Part shown: one piece after another, positions 1 through 64,000 of the stretch
Numbering within the stretch: position 1 is the first letter of the stretch
Layout: the number at the start of each line of letters is the position of its first letter
Origin: Micromonospora siamensis
GTDB lineage: Bacteria; Actinomycetota; Actinomycetes; Mycobacteriales; Micromonosporaceae
DNA: 64,000 nt
Reading direction: 5' to 3'
Assembly (NCBI RefSeq): GCF_900090305.1
Contig: NZ_LT607751.1
Coordinates: 2,046,001-2,110,000 of the forward strand
Made by a program: the position numbers and the translations under genes
Notes under the pieces: generated by a model
Database searches by the model: none
Told to the model about the DNA's origin: nothing
What the model saw: only the letters and a program-made list of their open reading frames with translations

Positions 1-316
1 TTGAGCCGGTCGTGCCGGCGGTGCCGGCGGTGCCGGCGGTGCCGTCGAGGAAGTCCGGCGCCCGGCGGGCGTCGGTCAGCGACGGCAGGCTCCCCGCGGC
101 CTCGATCTCCGCGACGATGTTGCGCCAGAGGTGCTCCGGCGGGTCGGGCAGGTCGGCCAGGCCCTGGGTGTCGGCGCCCAGGCCGGCGACGTGCCGCAGG
201 CCCTCCAGTTCGCTCCGGCACTGCGCGCAGGTGTCCAGGTGGCCGGTCTCGCCGTGGTCCGCGTCGCTCTCACCGAGCGCCAGAAAGACCAGCCGCTCGT
301 GGTCCAGGTGCTGCAC
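1..316 (-). CDS. Anti-sigma factor, zinc-finger type (partial, 3' end off window)
   Basis: Reads leftward and runs off the window edge, so only about 105 residues are visible. The start is taken as GTG at 316, with GGGAGG about 7-9 bases upstream; this overlaps the end of the sigma gene by 47 bases. The amino-terminal part has the H-x3-C-x2-C pattern of zinc-binding anti-sigma domains (HLDTCAQCRSEL, near residues 26-37). In that family the cytoplasmic domain holds an ECF sigma factor until an envelope or redox signal releases it. The last visible residues are an Ala-Gly-Thr low-complexity run encoded by a 9-base tandem repeat, probably the linker to a membrane segment and outer domain that are not visible. 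Family call is good; the signal sensed is unknown. Confidence 0.8.
   Translation of the reverse strand, partial: MQHLDHERLVFLALGESDADHGETGHLDTCAQCRSELEGLRHVAGLGADTQGLADLPDPPEHLWRNIVAEIEAAGSLPSLTDARRAPDFLDGTAGTAGTAGTTGS
12..43. repeat. 9-bp tandem repeat inside the anti-sigma gene
   Basis: Three exact copies of GTGCCGGCG (12-38) followed by a partial copy. On the coding (minus) strand it gives repeating Ala-Gly-Thr. Confidence 0.85.
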
Positions 317-923
317 CGTCCACCTCCCATCTGCGTTTCAGACTCGCCATGCCGCGCCGGATGTGACTCTTCACCGTGCCCAGCGGCACCCCTGTCACGG
401 TGGCTATCTGCTGGTGTGTCAGGTCGTCGTAGAAGGCCAGCTCCAGCATCCGGCGTTGGTCCTCCGGGAGCCGGGCCAGCTCGTCGGCGACCACCAGGCG
501 GTCGACCACGGCGTCCGGGTCCGGCCCGGTGGAGACCGGCTCGGGCAGCTGCCGGACCGTCTCCACCACCCGGGTCTCCCGGGCCGCGGCGCGGATCCGG
601 TCGATCACCTTGCGCCGGCCGATCCCGAGCAGCCACCCGATCAGTGATCCCTTGTCGGGGTCGAAGGTGTCCCGCCCGAGCCAGGCCGCCACGAAGGTGG
701 CCTGGGTGACGTCCTCCGCGTCGCTGCGGTTGACCAGTGTGCTGGTGGCCAGGTGGAGCACCGCGCGGCCGTACCGGTCGTACGCCTCGCGCAGCGCCAT
801 GTCGTCGCCGGCCCGGAACCGCTGGGCCAGATCGTCGTCCGTCGGCGGCGGATCAGGTTCCTGCCGTACCGCCGTCACCGGGCGGCTCGCCTTCCGTGGG
901 GCATGCCCGACTGTAACGCTCAC
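270..923 (-). CDS. ECF (sigma-70 family) RNA polymerase sigma factor
   Basis: 217 residues with a GTG start preceded by a purine-rich GAGGGGCGAGG site. Region 2 lies around residues 33-100 (RFRAGDDMALREAYDRYG), and region 4 with a helix-turn-helix around 150-195 (LTHQQIATVTGVPLGTVKSH). There is no region 3, which is the ECF pattern. It should direct RNA polymerase to a small regulon under control of the anti-sigma factor encoded just downstream and overlapping. The gene is divergent from the DUF4397-sortase pair, so that pair is a natural target, but I could not identify a convincing ECF promoter in the spacer. ECF subgroup not assigned. Confidence 0.9.
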   Translation of the reverse strand: MSVTVGHAPRKASRPVTAVRQEPDPPPTDDDLAQRFRAGDDMALREAYDRYGRAVLHLATSTLVNRSDAEDVTQATFVAAWLGRDTFDPDKGSLIGWLLGIGRRKVIDRIRAAARETRVVETVRQLPEPVSTGPDPDAVVDRLVVADELARLPEDQRRMLELAFYDDLTHQQIATVTGVPLGTVKSHIRRGMASLKRRWEVDGAAPGPRAAGLSGAR

Positions 924-1117
924 AGCCCTCGCCCCTCTTCCCCGGCCGCCGTGTTGACAGCTTGCTCACCTGCTCTTCGTCGCCGGACCCCGATCCGGAT
1001 GCGGTCGAAGAAAAGAAAAAGAAATCCTTGCGGGCCGCATCCGTGGGTCCGGGAGCCGGCGTAACCCGTTCTGCAAGCCAGGCCTGACGAATCAGCAGTT
1101 ATCACCAGGAGGCAGAC

Positions 1118-1948
1118 ATGCAGCTCTCGAACTTCCGTCGGGTCGCCGCGGGTGGCGCGGCCGCCGCCCTGACCTTCGCCGGCGTCGGCGCGGCCACCGC
1201 CACTCCCGCCTTCGCCGCCTCGTCCAAGGTCTCCGTCGTGCACGGCATCCCGGACACCCCGGTCGACGTCTACGTCAACGGCAAGAAGACGCTCAACAAC
1301 TTCAAGCCCGGCACGGTGGCCGGCCCGCTGACCCTCCCCGAGGGCGAGTACGACATCACGCTGACCAAGCCGGGCGAGGCGATCGACAAGGCGATCCTCA
1401 AGGTCGACGACGCCGAGGTGCCGGGCGGGGCGAACATCAGCCTCGCCGCCCACCTGAGCGCCGACGGCAAGCCGGAGATCACCCCGTTCGTCAACGACAC
1501 CAGCAAGGTCGGCGCGGGCAAGGCCCGGCTGATCGTCCGGCACACCGCCGCCGCCCCGGCGGTGGACGTGCGGGCCGGCGGCAAGCCCGTCTTCGAGAAC
1601 CTCACCAACCCGAAGGAGGCCAAGGCCGACGTCGACGCCGGCACCGTCAAGGCGGACGTGGTGCTCGCCGGCACCGACACCGTCGCGATCGGCCCGGCCG
1701 ACCTCGACCTGAAGGAGGGCACCGCCACCATCGTCTACGCCATCGGCTCCGCCAAGGACAAGAACCTCGGCGTGGTCGCGCAGACCATCACCGGCCTGCA
1801 CTCGGCCCCGCACGGCGTGCCCAGCGGCACCGGCGGCCAGGCCGGCACCGGCGTGGACGCCTGGTGGTACGCGCTGGCCGGCGCCGGCGTGCTGCTGCTG
1901 GTCGGCGGCGGGGCGCGGGTGGCCACCGCCCGCACCGGACGCAAGTGA
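1118..1948 (+). CDS. Secreted DUF4397-domain protein with C-terminal membrane anchor
   Basis: 276 residues. ATG is preceded by AGGAGG at an ideal distance. There is a clear signal peptide (residues 1-33, ending APAFAAS), then a DUF4397-like region (about 36-200; VVHGIPDTPVDVYVNG is typical), a Gly/Ser/Thr-rich linker, one hydrophobic segment near 248-267 and a basic tail (RTGRK). The protein should sit outside the membrane, anchored by its carboxy end. The tail looks like a cell-wall sorting signal (spacer, hydrophobic stretch, positive tail), but no LPxTG or LAxTG pentapeptide is visible. The next gene, a sortase, starts almost at its stop codon. DUF4397 has no settled biochemical function. 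Confidence 0.85.
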   Translation: MQLSNFRRVAAGGAAAALTFAGVGAATATPAFAASSKVSVVHGIPDTPVDVYVNGKKTLNNFKPGTVAGPLTLPEGEYDITLTKPGEAIDKAILKVDDAEVPGGANISLAAHLSADGKPEITPFVNDTSKVGAGKARLIVRHTAAAPAVDVRAGGKPVFENLTNPKEAKADVDAGTVKADVVLAGTDTVAIGPADLDLKEGTATIVYAIGSAKDKNLGVVAQTITGLHSAPHGVPSGTGGQAGTGVDAWWYALAGAGVLLLVGGGARVATARTGRK

Positions 1949-1950
1949 CG

Positions 1951-2628
1951 ATGCGGCACCGCGGGGCGCTGGCGGCGATGGCCGCCGGCGCCGCCGCGCT
2001 GACCGTGGCGACCGTCGTGGCCTGCGGGTCGGGCCCGGCAGAGAACGTGGGCGCCGACGAGGTGACCGCCCTGGCCGGTGCCACCGGCACGCCGGCCCCC
2101 AGCGCCACCGCGTCGGCGGCCGGGGCGGGGACGTCGTCCGTGCCGATCAGCGAGGGCACCCTGCCCGCGGGCGGCGCCACCGTCCCACCCGCCCGACTGG
2201 TCATCCCGGCGATCGACGTCACCGCCACGGTGAAGCCGGTCGGGGTCAACGCGCGGACCAACGAGTTCGAGGTGCCGCCCAGTGTCGACGTGATCGGCTG
2301 GTACCGGTACGGCCCCGGGCTGGAGGCCGACGCCGGATCGGTGGTGATCGCCGGGCACGTGGACAGCGCCGACCAGGGCAAGGGGGCGTTCTTCCGGCTC
2401 CGGGAGCTGGACCGCGGGGACACCCTCACCGCCACCGGCACCGACGGGAAGCCCCGGGCGTACCGGGTGGTGGCCCGGGAGGAGTACGTCAAGTCCAAGA
2501 TCCCGCTGGACAAGTACTTCGCCCGGGACGGCAAGCCGCGGCTCACGCTGATCACCTGTGGCGGCCCGTTCGACCCGGCCACCCGGCACTACCGCGACAA
2601 CATCGTGGTGACCGCGGTGCCGGCCTGA
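1951..2628 (+). CDS. Sortase (class E/F-like), lipoprotein-like N terminus
   Basis: 225 residues from ATG 1951. GTG 1945, which overlaps the upstream stop, is an in-frame alternative, and no Shine-Dalgarno is seen, so translation is probably coupled to the DUF4397 gene. The catalytic triad of the family is visible: His in VIAGHVDS (near residue 135), Cys in TLITCGG (near 200), Arg in ATRHYRD (near 212). Sortases cleave a sorting signal and transfer the protein to the cell wall or another acceptor. The start has a hydrophobic segment ending VVAC, which fits a lipobox, so it may be lipid-anchored outside the membrane. Coupling to the upstream anchored protein suggests that protein is its substrate (inference). 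Confidence 0.88.
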   Translation: MRHRGALAAMAAGAAALTVATVVACGSGPAENVGADEVTALAGATGTPAPSATASAAGAGTSSVPISEGTLPAGGATVPPARLVIPAIDVTATVKPVGVNARTNEFEVPPSVDVIGWYRYGPGLEADAGSVVIAGHVDSADQGKGAFFRLRELDRGDTLTATGTDGKPRAYRVVAREEYVKSKIPLDKYFARDGKPRLTLITCGGPFDPATRHYRDNIVVTAVPA

Positions 2629-2642
2629 GCCGCCCCGACGTG

Positions 2643-2680
2643 ACCCCCCGGACGCGGATGCCCTCCGGCGTCCGGGGGGT
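2643..2680 (+). terminator. Hairpin terminator after the sortase gene
   Basis: Perfect 13-bp inverted repeat (ACCCCCCGGACGC / GCGTCCGGGGGGT) with a 12-base loop, 15 bases after the sortase stop. No T tract, as usual in high-GC actinomycetes. Confidence 0.8.
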
Positions 2681-2694
2681 CCCGCCCCGGTCAG

Positions 2695-2700
2695 TACGCT
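2695..2700 (+). promoter_or_regulatory. -10 box (TACGCT) for a leaderless cysteine desulfurase mRNA
   Basis: TACGCT ends 8 bases before the ATG and there is no Shine-Dalgarno between them, the layout of actinobacterial leaderless transcripts. Confidence 0.5.
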
Positions 2701-2708
2701 GACCCCTG

Positions 2709-3884
2709 ATGGCATACCTGGATCACGCGGCGACGACTCCGATGCTCGACGAGGCACTGGAGGCGTACGTCGCCACGTCGCGCGAGGTCGGCAACGCGTC
2801 GTCCCTGCACGCGGCCGGCCGGCGGGCCCGCCGGCGGGTGGAGGAGTCCCGCGAGCGGGTGGCCGCCGCGCTGGGCGCCCGCCCCTCCGAGGTGATCTTC
2901 ACCGGCGGCGGCACGGAGAGCGACAACCTCGCCGTCAAGGGCATCTTCTGGGCCCGGCGCGGCGACGATCCCGGGCGGCGACGGGTGGTCTCCAGCGCGG
3001 TCGAGCACCACGCCGTGCTCGACGCGGTGGACTGGCTCGTCGGCCACGAGGGCGCCGAGGTGGGCTGGCTGCCGGTGGACGCCGCCGGCCGGCTCGACCC
3101 GGAGGCGCTGCGGGCGGAACTCGCCGCCCACGGCGACCGGGTGGCAGTGGTCACCGCGATGTGGGCGAACAACGAGGTCGGCACCGTGCAACCGGTCACC
3201 GCGCTGGCGGCGGTCGCCGCCGAGCACGGGGTGCCGTTCCACACCGACGCGATCCAGGCCGTCGGTCAGGTTCCCGTCGACTTCGCCGCCAGCGGCGTGT
3301 CGGCGCTCACCGTCACCGGGCACAAGCTCGGCGGGCCCACCGGCGTCGGCGCGCTGCTGCTCGGCCGGGACGTCGCGGCCACGCCGCTGCTGCACGGCGG
3401 CGGCCAGGAACGCGACGTCCGTTCCGGCACGCTGGACACCGCCGGCATCGTGGCCTTCGCCGTCGCCGTGGAGACGGTGGTCAAGGGCCAGCAGGAGTAC
3501 GCCGCCCGGGTGGCCGCCCTCCGCGACGACCTGGTGCGCCGGGTCCGGGAGGCGGTGCCCGAGGTGGTCTTCAACGGAGCCCCGGCCGACCGGCTGCCCG
3601 GTAACGCCCACTTCTCGTTCCCCGGCTGCGAGGGGGACGCCCTGCTGCTCCTGCTCGACGCCCAGGGCATCGCCTGCTCCACCGGCTCGGCCTGCTCCGC
3701 GGGGGTGGCTCAGCCGTCGCACGTGCTGCTGGCGATGGGCGCCGACGACGACCGGGCCCGTTCGTCGCTGCGCTTCTCGCTCGGCCACACCAGCACCCCC
3801 GCCGAGGTGGACGCCCTCATCGCCGCCCTCCCGGCCGCCGTCGACCGCGCCCGCCGCGCCGCCGCCCTCCGTACCCCCCGCTAG
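2709..3884 (+). CDS. Cysteine desulfurase (IscS/NifS family)
   Basis: 391 residues, the usual size. A pyridoxal-phosphate enzyme that takes sulfur from L-cysteine as a persulfide for tRNA thiolation and Fe-S clusters. Seen in the sequence: YLDHAATTP at the start, the PLP-binding lysine in [11 protein letters not shown] (near residue 205), and the persulfide cysteine loop [10 protein letters not shown] (near 325-332), which marks the IscS/NifS class rather than SufS. It lies upstream of mnmA on the same strand, separated only by a gene on the other strand. IscS feeding sulfur to MnmA is established in other bacteria, so the pair probably serves 2-thiouridine formation. The start is fixed by a leaderless -10 box. 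Confidence 0.95.
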
Positions 3885-3905
3885 CCGACCTCCCGCGCCC
3901 GCTGG

Positions 3906-4823
3906 TCACGCGTACGCGAGCAGGAAGTCGACCGTGGCCGTGCCGATGGGCAGACCCGCCGGGTTGGGCAGGGCGAGCTGGCTGTTCAGGACGTAGAACC
4001 CGCCGCTACCGACCAGCCGGGGGGTCACCGCCAGGATCTGGTCGCCCATCGCCGCCCCGGTCGGCCGCACCACGTAGTCGCGCAGCAGCGTGAAGAGGTT
4101 CGTGTTGAGGGTCGCTACGCGCAGCACCCGGTAGGTCCGGTAGGGGGAGACCGCCGCCGAGGCCGACACACCCAGGATCGGGACGAACTGGTTCCGCCAT
4201 CTGGTCGGGTCGTTGGTGATCGTGCTGTCGTACTGGTTGAGCTGCGTCTGGATGCCCGAGTGGATGCCGGCCAGGTGGATGTGGAGCTGGTCCTGCTGCC
4301 GGGCGGCGACCGAGTTGATCCCCAGGCCGATGGTCGGGTAGACCACATGCCCCGGTTGGCCGGCCTGCGCGTTGTTCCACGCGTCCAGCCAGTAGTTCGG
4401 CGCCGCCGTGGTGGCGATCCACGGGCACTCGATGCCGCTGACCCGGCAGGTCGGGACCAGCAGGTAGTTGTGGGTGTTGGTGGGAAAGCCGCGCAACACG
4501 ACGTAGGTGGAGGTCACCGACAGGCAGTCGACGAACGGTGGCGGAGACGCGGCACCCGTGCAGACCTGCACCCGCTCCCACAGCTCGTACCGAGGGCCAC
4601 TGTCGCTGGGCCTGCCGCACAGCGCGGAGGGGGTCGGGCAGGATCCGGCGCCTGGGGCGCCGAGGTCCGGCGGGGGAAGGTCGTGGCCCTGCCCGCCGTC
4701 GTCCAGCCCTCCGTCGGCCAGCGCCCGGCCCGCCCCCACCAGGCCCAGCAGCCCCGCGCCGGCCGCCCCGGAGAGCCGGACGAAGTGCCGCCTGTCCACC
4801 TTGCTCGTCCCGTTGCCGCCCAA
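3906..4823 (-). CDS. cdh: CDP-diacylglycerol diphosphatase, Tat-exported
   Basis: 305 residues from the proposed TTG start at 4823, which has GGAGGG six bases upstream; longer in-frame starts (to 4886) exist but lack a site. The amino end has a twin-arginine signal (DRRHFVRLSGAAGAGLLGL, near residues 11-29). The mature part matches the CDP-diacylglycerol pyrophosphatase family (HIT-like fold): THNYLLVPT, then IGLGINSVAARQQDQLHIH carrying the His-x-His active-site pattern. The known E. coli enzyme cleaves CDP-diacylglycerol to phosphatidate and CMP. Here the Tat signal implies action on the outside of the membrane. A candidate -10 (TATTCT on this strand, plus-strand 4925-4930) lies in an AT-rich patch upstream. 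In-cell substrate not proven. Confidence 0.8.
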   Translation of the reverse strand: MGGNGTSKVDRRHFVRLSGAAGAGLLGLVGAGRALADGGLDDGGQGHDLPPPDLGAPGAGSCPTPSALCGRPSDSGPRYELWERVQVCTGAASPPPFVDCLSVTSTYVVLRGFPTNTHNYLLVPTCRVSGIECPWIATTAAPNYWLDAWNNAQAGQPGHVVYPTIGLGINSVAARQQDQLHIHLAGIHSGIQTQLNQYDSTITNDPTRWRNQFVPILGVSASAAVSPYRTYRVLRVATLNTNLFTLLRDYVVRPTGAAMGDQILAVTPRLVGSGGFYVLNSQLALPNPAGLPIGTATVDFLLAYA

Positions 4824-5101
4824 GGTCGCCCTCCAGAAAGTGGTCCGATGAGACGCGTCGCCCAAGGCCACCCGCACGTCGGGCACGGGCCGGGAAAACG
4901 CGAATGTAAGCCATGAACACGTTCAGAATAGGACTAAAGTGCCTATTGGTGACTTGTTGGTCGAGGAGGATCCCCTGATCGTGTCGTGGCGGGGGCGTCC
5001 GTACCGCCGGAAGGGTGGCGAGTGACGCACGGGGGTGCGCGGGGGAGGGAGTGACGGGTCGGGGTGGCTAGGCTTGGGCAGGGCGTGAAGGGGGTGTGGT
5101 C

Positions 5102-6175
5102 GTGAGGGTTCTGGCGGCGATGTCGGGCGGGGTGGACTCCGCGGTGGCCGCGGCGCGCGCGGTGGAGGCCGGGCACGACGTGACCGGCGTGCATCTTGCG
5201 CTGGCCCGCAACCCGCAGACCTACCGCACCGGCGCCCGGGGCTGCTGCACCCTGGAGGACTCCCGGGACGCCCGCCGGGCCGCCGACGTGATCGGCATCC
5301 CGTTCTACGTCTGGGACATGGCCGACCGGTTCCACGAGGACGTCGTGGACGACTTCGTCGCCGAGTACGCGGCCGGTCGTACCCCGAATCCCTGCCTGCG
5401 CTGCAACGAGAAGATCAAGTTCGCCGCGGTGCTGGACCGGGCGGTCGCCCTGGGCTTCGACGCCGTGGTCACCGGCCACCACGCCCGGCTCGGCGCCGAC
5501 GGGCTGCTGCGGCGCAGCGTGGACCTGCCCAAGGACCAGTCGTACGTGCTGGCGGTGCTGACCCGCGAGCAGCTGGACCGGTCGATCTTCCCGCTGGGCG
5601 ACTCCACCAAGGCCGAGGTCCGCGCGGAGGCCGCCCGGCGCGGCCTGGCCGTGGCCGACAAGCCCGACTCGCACGACATCTGCTTCATCGCCGACGGCGA
5701 CACCCGGGGCTTCCTCGCCCAGCGGCTCGGCGAGGCCCCCGGTGACGTGGTCGACGCGCTCACCGGAGCGGTGGTCGGCAGCCACGCCGGCGCGTACGCC
5801 TACACCGTCGGCCAGCGGCGCGGCCTGCACCTGGACCGGCCCGCCCCGGACGGCCGACCCCGCTACGTGCTTTCCATCACCCCGAAGACCAACACGGTGA
5901 CCGTCGGCCCGGCCGAGGCGCTGGAGGTCTCGTCGGTACGCGCGCAGCGTCCGGTCTGGACCGGCGGCGAGCGGCCCACCGGCCCGGTCGAGTGCGAGGT
6001 GCAGCTGCGGGCGCACGGCGACGTGGTCCCGGCGACCGTGGAGCTCTCCGCCGACGGGCTCGCCGCGCAGCTGCGCCGCCCGGTACGCGGCGTGGCGGCC
6101 GGCCAGGCGATCGTGGCGTACCGGCCGGATCCGGCCGGTGACGTGGTGCTCGGCTCCGCCACCATCACCGGCTGA
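5102..6175 (+). CDS. mnmA: tRNA-specific 2-thiouridylase MnmA
   Basis: 357 residues from GTG 5102 (GAAGGGG about 8 bases upstream; GTG 5096 is an in-frame alternative). Forms s2U34 in Lys, Glu and Gln tRNAs with ATP and a persulfide relay. Seen: PP-loop MSGGVDSAV (residues 7-15), catalytic Cys pair in NPCLRCN (near 97-101) and [10 protein letters not shown] (near 193-200), and the GQRRGL motif of the central domain followed by the C-terminal beta-barrel. A short -10-like box TAGGCT lies at 5069-5074. Functionally linked to the cysteine desulfurase 1.2 kb upstream. Confidence 0.95.
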
Positions 6176-6495
6176 GCGGCCCACCCGTCGGGCCGGGCCG
6201 TCCGGGACGTTGCCGCCCGTCGCTACCGACCTGAAGGCGTGAACGACTCGCCCGGAGCGTCGCAGTGCGGGGGCGCGGCAGGCGCGCGCCGCGCCGACAG
6301 CGCCGCCCCCGTCGCAGAGCCACACCGAGCGCCGCCCCCTGAGTCGTCGGCGCTCTCAAGTCTGTAGCGACCGCGAGCGGCCGTACCGGGCGCCGGCGGG
6401 CCCTCCCCGGAGCCGGGACCGGACCACGGCCGGGACGCCGTGCGGCTCCGACCGCCCCGGGCTGGCGGGAGCGGGAAAGCGGCTACCCTTCGGCC
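6176..6495. other. 320-base spacer without a supported gene
   Basis: Holds only a short GGCCC...GGGCC hairpin just after mnmA and, at its right end, the -10 box of the next gene. The small open frames on the minus strand have no ribosome site or recognisable sequence. Confidence 0.5.
6484..6489 (+). promoter_or_regulatory. -10 box (TACCCT), leaderless start
   Basis: TACCCT lies 6 bases before the GTG start with no Shine-Dalgarno, consistent with a leaderless mRNA. Confidence 0.5.
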
Positions 6496-7500
6496 GTGAC
6501 CGATCACTCCTGGCCCTGGCCCACCGGCGCGGCGACCGGCATCGGTTCGCTGCCCGGCACCGACATCGCCGAGGCGCAGCGGATCGTCCTCGGTGAGCTG
6601 CCCGCCCTGCCGCACCTGCCCGAGCTGCCGGCCCGAGGACCCGGGGCCGACATGATCGGCCGGACCGGCGGCCTGCTGGTGGAGCTGCCGGTCGAGCTGT
6701 ACGCGGCCCGCTGGCGGATCGCCCCTCGCCCCGGCCGTGACCTGCGGCGCGCCCGCGACCTGATGGAACGCGACCTGGACCAGCTCGCCGAGCAGGCCGA
6801 GGAGTACGCCGGTCCGGTGAAGATCCAGGCCGCGGGACCGTTCACCATGGCCGCGGCGGTCGAGTTGCCGATCGGCGGCCGGTTGCTGCGCGACCCGGGT
6901 GCGGTGCGGGACCTCGCCGGCTCGCTCGCCGACGGGCTGCGCGCCCACGTCGAGGCGGTCACCCGCCGGCTGCCCCGCGCGTCGGTGCTGCTCCAGCTGG
7001 ACGAGCCGGCGCTGCCGACGGTGCTCGCCGGCCGGGTGCCCACCGAGAGCGGCCTCGGCACCTACCGGCCGGTCGAGGCGGAGGTGGTCCGCGCCCTGGT
7101 CGGCTCCGTGATCACCGCGGCCGGGGTGCCGACCGTGGTGCACTGCTGCGCGCCGGACGTGCCGCTGGAGCTGCTCCGCTCCGCCGGGGCGGTGGGCGTC
7201 GCGCTCGACCTCGGCCTGGTCCGGGACCTCGATCCGCTCGGCGAGGCGCTGGACGCCGGGCTCGGGCTGTTCGCCGGGGCCGTGCCCACGCTCACCCCGC
7301 TGCCGGGCCGCCCGCCCACCTCGGCCGAGGTCGCCGACCGGGTACGCCGGGTCTGGGACCGCCTCGGGTTCCCCCGCCGACGCCTGCCCGAGCAGGTGGT
7401 CGTCACCCCCGCGTGCGGCCTGGCCGGGGTCACCCCGGCGTACGCCCGGGCGGCGCTGGCCGCCTGCCGGGACGCCGGACGGCGGCTCACCGAGGAGTGA
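6496..7500 (+). CDS. MetE-like cobalamin-independent methionine synthase catalytic-domain protein
   Basis: 334 residues, about the size of the C-terminal catalytic half of MetE alone (full MetE is about 750). The TIM-barrel family pattern is present: GIGSLPG near the start, LQLDEPALP near 170, and the zinc ligands His-Cys in VVHCCAP (near 214-217) and Cys in TPACGLAG (near 305). MetE moves a methyl group from 5-methyltetrahydrofolate to homocysteine. Single-domain relatives in actinobacteria and archaea are annotated as methionine synthases, though some use other methyl donors. The N-terminal folate-binding half is absent, so the donor is uncertain. It stands alone on a leaderless transcript. 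Confidence 0.8.
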   Translation: MTDHSWPWPTGAATGIGSLPGTDIAEAQRIVLGELPALPHLPELPARGPGADMIGRTGGLLVELPVELYAARWRIAPRPGRDLRRARDLMERDLDQLAEQAEEYAGPVKIQAAGPFTMAAAVELPIGGRLLRDPGAVRDLAGSLADGLRAHVEAVTRRLPRASVLLQLDEPALPTVLAGRVPTESGLGTYRPVEAEVVRALVGSVITAAGVPTVVHCCAPDVPLELLRSAGAVGVALDLGLVRDLDPLGEALDAGLGLFAGAVPTLTPLPGRPPTSAEVADRVRRVWDRLGFPRRRLPEQVVVTPACGLAGVTPAYARAALAACRDAGRRLTEE

Positions 7501-7543
7501 TCGACCGGTTTTCCTGTCGTACCGGGTGGGCAGGATGGCGGGC

Positions 7544-7912
7544 ATGGTGGGAAGACTGCGTTCAGTGGTGATCGACACTCCGGATCCGCGCGGCCTGGCG
7601 GCCTTCTACGGCCAACTGCTCGGGCTGCCGTTGATCGAGGACAACTCGGACGGTGACGACTGGGTGGTCCTGGGCGGCCCGCCCGGGCACCTGCCGCGGC
7701 TCGCCTTCCAGAAGGCGCTCGACCTGCGTCCGCCGGCCTGGCCGGACCCGGAGCGGCCGCAGCAATTCCACATCGACGTCACCGTCGATGACATCGAGGT
7801 CGCCGAGAAGCAGGCGCTGGAGCTGGGCGCGCGGCGGCTGCCCGGCGACGGGGAGGGCTTCCGGGTCTACGCCGACCCGTCGGGGCACCCGTTCTGCCTC
7901 TGCTGGGACTGA
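7544..7912 (+). CDS. VOC-family (glyoxalase/bleomycin-resistance-like) protein
   Basis: 122 residues from ATG 7544 (AGGA at good spacing; ATG 7535 possible). Two beta-alpha-beta-beta-beta modules: VVIDTPDPRGLAAFYGQLLG at the start and FHIDVTVDDIEVAEKQALELG in the middle, ending DPSGHPFCLCWD. This is the vicinal-oxygen-chelate fold. His and Glu/Asp ligands could bind a metal, but substrate cannot be read from the sequence. Members range from glyoxalases to antibiotic-binding proteins. Confidence 0.85.
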   Translation: MVGRLRSVVIDTPDPRGLAAFYGQLLGLPLIEDNSDGDDWVVLGGPPGHLPRLAFQKALDLRPPAWPDPERPQQFHIDVTVDDIEVAEKQALELGARRLPGDGEGFRVYADPSGHPFCLCWD

Positions 7913-7964
7913 CCGGCGACGTGCGGCGGGCGGGGAGTTGACCGCGCCGGGCATCATCACGGGC

Positions 7965-11794
<3,830 letters not shown>

Positions 11795-11941
11795 GCCGTT
11801 CCGGGCCGGAGCGCGTATACCAACTTAATTACGACTACGACCGATTCGTGACTGTCGCATCGGAAAACCCCCCGCACAGGGCGTTTCATTGGGACACGGT
11901 GGGGTGACCATCCCACCACGGCCGGTGGAACGGGAGGTGCG

Positions 11942-14512
11942 ATGGAGACCGGCGATCCCCGGAACGTCGTGCCGCCCGGCCGGGCCCGGCCGTTCTTCGG
12001 CTTCGTCACCGGGGTCCTCGCGCTGGCCGTGCTGGTGTCGGCCGGCCCGCTGGCCGGCCTGCCGGGCCGCCTCGACGACCTGCCCGCGGCGTTCTGGACG
12101 ATGGCGGCGCTCGCCGTCGCCTGCGACGCGCGTCCGTTCGTCCCGCCCGGCCGTCGGGAGTCCTCGGCGGTCTTCCCGTCCACCTGCTTCACCTTCGCCA
12201 TCCTGCTCGGCTGGGGGCTCGGTCCCGCGGTGGCGGTGCAGGCGGTGGCGGTCGCCGTCTCCGGTTGGCGGATGCGGCACGCCGCCTGGCGCACCGTCTT
12301 CAACGGCGCCCAGTACGCCGTGGCGCTCGGTGCCGCGTACGCGGTCACCCGGCTCGGTTCCGGCGGCCTCTTCGACGACGGCCGCCTGCGCTGGACGGAC
12401 GTCGCGGTGGTCGGCGGCGCCACCGTCGCCTGGTTCGCCGCCAACTACGGCCTGGTCAGCACCGCCGTGCGGCTGCGCTTCGGCGAGCGGTGGTGGCCCG
12501 GCGTCCGGCAGGGCCTGCCCTACGAGCTGCTCTCCACCGGCTCGCTGCTGCTGCTCGCCCCGGTGCTGGTGACCGCCGCCCGGGCCAGCGCGGTGCTGAT
12601 CCCGCTGGTGCTGGTGCCGCTCTTCGCCGTCTACCGGATGGCCCGGCTCTCCGCCGAGCAGGAGGAGCTGGCGTCGCTGGACCCGCTGACCGGCCTGCCC
12701 AACCGCAAGGCGCTGCTGGCCGAGGTGGCCGAGCAGGTGCACCTGCACGCCGAGCGGGAGGCGCGAGGCGACCCCGACGGGCACCTGGCGTTGCTGCTCA
12801 TCGACCTGGACCGGTTCAAGCACGTCAACGACGCCCTGGGCCACGCCGTCGGGGACCGGCTGCTGGTCGAGGTGAGCGCCCGGCTGGCGGCCGTGGTGGG
12901 CCCCGGCGACCTGGTGGCCCGGCTCGGCGGAGACGAGTTCGCCATCGTCGGCACCCGGCTCACCGGCGCCGACCAGGCCCGCGAGCTGGCCGAGCGGGCG
13001 GTCCGGGCGCTGGTCGAGCCGGTGGAGCTGGACGGCCTCCCGCTGGACGTCGGCGGGTCGATCGGGATCGCGGTCTTCCCCGAGCACGGCGAGGACTACG
13101 CCACCCTGATGCGCCACGCCGACGTGGCGATGTACGACGCCAAGCACCGCAACGACACCGTCGCCGTCTACGCCGCCGAGTCCGACCACAACTCGGCGGA
13201 GCGGCTGGCGCTCCTGGCCGACCTGCGTCGGGTGCTGGAGTGCGGCCGAGGTGGCGCCGACCGGCGTGGCGGGTCACCACGGCCGGCGGCGGACCCCGGC
13301 CCGCCGCACGCCGGTGCCGTGGTGGGCGTCGACCTGCCGGGTCCGGAGGCCGGTACGCCGGACGGCGACGACCTGACCCACCCGGCCGCCGGTGCGGAGC
13401 CGCCCGCGGGGGTGCGCGGCTCGGACGGCGCGGCCCTGCCCGCCGGCCCCGGACCGTTGCCGGCCGCCCGGCGACCCGTGGGCCGGCGGTGGGGGCGGCG
13501 CCGGCGCGACCCGGCCGAGTTGGCCGGCTCCGACGAACTGATCAAGCGGATCGTCACCGGCGCCGACCCGATCCGCCGCCGGGCGCAGGCGCAGGCGCAG
13601 ACGACCGAACCGGCCGGAACCGGCCGTTCGGCCGACGTCCCGCCCGCCGTCGCCGACGGTCAACCGCCGACGCCGCCGCCGGCCGGGCCGGCCTGGTCCG
13701 GCGAGCGCGAGCGGCAGCCGGACCCCACGGGCGCGGGCGAGATCACGATGTACTACCAGCCGCAGATCGCCATCGCCACCGGCGAGGTGGTGGGGGTGGA
13801 GGCGCTGCTGCGCTGGCGGCACCCGCGGCGTGGCATGGTCGACCCCGGCGAGCTGATCCAGGTCGCCGAGCAGAGCGCCGTGATGCGGCTGCTCACCCGC
13901 CGGGTGGTGGACGACGTGGTCGAGCAGCTCGCCAAGTGGACGGCCGCTGGCACCGACCTGCGGGCCGCCCTCAACGTCAGTGTCCGTGACCTGCACACCG
14001 GCGAGGTCGCCGACCAGATCGCCGACCGGCTCACCCGCTTCGGCGTACGACCGGACCGGCTCCAGGTGGAGATCACCGAGGGGGCGCTGATGGCCGACCC
14101 GCGTCGGGTGCTGGCCACCATCTCCCAGCTGCACCGGATCGGGGTGGGCATCGCCCTGGACGACTTCGGCACCGGGTACTCGTCCCTGCAACACCTGCGC
14201 CGGCTGCCGCTGTCCGAGGTGAAGGTGGACCGCTCCTTCGTGCTCGGCATGACCGAGGACGCCGACGACGCGGCGATCGTCCGGTCGATGATCGAGCTGG
14301 CCGGCGCGCTCGGCCTGCGGGTGGTCGCCGAGGGCGTGGAGGACGAACGCACCTGGCGGCTGCTGCACGCCGCCGGCTGCGACGTGGCGCAGGGCTGGTT
14401 CTACGCCCGCCCGATGCCGGCGGAGGAGCTGACCGGGTGGCTGGCCCGCTACCGCCCGGTGCGTCCCACGGTGACCGCCGACGGCGACCGGCAGCGCCGG
14501 CCCGCCCGCTGA
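11942..14512 (+). CDS. Membrane GGDEF-EAL cyclic-di-GMP signalling protein, motifs intact
   Basis: 856 residues. ATG preceded by GGGAGG. About six or seven membrane segments fill residues 20-235, followed by a GGDEF domain (RLGGDEFAIVG, near 327-337) and, after a Pro/Arg/Ala-rich stretch of about 165 residues (430-595), an EAL domain. The EAL signature (VEALLRWRHP, near 619), DDFGTGYSSL, KVDRSF and AEGVED motifs are all present, so both c-di-GMP synthesis and hydrolysis are chemically possible. The long disordered insertion between the domains is unusual. An AT-rich patch at 11815-11850 may hold its promoter. Monocistronic. The signal sensed by the membrane part is unknown. Confidence 0.9.
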   Translation: METGDPRNVVPPGRARPFFGFVTGVLALAVLVSAGPLAGLPGRLDDLPAAFWTMAALAVACDARPFVPPGRRESSAVFPSTCFTFAILLGWGLGPAVAVQAVAVAVSGWRMRHAAWRTVFNGAQYAVALGAAYAVTRLGSGGLFDDGRLRWTDVAVVGGATVAWFAANYGLVSTAVRLRFGERWWPGVRQGLPYELLSTGSLLLLAPVLVTAARASAVLIPLVLVPLFAVYRMARLSAEQEELASLDPLTGLPNRKALLAEVAEQVHLHAEREARGDPDGHLALLLIDLDRFKHVNDALGHAVGDRLLVEVSARLAAVVGPGDLVARLGGDEFAIVGTRLTGADQARELAERAVRALVEPVELDGLPLDVGGSIGIAVFPEHGEDYATLMRHADVAMYDAKHRNDTVAVYAAESDHNSAERLALLADLRRVLECGRGGADRRGGSPRPAADPGPPHAGAVVGVDLPGPEAGTPDGDDLTHPAAGAEPPAGVRGSDGAALPAGPGPLPAARRPVGRRWGRRRRDPAELAGSDELIKRIVTGADPIRRRAQAQAQTTEPAGTGRSADVPPAVADGQPPTPPPAGPAWSGERERQPDPTGAGEITMYYQPQIAIATGEVVGVEALLRWRHPRRGMVDPGELIQVAEQSAVMRLLTRRVVDDVVEQLAKWTAAGTDLRAALNVSVRDLHTGEVADQIADRLTRFGVRPDRLQVEITEGALMADPRRVLATISQLHRIGVGIALDDFGTGYSSLQHLRRLPLSEVKVDRSFVLGMTEDADDAAIVRSMIELAGALGLRVVAEGVEDERTWRLLHAAGCDVAQGWFYARPMPAEELTGWLARYRPVRPTVTADGDRQRRPAR

Positions 14513-14581
14513 AGCGCGGCCGAGCCCCACCTGCCCGGGCGGACGGGGGGAGTCGGAGGCGTCGGCGTGAACGCAGGACAA

Positions 14582-14587
14582 TAGACT
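14582..14587 (+). promoter_or_regulatory. Candidate -10 box (TAGACT) for gatCA
   Basis: TAGACT 113 bases before gatC; no good -35 hexamer at 17 bases, so tentative. Confidence 0.35.
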
Positions 14588-14699
14588 CGCTCCGGCCACC
14601 GCGCGTCATCGCCCGACCCGTCGCGCCGGTGCTCCCGGGCGGCCCGTCGCCGACCGGGGTGACCGAGGACCCAGCAGGACAGCCACGAAGGGGGCACCG

Positions 14700-15005
14700 A
14701 TGGCCGCCATCTCCCGCGAGGAGGTCGCGCACCTCGCGCGACTGTCGCGGCTCGCCGTCACCGAGGAGGAGCTGGACACCTTCGCCGGCCAGCTCGACGT
14801 GATCCTCCAGGCGGTCGCGCAGGTCGGCGAGGTCGCCGCGGCGGACATCCCGCCGACCTCCCACTCCGTACCGCTGACCAACGTGCTCCGCGAGGACGTG
14901 GTGGTGCCCGGGCTGACCCCGCAGGAGGCCCTGTCGGGTGCGCCCGACGCCGAGGAGCAGCGGTTCCGCGTCCCGCGGATCCTGGACGAGGATGTGGCGT
15001 CATGA
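14700..15005 (+). CDS. gatC: Asp-tRNA(Asn)/Glu-tRNA(Gln) amidotransferase subunit C
   Basis: 101 residues, normal for GatC. GAAGGGGG precedes the [18 protein letters not shown] is the family start. GatC wraps GatA and GatB and stabilises the complex. Its stop overlaps the gatA start (ATGA), so the two are translationally coupled. Confidence 0.95.
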
Positions 15006-16477
15006 GTGAGCTGATCAGGAAGACCGCGACGGAGATCGCCGGTCTCGTCGCCAGTGGCGAGACCTCCGCGGTCGAGGTCACCCGGGCCCACCTGGACCGG
15101 ATCACCGAGGTCGACGACCGGGTGCGGGCGTTCCTGCACGTCGACACCGAGGGCGCGCTGGCCGCCGCCCGGGCCGTCGACGAGCGTCGGGCCGCCGGTG
15201 AGCCGCTCGGCCCGCTGGCCGGCGTGCCGGTCGCGGTCAAGGACGTGCTGACCACCAAGGGCGTGCCGACCACCGTCGGGTCGAAGATCCTCGAGGGCTG
15301 GCGACCGCCGTACGACTCGACGATCGTGCAGCGGCTGCGCGAGGCCGGCACGGTGATGCTCGGCAAGACCAACATGGACGAGTTCGCGATGGGCTCCTCC
15401 ACCGAATACTCCGCGTACGGCGCCACCCACAACCCGTGGGACCTGGGCCGTATCCCGGGTGGCTCGGGCGGTGGCAGCGCCGCGGCGCTGGCCGCGTACG
15501 AGGCGCCGCTGGCGATCGGCTCGGACACCGGCGGCTCGATCCGCCAGCCCGGTGCGGTCACCGGCACCGTCGGCGCGAAGCCCACCTACGGCGGCACCTC
15601 CCGGTACGGCCTGGTGGCGTTCTCCTCGTCGCTGGACACGCCCGGCCCGTGTGCCCGTACGGTGCTCGACGCCGCGCTGCTGCACCAGGTGATCGGCGGA
15701 CACGACCCGCGTGACTCCACCTCCATCCCGCAGCCGGTGCCGGACGTGGTGGCCGCGGCGAAGCTCGGCGCGACCGGCGACCTGACCGGGGTGAAGCTGG
15801 GTGTGGTCAAGGAGTTCTCCGGCGAGGGCGCCGAGCCGGGCGTGCTGGCCGCGTTCCGCGAGGCGGTGGAGACGCTGACCAAGCTGGGCGCCGAGATCGT
15901 CGAGGTCTCCTGCCCGAACTTCTCCTACGCGCTGCCGGCGTACTACCTCATCGCGCCGAGCGAGTGCTCCTCGAACCTGGCCCGCTTCGACGGGGTGCGG
16001 TTCGGCCTGCGCGAGGGCGACGACGGGAACCGGTCGCTGGAGGAGGTCATGTCGCTGACCCGCGATGTCGGCTTCGGCCCCGAGGTCAAGCGCCGGATCA
16101 TGCTCGGCACGTACGCGCTCTCCTCGGGCTACTACGACGCCTACTACGGGCAGGCGCAGAAGGTCCGGACGCTGATCACCCGGGACTTCACCGCCGCGTT
16201 CGAGCGGGTCGACGCGCTGATCTCGCCGACCACCCCGTTCGTGGCGTTCGAGATGGGCGCGCGCACCTCGGACCCGTACCAGATGTACCTGGCGGACCTG
16301 TTCACCATCCCCACCAACCTGTACGGCGGCCCGGGCATCTCGGTGCCGTGCGGGCTGGCCGACGGGCTGCCGGTGGGCCTTCAGGTGATGGCCCCGACGA
16401 TGGCCGACGACCGGATGTACCGGGTGGCCGCCGCGCTGGAGTCGGCGGTGGGCACGCTCACCCCGCCCGCCCTGTAA
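15002..16477 (+). CDS. gatA: Asp-tRNA(Asn)/Glu-tRNA(Gln) amidotransferase subunit A
   Basis: 491 residues. Amidase-signature enzyme that releases ammonia from glutamine for conversion of Glu-tRNA(Gln) and/or Asp-tRNA(Asn). The Ser-Ser-Lys triad is visible: Lys in VAVKDVL (near 79), Ser in [11 protein letters not shown] (near 155), nucleophile Ser in [11 protein letters not shown] (near 179). Starts inside the gatC stop. gatB lies 1.4 kb downstream on the same strand, beyond two opposite-strand genes, so gatCA and gatB are separate transcripts. Confidence 0.96.
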
Positions 16478-16493
16478 CCCAGGCGATGCCGCG

Positions 16494-16529
16494 AGCCGGC
16501 GCCGACGGAGACCTCCGTCGGCGCCGGCT
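16494..16529. terminator. Bidirectional hairpin terminator between gatA and a convergent gene
   Basis: Inverted repeat AGCCGGCGCCGACGGAG / CTCCGTCGGCGCCGGCT: 16 usable base pairs with a 4-base loop, between two converging genes. Confidence 0.85.
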
Positions 16530-16571
16530 GCTCTTCGGGTACGGGAGCCGTCGGGACGGAACGGTCGGCGT

Positions 16572-17144
16572 TCAGCCGTCGCGTCGTCCGGCGAGGTAGG
16601 TGCGGGCCCGTCGCCGGCCCTGGAGTTGTGTCCAGATCAGGAACAGCGCGGCCAGCACGCCGGCGGCCCCGGTCAGCCGGACCGCGAGGTCGTCGTCGAA
16701 GGCCAGTTGCGAGCCCTGGGTGAGCAGGAGCAGCACGCCGACCCAGAGCAGCCACCCCTGGGCGAGGGTCCGGGTGGCCATGTCGCGGGCCAGCGCGTCG
16801 ATCCGGGGGTCGTCGATGTGCCCGTCGCGCAGCGCCCGCTTGGCTCGGCGCATCGACTCCGGGTCGGCGGGGGCCTGCTTCGGCAGCCGCTTGACGATCC
16901 GCCGGCCGAAGACCAACGCGACCAGCACGCCGATCATCGGCGGGATCAGCATCAGCAGGAACACCAACCAGAGATCATTCCGGTCGGTGCCGTCCGTGCC
17001 GATCAGCACGGTGGCTGCGGCCGCCACCCCGAGCACCAGCAGTGCGCAGAACACGTACAGGTCGAGCCGGCGTTGCCGGCGGTGGCCGTCGGCGAGCAGC
17101 GCCGCCCGGTCCGCCTCGGAAAAGGTGTCCCCCGCGTTCGTCAT
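16572..17144 (-). CDS. Four-TM membrane protein, paralog A (unknown function)
   Basis: 190 residues. About four membrane segments (near 30-48, 58-80, 130-148, 155-172) in two hairpins, with a soluble middle holding [18 protein letters not shown] and a basic C-terminal tail (RRRARTYLA). No catalytic motif recognised. It is a paralog of the next gene: the same length, the same hairpin layout, the same GHxDDPRxDALAR block and the same RRRxxRxYLA ending. The sequence just before both start codons is also nearly the same (GGTA-GG-TCGACC then ATGACGAA), pointing to tandem duplication. Both lie between gatA and gatB on the opposite strand. Confidence 0.75.
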
Positions 17145-17173
17145 GGTCGATCCCTACCCGAGTGGGCGCGGCG

Positions 17174-17743
17174 CTACGCCGGGTGCTCCGGCCCGGGAAC
17201 GGATTCGACGGGCGGGGTGGCCGCGACGCCCTCCGCCGGACGGGCAAGGTACGCGCGGGCCTCCCGCAGACCCCGCCGCCGCTGCCACGCATAGACGCTC
17301 CACAGCCCGACCGACAGCACTGCCAACAGCACCCGCGACGGACGGCCGCCGATCGCCCCCACCACCTGGGACAAGGCGACGGTGCCAAATATCCAGATCA
17401 GCCACCGCTCGCCCAGCCGGCGCTGCGCCTCCTTGCGGGCCAGCGCGTCGACCCGGGGATCGTCGGTGTGCCCGGCGCGCAGCGCCTGCCGTGCCGCCGG
17501 GGCAGCGCCCGTGATCGGGGACCAGTCGAGCCGGTCCGGTCGGCGGCGGCCGTACTCCAGGGCGATCGCCGCGCCGAGCGCCGCCGGGATCAGGGTGAGC
17601 AGGAAGACGGTCAGCACGCCACGGCCGGTGACCTCGCGGGAGTCGAGCGCCATGAGGGCCACCATCAGCGCCGGCAGCCCGACCGCCAGCGCCACGGCCA
17701 CCATGACGGTCCTCCGGTCGAGCCGGCGTCGGGTATTCGTCAT
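17174..17743 (-). CDS. Four-TM membrane protein, paralog B (unknown function)
   Basis: 189 residues from ATG 17743; a longer frame to 17800 exists but the start matching paralog A is preferred. Two membrane hairpins flank [18 protein letters not shown], with a basic tail ([10 protein letters not shown]) and a Pro-rich end. Lies 29 bases upstream of paralog A in the same direction, so the two are probably co-transcribed. Function unknown. The block shared with paralog A is the only strong conservation I can see. Confidence 0.75.
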
Positions 17744-17831
17744 GGTCGACCCGTACCCAGTGGCGCTCTTCGCCACGCGCGGGCCGTGCGGGATGGGCAA
17801 ACCCGGCCGAGGTGCGGCCGGGCAACCCCAT

Positions 17832-17852
17832 TAGGCTGGACAGGTTCTGTCC
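17832..17852 (+). promoter_or_regulatory. gatB -10 box followed by a small palindrome
   Basis: TAGGCT (17832-17837) is directly followed by GGACAG-GTT-CTGTCC (17838-17852) at the expected transcription start, then CTGGAG and the gatB ATG. The palindrome could be an operator or a 5' hairpin. Confidence 0.4.
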
Positions 17853-17872
17853 GGATCGCGCCTGGAGCTCAG

Positions 17873-19372
17873 ATGACGACGACACTGCCCGCGTACGACG
17901 AGGTCGTCGCGCGCTACGAACCGGTGATCGGCCTGGAGACCCACGTCGAGCTGGGCACGAACACCAAGATGTGGTGCGGCTGCCCGACCGACTTCGGCGG
18001 CGAGCCGAACACCCGGGTCTGTCCGGTCTGCCTCGGCCTGCCCGGCTCGCTGCCGGTGGCCAACAAGGCGGCCATCGAGGCGACCATCCGGATCGGCCTG
18101 GCGCTGAACTGCTCCATCGCCGAGTGGTGCCGGTTCGCCCGGAAGAACTACTTCTATCCGGACATGCCGAAGAACTTCCAGATCAGCCAGTACGACGAGC
18201 CGCTCTGCTTCGACGGCTACCTGGACGTCGAGGTCAACGGCGAGCTGGTGCGGATCGGCATCGAGCGGGTGCACCTGGAGGAGGACACCGGCAAGACGCT
18301 GCACGTCGGTGGCGCCACCGGCCGCATCCACGGCGCGACCGAGTCGCTGGTCGACTACAACCGGGCCGGCATCCCGCTGGTGGAGATCGTCACCAAGCCG
18401 GTCCCCGGCACCGGTGCGCTGGCGCCGGAGGTGGCCCGGGCGTACGTCACCGAGCTGCGCGACGTGATCCGCTCGCTGGGCGTCTCCGACGTCCGGATGG
18501 AGGAGGGCTCGCTGCGCTGCGACGTCAACACGTCGCTGAACCTGCCGGGCGAGGAGTGGGGCACCCGCACCGAGACCAAGAACGTCAACTCGCTGCGTTC
18601 CGTCGAGCGGGCGGTCCGCTCGGAGATGCTGCGCCAGGCGTCGGTGCTCGACGCCGGCGGCCGGATCACCCAGGAGACCCGGCACTTCCAGGAGGACACC
18701 GGCGACACCCGGCCGGGCCGCTCCAAGGAGACTGCCACCGACTACCGCTACTTCCCGGAGCCGGACCTGGTGCCGCTCGCCCCGGACGCCGCGTGGGTCG
18801 CCGAGCTGAAGGCCGCCCTGCCGGAGCTGCCGCGGCTGCACCGCCGCCGCCTCCAGCAGGAGTGGGGCCTGTCCGAGCTGGACATGCAGTCGGTGCTCAA
18901 CGCCGGCGCCGTCGAGCTGATCGAGGCCACCGTGGCCGCCGGCGCCACCCCGGCCGCCGCCCGCAAGTGGTGGCTCGGTGAGCTGTCCCGCCGGGCCAAC
19001 GAGACCGGCGTGGAGCTGGCCGACGTGGGCGCCACCCCGGCGCAGGTCGCCGAGCTGCAGGGCCTGGTGGACGCGGGCAAGCTCAACGACAAGCTGGCCC
19101 GTTCCGTCCTGGAGGGCGTGGTGGCCGGCGAGGGTTCGCCGAGCGAGATCATGACCAGCCGGGGCCTGGAGGTGGTCTCCGACACCGGCGCGCTCACCGC
19201 CGCCGTGGACGAGGCGATCGCCGCCAACCCGGGCATCGCCGACAAGGTCCGCAGCGGCAAGGTCGCCGCAGCCGGCGCGCTGGTCGGCGCGGTCATGAAG
19301 ACCACCCGTGGCCAGGCCGACGCCCAGACCGTCCGCACCCTGATCCTGGAGCGCCTCGGCGCCCAGGGCTGA
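17873..19372 (+). CDS. gatB: Asp-tRNA(Asn)/Glu-tRNA(Gln) amidotransferase subunit B
   Basis: 499 residues. GGAG lies 6-7 bases before the ATG. GatB phosphorylates the misacylated tRNA and transfers ammonia delivered from GatA. Seen: IGLETHVEL at the start, zinc-site cysteines in WCGCPTDF and CPVCLGLPG, the [14 protein letters not shown] motif (near 165), and the C-terminal YqeY-like tail domain (from about 345 to 499). With gatC and gatA the full GatCAB set is in this window, as expected in an actinomycete lacking GlnRS. Confidence 0.97.
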
Positions 19373-19380
19373 ACAACCCG

Positions 19381-19415
19381 CGAAGGCCGCCGCCGTGACC
19401 CGGCGGCGGCCTTCG
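19381..19415 (+). terminator. Hairpin terminator after gatB
   Basis: Perfect 15-bp stem CGAAGGCCGCCGCCG / CGGCGGCGGCCTTCG with a 5-base loop, 8 bases past the stop. Confidence 0.88.
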
Positions 19416-19494
19416 GAAATTCCACCGGAGTACGCGCGCGACCCGCGCCACCCCCTCGCGAGGGCGTCAACGGCGACGCCCGGATGGAGTCACC

Positions 19495-21852
19495 GTGAAC
19501 CAGCACGACCTCGACGTCCTCGACGAGATTCAGCGGCGGGTGCTCTGGCTCGCCACCCGGATCGTGGACGCGGCCAACCACGACCGGGACACCGGTGACG
19601 GGGTGAAGGTCGGCGGCCACCAGGCGTCCAGCGCCTCGCTGGTCACCGCGATGACCGCGCTCTGGTTCGCACACCTGGACACCGAGGACCGGGTCGCGGT
19701 CAAGCCGCACGCCTCGCCGGTGTTCCACGCGATTCAATACCTTCTGGGCAACCTGGACCGGTCGTACCTGCCGAAGCTGCGGGCGCGCGGCGGGCTCCAG
19801 TCGTACCCGTCGCGGACCAAGGACCCGGACGAGGTGGACTTCTCCACCGGTTCGGTCGGGCTGGGCGCCGCCGCGCCGCTGTTCGCCGCGGTCACCCGCC
19901 GCTACGTCGACGCGCACTTCGGTGCGCGTCCGCACTCCCGGTTCATCGCCCTGATCGGCGACGCCGAGCTGGACGAGGGGAACATCTGGGAGGCGGTCGC
20001 CGACCCGGCCACCACCGGGCTGGGCAACGTGATGTGGCTGGTCGACTTCAACCGCCAGTCGCTGGACCGGGTCGTCCCCGGCATCCGGATCAACCAGTGG
20101 CGCGGCCAGTTCGAGGCGGCCGGCTGGCACGTGGTGGAGGTCAAGTACGGCCGCAAGCTGGCCGAGGCGTACGCCCGGCCGGGTGGCGACGTGCTGCGCG
20201 ACTGGATCGACCGGATGCCCAACGAGCAGTACCAGTCGCTGTTCGGGCTGGCCGGGCCGGCCTTGCGCAAGCAGTTCCTGGACGGCGCGCCGGCCGAGGT
20301 GGGCGCCTTCGTGGAGGGCATCGGCGACGACGAGCTGGGCCCGCTCGTCACCGACCTGGGCGGGCACGACCCGCAGGCGATGCTCGACGCGTACGCCCAG
20401 TGCGACGCGGTCACCGACCGGCCCAGTGTGGTCTTCGCGTACACGGTCAAGGGTTGGGGCCTGCCCATCGCCGGCAATCCGCGCAACCACTCGGCGCTGC
20501 TCACCACCGAGCAGGTCGACGCGTTCCGCGCGGAGCTGGGCCTCACCGCGGAGACCGAGTGGGACCGGCTGGACCCGGCGTCGGAGGCCGGCATCCGGGC
20601 CGGCGCCCGCCGGGAGGCGCTGTCCCGCGCGCCCCGCGAGCGGGCGCTGGGGGTCACCGTCCCGGAGACCACGAAGGTACGCGCCAACAAGCCCGTCTCC
20701 ACTCAGGAGGTCTTCGGGCGGGTGCTGGTCGACCTGGCCCGCGACCCGAAGGTGGCGCCGTACCTGGTGACCACCGCTCCGGACGTGGCCACCTCCACCA
20801 ACCTGGCCGGGTTCATCAACAAGACCGGGGTGTTCGCCCCCACCGAGCGGCGGTCCTGGACCGAGGACCGGATGCTGCGCTGGACGGAGAGCCCGGCGGG
20901 CCAGCACATCGAGCTGGGCATCTCGGAGATGAACCTGTTCCTGCTGCTCGGTCAGCTCGGCCTGTCGTGGGACCTGTCCGGGCAGCCGCTGCTGCCGGTG
21001 GGCACGGTCTACGACCCGTTCGTGCTGCGCGGCCTGGACGCGTTCCTCTACGGCACCTACTCCGGCTCCCGGTTCGTGGTGGCGGGCACCCCGTCGGGCA
21101 TCACCCTCGCCCCGGAGGGCGGCGCCCACCAGTCCACGATCACCGCCTCGGTGGGGTTGGAGCTGCCCGGGGTCACCTTCGTCGAGCCCGCGTACGCCGG
21201 CAGCCTGGACTGGCTGCTCTGCGACGCGCTCGGGCAGATCGCCCAGGGGTCGGCCCCCTCGGCCACCGCCGCGCCGGCCGAGGACGGGGCGTACTACTTC
21301 CGGCTGAGCACCCGCCCGATCGACCAGGCGCCCTTCGAGGCGGCCCGGGCCCGGATCGGCGACGCGGTGCTGCGCCGGCAGGTGGTGGCGGGGGCGTACC
21401 GGCTGGTGGACGCGCACGAGGCGTACCCGCATCTGGTGGACGCCCCGGTCGTGCAGCTCGCCGCCTCCGGCGCGGTGCTGCCGGAGGTCCTGGCGGCCGC
21501 CGCGGAGCTGGCGGAGGAGGGCGTCGCCGCGCACGTGGTCGACGTGACCAGCCTGGACCGGCTCTACCGGGCCTGGCAGCGGACGCTGCGCCAGGGCGTG
21601 CGGACGGCGACCGTGCCGAGCGTGCCGGGTGCGCTGCGGTCGGCCTTCGCCGACCGGGTGCCGGTGGTGTCGGTGCACGACGCCGCGTCGCACGCGATGG
21701 CCTGGCTCGGCTCGGCGGTGGGCGCTCCGGCGGTGCCGCTGGGCGTGGACGAGTTCGGCCAGTCCGGCAGCGTGCAGGAGCTGTACGAGCTGCACGACCT
21801 GCTGCCGGGCAGCATCGTCAACGCCGCCCTGGCCGCCCTCGCGCTGCGCTGA
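19495..21852 (+). CDS. Thiamine-diphosphate E1-like protein (AceE / transketolase-like)
   Basis: 785 residues from GTG 19495 (GGAG 6 bases upstream). Built like the homodimeric pyruvate dehydrogenase E1: an N-terminal ThDP domain with GDAELDEGNIWEAV (near 156-169) and NRQSLDRVVPG, a pyrimidine-binding domain (near 400-590, with TYSGSRFVV and EGGAHQSTI), and a transketolase C-terminal domain ending GVDEFGQSGS. It is about 100 residues shorter than typical AceE (885-920), mainly at the start. No E2 or E3 gene is nearby, so the acceptor is uncertain and the enzyme may act on another 2-oxo acid. It stands alone between two terminators. Confidence 0.8.
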   Translation: MNQHDLDVLDEIQRRVLWLATRIVDAANHDRDTGDGVKVGGHQASSASLVTAMTALWFAHLDTEDRVAVKPHASPVFHAIQYLLGNLDRSYLPKLRARGGLQSYPSRTKDPDEVDFSTGSVGLGAAAPLFAAVTRRYVDAHFGARPHSRFIALIGDAELDEGNIWEAVADPATTGLGNVMWLVDFNRQSLDRVVPGIRINQWRGQFEAAGWHVVEVKYGRKLAEAYARPGGDVLRDWIDRMPNEQYQSLFGLAGPALRKQFLDGAPAEVGAFVEGIGDDELGPLVTDLGGHDPQAMLDAYAQCDAVTDRPSVVFAYTVKGWGLPIAGNPRNHSALLTTEQVDAFRAELGLTAETEWDRLDPASEAGIRAGARREALSRAPRERALGVTVPETTKVRANKPVSTQEVFGRVLVDLARDPKVAPYLVTTAPDVATSTNLAGFINKTGVFAPTERRSWTEDRMLRWTESPAGQHIELGISEMNLFLLLGQLGLSWDLSGQPLLPVGTVYDPFVLRGLDAFLYGTYSGSRFVVAGTPSGITLAPEGGAHQSTITASVGLELPGVTFVEPAYAGSLDWLLCDALGQIAQGSAPSATAAPAEDGAYYFRLSTRPIDQAPFEAARARIGDAVLRRQVVAGAYRLVDAHEAYPHLVDAPVVQLAASGAVLPEVLAAAAELAEEGVAAHVVDVTSLDRLYRAWQRTLRQGVRTATVPSVPGALRSAFADRVPVVSVHDAASHAMAWLGSAVGAPAVPLGVDEFGQSGSVQELYELHDLLPGSIVNAALAALALR

Positions 21853-21864
21853 ACCGACGCCCCC

Positions 21865-21892
21865 GGTCGTCCGGCGGTCACGCCGGACGACC
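21865..21892 (+). terminator. Hairpin terminator after the E1-like gene
   Basis: Perfect 12-bp stem GGTCGTCCGGCG / CGCCGGACGACC with a GTCA loop, 12 bases past the stop. Confidence 0.85.
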
Positions 21893-21980
21893 ACGCCGGG
21901 TGACGGTGGCCCCGTGCTGCGTTGAAGGACCCTGAGTGACCTACGGTGACCGCCGCCTCACCTCGGCCGACATCCCGCTC

Positions 21981-22110
21981 CGCCTTTGCTCTGCTGCAAC
22001 CCACGCGACACCGCGATGATCTGGGACTCTATGCGGCCACTCCCCGTGGATCGGCCGTCGCGACGGTGACGCTACGTGCCTGTTGCGCATGATTAAGCAG
22101 AGCAAAGGCG
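21981..22110. repeat. 130-bp element with perfect 15-bp terminal inverted repeats
   Basis: CGCCTTTGCTCTGCT at 21981-21995 is the exact reverse complement of 22096-22110. The interior is non-coding and holds a small CCGTCGCGACGG palindrome. Neither end shows an obvious target duplication. It could be a miniature mobile element, a palindromic intergenic repeat or a structured RNA. Confidence 0.65.
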
Positions 22111-22199
22111 GCAGGGGATCCGCCTTGGGGGGAGCTGTCGTCACAGAAGGTGGTCATCAGGCATCCGGTGCGGGGTGGTCACCCCGCCCGGGCACCCGG

Positions 22200-23819
22200 T
22201 CAGCTGGGGCTGGGGGAGGCCGGGGTCGGGGACTCCGGGCCACCGCGGGTCGGGGTCGGGGTGACCGGCACCTGGTCGCCCTTCGCCGGGTCCCGGATCA
22301 CGTGCCGTTCCAGGTTGACCTGGGACTGCCCGGTGCCGCCGACGGTGATGTCGTCGTACGCCTGGAGCAGCTTCTGCTGGTCGAAGTAGAGCACCGTCAT
22401 CGACAGCGGGGTGGGCTTCTCGCCCTCCAGGCCGCGCAGGCCGGCCCCGCCGGTGGAGCCCTCCACCATCAGCGTGGTCGGAGCCTTGCCCGGCACCTGC
22501 GGCAGCTTGGACACCTGCCGGGCGTGGGTGTGCCCGGAGAGCACCAGCGGGCAGGTGCCGGAGAGCGGTCCGGCCGAGGCCGGGTCGTGCACCAGCGCGA
22601 TGTCCACCGGTTTCGGTGACCTGCTCACCGTGGCGGCGAGCTGCTCGCCCGCGCCGATCACCTGGTCGGCGACCGCCTTGGTCAGGCCGCTGCCGGCCGG
22701 CGAGGTGTTCTTGTCGGGGGTGAACCGGGGGTCGCCGATGCCGGCGATGGTCAGCCCGTCGACGGTGGTGGTCGAGTTGTTCAGCACGATCGCGTTCGGC
22801 TGCTGCGCGACCGCCGCGGCCGTCCGGGGCGAGTCGTGGTTTCCGCGGATGTAGACGTACGGCTTCTTGAGCAGGCCGATGGAGCCGACGAAGGACGCCT
22901 CCGGCTCGCTGCCCCAGTCGGTGATGTCGCCGGTGTCGATCACCACGTCGATGCCGAACTGCTCCACCACCGTCCGGATCAGCTGCCAACCGGTGGGGTT
23001 CAGGTGCATGTCGGAGATGTGCAGCACCCGGGTGGTGCCGGGGGCCGGCTCGTAGACCGGCAGCGCGGAGACGGTGGTGTAGAGCTTGCTGACGTTGCCG
23101 ACCAGCCGTTGGAGCTGCTCGGAGTACTTGGTGTAGTCGTTGGCGATCCGGCGGGCGTCACCGACGATCGCGGGCGCGTTGACCAGCAGCCCCTCGTACC
23201 GGGGCTCGTCGATCGCCTCCGGCCGGATGGTGCCGGCGGCCAGGCCGAGGGTGCCGGCCGTGACCGCCAGGGCCACCCCGCCCGCCCAGGCGGTCCGCCG
23301 GACGTTGCGGAAGACCAGCGCCGCCAGCACCAGCGTGGCCAGCACCGACCAGCCGAGGGTACGCAGCCCCAGGCGCATCACCCCGGCGCGGACGTCTCGG
23401 ACGGCGGACTGGCTGGCCCGGCTGATGCTGGCCGGGTCGCCGATCAGCGCCTCGGTGCGGCGCTGGTCCAGCGCGCCCAGCTCGACGGTGAGGTGGGTCG
23501 GCCCGTCATGGCTGTTCAGGATGAGCGCGCCGAGCGGCGGGATGTCGACGGTGGTGCCCCCGGTGAGCGCGGGCCGCAGGCTCAGCTCGGCCCGGAACGG
23601 CCCGATGTCGGTGTCGACGTGCCCGCCGGCGTAGGTGCCTCCGACCACCCCGATGAGGGCGACCGCCAGGACGGCCAGGGCCAGCCCGAACCGCCGGAGG
23701 CGGGGGTTTCCTCCCAGCCGTCCGGTACGTCCTGACAGGCGGGGTCGGCGCCGGTCGTTCCCGGTCGCCGGGGCGTCCTCGCCGCCGGTGCTGTGCCGCT
23801 CGTTCTCCTGACCGTCCAT
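22200..23819 (-). CDS. Membrane metallophosphoesterase
   Basis: 539 residues from ATG 23819. The amino part has a membrane segment near 37-57, an extracytoplasmic stretch, and two more segments near 155-200. The calcineurin-like phosphoesterase domain follows (about 260-500) with all metal-binding blocks: HISDMH (near 268), DTGDITDW, RGNHDSP, and SGHTHARQ. A Pro/Ser/Thr-rich tail ends the protein. The catalytic domain should face outward or inward depending on topology; I infer outside. Substrate unknown (phosphoester, nucleotide or lipid head group). It follows the sugar-dehydrogenase gene by 76 bases on the same strand. Confidence 0.85.
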   Translation of the reverse strand: MDGQENERHSTGGEDAPATGNDRRRPRLSGRTGRLGGNPRLRRFGLALAVLAVALIGVVGGTYAGGHVDTDIGPFRAELSLRPALTGGTTVDIPPLGALILNSHDGPTHLTVELGALDQRRTEALIGDPASISRASQSAVRDVRAGVMRLGLRTLGWSVLATLVLAALVFRNVRRTAWAGGVALAVTAGTLGLAAGTIRPEAIDEPRYEGLLVNAPAIVGDARRIANDYTKYSEQLQRLVGNVSKLYTTVSALPVYEPAPGTTRVLHISDMHLNPTGWQLIRTVVEQFGIDVVIDTGDITDWGSEPEASFVGSIGLLKKPYVYIRGNHDSPRTAAAVAQQPNAIVLNNSTTTVDGLTIAGIGDPRFTPDKNTSPAGSGLTKAVADQVIGAGEQLAATVSRSPKPVDIALVHDPASAGPLSGTCPLVLSGHTHARQVSKLPQVPGKAPTTLMVEGSTGGAGLRGLEGEKPTPLSMTVLYFDQQKLLQAYDDITVGGTGQSQVNLERHVIRDPAKGDQVPVTPTPTRGGPESPTPASPSPS

Positions 23820-23895
23820 GCTGAGATTCTGACCTGCCCGGTGGAGGATCTTGGCAAACCTGAAAGATGTTGACCGTTCGCCCGGGGGGTGGCGG

Positions 23896-25071
23896 TCAGC
23901 TGCGCCCCGCGCCACCGCCACCGAAGACCAGCCGCAGGAGGCGGTCGTCCTCCGGGGCCGGCTCACCCCGCCCGTCGTGGTTCGAGGTGCTCACCCAGAC
24001 GGAGCCGTCCGGGGCGGTCGCCGCCGCCCGCAACCGGCCGTACCTGTTGGTCAGCAACTGCCGGGGCTGGCCCAGCACCGTACCGGTGTCGGTCAGCTCG
24101 ACCAGCCACAGCCGCTGGCCGCGCAGGCAGGCGGTGACCAGCAGCCGCTGCGCGGCGGCCAGTCCCGAGCAGGACGCCTCCGCCGTGCGCCACTGCACCA
24201 GCGGATCGCGGTAGCGCCGGTCACCCGCCCGCCCCTCGACGTGCGGCCAGCCGTAGTTGCCGCCCCTGACGATCTGGTTGATCTCGTCCCAGGTGTTCTG
24301 CCCGAACTCCACCGCGTACATCCGCTTGCCGGCGTCCCACGCGAAGCCCTGCACGTTGCGGTGGCCGAGCGACCAGACGGGCGAGCCGGGGAACGGGTTG
24401 CCCGGCGCCGGGCGGCCCTGCGCCGTGATCCGCAGGATCTTGCCCGACAGCGCCTTCGGGTCCTGCGCGGAGCCCCGATCGCCGGCGTCACCGGTGCTGG
24501 CGTAGAGGTAGCCGTCGGGGCCGAAACCGAGCCCACCACCGTTGTGGGTGCCCGACTTCGGGATGCCGGTGAGCACCGGCGTCGACCTGCCGCCGAGCGT
24601 GAACTTCACGATCCGGTTGTCGTCCCGGCCGGTCAGGTAGGCGAAGACCGTCCGGTCCCTGGCGTACGTCGGGGAGACGGCGACGCCGAGCAGCCCGCCC
24701 TCGCCGGCCGGCGTCACCTCCGGCAGGGTCTGCGCCACGGTGATCTTCAGCCCGTCGGGCCCGGACTCGGGCCCCACCTTCAGCACCCGGCCGCCGTCCC
24801 GCTCGGTGACCAGGGCGCCGCCGTCGGGCAGGAAGGCGATCCCCCACGGCACCCGCAGCCCCTTGGCCAGCACGGTGGTGACCACCTCCTGCCCGGCGCC
24901 GCCGGGAGCGGCCGAGACCGACGGGGTGGGGAAGGAGGGCGGCTCGCCGGCCGGGTCCGGCCCGGGCGGGCCGAAGCTGCATCCGGCGGTCGCCAGCAGC
25001 AGCGTTGCGCACGACGCCGCCAGGGCCGCGCGGCGGCGGCCGGTGCGGAGGTACGGGGGACGGGCGCTCAC
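23896..25071 (-). CDS. PQQ-dependent sugar dehydrogenase-like lipoprotein (GSDH family)
   Basis: 391 residues with a GTG start. A lipoprotein signal peptide with lipobox TAGC (Cys near 31) is followed by a Pro-rich spacer and a six-bladed beta-propeller typical of the glucose/sorbosone dehydrogenase family: [20 protein letters not shown] (blade 1), [28 protein letters not shown], and [11 protein letters not shown]. Characterised relatives oxidise aldose sugars with pyrroloquinoline quinone, but many actinobacterial members are untested. Exported and membrane-anchored. Lies 46 bases after the phosphatase gene, probably one transcript with it. Confidence 0.85.
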
Positions 25072-25117
25072 CCGGCCCAGCCTAGCCCGCCGTGGCGCTC
25101 CGACGGGTCGAGCGGAG

Positions 25118-26941
25118 TCAGTGGGCGCGGGCGGCGAGCAGCGCGATGTCGTCCTCCCGGTTGTGCACCGCGGTCACCAGCCGGTCGCAGAGCTCGTCCA
25201 CGGTGAGCCGGTCACCACCGGTGAGCCGGTCGACCAGCTCCTCCAGCCCCTCGTCCAGCGGCCGGTCCCGCCGTTCGACCAGCCCGTCGGTGTAGAGCAG
25301 CAGCGTGTCGCCGGGCGCCAGCGGCGTCTCCCGGCCGGTACGGCGGATCGGGCGGGCGAGGCCGAGCAGCGGCTCCCGCGGCGCGTCGAGGACCTCCACC
25401 GCGCCGCCGACGCGTACCAGCAGCGGCGGTGGGTGCCCCGCGTTGCACCAGCTCAGCGTCAGGCCCCCGGTGTCGGCGTGACGCAACCGGGCCAGCACCG
25501 CGGTGGCGACCGTGGGAATCCGCAGTCCCCGGATCGCCTCGTCCAGGTGGGTCAGCAGCCCGGCCACCGGGTCGGTCCGGCCGAACGCGTTGCCCCGGAC
25601 CAGGTTGCGCAGCTGACCCATGGTGGCCGCCGCCTCGATGTCGTGCCCGGCGACGTCGCCGATCGCGACGACCAGGTCGCCGTCGGGCTGGACGAAGGCG
25701 TCGTACCAGTCGCCGCCGACCTCCACCCGGTCGGCCACCGGCTGGTAACGGGCGGCCAGCTCCACGCCCGCCGGTCGGGGCAGGGCGGGCAGCATGCTGT
25801 GCTGGAGCACCTCGGCGACGTGCCGCTGCTCGCCGTACATCCAGCTGTTGCCGACGGCCTGCCCGGCTCGGCGGCCGATGTCCTGCGCGGTGTGCAGGTC
25901 GCCGTCGTCGAACGGCCGCCGGTCGGGCCCGTTGACCAGGGTGATGCAGCCGATCACCGCGCCCCGGCCGGCCGCGGTGATCGGGACGCTCAGGTGCGAG
26001 GCGAAGCCGAGCCGTTCGGCCAGCGCCGGCATCTCGGGCAGCGTGGTGCGCTCCGCGACGTCGGCGACCGTACCCGCGCTCACCAGCACCGACTGCCCGC
26101 TGCGCAGCACCGATCGGGTGATCGACCGCGGCCCGAGGCCGGTGGTCATCAGGTCGGCGAACCGGGCCGCCTCCGCGGCCCGCTCCGGGTCCCGGTGCAC
26201 GGCCGAGACGGTTCGTGGCTCGCCGGCCCGGTCGACCAGCGTCACCAGGCACCAGTCGGCCAGCACCGGCACCATCGCGTGACCGAGCCGCTCCACCGAG
26301 GTGTTCACGTCCAGGGTCCCGCCGAGGGTCTCGCTCATCTCGGCGAGCATGGTCAGCCGCCCGTGCGCCTCCTCGGTCTGCCGGCGGGCGTCCTGCGCGC
26401 CGTCGAGGGCGATCCGCAGCCGCAGCTCCGAGGAACAGGCGGCGGCCAGGTCGGCCAGCGTCCGCAACTGCCGGGCCGTCCAGGCCCGGGGCTTGCTGTC
26501 GATCGCGCAGAGCGCACCGAGGACCCGACCCTCCAGGTCGGTCAGCGGCATGCCCGCGTACGCCACGACGCCCAGGTCGGGGATGGCGAGATTGTCCCGG
26601 ACCCGGGGGTAGAGCCGGGCGTCCGGCAGCACCATCGGCACCTCGATGTCGACGACGTGCTGGCAGAAGGAGTGGCTCAGCGGGGTCTGCCGCCGCTCCG
26701 CCCAGGGCTCGGGCAGCCCGATCGCGCCCGGGAAGAACTGCCGGTCCCGGCCGACCAGCGACACCAGCGCGACGGGCACCTCCAGCAGGTCGCTGACCAG
26801 CCGGGCGAACCGGTCGAACGCCTCGTCGGCGCGGTTGTCCAGCCCGGTCTCCGCGAGGGACCGCAACCGGGCCGGGTCGGACAGCGCCGGCGACACGATC
26901 CGCGGGCGTCCGGCCGCGCGGTCGCGAGAGCCGTCGTTCAT
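25118..26941 (-). CDS. GAF-GAF-SpoIIE (PP2C-type) serine/threonine phosphatase
   Basis: 607 residues. Two GAF-type sensory domains (about 35-170 with [11 protein letters not shown], and 195-370) are followed by a SpoIIE/RsbU-type PP2C domain (385-605). The phosphatase metal residues are present: [45 protein letters not shown] and [10 protein letters not shown]. Such proteins dephosphorylate anti-anti-sigma (STAS) proteins in partner-switching control of alternative sigma factors. No STAS or kinase gene is adjacent, so the target is encoded elsewhere. Ligand of the GAF domains not known. Likely first gene of the leftward set with the dehydrogenase and phosphoesterase. Confidence 0.9.
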
Positions 26942-27104
26942 TGTCCACCTGTCCGCGCGCCGGGGAGCCTCCGGACGGCGCTCCGATCCTTCGTTATACC
27001 CGCCGACCGCCCGCCACGCCCGAGTCGTGACGCCGTAACGACGATCACCGCCCGCCGCCGGGCGGGGAACGGCCGTCGGTCGGGCCGGCAGCCGCCGGGA
27101 CCGC

Positions 27105-27110
27105 TATCGT
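27105..27110 (+). promoter_or_regulatory. -10 box (TATCGT), leaderless start
   Basis: TATCGT lies 8 bases before the GTG start of the hydroxyacid dehydrogenase gene, with no Shine-Dalgarno. Confidence 0.5.
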
Positions 27111-27118
27111 CGGCGGTC

Positions 27119-28045
27119 GTGAAGGTGTGGATCCCGCACGAGGCCGGCCGTGAGCTGCTGGGCGAGCTGCCCGCCGACGTCATCGTGGAATGTCTTGCCG
27201 ACCCGGCGCAGCTCCCGTCCGACCCGGCCCGGGTGCGGTTCTGGGTGCCGCCGTTCCTGTCCGCCGGTGACGTGACCGGGCTGCTGGACCGGCTGCCGGC
27301 CCTGGAGGTCGTGCAGCTGCTCTCCGCGGGGGCCGACGCCTGGGTCGACCGGGTACCGGCGGGGGTCACCCTCTGCGACGCGCGGGGCGTGCACGACTCC
27401 GCCACCGCCGAGTGGGTGGTCACCGCGATCCTGGCCCACCTGCGCGGTTTCCCGGCGCTGGCCCGGGCGCAGGCCCGCCGCGAGTGGGCGTACGACGAGG
27501 TCGCCCCCACCGACGAGCTGGCCGGCAAGCGGGTGCTCATCGTCGGCGCCGGGTCGATCGGCGCGGCGGTTGAGGCCCGGCTCGCCCCGTTCGAGGTCGA
27601 CTTCACGCTGGTCGCCCGGACGGCCCGGCCCGCCGAGGGGGTGCACGGGGTCGACGAGCTGCCCCGGCTGCTGCCCGAGGCGGACGTGGTGGTGCTGCTC
27701 GTGCCGCTGACCGACCGGACCCGGGGCCTGGTCGACGAGAAGTTCCTCGCCGCCATGCCGGACGGCGCGCTGCTGGTGAACGCCGCCCGCGGTCCGGTGG
27801 CCCGGACGGAGGCGCTGGTCGCGGAGGCCCGCACCGGCCGGCTGCACGCCGCGCTGGACGTCACCGACCCGGAGCCGCTGCCCGCCGACCACCCCCTGTG
27901 GGAATTGCCGAACGTGCTGCTCACCCCGCACGTGGCGGGCTCGGTGCGGGGGCTGCTGCCGCGGGCGTACCGGCTGGTGGGCGCGCAGCTGCGCCGCTTC
28001 GTCGCGGGTGAGCCGCTGGAGAACGTGGTCACCGACGGCTACTGA
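27119..28045 (+). CDS. D-2-hydroxyacid dehydrogenase family protein
   Basis: 308 residues from GTG 27119. NAD(P)-binding motif VGAGSIGAAVEARL near residues 141-154. The catalytic triad of the family is present: Arg in NAARGPV (near 223), Glu in DVTDPEPLP (near 251), His in LTPHVAG (near 271). The family reduces 2-oxo acids or oxidises D-2-hydroxy acids; substrate not readable here. Shorter than SerA and lacks ACT domains. Convergent with the small PH-like gene, gap 12 bases. Confidence 0.88.
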   Translation: MKVWIPHEAGRELLGELPADVIVECLADPAQLPSDPARVRFWVPPFLSAGDVTGLLDRLPALEVVQLLSAGADAWVDRVPAGVTLCDARGVHDSATAEWVVTAILAHLRGFPALARAQARREWAYDEVAPTDELAGKRVLIVGAGSIGAAVEARLAPFEVDFTLVARTARPAEGVHGVDELPRLLPEADVVVLLVPLTDRTRGLVDEKFLAAMPDGALLVNAARGPVARTEALVAEARTGRLHAALDVTDPEPLPADHPLWELPNVLLTPHVAGSVRGLLPRAYRLVGAQLRRFVAGEPLENVVTDGY

Positions 28046-28057
28046 CCCGCGTCCTGC

Positions 28058-28435
28058 TCAGCGGGTGGTGTCGGGCAGGGGCTGGCCGGTCACCGCGACC
28101 AGCCGGGGCAGGTCGCTGCCGCGTACCGCCGGCAGCACGAGCCGTTCGCCGTCGTCGAGCCGGACGACCGCCCGGCCCCGTGGGTCGGCGGCCAGTTCGG
28201 CGACCCGCTCCCAGGCGATCCGGCGCTGCCCGGTGAGGGCGCGCAGCCGCAGCTCCCGGGGGTCGGCGTCGGTTCCGGCCCGCCAGGCCCAGACGGCGAC
28301 GGCCAACGGCACCAGGAGCACGGGCAGCAGGTACGACCGGGCGGTGGCCAGCGGCAGCGCGCCGATGAAGGCGACGATCGCCGCGACCAGGATCGCCTGG
28401 TTGTGCCGGAAGCGGAGGGTGTCGACGCGACTCAC
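28058..28435 (-). CDS. Small PH-domain-like membrane protein
   Basis: 125 residues with a GTG start preceded by GGGGG. Two close membrane segments (near 14-30 and 34-50) are followed by a soluble tail with alternating hydrophobic strands (ELRLRALTGQRRIAWERVAEL, then RAVVRLDDGERLVLPAV) like the bacterial PH-like families of actinobacterial membrane proteins. Role unknown. Confidence 0.7.
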   Translation of the reverse strand: MSRVDTLRFRHNQAILVAAIVAFIGALPLATARSYLLPVLLVPLAVAVWAWRAGTDADPRELRLRALTGQRRIAWERVAELAADPRGRAVVRLDDGERLVLPAVRGSDLPRLVAVTGQPLPDTTR

Positions 28436-28568
28436 CCCCGAATGATCCCACCTGCGACGGCGGGCACCCGGCCCGGGCCGGGAACCGGGCCCCGCGCAGC
28501 GGCGGAGTGATCTGGATCACTGTGGTGGGGACGTCACCGGTAGGCGATTCGCTCGTTCACGCAGTTGG

Positions 28569-28594
28569 GCGTCCGGGGTAGGCATCCCGGACGC
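28569..28594 (+). other. Hairpin in the 5' region of the degenerate GGDEF-EAL gene
   Basis: Perfect 9-bp stem GCGTCCGGG / CCCGGACGC with an 8-base loop, 50 bases before the start codon. Confidence 0.5.
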
Positions 28595-28643
28595 GCCACG
28601 CACCGTCGCACCGCCCCCGTGCCCCCTCACGAAGGCGACCGCC

Positions 28644-31328
28644 GTGCCCGTCGCGTACCCCTGCCAGAGGCTCCGCCGCCGACCGCCGTTGCCCGAGGCG
28701 GTCGTGCTGGCGTCGGCGGCCCTGCTCCTGTTCCTGGCCGTGGCCGGCGTCCTGCCGCCGTCCGCCGCCGTGGCGCTCGCCGCCGCGGCCGGCACGGTGC
28801 TGGCCGGCGTCCGGCTGTCCCGATTGGCCGCCACGGCCACCGGTGGACCGCCGACGCCCCCGGCCCCCGGTCGGCCGCCGGTCGCGACGGCCGGGGCGTC
28901 GGCGGCGGACCCGCGGCACGGCCGGTGGCGGCGGCGGGCGGCGCTGCGGCGTCGCGTCGTCGGGCTGCTCGACGCGGCGGTGGCGACGGCCGGTCTCACC
29001 GCGGCCGTGCCGCCTATCGTGGCGCCTCCGCACCGGTCGGCGGTGGTCGCCGCGGGCGTGGCGCTGACCGGCGTGCTGTTCGGCGGCGCCCTGTTCCTGC
29101 TGCCGGGCCGGTCCCGACTGGACCGCCCGGTGCGGCTGCGCCGGGTGGTGGAGGTGGTCAGCTTCGGCGTCAGCCTGGTCTTCGCGACCTGGGTGCTGTT
29201 GCCACCGGGTGAGTTGCCGCCGGCCGTACGCGAGCTGACCGTGGCCGGCGCGGGGCTGTTGGCCGGGCTCGCCGGGACCGGTATCGCGGACCGACGGCGC
29301 CGGCCGGGCGCCGCGCTCTGCTGGACCGGGGCGGCGGCCGTCCTGTTCGGGCTGGGTCTGCTGCTCGTCCTGCCGGTGGCCGGCGCGTCGGAGCGGGCGA
29401 CCCTGCTGGCCGTGCCGCCGCTGCTGGGCGGGGCGCTGGCCACCGCGACCGGCGCCGCGAGGCTGGCCGGTGGTGACCCGCCCCGGCCGGCGGGACCGGT
29501 CTGGCCGACGGTGACCGCTCCGGCGGCGATCGCCACGGTGGCCGCCGCCTGGCACCTGCTGGTCGTCGGCGAGTTCGACGTGACCGGGATGCTGCTCGGC
29601 CTCGCGGTCATCCCGCCGATGGTGGTACGCGAGCTGCTCTCCGCCGCCGACAACCGCCGGTACGCCGACCGGCTGGGCGCCCAGGAGGCGCACTTCCGGG
29701 CCCTGGTCTCCGGCGGGCACGACCTGGTGCTGCTGCTCGACGAGGCGCTGCGGGTGCGCTGGCAGTCCCCGGCGGCGGCCCGGCTGTTCGGGCTGACCGA
29801 CGCCGACGTCCGTGACCGGCCGCTGCCCGAGTTGCTGCACCCGCAGGACGCGCCGCGCGCCGCCGGGCTGCTGACCGGAGTGCTCGGTGGCGTCGAGCCG
29901 ACGCTGCTGTCGGCCCGGCTGCGGGACGGGCAGGGCAACTGGCGGGAGACCGAGTCGACGGTCAGCGACCAGCGTGGCGTGGTCGAGGTGGGGGCGCTGG
30001 TGCTGCACGTTCGGGACGTCGGTGACCGGCGCCGGCTGGAGCGCACGGTGCACCGGCTCGCCGCCACCGACCAGCTCACCGGCCTGGCCAACCGGGTCGA
30101 GCTGCTGCGGGCGCTGGGCTCCCGCCGGCACCCGCACAACCCGTCCGGCGCGCTGCTGGTGGTCGACCTGCACGGCCTCGGCGAAGTGAACGACGCGCAC
30201 GGGCGGGCCGCCGGGGACCTGGTCCTGGTCGAGGTGGCCCGACGGCTGCGCGGCACGGTCGGGCCGGACGAGATCGTCGCCCGGCTGACCGGGGACGAGT
30301 TCGCGGTGGTCACCACGGCGGGGCCGGTACTGGCGTTCGGGCTGGGTGACCGGTTGGTGGCGGCCCTGGGCGAGCCGTACCCGCTGCCCGACGCCGGGCC
30401 GGTGCGGCTGGCCGCCAGTGTCGGGCTGGCCGAGATCACCGACGCCGGCCCGGAGGACGTGCTGCGCCAGGCCGACCTGGCCCGGCGGCGGGCCGTCCAG
30501 CTCGGCCGCAACCGGGTGGAGTGGTACGACGGCTACCTGGAGGAGCAGCTGGTCCGCCGGCTGGACCTGGAGCGGGAGCTGCCCGGGGCGGTGGCGCGGG
30601 GCGAGCTGGACCTGGTCTACCAGCCGGTGCTGGGGTTGACCGACCGCTGCCCGGTGGGCACCGAGGCGCTGCTGCGCTGGCGCAGCCCGGTGCTGGGCAC
30701 GGTGCTGCCGGCGGAGCTGCTGCCGGTCGCCGGTGACCTGGACCTGCTGGGGGAGTTGGGGCGCTGGGTGCTGACCCGGGCCTGCCGGCAGCTCGCCGAC
30801 TGGTCGCAGGGCAGCCCGCAGCTGTGGATGGCGGTGAACGTGTCCCCCCGGGAGCTGGCCGGGACCGACTTCGTGGAGCGGGCCGCCACGCTGCTGGCCG
30901 AGTACGGGGTGCCCGGGGAGCGGCTGGTGATCGAGGTGTCCGAGCCGCTGGTCACCGAGGACGTCGGCATGGTCGCCGCCCGGCTGGCCGGGTTGCGGTC
31001 GCTGGGCGTACGGATCGCCCTGGACGACTTCCGGCCCGAGCACGCCTCGCTGGCGCAGCTCCGCCGGCTCCCGATCGATCTGCTGAAGGTCGGTCCGGAC
31101 CTGGTGGGCGCGGTGGACGATCCGCAGCGTCCGCTGCTCGACGTGGTGGTGAGCCTGGCCGACCGGTTGGGCGTGGCGGTGGTGGCCGAACAGCTCGAGT
31201 CGACCGGCCAGGTGGATCGGGCGCACCGGGCCGGCTGCCGGTACGGGCAGGGCTTCGTGCTGGCCCGTCCGGCGACCGCGGAGCGGGTGGAGGCGTACTT
31301 CGAGGAGTTCCCGTCGGCGTCCCGGTGA
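28644..31328 (+). CDS. Membrane PAS-GGDEF-EAL protein with degenerate catalytic motifs
   Basis: 894 residues from GTG 28644 (GAAGGCG upstream). About eight membrane segments lie within residues 18-330, then a PAS-like domain (about 345-465), a GGDEF-type domain and an EAL-type domain. The key motifs are altered: ARLTGDEFAVV (near 548) has T-G-D-E-F instead of G-G-D-E-F. The EAL motif (TEALLRWRSP, near 674) is kept, but DDFRPEHASL replaces DDFGTGYSSL, and KVGPDL replaces the usual K-x-D-R. Loss of the second Asp and the Asp after Lys should remove metal binding. It is probably a c-di-GMP sensor or regulator rather than an enzyme (inference). Confidence 0.85.
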   Translation: MPVAYPCQRLRRRPPLPEAVVLASAALLLFLAVAGVLPPSAAVALAAAAGTVLAGVRLSRLAATATGGPPTPPAPGRPPVATAGASAADPRHGRWRRRAALRRRVVGLLDAAVATAGLTAAVPPIVAPPHRSAVVAAGVALTGVLFGGALFLLPGRSRLDRPVRLRRVVEVVSFGVSLVFATWVLLPPGELPPAVRELTVAGAGLLAGLAGTGIADRRRRPGAALCWTGAAAVLFGLGLLLVLPVAGASERATLLAVPPLLGGALATATGAARLAGGDPPRPAGPVWPTVTAPAAIATVAAAWHLLVVGEFDVTGMLLGLAVIPPMVVRELLSAADNRRYADRLGAQEAHFRALVSGGHDLVLLLDEALRVRWQSPAAARLFGLTDADVRDRPLPELLHPQDAPRAAGLLTGVLGGVEPTLLSARLRDGQGNWRETESTVSDQRGVVEVGALVLHVRDVGDRRRLERTVHRLAATDQLTGLANRVELLRALGSRRHPHNPSGALLVVDLHGLGEVNDAHGRAAGDLVLVEVARRLRGTVGPDEIVARLTGDEFAVVTTAGPVLAFGLGDRLVAALGEPYPLPDAGPVRLAASVGLAEITDAGPEDVLRQADLARRRAVQLGRNRVEWYDGYLEEQLVRRLDLERELPGAVARGELDLVYQPVLGLTDRCPVGTEALLRWRSPVLGTVLPAELLPVAGDLDLLGELGRWVLTRACRQLADWSQGSPQLWMAVNVSPRELAGTDFVERAATLLAEYGVPGERLVIEVSEPLVTEDVGMVAARLAGLRSLGVRIALDDFRPEHASLAQLRRLPIDLLKVGPDLVGAVDDPQRPLLDVVVSLADRLGVAVVAEQLESTGQVDRAHRAGCRYGQGFVLARPATAERVEAYFEEFPSASR

Positions 31329-31343
31329 ACGGTCAGCCGTTCA
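31326..31343. terminator. Short hairpin between convergent GGDEF-EAL and lacI genes
   Basis: TGAACGG-TCAG-CCGTTCA, 7-bp perfect stem, in the 33-base gap between two converging genes. Its arms also resemble the operator half-site of the LacI regulator, so it could be either. Confidence 0.45.
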
Positions 31344-31352
31344 GCTGTTTAC

Positions 31353-31364
31353 TTAACCGGTTCA
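31353..31364. promoter_or_regulatory. Candidate LacI-family operator (TTAACCGGTTCA)
   Basis: Eleven of twelve bases fit the palindrome TGAACCGGTTCA, which has the central CG typical of LacI-family operators. It overlaps the end of the lacI gene, an odd place for an operator. Confidence 0.4.
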
Positions 31365-32381
31365 CCTGATGCGCGGCGGCGCGGTGCTGCCCCGCGGGGT
31401 GAGGTGGGCCGTCTCGTCCTGCAACCCGCTGACCGGTTCGCCGGCGATCGCCGCGAGCAGCTGGCGGGCGGCGTGCGCGCCGTACGCGGGGATGTCCCGG
31501 CCGAGCGCCGTCAGCGGTGGGTGCACCAGCTGGCACAGCGGCGAGTCGTCCCAGGCCACGATCGACAGGTCACCGGGGACCTGGAGCCCCATCTCCTGCG
31601 CCACCGAGAGGCCGGCGATCGCCATCACGTCGTTGTCGTAGATGACCGCGGTCGGCCGGGCGGCGGAGCTGAGCAGCCGCCGGGTGGCCCGGGCGCCCTC
31701 CTCGCCGGTGTAGTCGGACCAGACGGTGCTGGCCTCGTCCAGCCCGAGCCGGGCGCAGACCTCGGTGAACGCGTCGCTGCGGATCTCGGTGTGCAGCAGC
31801 GAGGGCAGGCCGCCGACCCGGGCGATCCGCCGGTGCCCGAGCGCGACCAGGTATTCCACGGTCTCCACCAGGGCGGCCGCGTCGTCGGACCAGACGCTGG
31901 CCAGGGTGCCGGTGTGGCCGGGGCCGCCGATCACCACGGCGGGCAGTTGCAGCTCCTCCAGGGCGGGCACCCGGCGGTCGTCGGTACGCAGGTCGCAGAC
32001 GAAGACGCCGTCCACCCGGCGCTCGGCCCACCAGCGCCGGTAGACCGCGATCTCGGCCTCCTGGTCGGCCACCACCTGGAGGGTGAGCGCGTACGAGCGG
32101 GCCGACAGTTCGGCCTCGACGCCGCTGATCAGCTCCATGAAGAACGGCTCGATGCCCAGTATCCGGGCGGGCCGGCACAGCGCCAGGCCGACCGCCTTGG
32201 CGGTGGCGCCGGAGAGCGCCCGGGCGGCGCTGCTCGGGCTGAACCCGATCTCGGCGGCGATGGCGAGGATGCGCTGCCGGGTCGCCTCGGAGACCCCGGG
32301 CTGGCCGTTCAGCGCGTACGACACCGCGCCCTTGGAGACGCCGGCGCGCCGGGCGACGTCGGCGATGGTCGGCCGCTTCAC
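31362..32381 (-). CDS. LacI-family transcriptional regulator of the mannan locus
   Basis: 339 residues from GTG 32381 with GGAGGAG 8 bases upstream. The N-terminal helix-turn-helix (TIADVARRAGVSKGAVSYAL, residues 5-24) and hinge helix (AARALSG) are followed by a periplasmic-binding-like sugar domain. Divergently placed from the binding-protein-dependent transporter and glycoside hydrolase genes, so it most likely represses them and is released by a mannose- or manno-oligosaccharide ligand (inference from context). Palindromic sites related to TGAACCGGTTCA lie in the shared spacer. Confidence 0.92.
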   Translation of the reverse strand: MKRPTIADVARRAGVSKGAVSYALNGQPGVSEATRQRILAIAAEIGFSPSSAARALSGATAKAVGLALCRPARILGIEPFFMELISGVEAELSARSYALTLQVVADQEAEIAVYRRWWAERRVDGVFVCDLRTDDRRVPALEELQLPAVVIGGPGHTGTLASVWSDDAAALVETVEYLVALGHRRIARVGGLPSLLHTEIRSDAFTEVCARLGLDEASTVWSDYTGEEGARATRRLLSSAARPTAVIYDNDVMAIAGLSVAQEMGLQVPGDLSIVAWDDSPLCQLVHPPLTALGRDIPAYGAHAARQLLAAIAGEPVSGLQDETAHLTPRGSTAPPRIR

Positions 32382-32496
32382 CGGCGCGCTCCTCCACTGG
32401 TCCGGCCCCTCGGGGCGGGCTTGCCTGGCGCCGGGGTCACCGGCGGCCACCACGCTAACCCAAGCGGTCGGCGCATGATCACCGCCGCGCCGGGTC

Positions 32497-32520
32497 AACT
32501 GAACGGCTACTTGTTCGGTT
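32497..32520. promoter_or_regulatory. Inverted repeat upstream of lacI, candidate operator
   Basis: AACTGAAC (32497-32504) and GTTCGGTT (32513-32520), 7 of 8 bases complementary, 8-base spacer, 116 bases before the lacI start. Probably autoregulation. Confidence 0.4.
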
Positions 32521-32654
32521 AAGCGTACGGGGTGGCCCCCGGGTGAGCGCCAGCCCCTGCCGTTCACATCTGCGCGATATAACGCTCAACCACGCATGGT
32601 CGCGCTCCCATGGCGTCGAGATGATTACGGGACGGCCTTCCCGTTAACCGGCCG

Positions 32655-32683
32655 TTGACACTCCGGGGGCTGAACCGTACGGT
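32655..32683 (+). promoter_or_regulatory. Promoter of the mannan-uptake operon
   Basis: TTGACA (32655-32660) and TACGGT (32678-32683) with 17-base spacing, a good sigma-70-type promoter; start expected near 32690. An 8-bp repeat CTGAACCG / CGGTTCAG (32670-32677 and 32697-32704) brackets the -10 box. Confidence 0.65.
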
Positions 32684-32691
32684 GGCCTCAC

Positions 32692-32703
32692 TTATCCGGT
32701 TCA
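32692..32703. promoter_or_regulatory. Candidate LacI-family operator (TTATCCGGTTCA)
   Basis: Ten of twelve match to TGAACCGGTTCA, placed at the predicted transcription start, where a bound repressor would block initiation. Confidence 0.45.
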
Positions 32704-32752
32704 GTCAACGTCTCTCGATCCCGGGAGCGTTCCCATTTGCTCGGAGGATGAC

Positions 32753-34039
32753 ATGAAACGGTCCTGGACGCGGTGGGCCCGCGCGCTCGCCGCGGGCACC
32801 GTCGGCCTGAGCCTGATCGCCGCCTGCAGCGGCCAGAGCACCAAGGGCGGCGACTCGGACTCCGCCAGCGGCCCGGTCACCCTGAAGATCAATTTCTGGG
32901 GTGACTTCGGCCTGACCGACCTCAAGACCAAGTACGAGGCCGAGCACCCGAACGTCAAGATCCAGCTGAACTCGGGTGAGTACAACGCCCAGCACGAGGA
33001 CCTGCAGAAGAAGCTCGTCGCCGGCAACGGCGCGCCGGACATCGCGGCGATCGACGAGGGCTTCATGGTCCAGTTCCGCGGCCAGTCCGACAAGTTCGTC
33101 AACCTGCTCGACAAGGGCGCCGCGGACTACGAGAGCAAGTACCTGCCCTGGAAGTGGAAGCAGTCGCTGTCGGCCGACGGCAAGACCCAGATCGGTCTCG
33201 GTACCGACGTCGGCGGTCTGGCCATGTGCTACCGCACCGACCTGTTCAAGGCCGCCGGCCTGCCGACCGAGCGGGACCAGGTCTCCGCGCTCTGGCCCAC
33301 CTGGGACAAGTTCATCGAGGTCGGCCAGCAGTACACCGCCAAGACCAAGAAGAAGTTCATCGACGCCGGGACCAACCTGTTCAACCCGATCCTCGGCCAG
33401 CAGCCGGTCGGCTTCTACGACGACCAGGAACAGCTGAAGATGGACGGCGGCCCGAAGGTCGCCTTCGACTACACCGTCAAGGCGGTCGACGCCGGCCTCT
33501 CCGCCAACCTGGTCAGCTTCCAGGCCGACTGGGACAAGGGCTTCACCAGCGGCGCCTTCGCCGTGCTGGCCTGCCCCGCCTGGATGCTCGGCCACATCAA
33601 GGACACCGCGCCCGGCACCGAGGGCAAGTGGGACATCGCCGCGGTTCCCGGTGGCGGCGGCAACTGGGGCGGCTCGTTCCTGACCATCCCCAAGCAGGGC
33701 AAGCACGTCGACGAGGCGTACAAGCTGCTGACCTGGCTGGTCGCCCCCGAGCAGCAGATCGAGATCTTCAAGAAGGTCGGCAACCTGCCCTCGCAGCCGG
33801 CGCTCTACTCGGACCCGGCCATCGCCGAGTTCAAGAACCCGTTCTTCAACAACGCCCCGGTCGGCCAGATCTTCCCCAAGATGGCGCAGGGCCTCACCCC
33901 GCAGTACCTGGGCAAGAAGAACGGCCCGACCCGGGTCGAGGTGGAGAACGTCATCCGCCGGGTGGAGAACAAGACCCTGAAGCCGGACGCCGCGTGGGCG
34001 GAGGCGGTCAAGGCGGCCGAGAAGGTCAAGAGCTCCTGA
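32753..34039 (+). CDS. ABC transporter sugar-binding lipoprotein
   Basis: 428 residues. GGAGG precedes the ATG at ideal distance. Lipoprotein signal with lipobox IAAC (Cys near 25), then a cluster-1/family-1 solute-binding fold: LKINFWGDFGLTDLK at the start, NGAPDIAAIDEGF, and GGNWGGSFLTIPKQGKH. It captures an oligosaccharide outside the membrane and hands it to the two permeases downstream. Context with mannosidase and mannanase suggests manno-oligosaccharides. Followed by a strong intercistronic hairpin. Confidence 0.93.
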   Translation: MKRSWTRWARALAAGTVGLSLIAACSGQSTKGGDSDSASGPVTLKINFWGDFGLTDLKTKYEAEHPNVKIQLNSGEYNAQHEDLQKKLVAGNGAPDIAAIDEGFMVQFRGQSDKFVNLLDKGAADYESKYLPWKWKQSLSADGKTQIGLGTDVGGLAMCYRTDLFKAAGLPTERDQVSALWPTWDKFIEVGQQYTAKTKKKFIDAGTNLFNPILGQQPVGFYDDQEQLKMDGGPKVAFDYTVKAVDAGLSANLVSFQADWDKGFTSGAFAVLACPAWMLGHIKDTAPGTEGKWDIAAVPGGGGNWGGSFLTIPKQGKHVDEAYKLLTWLVAPEQQIEIFKKVGNLPSQPALYSDPAIAEFKNPFFNNAPVGQIFPKMAQGLTPQYLGKKNGPTRVEVENVIRRVENKTLKPDAAWAEAVKAAEKVKSS

Positions 34040-34051
34040 TCTGACCGGCGC

Positions 34052-34086
34052 GGCGGCGGGGCGGGTCCGGCACCCGCTCCGCCGTC
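34052..34086 (+). other. Intercistronic hairpin between binding protein and permease genes
   Basis: 15-bp stem (34052-34066 with 34072-34086, two G-U pairs), 5-base loop, 13 bases after the stop. Likely a partial terminator or mRNA-stabilising structure raising binding-protein level over permeases. Confidence 0.6.
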
Positions 34087-34167
34087 GCACCACCCCCGGC
34101 GTACGCCGACCGGACCGGCGTCGCCCGCCCGTAGCCCGTGTCACCTCTTCCGTCCTGGAGTGATCCC

Positions 34168-35184
34168 ATGTCCACCACGCGTGCCGCGCCCACGCCGCCC
34201 GCCCACCGGTCCGCGCCGAAGCGCGCCGGCGGCTCCGGGGCGGACGAGCGGCGACTGAACTGGCGCAACCGGCTGTACCGCTTCGACATGCGCTACATGC
34301 CGTACCTGATGATCGCGCCGTTCTTCCTGCTCTTCGCCGTCTTCGGGCTCTTCCCGCTGCTGTTCAACGCCGTGGTCTCGCTGCGCAACTACCGGCTCGA
34401 CGACCCGACGCTGCCGTACTGGGCCGGCTTCGCGAACTTCACCAAGCTCTTCGGCGACGAGTACTTCTGGAACGCCCTCTACAACACCTTCGGCATCTTC
34501 CTGCTCTCGTCGGTGCCGCAGCTGCTGCTCGCCCTGGTGGTCGCCTCGCTGCTCAACCGCAAGCTGCGGGCGCAGACCTGGTGGCGGGTGGGGGTGCTGC
34601 TGCCGTACATCACCCCGATCGTCGCCTCGACGATGGTGTTCAGCGTCTTCTTCTCCCGCGACTTCGGGATGGCCAACTGGGTGCTCGGCCTGTTCGGCCT
34701 CGGCGGCCCCGACGACCCGATCGACTGGCGGGCCGACAAGCTGCACTCCTGGATCGCCATCGCCACGATGGTCAACTGGAAGTGGATCGGCTACAACGCG
34801 CTGCTCTACCTGGCCGCCATGCAGTCCATCCCGCGCGACGTCTACGAGGCCGCGGCGATCGACGGCGCCGGCCCGTGGAAGCAGCTCTGGCGGATCACCG
34901 TGCCGATGATCCAGCCCGTGGTCGTCTTCACGGTCATCCTCTCCACCATCGGCGGTCTCCAGCTCTTCACCGAGCCGATGCTCTTCGACCAGAACGCCCA
35001 GAACGCCACCGGCGGGCCCAACCGCGAGTGGCAGACCATCGCCCAGCTGATCTACAAGGTCGGCTGGAAGGACCTGAACCTCGGCTACGCCGCCGCGATG
35101 TCGTGGGCCCTCTTCCTGATCATCCTGATCGTCGCCGGGATCAACTTCGTGGCGACCAACCGACTGTCCGGAGGTCGCAAATGA
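34168..35184 (+). CDS. ABC sugar transporter permease (MalF-type)
   Basis: 338 residues from ATG 34168, with GGAG 8 bases upstream. Six membrane segments; the EAA-loop that contacts the ATPase is YEAAAIDGAGPWKQLWRITV (near 228-247). Forms the channel with the next gene product. Stop overlaps the next start (ATGA). Confidence 0.93.
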   Translation: MSTTRAAPTPPAHRSAPKRAGGSGADERRLNWRNRLYRFDMRYMPYLMIAPFFLLFAVFGLFPLLFNAVVSLRNYRLDDPTLPYWAGFANFTKLFGDEYFWNALYNTFGIFLLSSVPQLLLALVVASLLNRKLRAQTWWRVGVLLPYITPIVASTMVFSVFFSRDFGMANWVLGLFGLGGPDDPIDWRADKLHSWIAIATMVNWKWIGYNALLYLAAMQSIPRDVYEAAAIDGAGPWKQLWRITVPMIQPVVVFTVILSTIGGLQLFTEPMLFDQNAQNATGGPNREWQTIAQLIYKVGWKDLNLGYAAAMSWALFLIILIVAGINFVATNRLSGGRK

Positions 35185-36083
35185 GTGCGATCGCGCCCCC
35201 GCGTACCCCCGTCGCCGCCGCGCGACGCCGGCCCACGGCGATGGCCCGGGCCCCGCAGGACACCCCGGCGGGCATCTGGACGTACCTCTTCCTCGCCCTG
35301 ACCATGCTCTTCGCGGCGTTCCCGCTGTACTGGATGTTCGTCATCGCCACCAGCAACGACGAGGCGCTGGCCAAGCTGCCGCCGGCGGTGGTCCCCGGCG
35401 ACCGGTTCATGGTGAACCTGCGGGAGGTCTTCAGCCTCCAGGACGTCTACTTCGCCGCGTCGCTGGTCAACAGCCTCATCGTCTCGACCGTGGTGACCGC
35501 CTCGGTGCTGTTCTTCTGCTCGCTGGCCGGCTTCGCCTTCGCCAAGCTGCGCTTCAAGGGCAGCAACGCGCTGATGCTCTTCGTGGTGCTCACCCTGACC
35601 GTGCCCAACCAGCTCGGCATCGTCGCGCTCTACATCGTGATGGGCAAGCTCGGCTGGAACGGCACCCTGCTCGCCGTCATCGCCCCCGGCCTGGTCACCG
35701 CCTTCGGCGTGTTCTACATGCGGCAGTTCATCGTCAACACCGTCCCCGACGAGCTGATCGAGTCGGCCCGGATGGACGGCGCCACCACCATGCGGGTGTA
35801 CGCCAACATCGTCCTCCCGGCGATCCGCCCGGCCCTGGCCGTGCTCGGCCTGCTCACCTTCGTGGCCACCTGGAACGACTTCCAGTGGCCGCTGATCACG
35901 CTGTCCGGCACCGACTTCCCGACCTCGATGGTCGCCATCTCGGACCTGGCCAGCGGCAACTACGTCATCTACCGGCGGGTGCTGGCCGGCGCGTTCCTGG
36001 CCACCATCCCCCTGCTGGTGATGCTCTTCATCGGTGGACGGCAGATCGTCCGCGGAATCATGGAAGGCGCGGTGAAGTCTTGA
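35181..36083 (+). CDS. ABC sugar transporter permease (MalG-type)
   Basis: 300 residues. Six membrane segments; EAA-loop IESARMDGATTMRVYANIVL (near 192-211). Starts in the stop codon of the first permease. No ATPase gene follows anywhere in the locus. Streptomyces shares one ATPase (MsiK) among such systems, and the same is likely here. Confidence 0.93.
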   Translation: MSAIAPPRTPVAAARRRPTAMARAPQDTPAGIWTYLFLALTMLFAAFPLYWMFVIATSNDEALAKLPPAVVPGDRFMVNLREVFSLQDVYFAASLVNSLIVSTVVTASVLFFCSLAGFAFAKLRFKGSNALMLFVVLTLTVPNQLGIVALYIVMGKLGWNGTLLAVIAPGLVTAFGVFYMRQFIVNTVPDELIESARMDGATTMRVYANIVLPAIRPALAVLGLLTFVATWNDFQWPLITLSGTDFPTSMVAISDLASGNYVIYRRVLAGAFLATIPLLVMLFIGGRQIVRGIMEGAVKS

Positions 36084-38542
36084 CCCGACAGACGCTGCAC
36101 GAGGGCTGGACGCTGCGGGCCGTACCGGGCGCCGGGGTGCCGGCCGAGGTCGCCGAGCGGGCCGTGCCGGCCACCGTGCCGGGTTGCGTGCACACCGACC
36201 TGCTGGCCGCCGGGCTGATCCCCGACCCGTTCGGTGACGACAACGAGACCCGGCTGGGCTGGATCGGCCGCACCGACTGGGTCTACGAGAGCAGCTTCGA
36301 CTGGCAGCCCGGCGGCGACGACCGGGTCGACCTGGTCTGCGCCGGCCTGGACACCGTGGCCACCATCGACGTCAACGGGATCGAGGTGGGCCGGACGCAG
36401 AACATGCACCGGGGCCACCGGTTCGACGTCGGGTCGCTGCTACGGCCGGGCGGCAACACGCTGACCGTGCGCTTCGACTCGGCGTACCGCTACGCCGAGG
36501 CGCAGCGGGACCGGCTCGGCGACCGGCCGAACGCCTACCCGGAGCCGTTCCAGTTCATCCGGAAGATGGCCTGCAACTTCGGCTGGGACTGGGGTCCCAC
36601 CGTGGTGACCGCCGGCATCTGGCAGGAGATCGGCCTGCACGCCTGGTCGACCGCCCGGCTGGCCCAGGTCCGCCCGGTGGTCACCGTGGCCGACGGCGTC
36701 GGCCGGGTGGAGCTGCACGTCGAGGTGGAGCGGGTCGGCGGCCCGCCGCTGACGCTGCGCGCCGCCGTGGGCGACGCCACCGGCGAGGTCACCGTCGCGG
36801 CGGGGGAGCGCACGGCCGTGCTGACCCTCACCGTCGCGGACCCGGAGCTGTGGTGGCCCCGGGGGTACGGCGAGCAGCCGCTGTACGACCTCGACGTGAC
36901 CCTCTGCGCCCCCGACGGCCGGGCGCTGGACGGCTGGTCCAAGCGGCTCGGCTTCCGCTCGGTACGCCTGGACACCACCCCCGACGCGCACGGCACCCCG
37001 TTCGCCCTGCACGTCAACGACGTGCCGGTCTTCGTCCGCGGCATCAACTGGATCCCGGACCACCCGTTCCCCACCGAGATCACCCGGGGGCGGCTGGCGG
37101 AACGCTTCGACCAGGCCCTCGGTGCGAACATCAACCTGCTGCGGATCTGGGGCGGCGGCCGGTACGAGTCCGACAACTTCTACGAGCTCGCCGACTCCCT
37201 CGGCATGCTGGTGCAACAGGACTTCCTCTTCGCCTGCGCGGCGTACCCGGAGGAGGAGCCGTTCCGCACCGAGGTCGAGGCGGAGGCGCGCGAGCAGGTG
37301 ACCCGGCTGGCCGCCCACCCGTCGCTGGTGCTCTGGACCGGCAACAACGAGAACATCTGGGGCTGGCACGACTGGGACTGGCAGGAGCCGCTCGCCGGCC
37401 GCACCTGGGGGCGCGGCTACTACCTGGAGCTGCTGCCAGCCGTCGTCGGCGAGCTGGACCCGACCCGCCCGTACTGGCCGGGCAGCCCCTGGTCGGGCAG
37501 CGACGACATCCACCCGAACGACCCGGCGCACGGCACCATGCACATCTGGGACGTCTGGAACGACGACGACTACACCAAGTACCGGGAGTACGTCCCCCGC
37601 TTCGTCGCCGAGTTCGGCTACCAGGCGCCCCCGGCGTACGCGACGCTGCGCCGGGCGCTCTCCGACGATCCGCTGGCGCACGACTCGCCCGGGATGGCGC
37701 ACCACCAGAAGGCCATCGACGGGGACCGGAAGCTCCAGCGGGGGCTGGACGCCCACCTGCCCGCCCCGGCCGACTTCGACGACTGGCACTACCTGACCCA
37801 GCTCAACCAGGCCCGCGCCATCCAGCTCGGGGTGGAGCACTTCCGGTCGTACCGGCCGGTCTGCATGGGGACCATCGTGTGGCAGCTCAACGACTGCTGG
37901 CCGGTCACCTCCTGGGCGGCGGTCGACGGGGACGGCCGCCGCAAGCCACTGTGGTACGCGCTGCGCCAGGCGTACGCCGACCGGCTGCTCACCGTGCAGC
38001 CGCGCGACGGCGGGCTGGCGCTGGTGGCGGTGAACGAGACCGGCGAGGCGTGGAGCGCGCCGGCCACGGTCACCCGGCTCACCCTGGCCGGGGAGCCGAG
38101 GGCGAAGACCTCGGTCCAGCTCGACGTCCCGGCGTACTCCTCGGTGGTGCTGGCGCTGCCCGCGGACCTGGCGGGGCCCGAGCAGGCCCGGCGTGAGCTG
38201 CTGGTCGCGGAGGCCGGCGACAGCGCGGAGCGGGCGCTGTGGTTCTTCGCCGAGGACCGGGAGGTCGACTGGCCGGCGCCGGAGCTGGACGCGGTGGTCG
38301 AGGCCGCGGACGGCGGCCAGCGGGTCCGGGTGACCGCCCGGAGCGTGCTGCGCGACCTGACCCTCTTCCCGGACCGGCTCGACCCGTCCGCCGGAGTGGA
38401 CCGGGCGCTGGTCACCCTGCTGCCGGGGGAGTCCGCGACGTTCACCGTGCACGCCGACGGGCCGCTGGACCCGGCCGCGCTCACCAGCCGTCCGGTGCTG
38501 CGCTGCGTCAACGACGTACCGGTGAGCGAGGTGGCCCGATGA
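36080..38542 (+). CDS. Beta-mannosidase, glycoside hydrolase family 2
   Basis: 820 residues from a TTG start that overlaps the permease stop (TTGA); no ATG or GTG fits. No signal peptide, so cytoplasmic. The GH2 layout is clear: an N-terminal jelly-roll (PATVPGCVHTDLLAAGLIPDP is typical of beta-mannosidases), MACNFGWDWGPT, an immunoglobulin-like domain, and the catalytic barrel with acid/base Glu in TGNNENIWGW (near 424) and nucleophile Glu in VAEFGYQAPP (near 511). Should split imported beta-1,4-manno-oligosaccharides to mannose. Coupled to the transporter genes and to the mannanase. Confidence 0.93.
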   Translation: MTRQTLHEGWTLRAVPGAGVPAEVAERAVPATVPGCVHTDLLAAGLIPDPFGDDNETRLGWIGRTDWVYESSFDWQPGGDDRVDLVCAGLDTVATIDVNGIEVGRTQNMHRGHRFDVGSLLRPGGNTLTVRFDSAYRYAEAQRDRLGDRPNAYPEPFQFIRKMACNFGWDWGPTVVTAGIWQEIGLHAWSTARLAQVRPVVTVADGVGRVELHVEVERVGGPPLTLRAAVGDATGEVTVAAGERTAVLTLTVADPELWWPRGYGEQPLYDLDVTLCAPDGRALDGWSKRLGFRSVRLDTTPDAHGTPFALHVNDVPVFVRGINWIPDHPFPTEITRGRLAERFDQALGANINLLRIWGGGRYESDNFYELADSLGMLVQQDFLFACAAYPEEEPFRTEVEAEAREQVTRLAAHPSLVLWTGNNENIWGWHDWDWQEPLAGRTWGRGYYLELLPAVVGELDPTRPYWPGSPWSGSDDIHPNDPAHGTMHIWDVWNDDDYTKYREYVPRFVAEFGYQAPPAYATLRRALSDDPLAHDSPGMAHHQKAIDGDRKLQRGLDAHLPAPADFDDWHYLTQLNQARAIQLGVEHFRSYRPVCMGTIVWQLNDCWPVTSWAAVDGDGRRKPLWYALRQAYADRLLTVQPRDGGLALVAVNETGEAWSAPATVTRLTLAGEPRAKTSVQLDVPAYSSVVLALPADLAGPEQARRELLVAEAGDSAERALWFFAEDREVDWPAPELDAVVEAADGGQRVRVTARSVLRDLTLFPDRLDPSAGVDRALVTLLPGESATFTVHADGPLDPAALTSRPVLRCVNDVPVSEVAR

Positions 38543-40521
38543 GAGGACGGCTTGCCGGCGTACTGCTGGCGCTGGCCGGGCTGCTCACCGCGACCGGCGT
38601 CACGGCCCCGCCCGCCGCGGCGGCCGGCCGGCCCGGTGACGGCTTCGTCGTGCGCAAGGGAGACCGGCTCTTCCTGGACGGCAGGCCGTTCCGGTTCGCC
38701 GGCAGCAACAACTACTACGTGGAGTACAAGTCCCGCGCGATGGTCGACGACGTCCTCGCCGACGCGAAGGCCGCCCGGTTCACCGTGCTGCGGCACTGGG
38801 GTTTCCTGGACATCGGCACCCCGGGTGGCACCGATTCGGTCGCCGGCCCGTCCGACGGGGTGTGGTTCCAGTACTGGGACGGTACGAAACCGGGGTACAA
38901 CGACGGCCCGGACGGGTTGCAGCGCCTGGACTACGTGCTCTACGCGGCCCGCCGCGCGGGCCTGAAGGTGGTCGTGCCGCTGGTCAACAACTGGCGCGAC
39001 TTCGGCGGCATGGACCAGTACGTCCGCTGGCGCGGCGCCGCGCACCACGACGACTTCTACACCGACCCGGTGATCCGGGGCTGGTACCGCGACTGGGTGT
39101 CGCACGTGCTCGACCGGGTCAACCCGCTGACCGGGGTGGCGTACAAGGACGACCCGACGGTGCTCGCCTGGGAGTTGGCGAACGAACCGCGTTGCAAGGG
39201 CTCCGGGGTCTACCCGACCTCGCCGGGCTGCTCGACGGCGACGGTCACCGGCTGGGCCGACGAGATGAGCCGGCACGTCAAGGCCGTCGACCGGCACCAC
39301 CTGGTCGGCGTCGGCGACGAGGGCTTCTTCTGCGACGACCCGGCCGCCGCGGAGTGGACGGTGAACTGCGGCGAGGGCGTCGACGCGGTGGCGTTGGCGA
39401 AGCTGCCGGCCGTCGACCTGATGGGCTACCACCTCTATCCGGACCACTGGGACAAGGACGCCGACTGGGGGGTGGCCTGGATCGAGCGGCACAACCGCGA
39501 GGCGGAGGCGATCGGCAAGCCGGCCGTGCTCGGCGAGTTCGGCTGGGCCGACAAGGCCACCCGCAACCCGGTCTACCAACGGTGGACCGACGCGGTCATC
39601 CGCGGCGGCGGGGCCGGTTTCCTCTACTGGATCCTCTCGGGTGTCCAGGACGACGGCAGCCTCTACCCGGACTACGACGGCTACACCGTCTACTGCCCGA
39701 GCCCGGTCTGCACCACCCTGAGCAACGCCGCCGACCGGATCCGGCGCGGCCTGCGGCCCCGCCCGCCGGTCGCCGACCACGACACCGCCACCACCACCGC
39801 CGGCACGCCGGTCACCCTCACCCCGACGGACAACGACATCGCGTACGTGGGCAGGGTGCGACCGTCCACGCTCGATCTCGACCCGGCGCTCGCCGGCCAG
39901 CAGCGGGTCGCCTCTGTCGCAGGTGGCTCGTTTGGGTTGTCGGCCTCCGGGGACGTGGTCTTCACCCCGGTGGACGGCTTCCAGGGCAAGGTGACCGGGC
40001 ACTACACCGTGCGGGACGTCGCCGGCCAGCGGTCCAACGTCGCCGACCTGGTGATCACGGTCAAGCCGGCGCCGGGCGACCCGATCCGGCTCGCCTCCTG
40101 GGAGTCCGGCGTGGAGGGCTGGGCGCCGGGGAGCTGGCAGACCGACGCCGGCACCGTCGCGCAGACCGCCGCCTTCCACACCGACGGCGCGTACGGCCTG
40201 GCCGTGACGGCCACCGGCGGCGGCTGGTTCGGGGTGACGCTGCCCGCGCCGGTCGACCTGTCCGCCAAGGGCACCGTGAGGTACGACGTGCGGACGTCGT
40301 CGACGGCGGGCACCTCCTCGGCGATCGCCCTGCAGACCGGTTCCGGGTTCACCTGGTGCCAGTCGACGTTCGGCTGGGTGCCGGAGGGGACCACCACCAC
40401 GGTCGAGGTGGACCTGCTCGACCAGATGTCCTGCGACGCGGCGGCCCTGGCCGACGTACGCGGGGTGTTGATCTGGGTCAGCCCCGGTGTGCACGAGCTG
40501 GACAACCTCCGCGCCGAGTGA
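38539..40521 (+). CDS. Secreted endo-beta-1,4-mannanase, GH5 family, with accessory domains
   Basis: 660 residues; ATG overlaps the mannosidase stop (ATGA). Signal peptide residues 1-29 (ends AAAAG). GH5 barrel about 30-410, with acid/base Glu in WELANEP (near 216) and nucleophile in LGEFGWAD (near 333). The segment GYHLYPDHW is typical of mannanases. A cadherin/Ig-like stretch (about 415-515) and a C-terminal beta-sandwich likely to bind carbohydrate (about 518-660, WESGVEGWAPGSW) follow. It cuts mannan outside the cell, supplying the transporter and the cytoplasmic mannosidase. Substrate is inferred from family and locus. Confidence 0.92.
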   Translation: MRGRLAGVLLALAGLLTATGVTAPPAAAAGRPGDGFVVRKGDRLFLDGRPFRFAGSNNYYVEYKSRAMVDDVLADAKAARFTVLRHWGFLDIGTPGGTDSVAGPSDGVWFQYWDGTKPGYNDGPDGLQRLDYVLYAARRAGLKVVVPLVNNWRDFGGMDQYVRWRGAAHHDDFYTDPVIRGWYRDWVSHVLDRVNPLTGVAYKDDPTVLAWELANEPRCKGSGVYPTSPGCSTATVTGWADEMSRHVKAVDRHHLVGVGDEGFFCDDPAAAEWTVNCGEGVDAVALAKLPAVDLMGYHLYPDHWDKDADWGVAWIERHNREAEAIGKPAVLGEFGWADKATRNPVYQRWTDAVIRGGGAGFLYWILSGVQDDGSLYPDYDGYTVYCPSPVCTTLSNAADRIRRGLRPRPPVADHDTATTTAGTPVTLTPTDNDIAYVGRVRPSTLDLDPALAGQQRVASVAGGSFGLSASGDVVFTPVDGFQGKVTGHYTVRDVAGQRSNVADLVITVKPAPGDPIRLASWESGVEGWAPGSWQTDAGTVAQTAAFHTDGAYGLAVTATGGGWFGVTLPAPVDLSAKGTVRYDVRTSSTAGTSSAIALQTGSGFTWCQSTFGWVPEGTTTTVEVDLLDQMSCDAAALADVRGVLIWVSPGVHELDNLRAE

Positions 40522-40530
40522 TCACGGCGA

Positions 40531-40557
40531 CCGGGCGGCGGCTGACCCGCCGCCCGG
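40531..40557. terminator. Bidirectional terminator between mannanase and DinB genes
   Basis: Perfect 11-bp stem CCGGGCGGCGG / CCGCCGCCCGG with a 5-base loop, between converging genes. Confidence 0.82.
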
Positions 40558-40571
40558 CCGCCGGGCAGGCC

Positions 40572-41087
40572 TCAGGCGCCGGTCCGCCCGTCGACGAGCT
40601 CGCGAACGACGTCGAGGTGGCCGTTGTGGCGGGACGTCTCCTCGATGAGGTGCAGGATCACCCACCGCAGGTCGACGTGGCGGCCGTCGCCGATCGGACG
40701 CCTGGCCGCCGTGTCCAGCTCGTGCTCGGCCACCAGGCGGCGGTAGCGGGCGCTCTGCTCCTCGTACTCGGCGAGAAGCTGGGGCAGTGGGATGTCGACC
40801 GCTTTCCGCATCTCCGGGTCGGGATCGTCGTCGGTCGCCTCGGTGAGGGGCCCCGCGGGCTCCTCGCCGAGGAACATCACCTGGAACCAGTGGTACTCGA
40901 CCCAGCGCAGATGGCTGATCAGCCCGCACAACGTCATCAGCGGTGACCCGGGGAGCGGGGCCCTGCGGGCGTCCTCGGCGGAGACGCCCTCGCACTTGGC
41001 CCGGGCGGTGTCCCGGGCGTAGTCGAGGAAGGTGGCCAGCTGCGTACGCTCGTCCCAGGTGGGCGGCGTGTCGGTTCGTTGAGGCAT
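40572..41087 (-). CDS. DinB/DUF664-family protein
   Basis: 171 residues from ATG 41087. Four-helix-bundle family; recognisable blocks are LCGLISHLRWVEYHWFQV (near 53-70) and DLRWVILHLIEETSRHNGHLD (near 133-153) with the metal-binding His residues (HLRWVE, HLIEE, RHNGH). Members of this superfamily include mycothiol-dependent enzymes in actinobacteria, but the substrate here is unknown. Confidence 0.88.
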   Translation of the reverse strand: MPQRTDTPPTWDERTQLATFLDYARDTARAKCEGVSAEDARRAPLPGSPLMTLCGLISHLRWVEYHWFQVMFLGEEPAGPLTEATDDDPDPEMRKAVDIPLPQLLAEYEEQSARYRRLVAEHELDTAARRPIGDGRHVDLRWVILHLIEETSRHNGHLDVVRELVDGRTGA

Positions 41088-41172
41088 CGCGGGGAGTTTC
41101 CCGCACTCCGGAACGGCTGTCGACGCAATTGAGCGGAACCGTCGGCCACCTCCGCGCCGAGTGACGGTTGCG

Positions 41173-41219
41173 GATCTTGGACACTTGTCGTTCACCGCGA
41201 ACGGCAACTGTCCAAGATC
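41173..41219. repeat. 47-base palindromic hairpin element
   Basis: GATCTTGGACA (41173-41183) pairs with TGTCCAAGATC (41209-41219); after one C-C mismatch a second 9-bp arm pairs (41185-41193 with 41199-41207, one G-U), loop ACCGC. It lies in a divergent spacer, so it is not an ordinary terminator. Confidence 0.75.
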
Positions 41220-41255
41220 GCGGTTGGGGCCCCCGCACAGGGGTAGCACAGCGGC

Positions 41256-41468
41256 ATGACGGATCCGGTTGAGCTTTCCGAAGAGCACGCGGGCGGCGCC
41301 GACCCCGGCGCAGGCGCGCCCGACGCCCAGCACGCGCCCCCGGGCGAGCCCGACGAACAGTTCCAGTCCCCGCTCGGCGTGGCGGGCATGACCCCGGGCG
41401 GGGCCGCTGCCCCCGACGGCTCCGCGCCCGCCGACGAGAACCCCGGCGCCGAACCCGGCGCCAGGTAG
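41256..41468 (+). CDS. Small acidic disordered protein (hypothetical)
   Basis: 70 residues, rich in Ala, Pro, Gly, Asp and Glu, no hydrophobic core and no recognised motif. ATG with no Shine-Dalgarno. Codon third positions are GC-rich as in real genes, and the frame ends just before a convergent gene. May be real but unrecognised. Confidence 0.5.
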   Translation: MTDPVELSEEHAGGADPGAGAPDAQHAPPGEPDEQFQSPLGVAGMTPGGAAAPDGSAPADENPGAEPGAR

Positions 41469-41471
41469 CGA

Positions 41472-42194
41472 TCAGCCGGGCAGGGCGCCCAGGCCAGCCA
41501 GCAGCTCCCAGCGCTCGGCCTCGCTGAGCACCGCGTACGCGGGCTCGTCGCGGCGGTCGGTCTCCGCCTCGATCGCGGCCCGTTCCGGCCCGTCGGGCAA
41601 CGTCACGATCTCCTCGGCGGTCAGCCCGGCGGCCCGCCACGCCGCCCGGTGCGCGTCAGCGCGGTGGTGGCGCAGCGACCCGAGCCGGGTGACCAGCAGC
41701 AGCACGGGAGAGGCGCCGTCCGGCTCGTACGGCGGCGTCATCGCTCGGAACGCCGGCCCGCCGGAGGCCAGTCCGTGCGCCAGCACTCGACCGACCAACT
41801 CGGCCAGGTGCGGCACCGATGCCAGCCCGGCCAGGAAACCCGGCGCGGACGACCACCGCTCCTCGGCCGCTTCGGCGGTCGCCCGCTGAGCGAAGAGCGC
41901 CAGCTCCCGGCCGAGCGCGGTCAGGTGCCAGGTGCCGTCGGCGTGCACCGTGGTCACGCCCTGCGCCAGTTCGGTGTCCATCCTCCCGGAGGTGTAGACC
42001 AGCGCGTCGGTGAGCGCGTCGGCCGGCATCGGGCGGGCCAGTACGCCGGAGAAGAAGCTGTTCTCATAGCCGAGGTCGACGTGCCGCTCGGCGTAGAACG
42101 CCGCCATCCGTTCCCGAGCCGCCCAGCGCGCGCCCACGTACACCCGGTCGACGACGGGCCGGATCAGTCGCGCGTAGCTCACCGTGGTCCCCAC
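41472..42194 (-). CDS. Hypothetical protein, helical (possibly SCO6745-like)
   Basis: 240 residues from GTG 42194, chosen because TAGGGT lies 8 bases upstream (leaderless layout). Mostly helical; the middle reads like a winged-helix regulator region (ALVYTSGRMDTELAQG, DGTWHLTALGREL) and the end contains LRHHRADAHRAAWRAAGLT, a block I associate with the SCO6745-type actinobacterial family, tentatively. No enzyme motif seen. Convergent with the small ORF upstream (gap 3 bases). Confidence 0.75.
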   Translation of the reverse strand: MGTTVSYARLIRPVVDRVYVGARWAARERMAAFYAERHVDLGYENSFFSGVLARPMPADALTDALVYTSGRMDTELAQGVTTVHADGTWHLTALGRELALFAQRATAEAAEERWSSAPGFLAGLASVPHLAELVGRVLAHGLASGGPAFRAMTPPYEPDGASPVLLLVTRLGSLRHHRADAHRAAWRAAGLTAEEIVTLPDGPERAAIEAETDRRDEPAYAVLSEAERWELLAGLGALPG

Positions 42195-42239
42195 GTCGCC
42201 GGACCCTACCGGCGGCGCGGGGGATCGGTGGGGAGCGGT

Positions 42240-44087
42240 CTACTCGGGCACGCGCCGGTATGCGCCGTCGCTGGCCGAGGTGGCCATCGAGGCGTACGCA
42301 CGCAGCGCCGCCGACACCGGCCGCTGCCGGTCGGTCGGCGTGTAGGGCTTGTCCCGCTTCTCCTCGGCCACCCGCCGGGCGGTCAGCTCGTCGGCGGGCA
42401 CGTTCAACCCGATCGACCGGCCGGGGATGTCGATGACGATCTCGTCGCCGTCGCGGACCAGCGCGATCAGCCCACCGGAGGCGGCCTCGGGGGAGACGTG
42501 CCCGATGGAGAGGCCGGAGGTGCCGCCGGAGAACCGGCCGTCGGTGAGCAGCGCGCAGGCCCGGCCCAGGCCCCGGCCCTTGAGGAACGAGGTGGGGTAG
42601 AGCATCTCCTGCATGCCGGGGCCGCCCTTCGGGCCCTCGTAACGGATCACCACCACGTCCCCGGCGACGACCTGCTTGGCCAGGATGGCCGTCACCGCGT
42701 CGTCCTGGGACTCGTAGACCTTGGCCGGGCCGCGGAAGGTCAGGCACTCCTCGGGCACGCCGGCGGTCTTCACCACACAGCCCTCCGGCGCGAGGTTGCC
42801 GTGCAGGATGGCGAGCCCGCCGTCGGCGCTGTAGGCGTGGGAGAGGTCGCGGATGCAGCCGCCGGCCGCATCGGTGTCCAGCGACGACCAGCGGTTGGTG
42901 GTGGAGAAGGGCTCGGTGGTACGCACCCCGCCCGGGGCGGCGTGGAACAGCTCGACCGCCTCCGACCTCGGTGAACCACCCCGGACGTCCCAGTCGGTCA
43001 ACCACTGCGCCAGCGAGGGGGAGTGCACGGCGTGCACCTCCCGGTGCAGCAGGCCGGCGCGGTCCAGCTCGCCGAGGATGGCCGGGATGCCGCCGGCCCG
43101 GTGCACGTCCTCCATGTGGTACTGCGGGGAGTTGGGCGCGACCTTGGCCAGGCAGGGCACCCGGCGGGAGATGGCGTCGATGTCGGCCACGTCGAAGTCG
43201 AGTTCGGCCTCGCGGGCGGCGGCGAGCAGGTGCAGGATCGTGTTGGTCGACCCGCCCATCGCCACGTCCAGCGCGACGGCGTTCTCGAACGCGGCCCGGT
43301 TGGCGATCGAGCGGGGCAGCACCGAGGCGTCGTCGCCGTCGTACCAGCGCTTGGCGATCTCCACGGCGGTCCGGCCGGCCTCGACGAAGAGCGAGCGGCG
43401 GGCGGCGTGGGTGGCGAGCGTCGAGCCGTTGCCCGGCAGGGCCAGGCCGATCGCCTCGGTGAGGCAGTTCATCGAGTTGGCGGTGAACATGCCGGAGCAG
43501 GAGCCGCAGGTCGGGCAGGCGGAGCGCTCGATCTCGCCGAGCTGCTCGTCGGTGACCGCCTCGTTGGAGGAGGCGATCATCGCGTCGATCAGGTCGATCT
43601 TGGAGTGGACGACGCCCTCGATCGCCACGGTCTTGCCGGCCTCCATCGGACCACCGGAGACGAAGACCGTCGGGATGTTGAGCCGCAGGGCGGCCAGCAG
43701 CATGCCGGGGGTGATCTTGTCGCAGTTGGAGATGCAGACCAGGGCGTCCGCGCAGTGCGCGTTGACCATGTATTCCACGGCGTCCGCGATCAGCTCCCGG
43801 CTGGGCAGCGAATAGAGCATCCCGCCGTGCCCCATGGCGATGCCGTCGTCGACCGCGATGGTGTTGAACTCGCGGCCCACCCCGCCGGCCTCGGCGACGG
43901 CGTCGGCGACCAGGCCGCCGAGATCCTTGAGGTGTACGTGACCGGGCACGAACTGGGTGAAACTGTTGGCGATGGCGACGATCGGCTTGCCGAAGTCGTC
44001 GTCGGTCATCCCGGTGGCCCGCCAGAGGGCCCGGGCGCCGGCCATCGTCCGACCGTGGGTGGAGGTCCTCGACCGCAGCTCAGGCAT
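42240..44087 (-). CDS. ilvD: Dihydroxy-acid dehydratase
   Basis: 615 residues from ATG 44087. Third step of valine/isoleucine synthesis: dehydrates 2,3-dihydroxy acids to 2-oxo acids using an Fe-S cluster. Cluster cysteines in SNCDKITPG (near 125) and [11 protein letters not shown] (near 195-205) are present; other family blocks include GGSTNT and [11 protein letters not shown]. Length is usual for the [4Fe-4S] class. It is transcribed away from ilvBNC, with a GGDEF-EAL gene between, so it must be controlled separately. Confidence 0.97.
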
Positions 44088-44198
44088 GTGTACCAGTCTT
44101 GCACCACCGGATCGCCACCCCGGCCGCGCGCGACCCGTGTCCCAACAGATGCACACCCGATCCCCCACCGGGGACGGTCATCCGGCACAGTTGAGGGC

Positions 44199-46577
44199 GT
44201 GCAGTCCCCACCGGGCATGGTCGCCGTAGCGGTGCTGAGCGGGCTGGTCGCCGCGGGCTCCGCCGCCCTGCTGACCCGCTCCGCCCGGCGGCGGTCCGGC
44301 GCGTACGCCACGGCCCGCCTGCTGGTCGCGGGCGCGGCGTTGATCGCGCTGGTCAGCCTGCTGGTCGGGGTGACCGCCACGGTGACCGGCCCACCCGACT
44401 GGGTCGATCCGGGGGCCGGGCACAGCGGCTGGGCCGAGCTGGTCGCGGTCGGCACCGCCCTGGCCGGGCTGGCGTTCTGCGGTGGCCTGCTCCGGCTGCC
44501 CGGCGCGGCGGCGACCGGCCGGCTGGCCCTCGACGGCCTGGTGGTGGCGACCGCGCTCTGGTTCGTCGGCTGGGTGCTCTGCTCCGAGCCCACCCGGCTG
44601 CTCGGCGCGGCCACCCCGGTCGTCTGCCCGACGATCCTGCTCGCCTCGATGTCCGCCGCCCTCACCACCGGGCTCGCCGTGATCGTGGTGGTGCGCGCCA
44701 CCGCGCCGCGCCGCCGGCTGGCCCTGCTGGCCGCCGGCGGCACGCTGACCACCTGGGGTGGACTGGCCGTGGCCGCCGGGCTCTGTCAGGCCGGTCCGAC
44801 GGTGGTCGCGGTGGGCGCGGTGGTCACCGCCCTGGGGCTCGCGGCCTGCGCGGTGGCGGCCCGGCGGGTGGGCCCACCGGGCCAGCTGGACGTGGACCCG
44901 ATCGGCAGGGACGGCGAGTACGCCTTCGTCCCGATGCTCGGCATGGCCGCTTCGGCGATGTACCACCTCGCGCAGGGCGGCCGGTTCGACGCGCTGGCCA
45001 TCGTCGCCGGCAGCCTGGAGGGCTTCGCGCTGGTGGCGCGGCAGTACCTGACCCTCAACGACGTGCGCGGGTACGCCGCCCGGCTGGCCGAGCGGGAGCG
45101 GCACTTCCGGGAGCTGGCGCACACCGACCCGCTGACCGGGCTGGCCAACCGTCGGGGCCTGCTGCGCGCCCTGCACCGCTGCGCCGAGGCCGGCGTGCCC
45201 TGCGTGCTGCTCGTGCTCGACCTGGACGGGTTCAAGAACGTCAACGACATGCGCGGCCACGACGTCGGTGACGCGGTGCTGGCCGAGGTGGGCCTGCGGC
45301 TGCGCGGCAACCTGCGCCCCGGTGACCTGGCCGCCCGGCTCGGCGGTGACGAGTTCGCGGTGCTGGTGCACGGCGGGCACGCCGAGGCCGACCCGGTCGC
45401 CGAGCGGCTGCTCGGACTGCTCAACCGCCCGTACGAGCAGCTGGACGGGCCGGTGTTCCTCTCGGTCAGCATCGGGCTGGCCGAGCCGGCCGGGACCCCG
45501 GACGTGGAGCTGCTCCAGCGCAACGCCGACCTCGCCCTGCGCTACGCCAAGCAGCGGGGCAAGAACCGGATCGAGCGCTACGACGTCGCGTACGACCAGC
45601 TGCTGCGCCGGCGGACCATGCTGGAGCACGAGCTGCGCGGCGCGATCGACCGCAACGAGCTGCGGTTGGCCTTCCAGCCGGTGGCCTCGCTGCCGTCGGT
45701 GCGCCCGGTCGGCGCCGAGGCCCTGCTCCGCTGGCACCACCCGGAGCTGGGCAACGTGCGGCCCGACGAGTTCATCCCGCTCGCCGAGGAGTGCGGGATG
45801 ATCTCCACTCTCGGCGCCTGGGTGCTGCACCAGGCCTGCTGGCAGCTGTCCCGCTGGCTCGCCGACGGGCACGACGTCTGGGTGTCGGTGAACGTCTCCC
45901 CGCGCGAGCTGCACGCCCCGGAATACGTCGTGCAGGTGGCCGAGGCGCTGCGGGCGCACCACGTGCCGCCGCAGCGGCTGGTGCTGGAGGTGACCGAGCA
46001 CGCCGTGGCGACCGATCTCGACGAGCTGATCCGGCGGCTGGCCGCGCTGCGGCTGACCGGGGTGCGGATCGCCCTGGACGACTTCGGTGCCGGCTACTCG
46101 TCGCTGGGGCAGCTGCGTCGGCTGCCGATCGACATTCTCAAGATCGACCACAGCCTGGTGGCCGAGCACGAGCCGGTCCGTCCCGTGGGCCGGGACGGGC
46201 CCGCCTTCGCCCCGATGGTCGACATCGTCATGCGGCTCGGGCACCAGCTCGGGTTGGAGGTCATCGCCGAGGGGGTGACCACGCCCACGGAGCTGGCCGC
46301 CGTGGTGGCCGCCGGCTGCCGCTTCGGGCAGGGCGCGCTCTTCGGCTGGGGGGTGCCGGCCGAGCACCTGGAGGCGATGCTCGACGCGGCCACCTCACCG
46401 GCGGCCCGGCCGGCGCAGCTGCCGGCGGTGCCCGCGCAGCGCTCCCGCGACCGCTCGGCGGGCGGGTCGGCGCAGGTGGTTCCGGGTGCGCCGGTCCCAC
46501 CGACGGGTGAAGCGTCGCGCTCCGTGAACCAAAATGTGGGATCAGTTGACTCATCGCGTGAGATGCGTCAGGCTTGA
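44199..46577 (+). CDS. Membrane GGDEF-EAL cyclic-di-GMP protein
   Basis: 792 residues from GTG 44199 (ATG 44217 is in frame and possible). About eight membrane segments in residues 8-245, then a GGDEF domain (ARLGGDEFAVLVHGG, near 380) and an EAL domain (AEALLRWHHP, near 507; LDDFGAGYSSL; LKIDHSL; AEGVTTP). Both active sites look intact apart from conservative changes. A Pro/Ala-rich tail ends the protein and its last 30 bases overlap the ilvB promoter. Nothing in the sequence ties it to branched-chain synthesis besides position. Confidence 0.88.
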   Translation: MQSPPGMVAVAVLSGLVAAGSAALLTRSARRRSGAYATARLLVAGAALIALVSLLVGVTATVTGPPDWVDPGAGHSGWAELVAVGTALAGLAFCGGLLRLPGAAATGRLALDGLVVATALWFVGWVLCSEPTRLLGAATPVVCPTILLASMSAALTTGLAVIVVVRATAPRRRLALLAAGGTLTTWGGLAVAAGLCQAGPTVVAVGAVVTALGLAACAVAARRVGPPGQLDVDPIGRDGEYAFVPMLGMAASAMYHLAQGGRFDALAIVAGSLEGFALVARQYLTLNDVRGYAARLAERERHFRELAHTDPLTGLANRRGLLRALHRCAEAGVPCVLLVLDLDGFKNVNDMRGHDVGDAVLAEVGLRLRGNLRPGDLAARLGGDEFAVLVHGGHAEADPVAERLLGLLNRPYEQLDGPVFLSVSIGLAEPAGTPDVELLQRNADLALRYAKQRGKNRIERYDVAYDQLLRRRTMLEHELRGAIDRNELRLAFQPVASLPSVRPVGAEALLRWHHPELGNVRPDEFIPLAEECGMISTLGAWVLHQACWQLSRWLADGHDVWVSVNVSPRELHAPEYVVQVAEALRAHHVPPQRLVLEVTEHAVATDLDELIRRLAALRLTGVRIALDDFGAGYSSLGQLRRLPIDILKIDHSLVAEHEPVRPVGRDGPAFAPMVDIVMRLGHQLGLEVIAEGVTTPTELAAVVAAGCRFGQGALFGWGVPAEHLEAMLDAATSPAARPAQLPAVPAQRSRDRSAGGSAQVVPGAPVPPTGEASRSVNQNVGSVDSSREMRQA
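46546..46574 (+). promoter_or_regulatory. ilvB operon promoter inside the 3' end of the GGDEF-EAL gene
   Basis: TTGACT (46546-46551) and CAGGCT (46569-46574), 17-base spacing; start expected at or next to the leader-peptide ATG. Confidence 0.55.
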
Positions 46578-46581
46578 CCGC

Positions 46582-46617
46582 ATGCCGTCCCAGTGGTCGT
46601 CGCGAGTACTTACCTGA
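46582..46617 (+). CDS. ilvB leader peptide (attenuation peptide)
   Basis: 11 residues, MPSQWSSRVLT. The ATG lies 7 bases after the predicted -10 box, so the peptide is probably translated from a leaderless end. Val and Leu are encoded by GTA and CTT, both rare in this GC-rich sequence, directly before the stop and the first hairpin: the arrangement expected for ribosome stalling when Val/Leu tRNA is uncharged. Confidence 0.7.
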   Translation: MPSQWSSRVLT

Positions 46618-46645
46618 GCGCACTCTCCCTCGTCGAGAGTGCGCT
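46617..46645 (+). promoter_or_regulatory. Leader hairpin (pause/1:2 stem) of the ilvB attenuator
   Basis: AGCGCACTCTC / GAGAGTGCGCT, perfect 11-bp stem beginning at the leader stop codon. Bases 46639-46642 (GTGC) can alternatively pair with GCAC at 46661-46664 inside the terminator, a possible switch. Confidence 0.6.
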
Positions 46646-46646
46646 G

Positions 46647-46676
46647 GCCCCGTGCGTTGAGCACGTGGGCTTTTTT
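46647..46676 (+). terminator. ilvB attenuator terminator
   Basis: GCCCCGTGC paired with GCACG-T-GGGC (one bulge), loop GTTGA, followed by six T residues: the only terminator with a T tract in the window, as expected of a regulated intrinsic terminator. Lies 88 bases before ilvB. Confidence 0.8.
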
Positions 46677-46764
46677 GTTGCCGCCGGAACCCGGCGGGGC
46701 GGGCCCCGCCCGCGTTGCACTCCTTGAAGAGCCACCATCACTTCAGCCGAAGGTCTGAACCGCC

Positions 46765-48645
46765 ATGACGAGACCCACGCCCGAGACCCTCGCCCACTCC
46801 GCCCGCCGGAACCGCGCCGTCGTCGAGTCCGACGTCGAGGCCACTCCGGCCCCGCGTACCGCCCCCGTCCCGGCCCCGCCGGCCGTACGGCAGCCCGCGC
46901 CGGTCCAGGTCTCCGGCGCCGGCTCGCTGGTCCGCTCGCTGGAGGCGCTCGGCGTCGACGTGATCTTCGGTATCCCCGGCGGCGCGATCCTGCCCGCGTA
47001 CGACCCGCTCTACGACTCCTCCGTCCGGCACATCCTGGTCCGCCACGAGCAGGGCGCCGGGCACGCCGCCACCGGCTACGCGCAGGCCACCGGCAAGGTC
47101 GGCGTCTGCATCGCCACCTCCGGTCCGGGCGCGACGAACCTGGTCACGCCGATCGCCGACGCGTACATGGACTCGGTGCCGATGGTGGCGATCACCGGGC
47201 AGGTGGCGCGCCCGTCGATCGGCACGGACGCCTTCCAGGAGGCGGACATCCAGGGCATCACCCTGCCGATCACCAAGCACAACTTCCTGGTCCAGACGCC
47301 GGAGGAGATCCCGCAGGTGCTGGCCGAGGCGTTCCACCTCGCCGCCACCGGCCGGCCCGGCCCCGTCCTGGTCGACATCCCCAAGGACGTGCTCCAGGCG
47401 CAGACCACCTTCGCCTGGCCGCCGACCCTGGACCTGCCCGGCTACCGGCCCACCCTGCACCCGCACGGCAAGCAGATCCGGGAGGCGGCCCGGCTGCTGA
47501 CCAGCGCCCGCCGCCCGGTGCTCTACGTCGGCGGCGGGGTGCTCAAGGCCCGGGCCACCGAGGGGCTGCGCCGGCTGGCCGAGCTGACCGGCGCGCCGGT
47601 GGTCACCACCTTGATGGCGCTGGGCGCGTTCCCCGACTCGCACCCGCAGCACCTGGGCATGCCCGGCATGCACGGCACGGTCTCCGCCGTGTACGGCCTG
47701 CAGAAGGCTGACCTGATCGTGGCGCTCGGGGCCCGCTTCGACGACCGGGTGACCGGCAAGCTGGACTCGTTCGCCCCGGACGCCACGGTGGTGCACGCCG
47801 ACATCGACCCGGCCGAGATCGGCAAGAACCGGCACGCCGACGTGCCGATCGTGGGCGACGCCCGGCACGTGATCGACGAGCTGATCGCCGCAGTCACCGT
47901 CGAGCAGGCGGCCGGGCGCCGGGCCGAGCTGGCCGACTGGTGGACCCAGCTAGACGACCTGCGCAGCCGCTACCCGCTGGGCTACGACGAGCCGACCGAC
48001 GGCACCCTCTCCCCGCAGTACGTCATCAAGCGGCTGGGCGAGATCGTCGGTCCGGACGCGATCTACGTGGCCGGGGTGGGCCAGCACCAGATGTGGGCCT
48101 CCCAGTTCATCTCGTACGAGAAGCCGTACACCTGGTTGAACTCCGGCGGCCTCGGCACCATGGGCTACGCGGTGCCGGCGGCGATGGGCGCGAAGGTCGG
48201 CATGCCGGACACGGTGGTGTGGGCGGTCGACGGTGACGGCTGTTTCCAGATGACCAACCAGGAGCTGGCGACCTGCGCCCTGGAGGGCATCCCGGTCAAG
48301 ATCGCCGTGATCGACAACGGCAACCTCGGCATGGTGCGGCAGTGGCAGACGCTGTTCTACAACGAGCGCTACTCCAACACCGAGCTGGGCACGCACAAGC
48401 ACCGCATCCCCGACTTCGTCAAGCTGGCCGAGGCGCTGGGCTGTGTGGGGCTGCGCTGCGAGACCGCCGAGGACGTGGACAAGACGATCGAGGCGGCCAT
48501 GGCGATCACCGACGCGCCGGTGGTGATCGACTTCGTGGTCGGCAAGGACGCCATGGTCTGGCCGATGGTGGCCGCCGGCACCAGCAACGACGAGATTCAG
48601 TTCGCCCGGGGCGTGCGCCCGGCCTTCGACGAGGACGACATCTAG
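46765..48645 (+). CDS. ilvB: Acetolactate synthase, large (catalytic) subunit
   Basis: 626 residues. First common step of branched-chain amino acid synthesis: condenses pyruvate with pyruvate or 2-oxobutyrate using ThDP and FAD. Seen: ThDP-activating Glu in [13 protein letters not shown] (near 95), SGPGATN, and the Mg/ThDP block [15 protein letters not shown] (near 490). An unstructured Pro-rich start of about 45 residues precedes the fold. First structural gene of ilvB-ilvN-ilvC, behind an attenuator. Confidence 0.97.
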
Positions 48646-48647
48646 TC

Positions 48648-48706
48648 ATGACCGAATGCACCGAGCGCAGCGAGGGCCATGAGGGCATGACGAAGGGGAC
48701 ACTGCA

Positions 48707-48710
<4 letters not shown>
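48648..48710 (+). CDS. 20-residue coupling ORF between ilvB and ilvN
   Basis: ATG 2 bases after the ilvB stop region, stop TGA overlapping the ilvN start (ATGA). Encodes MTECTERSEGHEGMTKGTLQ, with an internal ATG. Its Shine-Dalgarno-like GAAGGGG serves ilvN. It may carry ribosomes from ilvB to ilvN; I do not claim a stable product. The region resembles a repeated spacer motif (GAGCGCAGCGAG) of these genomes. Confidence 0.4.
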
Positions 48711-50321
<1,611 letters not shown>

Positions 50322-50350
50322 CCGGGGTCCCTTTCGTGGGGTGGCCCACC

Positions 50351-50396
50351 GCCGCTCGCGACCCGACGCTCTCCCCGGCGTCGGGTCGCGGGCGGC
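50351..50396 (+). terminator. Terminator of the ilvBNC operon
   Basis: 19-bp stem (GCCGC-T-CGCGACCCGACGC against GCGTCGGGTCGCG-G-GCGGC, one G-U pair) with an 8-base loop, 30 bases after ilvC. Confidence 0.85.
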
Positions 50397-50448
50397 TGGG
50401 CTCCGCGGGGAAACATCCCGGTGAGCGTGATGCCGAAGAGGTATCACC

Positions 50449-50499
50449 ATGACTCTCAGGTATCGCGCTCGCGAATCTGTCCAGCTCGACCGGCGGTGA
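50449..50499 (+). CDS. Possible 16-residue ORF upstream of serA
   Basis: ATG preceded by GAAGAGG at good spacing; encodes MTLRYRARESVQLDRR and stops 192 bases before serA. No attenuator hairpin with T tract follows. Could be a leader peptide or chance. Confidence 0.25.
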   Translation: MTLRYRARESVQLDRR

Positions 50500-50691
50500 G
50501 GTTCCCCGCTCACCCGGGGTGCCTGTGAGGGCACTCACCCCACGGTCCGCGACACACCGGCCGGACCGGCCCCTACGATCCCCTATAGGTGCTCCGACCG
50601 GCACCTGACGGCCATGGCTCGGAACAGCGCAGGGCGCAGCGCGGCGTCCCGGCGCCCCAGGCCGACCACACCCGAGCGTCTACGAGGACCG

Positions 50692-52290
50692 ATGAATCCT
50701 GTCGTACTGATCGCCGAAGAACTCGCTCCCGCCGCCATCGAGGTGCTCGCCCACGACTTCGACGTACGTCACGTCGACGGCACCGACCGCCCGGCCCTGC
50801 TCTCCGCGCTCGCCGAGGCCGACGCGGTGATCGTGCGCAGCGCCACCCAGATCGACGCCGAGGCGGTCGCCGCCGCGCCGCGCCTGAAGGTGGTCGCCCG
50901 GGCCGGCGTCGGCCTGGACAACGTCGAGGTGCCGGCCGCCACGGCGCGGGGCGTCATGGTCGTCAACGCCCCCACCTCCAACATCGTCTCCGCCGCCGAG
51001 CAGGCCGTCGCGCTGCTGCTGGCCGTGGCCCGCAACACCGCCGCCGCCAGCGCCGCGCTGAAGGCGGGGGAGTGGAAGCGGTCCAAGTACACCGGCGTCG
51101 AGCTCCAGGGCAAGACCGTCGGCGTGGTGGGTCTCGGTCGCATCGGCGTGCTCTTCGCCCAGCGGATCGCCGCCTTCGGCACCCGGCTGATCGCGTACGA
51201 CCCGTACATCCAGCCGGCCCGGGCCGCGCAGCTCGGGGTCCGCCTGGTCGGGCTGGAGGAGCTGCTGCGGGAGGCCGACTTCATCTCCATCCACCTGCCC
51301 AAGACCCCGGAGACCGTGGGCCTGATCGGCGAGAAGGAGCTGGCGATCGTCAAGCCGGGCGTCCGGATCGTCAACGCCGCCCGCGGTGGCCTGGTCGACG
51401 AGCAAGCCCTGGCCGACGCGATCGCCGAGGGCCGGGTCGCCGGCGCCGGCGTCGACGTGTACGCCAAGGAGCCGTGCACCTCCTCGCCGCTGTTCGCCTT
51501 CGACAACGTGGTGGCCACCCCGCACCTGGGCGCCTCCACCGCCGAGGCGCAGGACAAGGCCGGCCTGGCCGTGGCGAAGAGCGTCAAGCTGGCGTTGCAG
51601 GGCGAGTTCGTGCCGGACGCGGTGAACGTGCAGGCCGGCGGCGTGGTCGCCGAGGACGTCCGCCCGCTGCTGCCGCTGGCCGAGAAGCTCGGCCGGGCGT
51701 TCACCGCCGTGGCCGGGGGGATCGCCGCCAGCGTCACCGTGGAGGTACGCGGCCAGGTTGTCGAGCACGACGTGTCGGTGCTCAAGCTCGCCGCCACCAA
51801 GGGCCTGTTCAGCTCCGTGGTGGAGGAGCAGGTCACCTACGTCAACGCGCCGCACCTGGCCGCCGAGCGGGGCGTGGAGGTGGCGCTGGACACGCAGACC
51901 GAGACCGTCGACCACCCGCTGCTGGTCACCGTCCGGGGCGCGCTGCCCGACGGCCGGACGGTCAGCGTTTCCGGCACGGTCACCCAGGCCGGCGCCCGGG
52001 ACGTCATCAAGCTGACCGAGGTGGACGGCTTCGACGTGGAGATCGGCGCGGAGGGCATCCTGGTCTTCCTGCGCTACGTCGACCGGCCGGGCGTGGTCGG
52101 CACCGTCGGCACCCTGCTCGGCGAGGCCGGCGTCAACATCGCGGCGATGCAGGTTGCCCGCCGGGAGGCCGGCGGCGAGACGCTGATGACCCTCACCGTC
52201 GACCAGGCGCTCGGCGCCGACCTGCTCACCTCGGCCGCCGAGTCGATCGGCGCGGTCGCGGCCAGCGCCGCCGACCTGCGCGACGAGTAG
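50692..52290 (+). CDS. serA: D-3-phosphoglycerate dehydrogenase
   Basis: 532 residues from ATG 50692 (GAGG 5 bases upstream). First step of serine synthesis, NAD-dependent. Nucleotide-binding GLGRIGVLFAQR near 144-155; Arg in NAARGGLVDE, Glu in VYAKEPC, His in TPHLGAST form the catalytic set. C-terminal half has the ASB intervening domain and an ACT domain (VFLRYVDRPGVVGTVGTLL, near 462-480), the long actinobacterial form. Its own terminator follows. Confidence 0.97.
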   Translation: MNPVVLIAEELAPAAIEVLAHDFDVRHVDGTDRPALLSALAEADAVIVRSATQIDAEAVAAAPRLKVVARAGVGLDNVEVPAATARGVMVVNAPTSNIVSAAEQAVALLLAVARNTAAASAALKAGEWKRSKYTGVELQGKTVGVVGLGRIGVLFAQRIAAFGTRLIAYDPYIQPARAAQLGVRLVGLEELLREADFISIHLPKTPETVGLIGEKELAIVKPGVRIVNAARGGLVDEQALADAIAEGRVAGAGVDVYAKEPCTSSPLFAFDNVVATPHLGASTAEAQDKAGLAVAKSVKLALQGEFVPDAVNVQAGGVVAEDVRPLLPLAEKLGRAFTAVAGGIAASVTVEVRGQVVEHDVSVLKLAATKGLFSSVVEEQVTYVNAPHLAAERGVEVALDTQTETVDHPLLVTVRGALPDGRTVSVSGTVTQAGARDVIKLTEVDGFDVEIGAEGILVFLRYVDRPGVVGTVGTLLGEAGVNIAAMQVARREAGGETLMTLTVDQALGADLLTSAAESIGAVAASAADLRDE

Positions 52291-52308
52291 TCCAGCCAGG
52301 ACAGTGCG

Positions 52309-52334
52309 GGGGCCCGGCCGGTAGGCCGGGCCCC
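52309..52334 (+). terminator. Terminator after serA
   Basis: Perfect 11-bp stem GGGGCCCGGCC / GGCCGGGCCCC, loop GGTA, then TT. Confidence 0.85.
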
Positions 52335-52366
52335 TTCGTCGTCGTGGCCGGTCGGTGAGTGGCCGG

Positions 52367-52723
52367 TCAGTGGCCGACGCGGGCCGGCGGCGGGTAGACG
52401 GAGCCGTCCTGGGCGTCGAAGAGCATCAGCCCGTGCTCCGCGGCCAACCGTTCGATGTCGAGCAGCACCTGGTCCGCGCAGGCCGGGTCGAGGTTCATCT
52501 CGACGTGGTCGGCGGCCGCGTGCAGCGGCGCGACCTCCCACGGCGTGCCGGGCCCGGCGGCCCGGTCGGGGTAGTTCGTCGTGATCGCCCGGTAGAAGCC
52601 CACGACCCGCGGGTCGGGATGGCGGTCACCGTGCCGCCCCTCGCGACACCGCTGCACGGCGGCGCGTACGTCCGCGCCGGTGGCCCCGTCGGGCAGGGCC
52701 CACACGCTCAGATCGAAACTCAC
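52367..52723 (-). CDS. Hypothetical protein, 118 residues
   Basis: From GTG 52723. Begins SFDLSVWALPDGATGADVRAA and ends VYPPPARVGH; Cys, Trp and Asp-rich blocks but no motif I recognise. Small cytoplasmic proteins beginning FDL-x-VW occur in actinobacteria. No clear ribosome site. Alone on the strand. Confidence 0.65.
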   Translation of the reverse strand: MSFDLSVWALPDGATGADVRAAVQRCREGRHGDRHPDPRVVGFYRAITTNYPDRAAGPGTPWEVAPLHAAADHVEMNLDPACADQVLLDIERLAAEHGLMLFDAQDGSVYPPPARVGH

Positions 52724-53058
52724 GGCGGACAGCGTGCCATCCGCCGGGGCCGCTGTCGAAACTGCCCCGCCGCAGGTCGCCGGTCGATTTGCCGACCGTG
52801 GTGACCGGACGGTCCGCTGTGGAGACTCTTGCGTCGAGTTGCGTCGATTCGCTAGCGTACCGGTGCGGTCACCGGCTGGATCGGCGTCGGCCCGTCTTCG
52901 GGTGACGTGGCCTGACGTCCGGCCGCCCGGGCCCGCACCCCTCGATTGCGCGAGCCACGCGCACTCGTCGCTGACCGGCCCCCACGGTCGTTGCCGAGAC
53001 CGTGGGGGCCGATCGCGGAGCCCCCGCCCGGGATGCGAAGGGCCGGGCGGGCCTCGGG
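52724..53058. other. 335-base spacer
   Basis: Besides the terminator at 52977-53010 I see only a short direct repeat (GCGTCGAGTT / GCGTCGATTC at 52831-52850) and a TACGCT box reading left (52854-52859). No gene supported. Confidence 0.45.
52977..53010 (-). terminator. Terminator of the ApbE-like gene
   Basis: Perfect 13-bp stem GGCCCCCACGGTC / GACCGTGGGGGCC with an 8-base loop, downstream of the leftward ApbE gene. Confidence 0.82.
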
Positions 53059-53934
53059 TCAGCGGCGCCGGTCGGCGAGCAGGGCCCGGTAGTCGGAGCC
53101 GGCCCGGAACCAGGACAGCCCCGCCGGCCCGGCGGCGTAGAGCGCGGTGGCGTAGGCGTCGGCGACCGCGAGGTCGGGTCCGACCACCGTGGCGGCGCTC
53201 AGCTGGTCGGCCGGTTCGCCGGTGTGCGGGTCCACCACGTGCCCGCGTCGGCCGCTCACCCCCGACGTGCCGACCGCGCCCGCGGTCATCTCCAGCACCA
53301 GTGGCGGGCGCCGGCCGTCGGTCGGGTGGTGCACCGCCACCCGCCACGGGCCGCCGTGCGCGGCGTTTCCGCGTACCACCAGGTCGGCGCCGGTGAGCAC
53401 GGCGTAGTCGTGGACCCCGGCGGCGCGCAGCCGGGCCGCCGCCCGCTCCACCGCCCAGCCGCCGAGCAGGCCGCCCGGGTCGAAGCCGCCGGGCACGGCC
53501 CAGGCGTCGAACCAGCCGTCGGTGGCGGCCCGCATCGCGGCGCACCGGTCCACCAGGTCGGCCAGGGGCTGGTACGACTCGGCGCTGATCTCGCCCCGGC
53601 GCAGTCGGGAGACGAGGCTCTCCGGCCGGGTGGGACCGTACGTCAGGTCGACGGCCCGCAGTTCGGCGACGGCGTCGCGCAGGGCGTCGCCGAGGCCCTT
53701 GTGCCCGAACCAGCCGGGCGCGTTGAGCAGGAGGGTGTACTCGGCGGTGGCGGTGCGCACGGTGTACCGGACGGCGAGCCGGTCGGCGGTCTCGTCGGCG
53801 GTCCGCTCCACCCGGTGGCTGCGGGCGCCGAGGCGCAGGTCGGGGCGGCGGCTGCGGTACGCCGGCTGGGGCGCCGGACGGTCGGTGGGGCGGTCCTCGA
53901 CCCAGGTCGTCCGTGGTTGCTCGTCCATCCGCAT
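53059..53934 (-). CDS. ApbE-like FAD:protein FMN transferase, no export signal
   Basis: 291 residues from ATG 53934 (ATG 53928 also possible). Matches the ApbE fold: [49 protein letters not shown], and [20 protein letters not shown]. ApbE attaches FMN to threonine of flavoproteins such as Nqr/Rnf subunits, normally outside the membrane. Here there is no signal peptide or lipobox, and the usual DLGGIAKGYA block reads [10 protein letters not shown] (the Lys replaced), so activity or location may differ. No flavoprotein partner nearby. Confidence 0.8.
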
Positions 53935-54155
53935 GGCTTCCCGCTCCCTCGCCGTCGCGCCGCAGCGCCGCGGCGGATCCGGTCCCGGGCCCCCGTGACC
54001 CGTCCCCACCGACCCTAGGCAGCGGAGTTGACCACATCATGAATGCCAGCTGGGAGAGGCCTGTGCATCCTGATATTCCACATCCTGGAAGATGCGTACC
54101 GGGAAGCGGGACGGCGACGTACGGTGGCCGGGACCGACGAGGTGAGGAGCGGCAG

Positions 54156-55187
54156 GTGGCACGGATCGCGGTGGTGGCCGGGGACGGGATCGGACCCGAG
54201 GTGGTCGCGCAGGCCCGCAAGGTCATCGACGCGGTGCTGCCCGGCGTCGAGGCCACGGAGTACGACCTGGGCGCCGCGCGGTACCACCGGACCGGCGAGG
54301 TGCTGCCCGACTCGGTGCTGGACGAGCTGGCCGGCCACGACGCGATCCTGCTCGGCGCCGTCGGCGACCCGACGGTGCCGCCGGGCGTGCTCGAGCGGGG
54401 CCTGCTGCTCAAGCTCCGGTTCGCCTTCGACCAGTACGTCAACCTGCGACCGTCCCGGTTGTGGCCGGGGGTGACCGGCCCGCTCGCCGCCGTCAAGCCC
54501 GGCGAGGTGGACCTGGTGGTGGTCCGCGAGGGCACCGAGGGGCTGTACGCGGGCGCGGGCGGCAGCCTGCACCGGGACACCCCGGCTGAGGTGGCCACCG
54601 AGGAGAGCCTGAACACCCGGCACGGCGTCGAGCGGGTCATCCGGGACGCCTTCGCCCGCGCCGCCACCCGGGAGCGCCGCAAGGTCACCCTCGTGCACAA
54701 GACCAACGTGCTGACCCACGCCGGCTCGCTCTGGGCCCGCGCCTTCGCCGCGGTCGCCGCCGAGCACCCGGACGTGGAGACCGAGTACCAGCACGTCGAC
54801 GCCGCCGCGATGTTCCTGGTGACCCAGCCCCAGCGGTACGACGTGGTGGTCACCGACAACCTCTTCGGCGACATCCTCACCGACATCGCCGCCGCCGTCA
54901 CCGGCGGCATCGGGCTGGCCGCCAGCGGCTGCATCAATCCCGAGGGGCGCTACCCGTCGATGTTCGAGCCGGTGCACGGCTCCGCGCCGGACATCGCCGG
55001 CAGGGGAGTGGCCGACCCGGTCGCCGCCGTGCTCTCCGCCGCGCTCCTGCTCGACCAGCTCGGCCATCCGCGGGCCGCCGCCCGGGTCACCGCCGCGGTA
55101 GCCAGCGAGCTGGCCGGCCGGACCCCGGGCGTACCGCTGCGCACCGCCGAGGTGGGCGACCGCCTCGCCGGGTACGCGGTGGCCTGA
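54156..55187 (+). CDS. leuB: 3-isopropylmalate dehydrogenase
   Basis: 343 residues from GTG 54156, chosen because GAGGAG lies 6 bases upstream; a longer in-frame extension has no site. Leucine synthesis: oxidative decarboxylation of 3-isopropylmalate with NAD. Seen: [37 protein letters not shown], and [11 protein letters not shown] with Mg ligands; [19 protein letters not shown] is the NAD-pocket block. Followed by ilvE on the same strand after 213 bases. Confidence 0.95.
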
Positions 55188-55271
55188 CCAGGCCCTCTTT
55201 CCCGCCCCGGGCCGGGCCGCCGGACCCGCCTGCGGGCGCACCCGCACCCCCTGCCCAGCCGGGCGTCCTGA

Positions 55272-55297
55272 CCCGCATCGGAATCGTTCGATGCGGG
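55272..55297 (+). terminator. Possible hairpin after leuB
   Basis: CCCGCATCG / CGATGCGGG, perfect 9-bp stem, 8-base loop, 85 bases past the stop and 104 before ilvE; could also be a control element for ilvE. Confidence 0.45.
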
Positions 55298-55400
55298 CGG
55301 GCGGCGCTATCGGCTGAACGACCGTTGGGGGTAAGTTTCTGGCACCAGTGATGCGGTGTGCGGCCCCGCGCGCCGTTGGAGTCCCAGGGAGGTCAGTGCG

Positions 55401-56498
55401 ATGAGCGGTGGTGACAAGCTCGATTTCGAGATCCGTCCGAATCCCGCGGCGGTATCGGCAGCCGACCGGGCCGCCCTGCTGGCCAACCCGGGCTTCGGCC
55501 GGGTCTTCACCGACCACATGGTCACCATCCGGTACGCCGAGGGCAAGGGCTGGTACGACGCCCGGGTCGAGGCCCGCGCGCCGATCCCGATGGACCCGGC
55601 TTCGGCCGTCCTGCACTACGCGCAAGAGATCTTCGAGGGGTTGAAGGCGTACCGCACGGCCGGTGGTGAGGTCACCATGTTCCGGCCGGAGGCGAACGCG
55701 GCGCGGTTCGTCGAGTCCGCCAAGCGGATGGCCATGCCCGAGCTGCCGCCGGAGACCTTCGTCGAGTCGCTGCGCCAGCTCGTCGAGATCGACCGCGAGT
55801 GGATCCCGGACGGGCCGGACGCCAGCCTCTACCTGCGGCCGTTCATGTTCGCCAGCGAGGTCTTCCTCGGGGTCCGCCCGGCCAACGAATACCTCTACTG
55901 CGTGATCGCCTCGCCGGCCGGGGCGTACTTCACCGGTGGCGTCAAGCCCATCACGGTCTGGGTCTCCCCGGACTACACCCGGGCGGCGCCCGGCGGCACC
56001 GGCGCGGCCAAGTGCGGCGGCAACTACGCCACCTCGCTGGTGGCCCAGGCCGAGGCGATCGAGGCGGGCTGCGACCAGGTGGTCTTCCTGGACGCGGTGG
56101 AACGGCGCTTCGTCGACGAACTCGGCGGCATGAACGTCTTCTTCGTCTACGACGACGACACCCTGGTCACGCCGCCGCTGACCGGCACCATCCTGCCGGG
56201 CATCACCCGCGACGCGATCCTCACGCTGGCCGCCGAGTCGGGGCTGCGGACCGAGGAGCGGCCGGTCAGCTTCGCCGACTGGCAGGCCGATGCCGCGAGC
56301 GGCCGGCTGCGTGAGGTCTTCGCCTGCGGCACCGCCGCGGTGATCACCCCGATCGGCCGGGTGAAGTTCCCGGACGGGGAGTTCCTGGTCGGCGGCGGCG
56401 AGCCGGGCCGGACCACCAACGCGCTGCGCCAGCAGCTGGTGGCGATCCAGCGCGGCGAGGCCGAGGACCGGCACGGCTGGGTGCGGCGGCTCCTCTGA
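55401..56498 (+). CDS. ilvE: Branched-chain amino acid aminotransferase
   Basis: 365 residues. GGGAGG precedes the ATG. Last step for Val, Leu and Ile: PLP-dependent transfer from glutamate. Seen: VLHYAQEIFEGLKAYR (near 73-88), PLP lysine in GAAKCGGNYATS (near 207), and the GTAAVITPIG block (near 313). Class IV fold, usual length. Downstream terminator at 56588. Confidence 0.96.
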   Translation: MSGGDKLDFEIRPNPAAVSAADRAALLANPGFGRVFTDHMVTIRYAEGKGWYDARVEARAPIPMDPASAVLHYAQEIFEGLKAYRTAGGEVTMFRPEANAARFVESAKRMAMPELPPETFVESLRQLVEIDREWIPDGPDASLYLRPFMFASEVFLGVRPANEYLYCVIASPAGAYFTGGVKPITVWVSPDYTRAAPGGTGAAKCGGNYATSLVAQAEAIEAGCDQVVFLDAVERRFVDELGGMNVFFVYDDDTLVTPPLTGTILPGITRDAILTLAAESGLRTEERPVSFADWQADAASGRLREVFACGTAAVITPIGRVKFPDGEFLVGGGEPGRTTNALRQQLVAIQRGEAEDRHGWVRRLL

Positions 56499-56587
56499 CC
56501 TGCCCTTTTTCGCCCGGCTTCGGGCAACGCAACGCTCTGTCCGATAGCCGACACGAAACGTACATCGGCTGATTGTTTCTCCTGGTC

Positions 56588-56620
56588 GAAGCCCCTGTCA
56601 CGGACTGTGACGGGGGCTTC
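56588..56620 (+). terminator. Terminator after ilvE
   Basis: 14-bp stem GAAGCCCCTGTCAC / GTGACGGGGGCTTC (one G-U), 5-base loop. Confidence 0.85.
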
Positions 56621-56706
56621 GGCGGGGATGGCCGATCGGCCATCTATGCTCGTTGATTTCCCTCCCCTACGTTGCTGCGCAGAAGTTGCATCGTGGGGGA
56701 GGCAGC

Positions 56707-59700
56707 ATGTCCACACCGCTGGGCCGTCGCACCATCCGATCGAGGTTCTGGGCCGGCACCCGCCTGCGGTTCTCCGCGAGCCTCGCCGCGCTCGCCCTGC
56801 TGCTGACCCTCGGCGTACGGGCCGACCTGCCGGCCATCGTCCCGGCGGCGGCCGCCTGCGACTCCGTCGGCTACGCGTACGACGCGGCGGGGCAGTTGAC
56901 CGGCGTGCAGGACCAGGCCGGCGGCACCGCCCGGTACGGCTACGACCCGGCGGGCAACATCACCTCCGTCACCAACGACGGCAGCCCCGCCCTGGCCGTC
57001 CTGTCGGTCGTTCCGGCCCGGGCGGCGGTCGGCGCCGACGTCACACTCCAGGGCGGCTGCTTCTCGGACGTGGCCGCGGAGAACACCGTCCGGTTCAACG
57101 GCGTACCGGCCGCGGTGACCGAGGCCGGCGGCCACCGGCTGGTCGCCCGGGTCCCCGCTGGCGCGACCAGCGGCCCGATCACCGTCACGGTCGACGGGGT
57201 CACCGCGGCCAGCCCGCAGTCCTTCGTGGTCGCCGGGGCGGACGAGTCAGCCCCGACCGTCACCGACGTCTCCCCGACGGTGGTCGCGCCCGGCGGCACC
57301 GTCACCGTCTCCGGCACCGGTTTCGCCACCGACGCCGGCGACAACGCGGTCACCCTCAACCGCACCCGCGCCTTCACCGCCGCGGCAGCCGCCAGCAGCC
57401 TCACCGTCCAGGTGCCCTCGGGCGCAGCCTCCGGCCGGATCGGCCTGCGCACCCGGTACGGCAGCGGTGAGAGCGCCGCGGACGTCTTCGTCGCGCCCGC
57501 GCCGTACACCGTCGCGGACGTGGTGCACACCTCGCGGGTCGCGCTCGGCGCGCCGAAGTCGGTCGCCATCCCGACCGCCGGCAAGGTCGCGCTGGTCGTC
57601 TTCGACCTGGCCGAGGGGCAGCAGGCGAGCGTCAAGCTGGCCGACGGCACCTTCGGCAGCTGCGGCATCTCCACCGCCAAGGTCCTCGACCCGTACGGGC
57701 GGACCGCCGCGTCGTCCGGCTGCGTCGGCGCCACCGGCTTCATCGACACGGTCCGGGCCCGCACCGCCGGCACGTACACGCTGCTGCTGGCGGCGGCGGG
57801 CACCGCGACCGGGTCGGTCACCGCGACGGTGCAGGAGGTGCCGGCGGACGCGACGGCCGGCACCACCCCCGGCGGCGACCCGGTCACCGTCACCACCACC
57901 GTGCCCGGGCAGAACGCCGCCGTCACCTTCCCGGGCAGCACCGGGCAGCGCGTCTCGGTGAAGCTGAGCGGCGGCACCTACGGCACCTACAACGCCTCGG
58001 TCACCCTGCGTCGCCCCGGCGGCGGCACCGTCGTCAGCAACGGCTCCTGCGGGGCCGGCTGCTTCCTCGACGCCCTGGTGCTGCCCACCGAGGGCACCTA
58101 CACCCTCTTCGTCGACCCGCAGTCCACCTCCACCGGCGCGATCACGGCCCAGGTGTACGACGTGCCCGCCGACGCGGCGGTCACCGCGACGCCCGGCGGC
58201 CCGAAGGTCGGCGTCGGCACCACGGTCCCCGGCCAGAACGCCGTCGTGTCGTTCCCCGGCACCGCCGGGCAGCGGGTCGTCGTCCAGTTCACCGGCGGCA
58301 CGTACGGCACCTACAACGCCTCGGCGATCATCCGCAGGCCGGACGGGACGAACCTGACCGGCAGCGCGTACTGCGGCTCCTCCTGCATCTTCGACACCAC
58401 CGTCCTGCCGGCCGACGGGACGTACACCGTCCTGCTCAACCCGGACAACACCTACGTGGGCACGGTCGACGTCCAGGTGTACGACGTGCCGGCCGACGCC
58501 ACCGCGACCGCCACCCCCGGCGCCGGCCCGGTCACCGTGGCCACCACCGTCGGGCAGAACGCGGTGGTCTCCTTCGCCGGGACGGCGGGTCAGCGGATCT
58601 CGGTGCAGATGAGCGGTGGCACGTACGGCACGTACAACGCCTCGGCGATCATCCGGAAGCCGGACGGGACGAACCTGACCGGCAGCGCGTACTGCGGGTC
58701 GTCGTGCTTCTTCGACACGGTGGTGCTGCCGGTCGACGGCACGTACACCCTGTACCTCAACCCCGACGGGGTGACCGTCGGTCAGGTCGCGACGCAGATC
58801 AACGTGGTGCCGGCGGACGCCACGGTGACCGCCGTCCCGGGCGGCCCCGCCGTCACCCAGGGCACCACCGTGCCGGGGCAGAACGCGGTGGTCTCCTTCG
58901 CGGGGACGGCCGGTCAGCGGGTCTCGGTGCAGATGAGCGGTGGCACGTACGGCACGTACAACGCCTCGGCGATCATCCGGAAGCCGGACGGGACGAACCT
59001 GACCGGCAGCGCGTACTGCGGGTCGTCGTGCTTCTTCGACACGGTGGTGCTGCCGGTCGACGGCACGTACACCATCCTGCTGAACCCGGACGGCACCGCC
59101 GTGGGTGAGGTGACCACGCTGGTCAACGACGTGCCCGCGGACGCGGCGGCCAGCACCACGCCGGGCGGCGCCCAGGTCACCGTCACCACCACCGTGCCCG
59201 GGCAGAACGCGGTGGTCTCCTTCACCGGCACCGCCGGGCAGTCCGTCTCGGTCAACCTGACCGGCGGCACCTTCGGCACCTACAACGCCTCGGCCACGCT
59301 GCGCGCGCCGGACGGCAGCACCCTGGTCAGCGAGGGCTACTGCGGTACCAGTTGCTCGTTCAACGCGGTCACGCTGCCGGTGACCGGCACGTACACGGTC
59401 CTGGTGAACCCGAGCGGCACCACCCTCGGCGCGATCGGTGTCCGGGTCTACGACGTGCCGAACGACGCGGTCGCCAACACCACGCCGGGCGGCGCGGCGG
59501 TGTCGGTGACCACGACGGTGCCGGGACAGAACGCGGTGGTCTCCTTCCCGGCGACGGCGGGTCGGCGGGTCGCGGTGCAGCTCTCGGCCGGCACGTTCGG
59601 CACGAACGAGGCGGTGGTGACGCTGCGGAAGCCGGACGGCACGGCCGTGGTGAGCAACGGCAACTGCGGCGCCTCCTGCTTCCTGGACGTGTCCGCCCTG

Positions 59701-62700
59701 CCGGTGGACGGCACGTACACCGTGCTGGTCGACCCGAAGGGGACCGTGGTCGGCAACATCACCGTCAAGGTGCACGACGTGCCCGCCGACAGCACGGCGA
59801 CCGCCACCCCGGGCGGCGCGGCGGTGTCGGTGACCACGACGGTGCCGGGACAGAACGCGGTGGTCTCCTTCCCGGCGACGGCGGGTCAGCGGGTCGCGGT
59901 GCAGCTCTCGGCCGGCACGTTCGGCACGAACGAGGCGGTGGTGACGCTGCGGAAGCCGGACGGCACGGCCGTGGTGAGCAACGGCAACTGCGGCGCCTCC
60001 TGCTTCCTCGACACCACGGCGCTGCCGGCCGACGGCACGTACGCCGTGCTGGTCGATCCGAAGGTCACCGCGGTCGGCACGATCACCGTCAAGGTGTACG
60101 ACGTGCCGGCGGACCGGACGGCGAGCACCACGCCCAACGGGGCGGCCGTCACCCTGACCACCACCGTGCCGGGCCAGAACGGGGTGGTGTCGTTCCCCGC
60201 AACCGCCGGTCAGATCGTCACCGTCACCATGTCGGCGGGCTCCTACGCCGGTGGCAACGCGGCGGTCACCCTGCGCGCCCCGAACGGCGGCACCGTCACC
60301 AGCACCTCGTCCTGCGCCACGAGCTGCTCGTTCAGCTCGGTGTCGCTCGCCACGGCCGGCACGTACACCGTCCTGGTGGACCCGCTCGCGGCGGCGGTCG
60401 GCAGCCTGACGGTCCAGGTCCTCGACGTGCCGGTGGACGCCACCGTGGGCACCACCCCGGGCGGTGACCCGGTCACGCTCACCACCACGGTCCCCGGCCA
60501 GAACGGCGTGGTGTCCTTCCCCGGCACGGCCGGCCAGCGGGTGCTCGTGCAGGCGACGGGCGGCACCTACGGGACGTACAACGCGTCGGCGATCGTGCGC
60601 AAGCCGGACGGGTCGAACCTGACCGGCAGCACCTACTGCGGTTCCTCCTGCCTCTTCGACACCATGACGCTGCCGGTCACCGGCACGTACACCGTCTTCC
60701 TCGACCCGGCGGGCACCTACACCGGCTCGCTCACCGTCCGGGTGTACGACGTGCCGGCGGACGCGACGGCCACCGCCAGCGCGGGCGGCAGCGGGGTCGC
60801 CCTCACCACCACCGTGCCCGGGCAGAACGCGACGCTCTCCTTCACCGGCGCCGCCAACCAGCGGATCGTGGTGCAGGGCACCGGCGGCACCTACGGCACG
60901 TACAACGCCTCGCTGATCATCCGGAAGCCGGACGGGTCGAACCTGACCGGCAGCACGTACTGCGGGTCGTCGTGCTTCTTCGACACCACGACGTTGCCGG
61001 TCGGCGGCACGTACACCATGTTCCTGAACCCGGACGGGATGTCCACCGGCTCGGTCAGCCTGCGGATCTACGAGGTGCCGGCGGACGCCACGGCGACCGC
61101 GAGCGTCGGCGGGGACGCGGTCGCCCTCGGCACCACCGGGCCGGGCCAGAACGCCACGCTGTCGTTCGCCGGCACCGCGGGCCAGCGGATCGTCATCCAG
61201 GGGACCGGGGGCACCTACGGCACGTACAACGCCTCGGCGATCGTGCGCAAGCCGGACGGGTCGAACCTGACCGGCAGCGCGTACTGCGGGTCTTCGTGCT
61301 TCTTCGACGTCACCACGCTGCCGGTGACCGGCACGTACACGATCTTCCTGAACCCGGACGGGATGTTCACCGGCGCGGTCAATCTGCGGATCTACGACGT
61401 GCCGGCGGACGCCACGGGCACCGCGAGCGTCGGCGGGCCGCCGGCCACCCTCACCACCACCGGCCCCGGGCAGAACGCGGTGCTCTCCTTCACCGGCACC
61501 GCCGGGCAGCGGATCTCCGTGGTGGGCAGCGCCGGCACGTACGGCACGTACAACGCCTCGGCGATCGTGCGCAAGCCGGACGGGTCGAATCTGACCGGCA
61601 GCGCGTACTGCGGGTCGTCGTGCTTCTTCGACGTCACCACGCTGCCGGTGACCGGCACGTACACGATCTTCCTGAACCCGGACGGGATGTACACCGGCGC
61701 GGTCACCCTCCAGGTGAACGACGTACCGGCGAACGCCACTGTGAGCGCCACGCCGGGCGGGCCGACCGTCACCCTGACCACCACCGTCGCCGGCCAGAAC
61801 GCGGCGATGACCTTCGCCGGCACCGCCGGTCAGGTGGTCAGCGTGGTGATGAGCGCCGGCACGTACGGCACGTACAACGCCTCGGCGATCGTGCGCAAGC
61901 CGGACGGGTCGAACCTGACCGGCAGCGCGTACTGCGGGGCGTCCTGCACCTTCGCCTCGCTCACGCTGCCCACCACCGGCACGTACACGGTCTTCGTCGA
62001 CCCGTCGTCCACCGTGGTCGGCAGCCTCACCGGCGAGGTCCGGCTGCCCGCCGGGCTCACCGCCGCCGCTCCGAAGACCAGCAGCCCGAAGGCCGGCGCC
62101 CCGGCGAGCGGCTCGAAGAGCACGGCCAGGGCCGACGTCACGGAGACCTGGACGCCGGACCGATTCAACCTGGCCGGTGAGGACTGGGAGAGCCACCGCA
62201 CCGGCGCGTACGGCAACCTCCAGCCGGCGCTGCGCGCCGAGGCGGGCGCCACCGCGCTGGCCGGGCAGGCGCTGCTGCTCAACGGCAAGCCGCTGGCCGG
62301 GGTGACCCTCGCGGTGGGCCGCAAGTCCACCCGCACCGACGCCACCGGCCGGTTCCTGCTCACCGGGCTCACCGGCGGCCACCACGTCCTGGTGATCGAC
62401 GGGGCGACGGCGAGCACGCCGGGGCGGGCCTTCGGCCGCTTCGAGACCGGGGTTGACCTGCGGGCGGAGCAGACCACCGAGCTGTCGTACCCGATCTGGA
62501 TGACCCGGCTGGACACCGCGCACGCCGTGAAGATCGCGTCGCCGACGAAGCGGCAGACGGTGGTCACCACCCCGGCCATCCCCGGCTTCGAGGTACGGCT
62601 GCCCAAGGGCACCGTGATCCGGGACCGGGCCGGCAAGCGGGTCACCGAGCTCTCCATCACCGCCCTGCCGGTGGACCAGCCGCCGTTCCCGCTGCCGGTC

Positions 62701-64000
62701 GGGGTACGCACCCCGGTCTACTTCACCGTGCAGCCGGGCGGGTCGGTGGTGCTGCCCGAGGGCGCGCAGATCATCTACCCGAACACCCAGAAGCTGGCGC
62801 CGGGCAGCCGGCTGGACTTCTGGGACTACGACCCGGGCCGGGTGCCGTGCACGAAGGCGCCGGTGAAGTCGTACCCGAAGCCGCCGGCCAAGGCGGTCAA
62901 GGCGCCCTCGGTCTGCGCGGTCACCGGCGCCGAGGCCGGCTGGTACATCTACGGCCACGGCACCGTCACCCCCGACGGCCGGCAGATCGTGCCCGACCCG
63001 GACGTGCGGGTCTGGGAGTTCACCGGGGCGATGTTCAACGGCAGCGGCAAGCGCCCGGCCGGCTCCGGACCCGGTGAGGACGGCGACGACGGCGGCGACC
63101 CGGTCGACCTGGCCACCGGTCTCTTCGTCGACGAGCACACCGACCTGCTGGTCAACGACGTGCTGCCGATCTCGATCACCCGCACCTACCGGCAGAACGA
63201 CACCAACAGCCGCGAGTTCGGCATCGGCGCGAACTTCACCTACGGCATCTTCGTCTATTCCGAGCAGCAGTACGTCCAGGCCGACCTGGTGCTGCCGGAC
63301 AGCGGCAAGGTCCACTTCGACCGGGTGAGCCCCGGCACCGGCTGGACGGACGCCGTGTTCAAGGCGGTGAACACCACCGGGCCGTACCGGGACGCGGTGA
63401 TGAGCTGGAACGGCGACGGCTGGGACCTGGTCCGCAGCGACGGGCTGACCTTCGTCTTCGGCGAGAACGCGCCGTTGCAGTCGATCCGTGACCGGCACGG
63501 CAACCAGATCACCCTGACCCGGTCCAGCGGCGGACAGTCCGGCGACATCACCCAGATCACCTCGCCGAACGGCCGCTGGATCAAGCTCTCCTACAGCGGT
63601 GGCCGGGTCACCCGGGCACAGGACAACGCCGGGCGGGTCGTCCAGTACGGCTACGACACCTCCGGGCGGCTGACCTCGGTCACCTCGCCCGGCGGCCGGA
63701 CCACCACGTACGGCTACGACACCGCGCACCGGATGACCACGGTCACCGACGCCCGCGGCATCACCTACCTGACCAACACCTACGACGCCAACGGGCGGGT
63801 GGCCAGCCAGGCCATGCCGGACGGGGTCAGCTACCGGTTCGCGTACACCACCGACGCCAACGGCAGGGTGGTGAAGACGGCGGTCACCGAGCCGGACGGC
63901 AGCGTCCGGGAGACCAGCTTCGACGCCGACCGCCGGGTGGTCGCCGAGACCACCGCCGCCGGCACCGCCCAGGAGCGCACCTCCACCACCACCCGGGACC
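56707..64000 (+). CDS. Giant secreted RHS/YD-repeat protein (partial; continues past window)
   Basis: 2,431 codons are open from ATG 56707 (GGGGGAGG upstream) to the edge. Layout: signal region 1-50; a lone YD-like repeat 54-90 (YAYDAAGQLTGV, YGYDPAGNITSV); two IPT/TIG-like domains near 93-175 and 182-262; one diverged repeat 270-377; thirteen repeats of 108 residues (one 107) at 378-1780; a carboxypeptidase-regulatory-like domain near 1850-1920; then a DUF6531-like domain starting GGDPVDLATGLF (near 2129) and YD repeats (YGYDTSGRLTSV, YGYDTAHRMTTV) from about 2315. RHS proteins build a shell around a C-terminal toxin or effector; that end is not visible. Repeats look like beta-sandwich (PPC-like) modules. 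Confidence 0.9.
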   Translation, partial: MSTPLGRRTIRSRFWAGTRLRFSASLAALALLLTLGVRADLPAIVPAAAACDSVGYAYDAAGQLTGVQDQAGGTARYGYDPAGNITSVTNDGSPALAVLSVVPARAAVGADVTLQGGCFSDVAAENTVRFNGVPAAVTEAGGHRLVARVPAGATSGPITVTVDGVTAASPQSFVVAGADESAPTVTDVSPTVVAPGGTVTVSGTGFATDAGDNAVTLNRTRAFTAAAAASSLTVQVPSGAASGRIGLRTRYGSGESAADVFVAPAPYTVADVVHTSRVALGAPKSVAIPTAGKVALVVFDLAEGQQASVKLADGTFGSCGISTAKVLDPYGRTAASSGCVGATGFIDTVRARTAGTYTLLLAAAGTATGSVTATVQEVPADATAGTTPGGDPVTVTTTVPGQNAAVTFPGSTGQRVSVKLSGGTYGTYNASVTLRRPGGGTVVSNGSCGAGCFLDALVLPTEGTYTLFVDPQSTSTGAITAQVYDVPADAAVTATPGGPKVGVGTTVPGQNAVVSFPGTAGQRVVVQFTGGTYGTYNASAIIRRPDGTNLTGSAYCGSSCIFDTTVLPADGTYTVLLNPDNTYVGTVDVQVYDVPADATATATPGAGPVTVATTVGQNAVVSFAGTAGQRISVQMSGGTYGTYNASAIIRKPDGTNLTGSAYCGSSCFFDTVVLPVDGTYTLYLNPDGVTVGQVATQINVVPADATVTAVPGGPAVTQGTTVPGQNAVVSFAGTAGQRVSVQMSGGTYGTYNASAIIRKPDGTNLTGSAYCGSSCFFDTVVLPVDGTYTILLNPDGTAVGEVTTLVNDVPADAAASTTPGGAQVTVTTTVPGQNAVVSFTGTAGQSVSVNLTGGTFGTYNASATLRAPDGSTLVSEGYCGTSCSFNAVTLPVTGTYTVLVNPSGTTLGAIGVRVYDVPNDAVANTTPGGAAVSVTTTVPGQNAVVSFPATAGRRVAVQLSAGTFGTNEAVVTLRKPDGTAVVSNGNCGASCFLDVSALPVDGTYTVLVDPKGTVVGNITVKVHDVPADSTATATPGGAAVSVTTTVPGQNAVVSFPATAGQRVAVQLSAGTFGTNEAVVTLRKPDGTAVVSNGNCGASCFLDTTALPADGTYAVLVDPKVTAVGTITVKVYDVPADRTASTTPNGAAVTLTTTVPGQNGVVSFPATAGQIVTVTMSAGSYAGGNAAVTLRAPNGGTVTSTSSCATSCSFSSVSLATAGTYTVLVDPLAAAVGSLTVQVLDVPVDATVGTTPGGDPVTLTTTVPGQNGVVSFPGTAGQRVLVQATGGTYGTYNASAIVRKPDGSNLTGSTYCGSSCLFDTMTLPVTGTYTVFLDPAGTYTGSLTVRVYDVPADATATASAGGSGVALTTTVPGQNATLSFTGAANQRIVVQGTGGTYGTYNASLIIRKPDGSNLTGSTYCGSSCFFDTTTLPVGGTYTMFLNPDGMSTGSVSLRIYEVPADATATASVGGDAVALGTTGPGQNATLSFAGTAGQRIVIQGTGGTYGTYNASAIVRKPDGSNLTGSAYCGSSCFFDVTTLPVTGTYTIFLNPDGMFTGAVNLRIYDVPADATGTASVGGPPATLTTTGPGQNAVLSFTGTAGQRISVVGSAGTYGTYNASAIVRKPDGSNLTGSAYCGSSCFFDVTTLPVTGTYTIFLNPDGMYTGAVTLQVNDVPANATVSATPGGPTVTLTTTVAGQNAAMTFAGTAGQVVSVVMSAGTYGTYNASAIVRKPDGSNLTGSAYCGASCTFASLTLPTTGTYTVFVDPSSTVVGSLTGEVRLPAGLTAAAPKTSSPKAGAPASGSKSTARADVTETWTPDRFNLAGEDWESHRTGAYGNLQPALRAEAGATALAGQALLLNGKPLAGVTLAVGRKSTRTDATGRFLLTGLTGGHHVLVIDGATASTPGRAFGRFETGVDLRAEQTTELSYPIWMTRLDTAHAVKIASPTKRQTVVTTPAIPGFEVRLPKGTVIRDRAGKRVTELSITALPVDQPPFPLPVGVRTPVYFTVQPGGSVVLPEGAQIIYPNTQKLAPGSRLDFWDYDPGRVPCTKAPVKSYPKPPAKAVKAPSVCAVTGAEAGWYIYGHGTVTPDGRQIVPDPDVRVWEFTGAMFNGSGKRPAGSGPGEDGDDGGDPVDLATGLFVDEHTDLLVNDVLPISITRTYRQNDTNSREFGIGANFTYGIFVYSEQQYVQADLVLPDSGKVHFDRVSPGTGWTDAVFKAVNTTGPYRDAVMSWNGDGWDLVRSDGLTFVFGENAPLQSIRDRHGNQITLTRSSGGQSGDITQITSPNGRWIKLSYSGGRVTRAQDNAGRVVQYGYDTSGRLTSVTSPGGRTTTYGYDTAHRMTTVTDARGITYLTNTYDANGRVASQAMPDGVSYRFAYTTDANGRVVKTAVTEPDGSVRETSFDADRRVVAETTAAGTAQERTSTTTRD
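57838..62046 (+). repeat. Thirteen in-frame ~324-bp tandem repeats in the RHS-family gene
   Basis: Units start at 57838, 58162, 58486, 58807, 59131, 59455, 59779, 60103, 60427, 60751, 61075, 61399 and 61723; spacing is 324 bases except one of 321. Each begins near VPADAT, contains PGQNAxVSF, GTYGTYNAS or a variant, and an invariant C-x3-C pair. Bases 58598-58749 and 58922-59073 are identical (152 bases). Confidence 0.95.

Follow-up and report, generated by a model that had tools for sequence, protein, structure and literature searches.

A signal-peptide RHS toxin candidate of Micromonospora siamensis with a long, separable arm, and haem peroxidase genes beside its relatives in two phyla

The window analysed here, a stretch of 64,000 nucleotides (G000:C1:2046001-2110000) in the 6.25-Mb genome of Micromonospora siamensis, ends inside a gene whose product, equipped with a signal peptide and a long arm, is probably a polymorphic toxin of the RHS class; the gene is set in a locus that runs from the RHS gene through an immunity candidate to an exported DUF7405 gene and that would work in the manner proposed below. 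The head of this protein is unusual for its length only; the surprise lies in an arm that is separable and in the peroxidase gene found beside it in two phyla. As the arm is encoded apart in other phyla, it offers a definable, separable part for study, and the occurrence of peroxidases of two families beside such toxins in two phyla suggests that toxin assembly or attachment to the surface involves oxidation. To our knowledge, little has been learned of how the RHS toxins of Gram-positive soil bacteria are delivered to their targets.

Reading Frame and Gene Neighbourhood

The frame of the RHS gene begins with an ATG at window position 56707 on the forward strand and remains open for the 2,431 codons up to the window end, as the sequence-only reading had stated. 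Its end, which that reading had sought past position 64000, is not brought about by a frameshift or a stop just after the window; the frame continues for 819 further codons, giving a total of 3,250 codons (3,250 aa), and stops on the forward strand at L009:9958-9960, equivalent to window positions 66457-66459 (L009 positions are window positions minus 56499). Head and RHS part are one chain in M. siamensis, not two proteins. Among the matches listed, the nearest named relatives belong to Micromonospora.

On the 5' side of the RHS gene lies a branched-chain aminotransferase gene of the ilvE type (window 55356-56498), which is likewise found upstream in two of eight ortholog loci (L054 and L055). 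The immunity candidate (L009 10023-10463; 146 aa) begins 62 bp past the RHS stop and is followed by the DUF7405 gene (L009 10468-11955; 495 aa); as gene starts were taken as those of the longest open reading frames, gaps and overlaps given here and below are approximate. PADLOC returned no match for the RHS, immunity-candidate or DUF7405 genes.

Domain Architecture

Searches with Pfam and NCBIfam profiles, which had been put forward as a check, return RHS repeats, PPC, TIG, DUF6531, the RHS-associated core and PF21111, and the domain list drawn up earlier (signal peptide, YD repeat, two TIG domains, thirteen repeats, a carboxypeptidase-regulatory-like domain and DUF6531/YD repeats) holds. On the forward strand, a signal peptide judged by eye (56707..56856; aa 1-50) is followed by an N-terminal pair of YD (RHS) repeats (56857..56985; aa 51-93; PF05593 at 36 bits, and at 40.3 bits in a second scan), two IPT/TIG domains (56986..57498; aa 94-264), a divergent PPC-type unit recognized by a local profile match (57499..57834; aa 265-376), 13 regular PPC-type repeats with a CxxxC pair in each (57835..62043; aa 377-1779) and an arm-neck linker (62044..62223; aa 1780-1839). 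The neck comprises a transthyretin or carboxypeptidase-regulatory-like domain (62224..62514; aa 1840-1936) and a conserved region that has no Pfam match and is represented by alignment A1 (62515..63078; aa 1937-2124), and it leads into DUF6531 (63094..63312; aa 2130-2202; PF20148) and the start of the YD/RHS shell (63313..64000; aa 2203 onwards), which reaches L009 9147. Beyond the shell lie the RHS-associated core (L009 9148-9378), a hydrophobic, Gly-rich pre-toxin segment (L009 9379-9582) and an EC869-like DNase domain (L009 9583-9957).

YD repeats, DUF6531 and the RHS-associated core, the hallmarks by which RHS/YD polymorphic toxins are recognized, are all present, and the fold of the shell is predicted by a structural model. 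The autocleavage motif DPxG occurs twice, at residues 3030 and 3054 of the M. siamensis protein (P0001), with identical spacing in 13/13 orthologs. No cell-wall anchor was seen in the protein.

Toxin Domain, Immunity Candidate and Distribution

The earlier inference that the chain ends in a toxin gains weight from a match to PF21111 (CDI toxin EC869-like; 60.7 bits against a cut-off of 27) and from four catalytic residues, by which DNase activity is predicted. Similarity to EC869-type CdiA-CT domains extends to solved structures (4zqu, E 8.5e-11; 4g6u, E 2.1e-9), and the active-site residues of the Zn-dependent DNases, given in a review as E177, D198, S209 and K211 (PMC9086364), align to E3136, D3151, S3160 and K3162 (with a chain-numbering offset of 5), which are kept in 13/13 orthologs, P0012 included. 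In P0012, from Micromonospora pallida (L054), the toxin end departs from the others downstream of the catalytic residues and falls short of that in P0001 by about 50 residues. The hypervariable C-terminus that had been anticipated is not seen: with P0012 excluded for its divergent end, the toxin is as conserved as the shell among 11 relatives (84% and 83% identity, respectively), and there is thus no hypervariable tip within the genus. In the wider family, other C-terminal domains appear in precomputed Pfam assignments, among the matches listed.

The small immunity gene that had also been sought was found in so far as the 146-aa candidate adjoins the toxin, whereas its likeness to CdiI stays below the cut-off: PF07262 is matched at E 0.01 by three of nine orthologs, with a best score of 19.9 bits against a cut-off of 25. 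The candidate is present at 8/8 fetched ortholog loci (58-84% identity). Across the genus, the neck occurs at 81% identity or more in 12 of 151 genomes and at about 51% in two more; the immunity gene is found in the same 12, as is DUF7405, which is split into two pieces in G137 (to which L054 belongs) and of which a fragment also occurs in G015. That fragment (G015:C40, L149:9682-9975) carries a stop, and neither the RHS neck nor the immunity gene was found there; it is possibly a remnant of a lost locus.

When the DNA of the RHS region was searched against its own genome, further matches were short only. On the reverse strand at L148 (G000:C1:4666500-4677500), the same genome encodes another RHS protein, only distantly related, that likewise ends in an EC869-like domain (31% identity) and has an immunity-like gene (35%) nearby. 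Five further frames with RHS repeats (2,167-2,937 aa) lie at approximately 31, 1660, 2234, 2828 and 4673 kb of G000:C1.

The Arm and Its Fused and Separate Forms

The repeats of the arm match PPC (PF04151) in eight stretches, at 152.5 bits against a cut-off of 25.9. The thirteen regular units measure 108 aa each, save one of 107, and with the divergent unit in front they make up the 14 units counted in 13/13 listed orthologs; of the six genome loci from Micromonospora, one (L067) has 13 units, and the number ranges from 0 to 19 across the wider RHS set. The repeats are partly in register between orthologs, the best match falling on the same index in 119 of 156 cases. Taken with their neighbours, the 34 cysteines would form 17 pairs; 15 of these occur in 13/13 orthologs, another in 11 and the last in 12, and the arm-neck linker is the least conserved part of the protein (53% mean identity among orthologs). 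As a Foldseek search with the complete arm model gave matches of low TM score only, comparison at the level of domains was used instead. Arm-like PPC repeats are also found together with von Willebrand D domains (P0026, P0030, P0120 and others) and, in one protein, with a NucA/NucB DNase; this type of arm may serve other cargo too.

Relatives were assembled from the best 120 of 408 proteins found with the arm and the best 120 of 678 found with the neck (residues 1840-2260), which together represent 214 distinct proteins, 123 of them with both DUF6531 and the core; this list gathers proteins that were found via arm or neck and are at least 0.55 times as long as the query protein, and is no survey of all RHS proteins, and its domain counts rest on profiles built from P0001 or on pattern matches. 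Within it, the claim that such a head is unusual for an RHS protein stands as to length and falls as to presence, given that 102/123 possess at least three PPC-type repeats. Across the 123, the median start of DUF6531 is residue 1155, and a start at residue 2000 or beyond is rarer (19/123, 13 of which are this Micromonospora family).

A genome scan with the neck alignment yielded 46 loci with 48 neck-bearing bodies. The arm is fused to the body in 21/48 (20 from Actinomycetota and one from Chloroflexi), a set that includes L076 and L081, whose frames are broken elsewhere, and L074, which is cut. In a further 19/48, a separate arm gene immediately precedes the body gene in the same orientation, at a distance of -43 to 100 bp, so that the division into two proteins, which does not apply to the M. 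siamensis gene, is realized elsewhere as a pair of adjoining genes. These 19 bodies come from Pseudomonadota (10), Acidobacteriota (7), Omnitrophota (1) and Acidimicrobiales, hence Actinomycetota (1), and include four (L088, L092, L097 and L104) whose arm gene begins at or near a contig end and one (L099) whose arm gene matches TIG only; the split form accounts for 18 of the 27 non-actinobacterial bodies seen. No adjoining arm gene is present for 6/48 (one apparently broken, two second copies, one with the arm 1.5 kb apart and two fragments), and 2/48 lie at contig ends. In most of the 20 pairs examined, both genes have a signal-peptide-like start (the "head" of L088 being an RHS body); kelch-like motifs precede the neck in many split bodies, and precomputed Pfam lists kelch families as well.

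The two forms recur in additional genomes. In seven further loci from the order of Massilia, the arm ORF abuts or overlaps the body ORF in six (with an ambiguous body start in L140 and L146) and does neither in L147, while three further actinomycete loci comprise two fused forms and one (L144) that is broken. On a Burkholderia ambifaria plasmid, arm and body are annotated as two genes separated by 13 bp, and the fused arm encoded on three Streptomyces plasmids is full in two of them and short, with two PPC units, in one. Second RHS bodies or second arm genes stand in tandem at L087, L088 and L101. Fusion in one lineage combined with neighbouring genes in others is commonly read as a mark of parts that work together, and the arm is a distinct, separable module. 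No description of the two-gene form of arm and body was found in those portions of the open-licence literature that were searched.

Haem Peroxidase Genes Beside the Loci

Peroxidase genes were sought by tblastn over the 46 genome loci, with the plasmid-encoded peroxidases described below as single queries, a search that other peroxidase families would escape, and were tallied at 19 of the 40 loci outside Micromonospora. An exported di-haem CCP/MauG gene adjoins 9/12 Pseudomonadota loci: it lies upstream in eight of the nine loci with at least 1 kb of upstream sequence (83-476 bp away, divergent in seven) and downstream in L103, is absent in L093, and was not seen in the cut loci L088 and L092. 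A DyP gene is found near 10/15 fused loci outside Micromonospora, at a distance of 345 bp to 4.9 kb, is absent at L070, L079 and L080, and was not seen in L071 and L074, both of which are cut. By tblastn, none of 13 loci from Acidobacteriota and other phyla, many of them cut by contig ends, has a peroxidase gene, and the ten proteins scanned from the neighbourhoods of six peroxidase-free loci include none of a peroxidase family. In the further genomes, CCP is present in 4/7 (three upstream within 300 bp and one downstream) and DyP in 3/3, with no peroxidase at L146 and L147; a cytochrome c peroxidase gene stands 5' of the arm gene on the B. ambifaria plasmid, and a DyP-type peroxidase gene follows the RHS gene on 3/3 annotated Streptomyces plasmids examined (of five Streptomyces matches).

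Each of ten CCPs inspected has two CxxCH motifs, and the one neighbouring CCP tested with profiles carries PF03150. For the DyP profile, the best structural match is of the YcdB/EfeB type, and an RR motif occurs near the start of many DyPs and of seven DUF7405 proteins. In the searched portions of the open-licence literature, no account of a link between RHS proteins and peroxidases was found, and a peroxidase partnership beside an RHS toxin is apparently undescribed as far as our searches go.

These neighbours could be hitch-hiking stress genes, carried along by shared ancestry or hot-spot insertion and without a role in the action of an ordinary long-armed RHS toxin, an explanation that we consider doubtful. 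Both families are common, with 1-6 DyP copies (11 genomes) and 1-5 CCP_MauG copies (11 genomes) per genome in the genomes behind 22 loci, and the peroxidase-free loci named above (L070, L079, L080, L093, L146, L147 and all 13 from other phyla) fit with it, as does the apparent close relationship of some loci (L085/L089, L072/L073 and L081-L083), whose shared gene layout means that the counts are not independent. On the other hand, one peroxidase would be expected in a random 21-kb stretch with a chance of only ~0.8-0.9%, compared with the 10/15 (DyP) and 8/9 (CCP) seen, where the chance figures assume random placement and independent loci and that for DyP uses 10/13, with two contig-end loci left out. 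The association moreover recurs in the further genomes and plasmids, and involves two different exported peroxidase families in two types of cell envelope, all of which speaks against mere hitch-hiking.

At 6/6 Micromonospora loci, the slot that is taken by a peroxidase gene elsewhere holds the DUF7405 gene, and it is this position from which DUF7405 may be inferred to do the job of the peroxidase. The protein carries the motif SRRTMLA, plus a cysteine after LAA. That DUF7405 is itself a DyP is not supported by sequence: hhalign comparisons with 3 and 9 DyP sequences, based on shallow profiles, gave short matches at chance level, one of them in the signal peptide; a search of the PDB gave no convincing match. 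Homologs of DUF7405 number 2,233, and their genomic context is known for a minority, which weighs against the explanation preferred here. The locus could be the first to place some members of this large family, which is named as one of unknown function, in a functional context.

Proposed Mechanism and Alternatives

Domains, catalytic residues, gene order, co-occurrence, fusion and fission of the arm, and peroxidase adjacency are the observations from which a mechanism can be sketched. The chain would be exported via its signal peptide, and the cysteine-paired PPC arm would position the RHS shell level with the cell wall or outside it, surface display of the arm being plausible. The shell would fold around the C-terminal domain, with the DPxG aspartyl motif freeing the toxin inside; upon contact, the EC869-type domain would enter a competitor and degrade its DNA, and the immunity protein would protect the producer. 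The adjoining exported haem peroxidase, whether CCP/MauG or DyP, may mature or cross-link the arm or the shell outside the cell, and such oxidative maturation or cross-linking is suggested by the analysis, with considerable reserve, as the likeliest use of the enzyme.

More broadly, and as a tentative proposal, these loci may encode a hitherto unrecognized secreted weapon of several parts: an RHS body; a PPC arm, which is fused in actinomycetes and forms a protein of its own in many non-actinobacterial relatives; and an exported haem peroxidase devoted to maturing, cross-linking or anchoring the arm or shell by oxidation. CCP/MauG and DyP would then have been recruited to the same job, and DUF7405 would be a third oxidoreductase, as yet not recognized as such.

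A different role for the front of the chain, which we regard as unlikely, would make the N-terminal YD pair a clasp, its two hairpins docking on the shell by beta-strand complementation so as to loop the arm or, in the two-gene form, to join arm and body. A true YD pair does follow directly on the signal peptide, with over 2,000 residues between it and the shell, and is found in fused and split forms; under a strict pattern it is present in 74/123 listed RHS relatives, 33 of which agree on the part of the shell that matches it best, approximately 640-680 residues before the core, while in the other 41 the best match lies elsewhere. TIG occurs in 98/123, of which 73 have the strict pair and 25 do not, and a pair near the N-terminus is also present in 11 of the 91 listed proteins that have no core. 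Cys51, just past the signal peptide, and Cys118 are conserved in 13/13 orthologs, suggesting that the YD pair may be tied to the first TIG domain instead. A teneurin-like adhesin, with a shell for cell-cell recognition and a vestigial nuclease, is highly improbable in view of the catalytic residues intact in 13/13 orthologs, the retained immunity candidate, the lack of NHL among the Pfam matches and a neck profile that misses 9pt5 and 9ifo.

Comparison with Known Systems

A Gram-positive precedent for the proposed armed RHS toxin is WapA of Bacillus, a secreted RHS toxin that, as here, has non-RHS modules at its N-terminus. RHS effectors of the type VI secretion system (8qja, Tse15, RhsP, RhsA, Tse5 and Tre23) differ from the present protein, which has a signal peptide and an arm and for which no T6SS part exceeds the cut-off among the Pfam and NCBIfam matches. 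In comparison with the bacterial teneurin-like proteins (BiTLP), in which residues 1-397 hold predicted adhesion domains (PMC13018210), this protein is without NHL (no Pfam match at E 0.1), has a neck that is not detectably related, possesses DUF6531 and has a longer arm. Membership of the teneurins was rejected by the neck profile A1, which matches no teneurin chain (9pt5 and 9ifo), together with the lack of NHL by Pfam; an FN-plug was looked for with the same profile, again without a match to a teneurin chain, in a neck that is modelled at low confidence.

The neighbouring CCPs share PF03150 (in the one tested) and the two CxxCH motifs (10/10) with the di-haem enzymes BthA and MauG. MauG is described as acting on a partner protein in cofactor formation, and the context reported for BthA is a phosphatase, unlike the RHS genes here (PMC6405878); DyP enzymes are able to form tyrosine and tryptophan radicals (PMC10646903).

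The closest likeness in the toxin itself is to the EC869/TA271-type CDI toxins (PF21111; PDB 4g6u and 4zqu), with which it shares a C-terminal PD-(D/E)XK domain that keeps E, D, S and K as in the Zn-dependent DNases. In both, a small gene lies directly downstream, the Micromonospora immunity candidate being weakly CdiI-like; whereas the CDI toxins ride on a CdiA filament, the domain described herein is carried by a signal-peptide RHS protein of an actinomycete.
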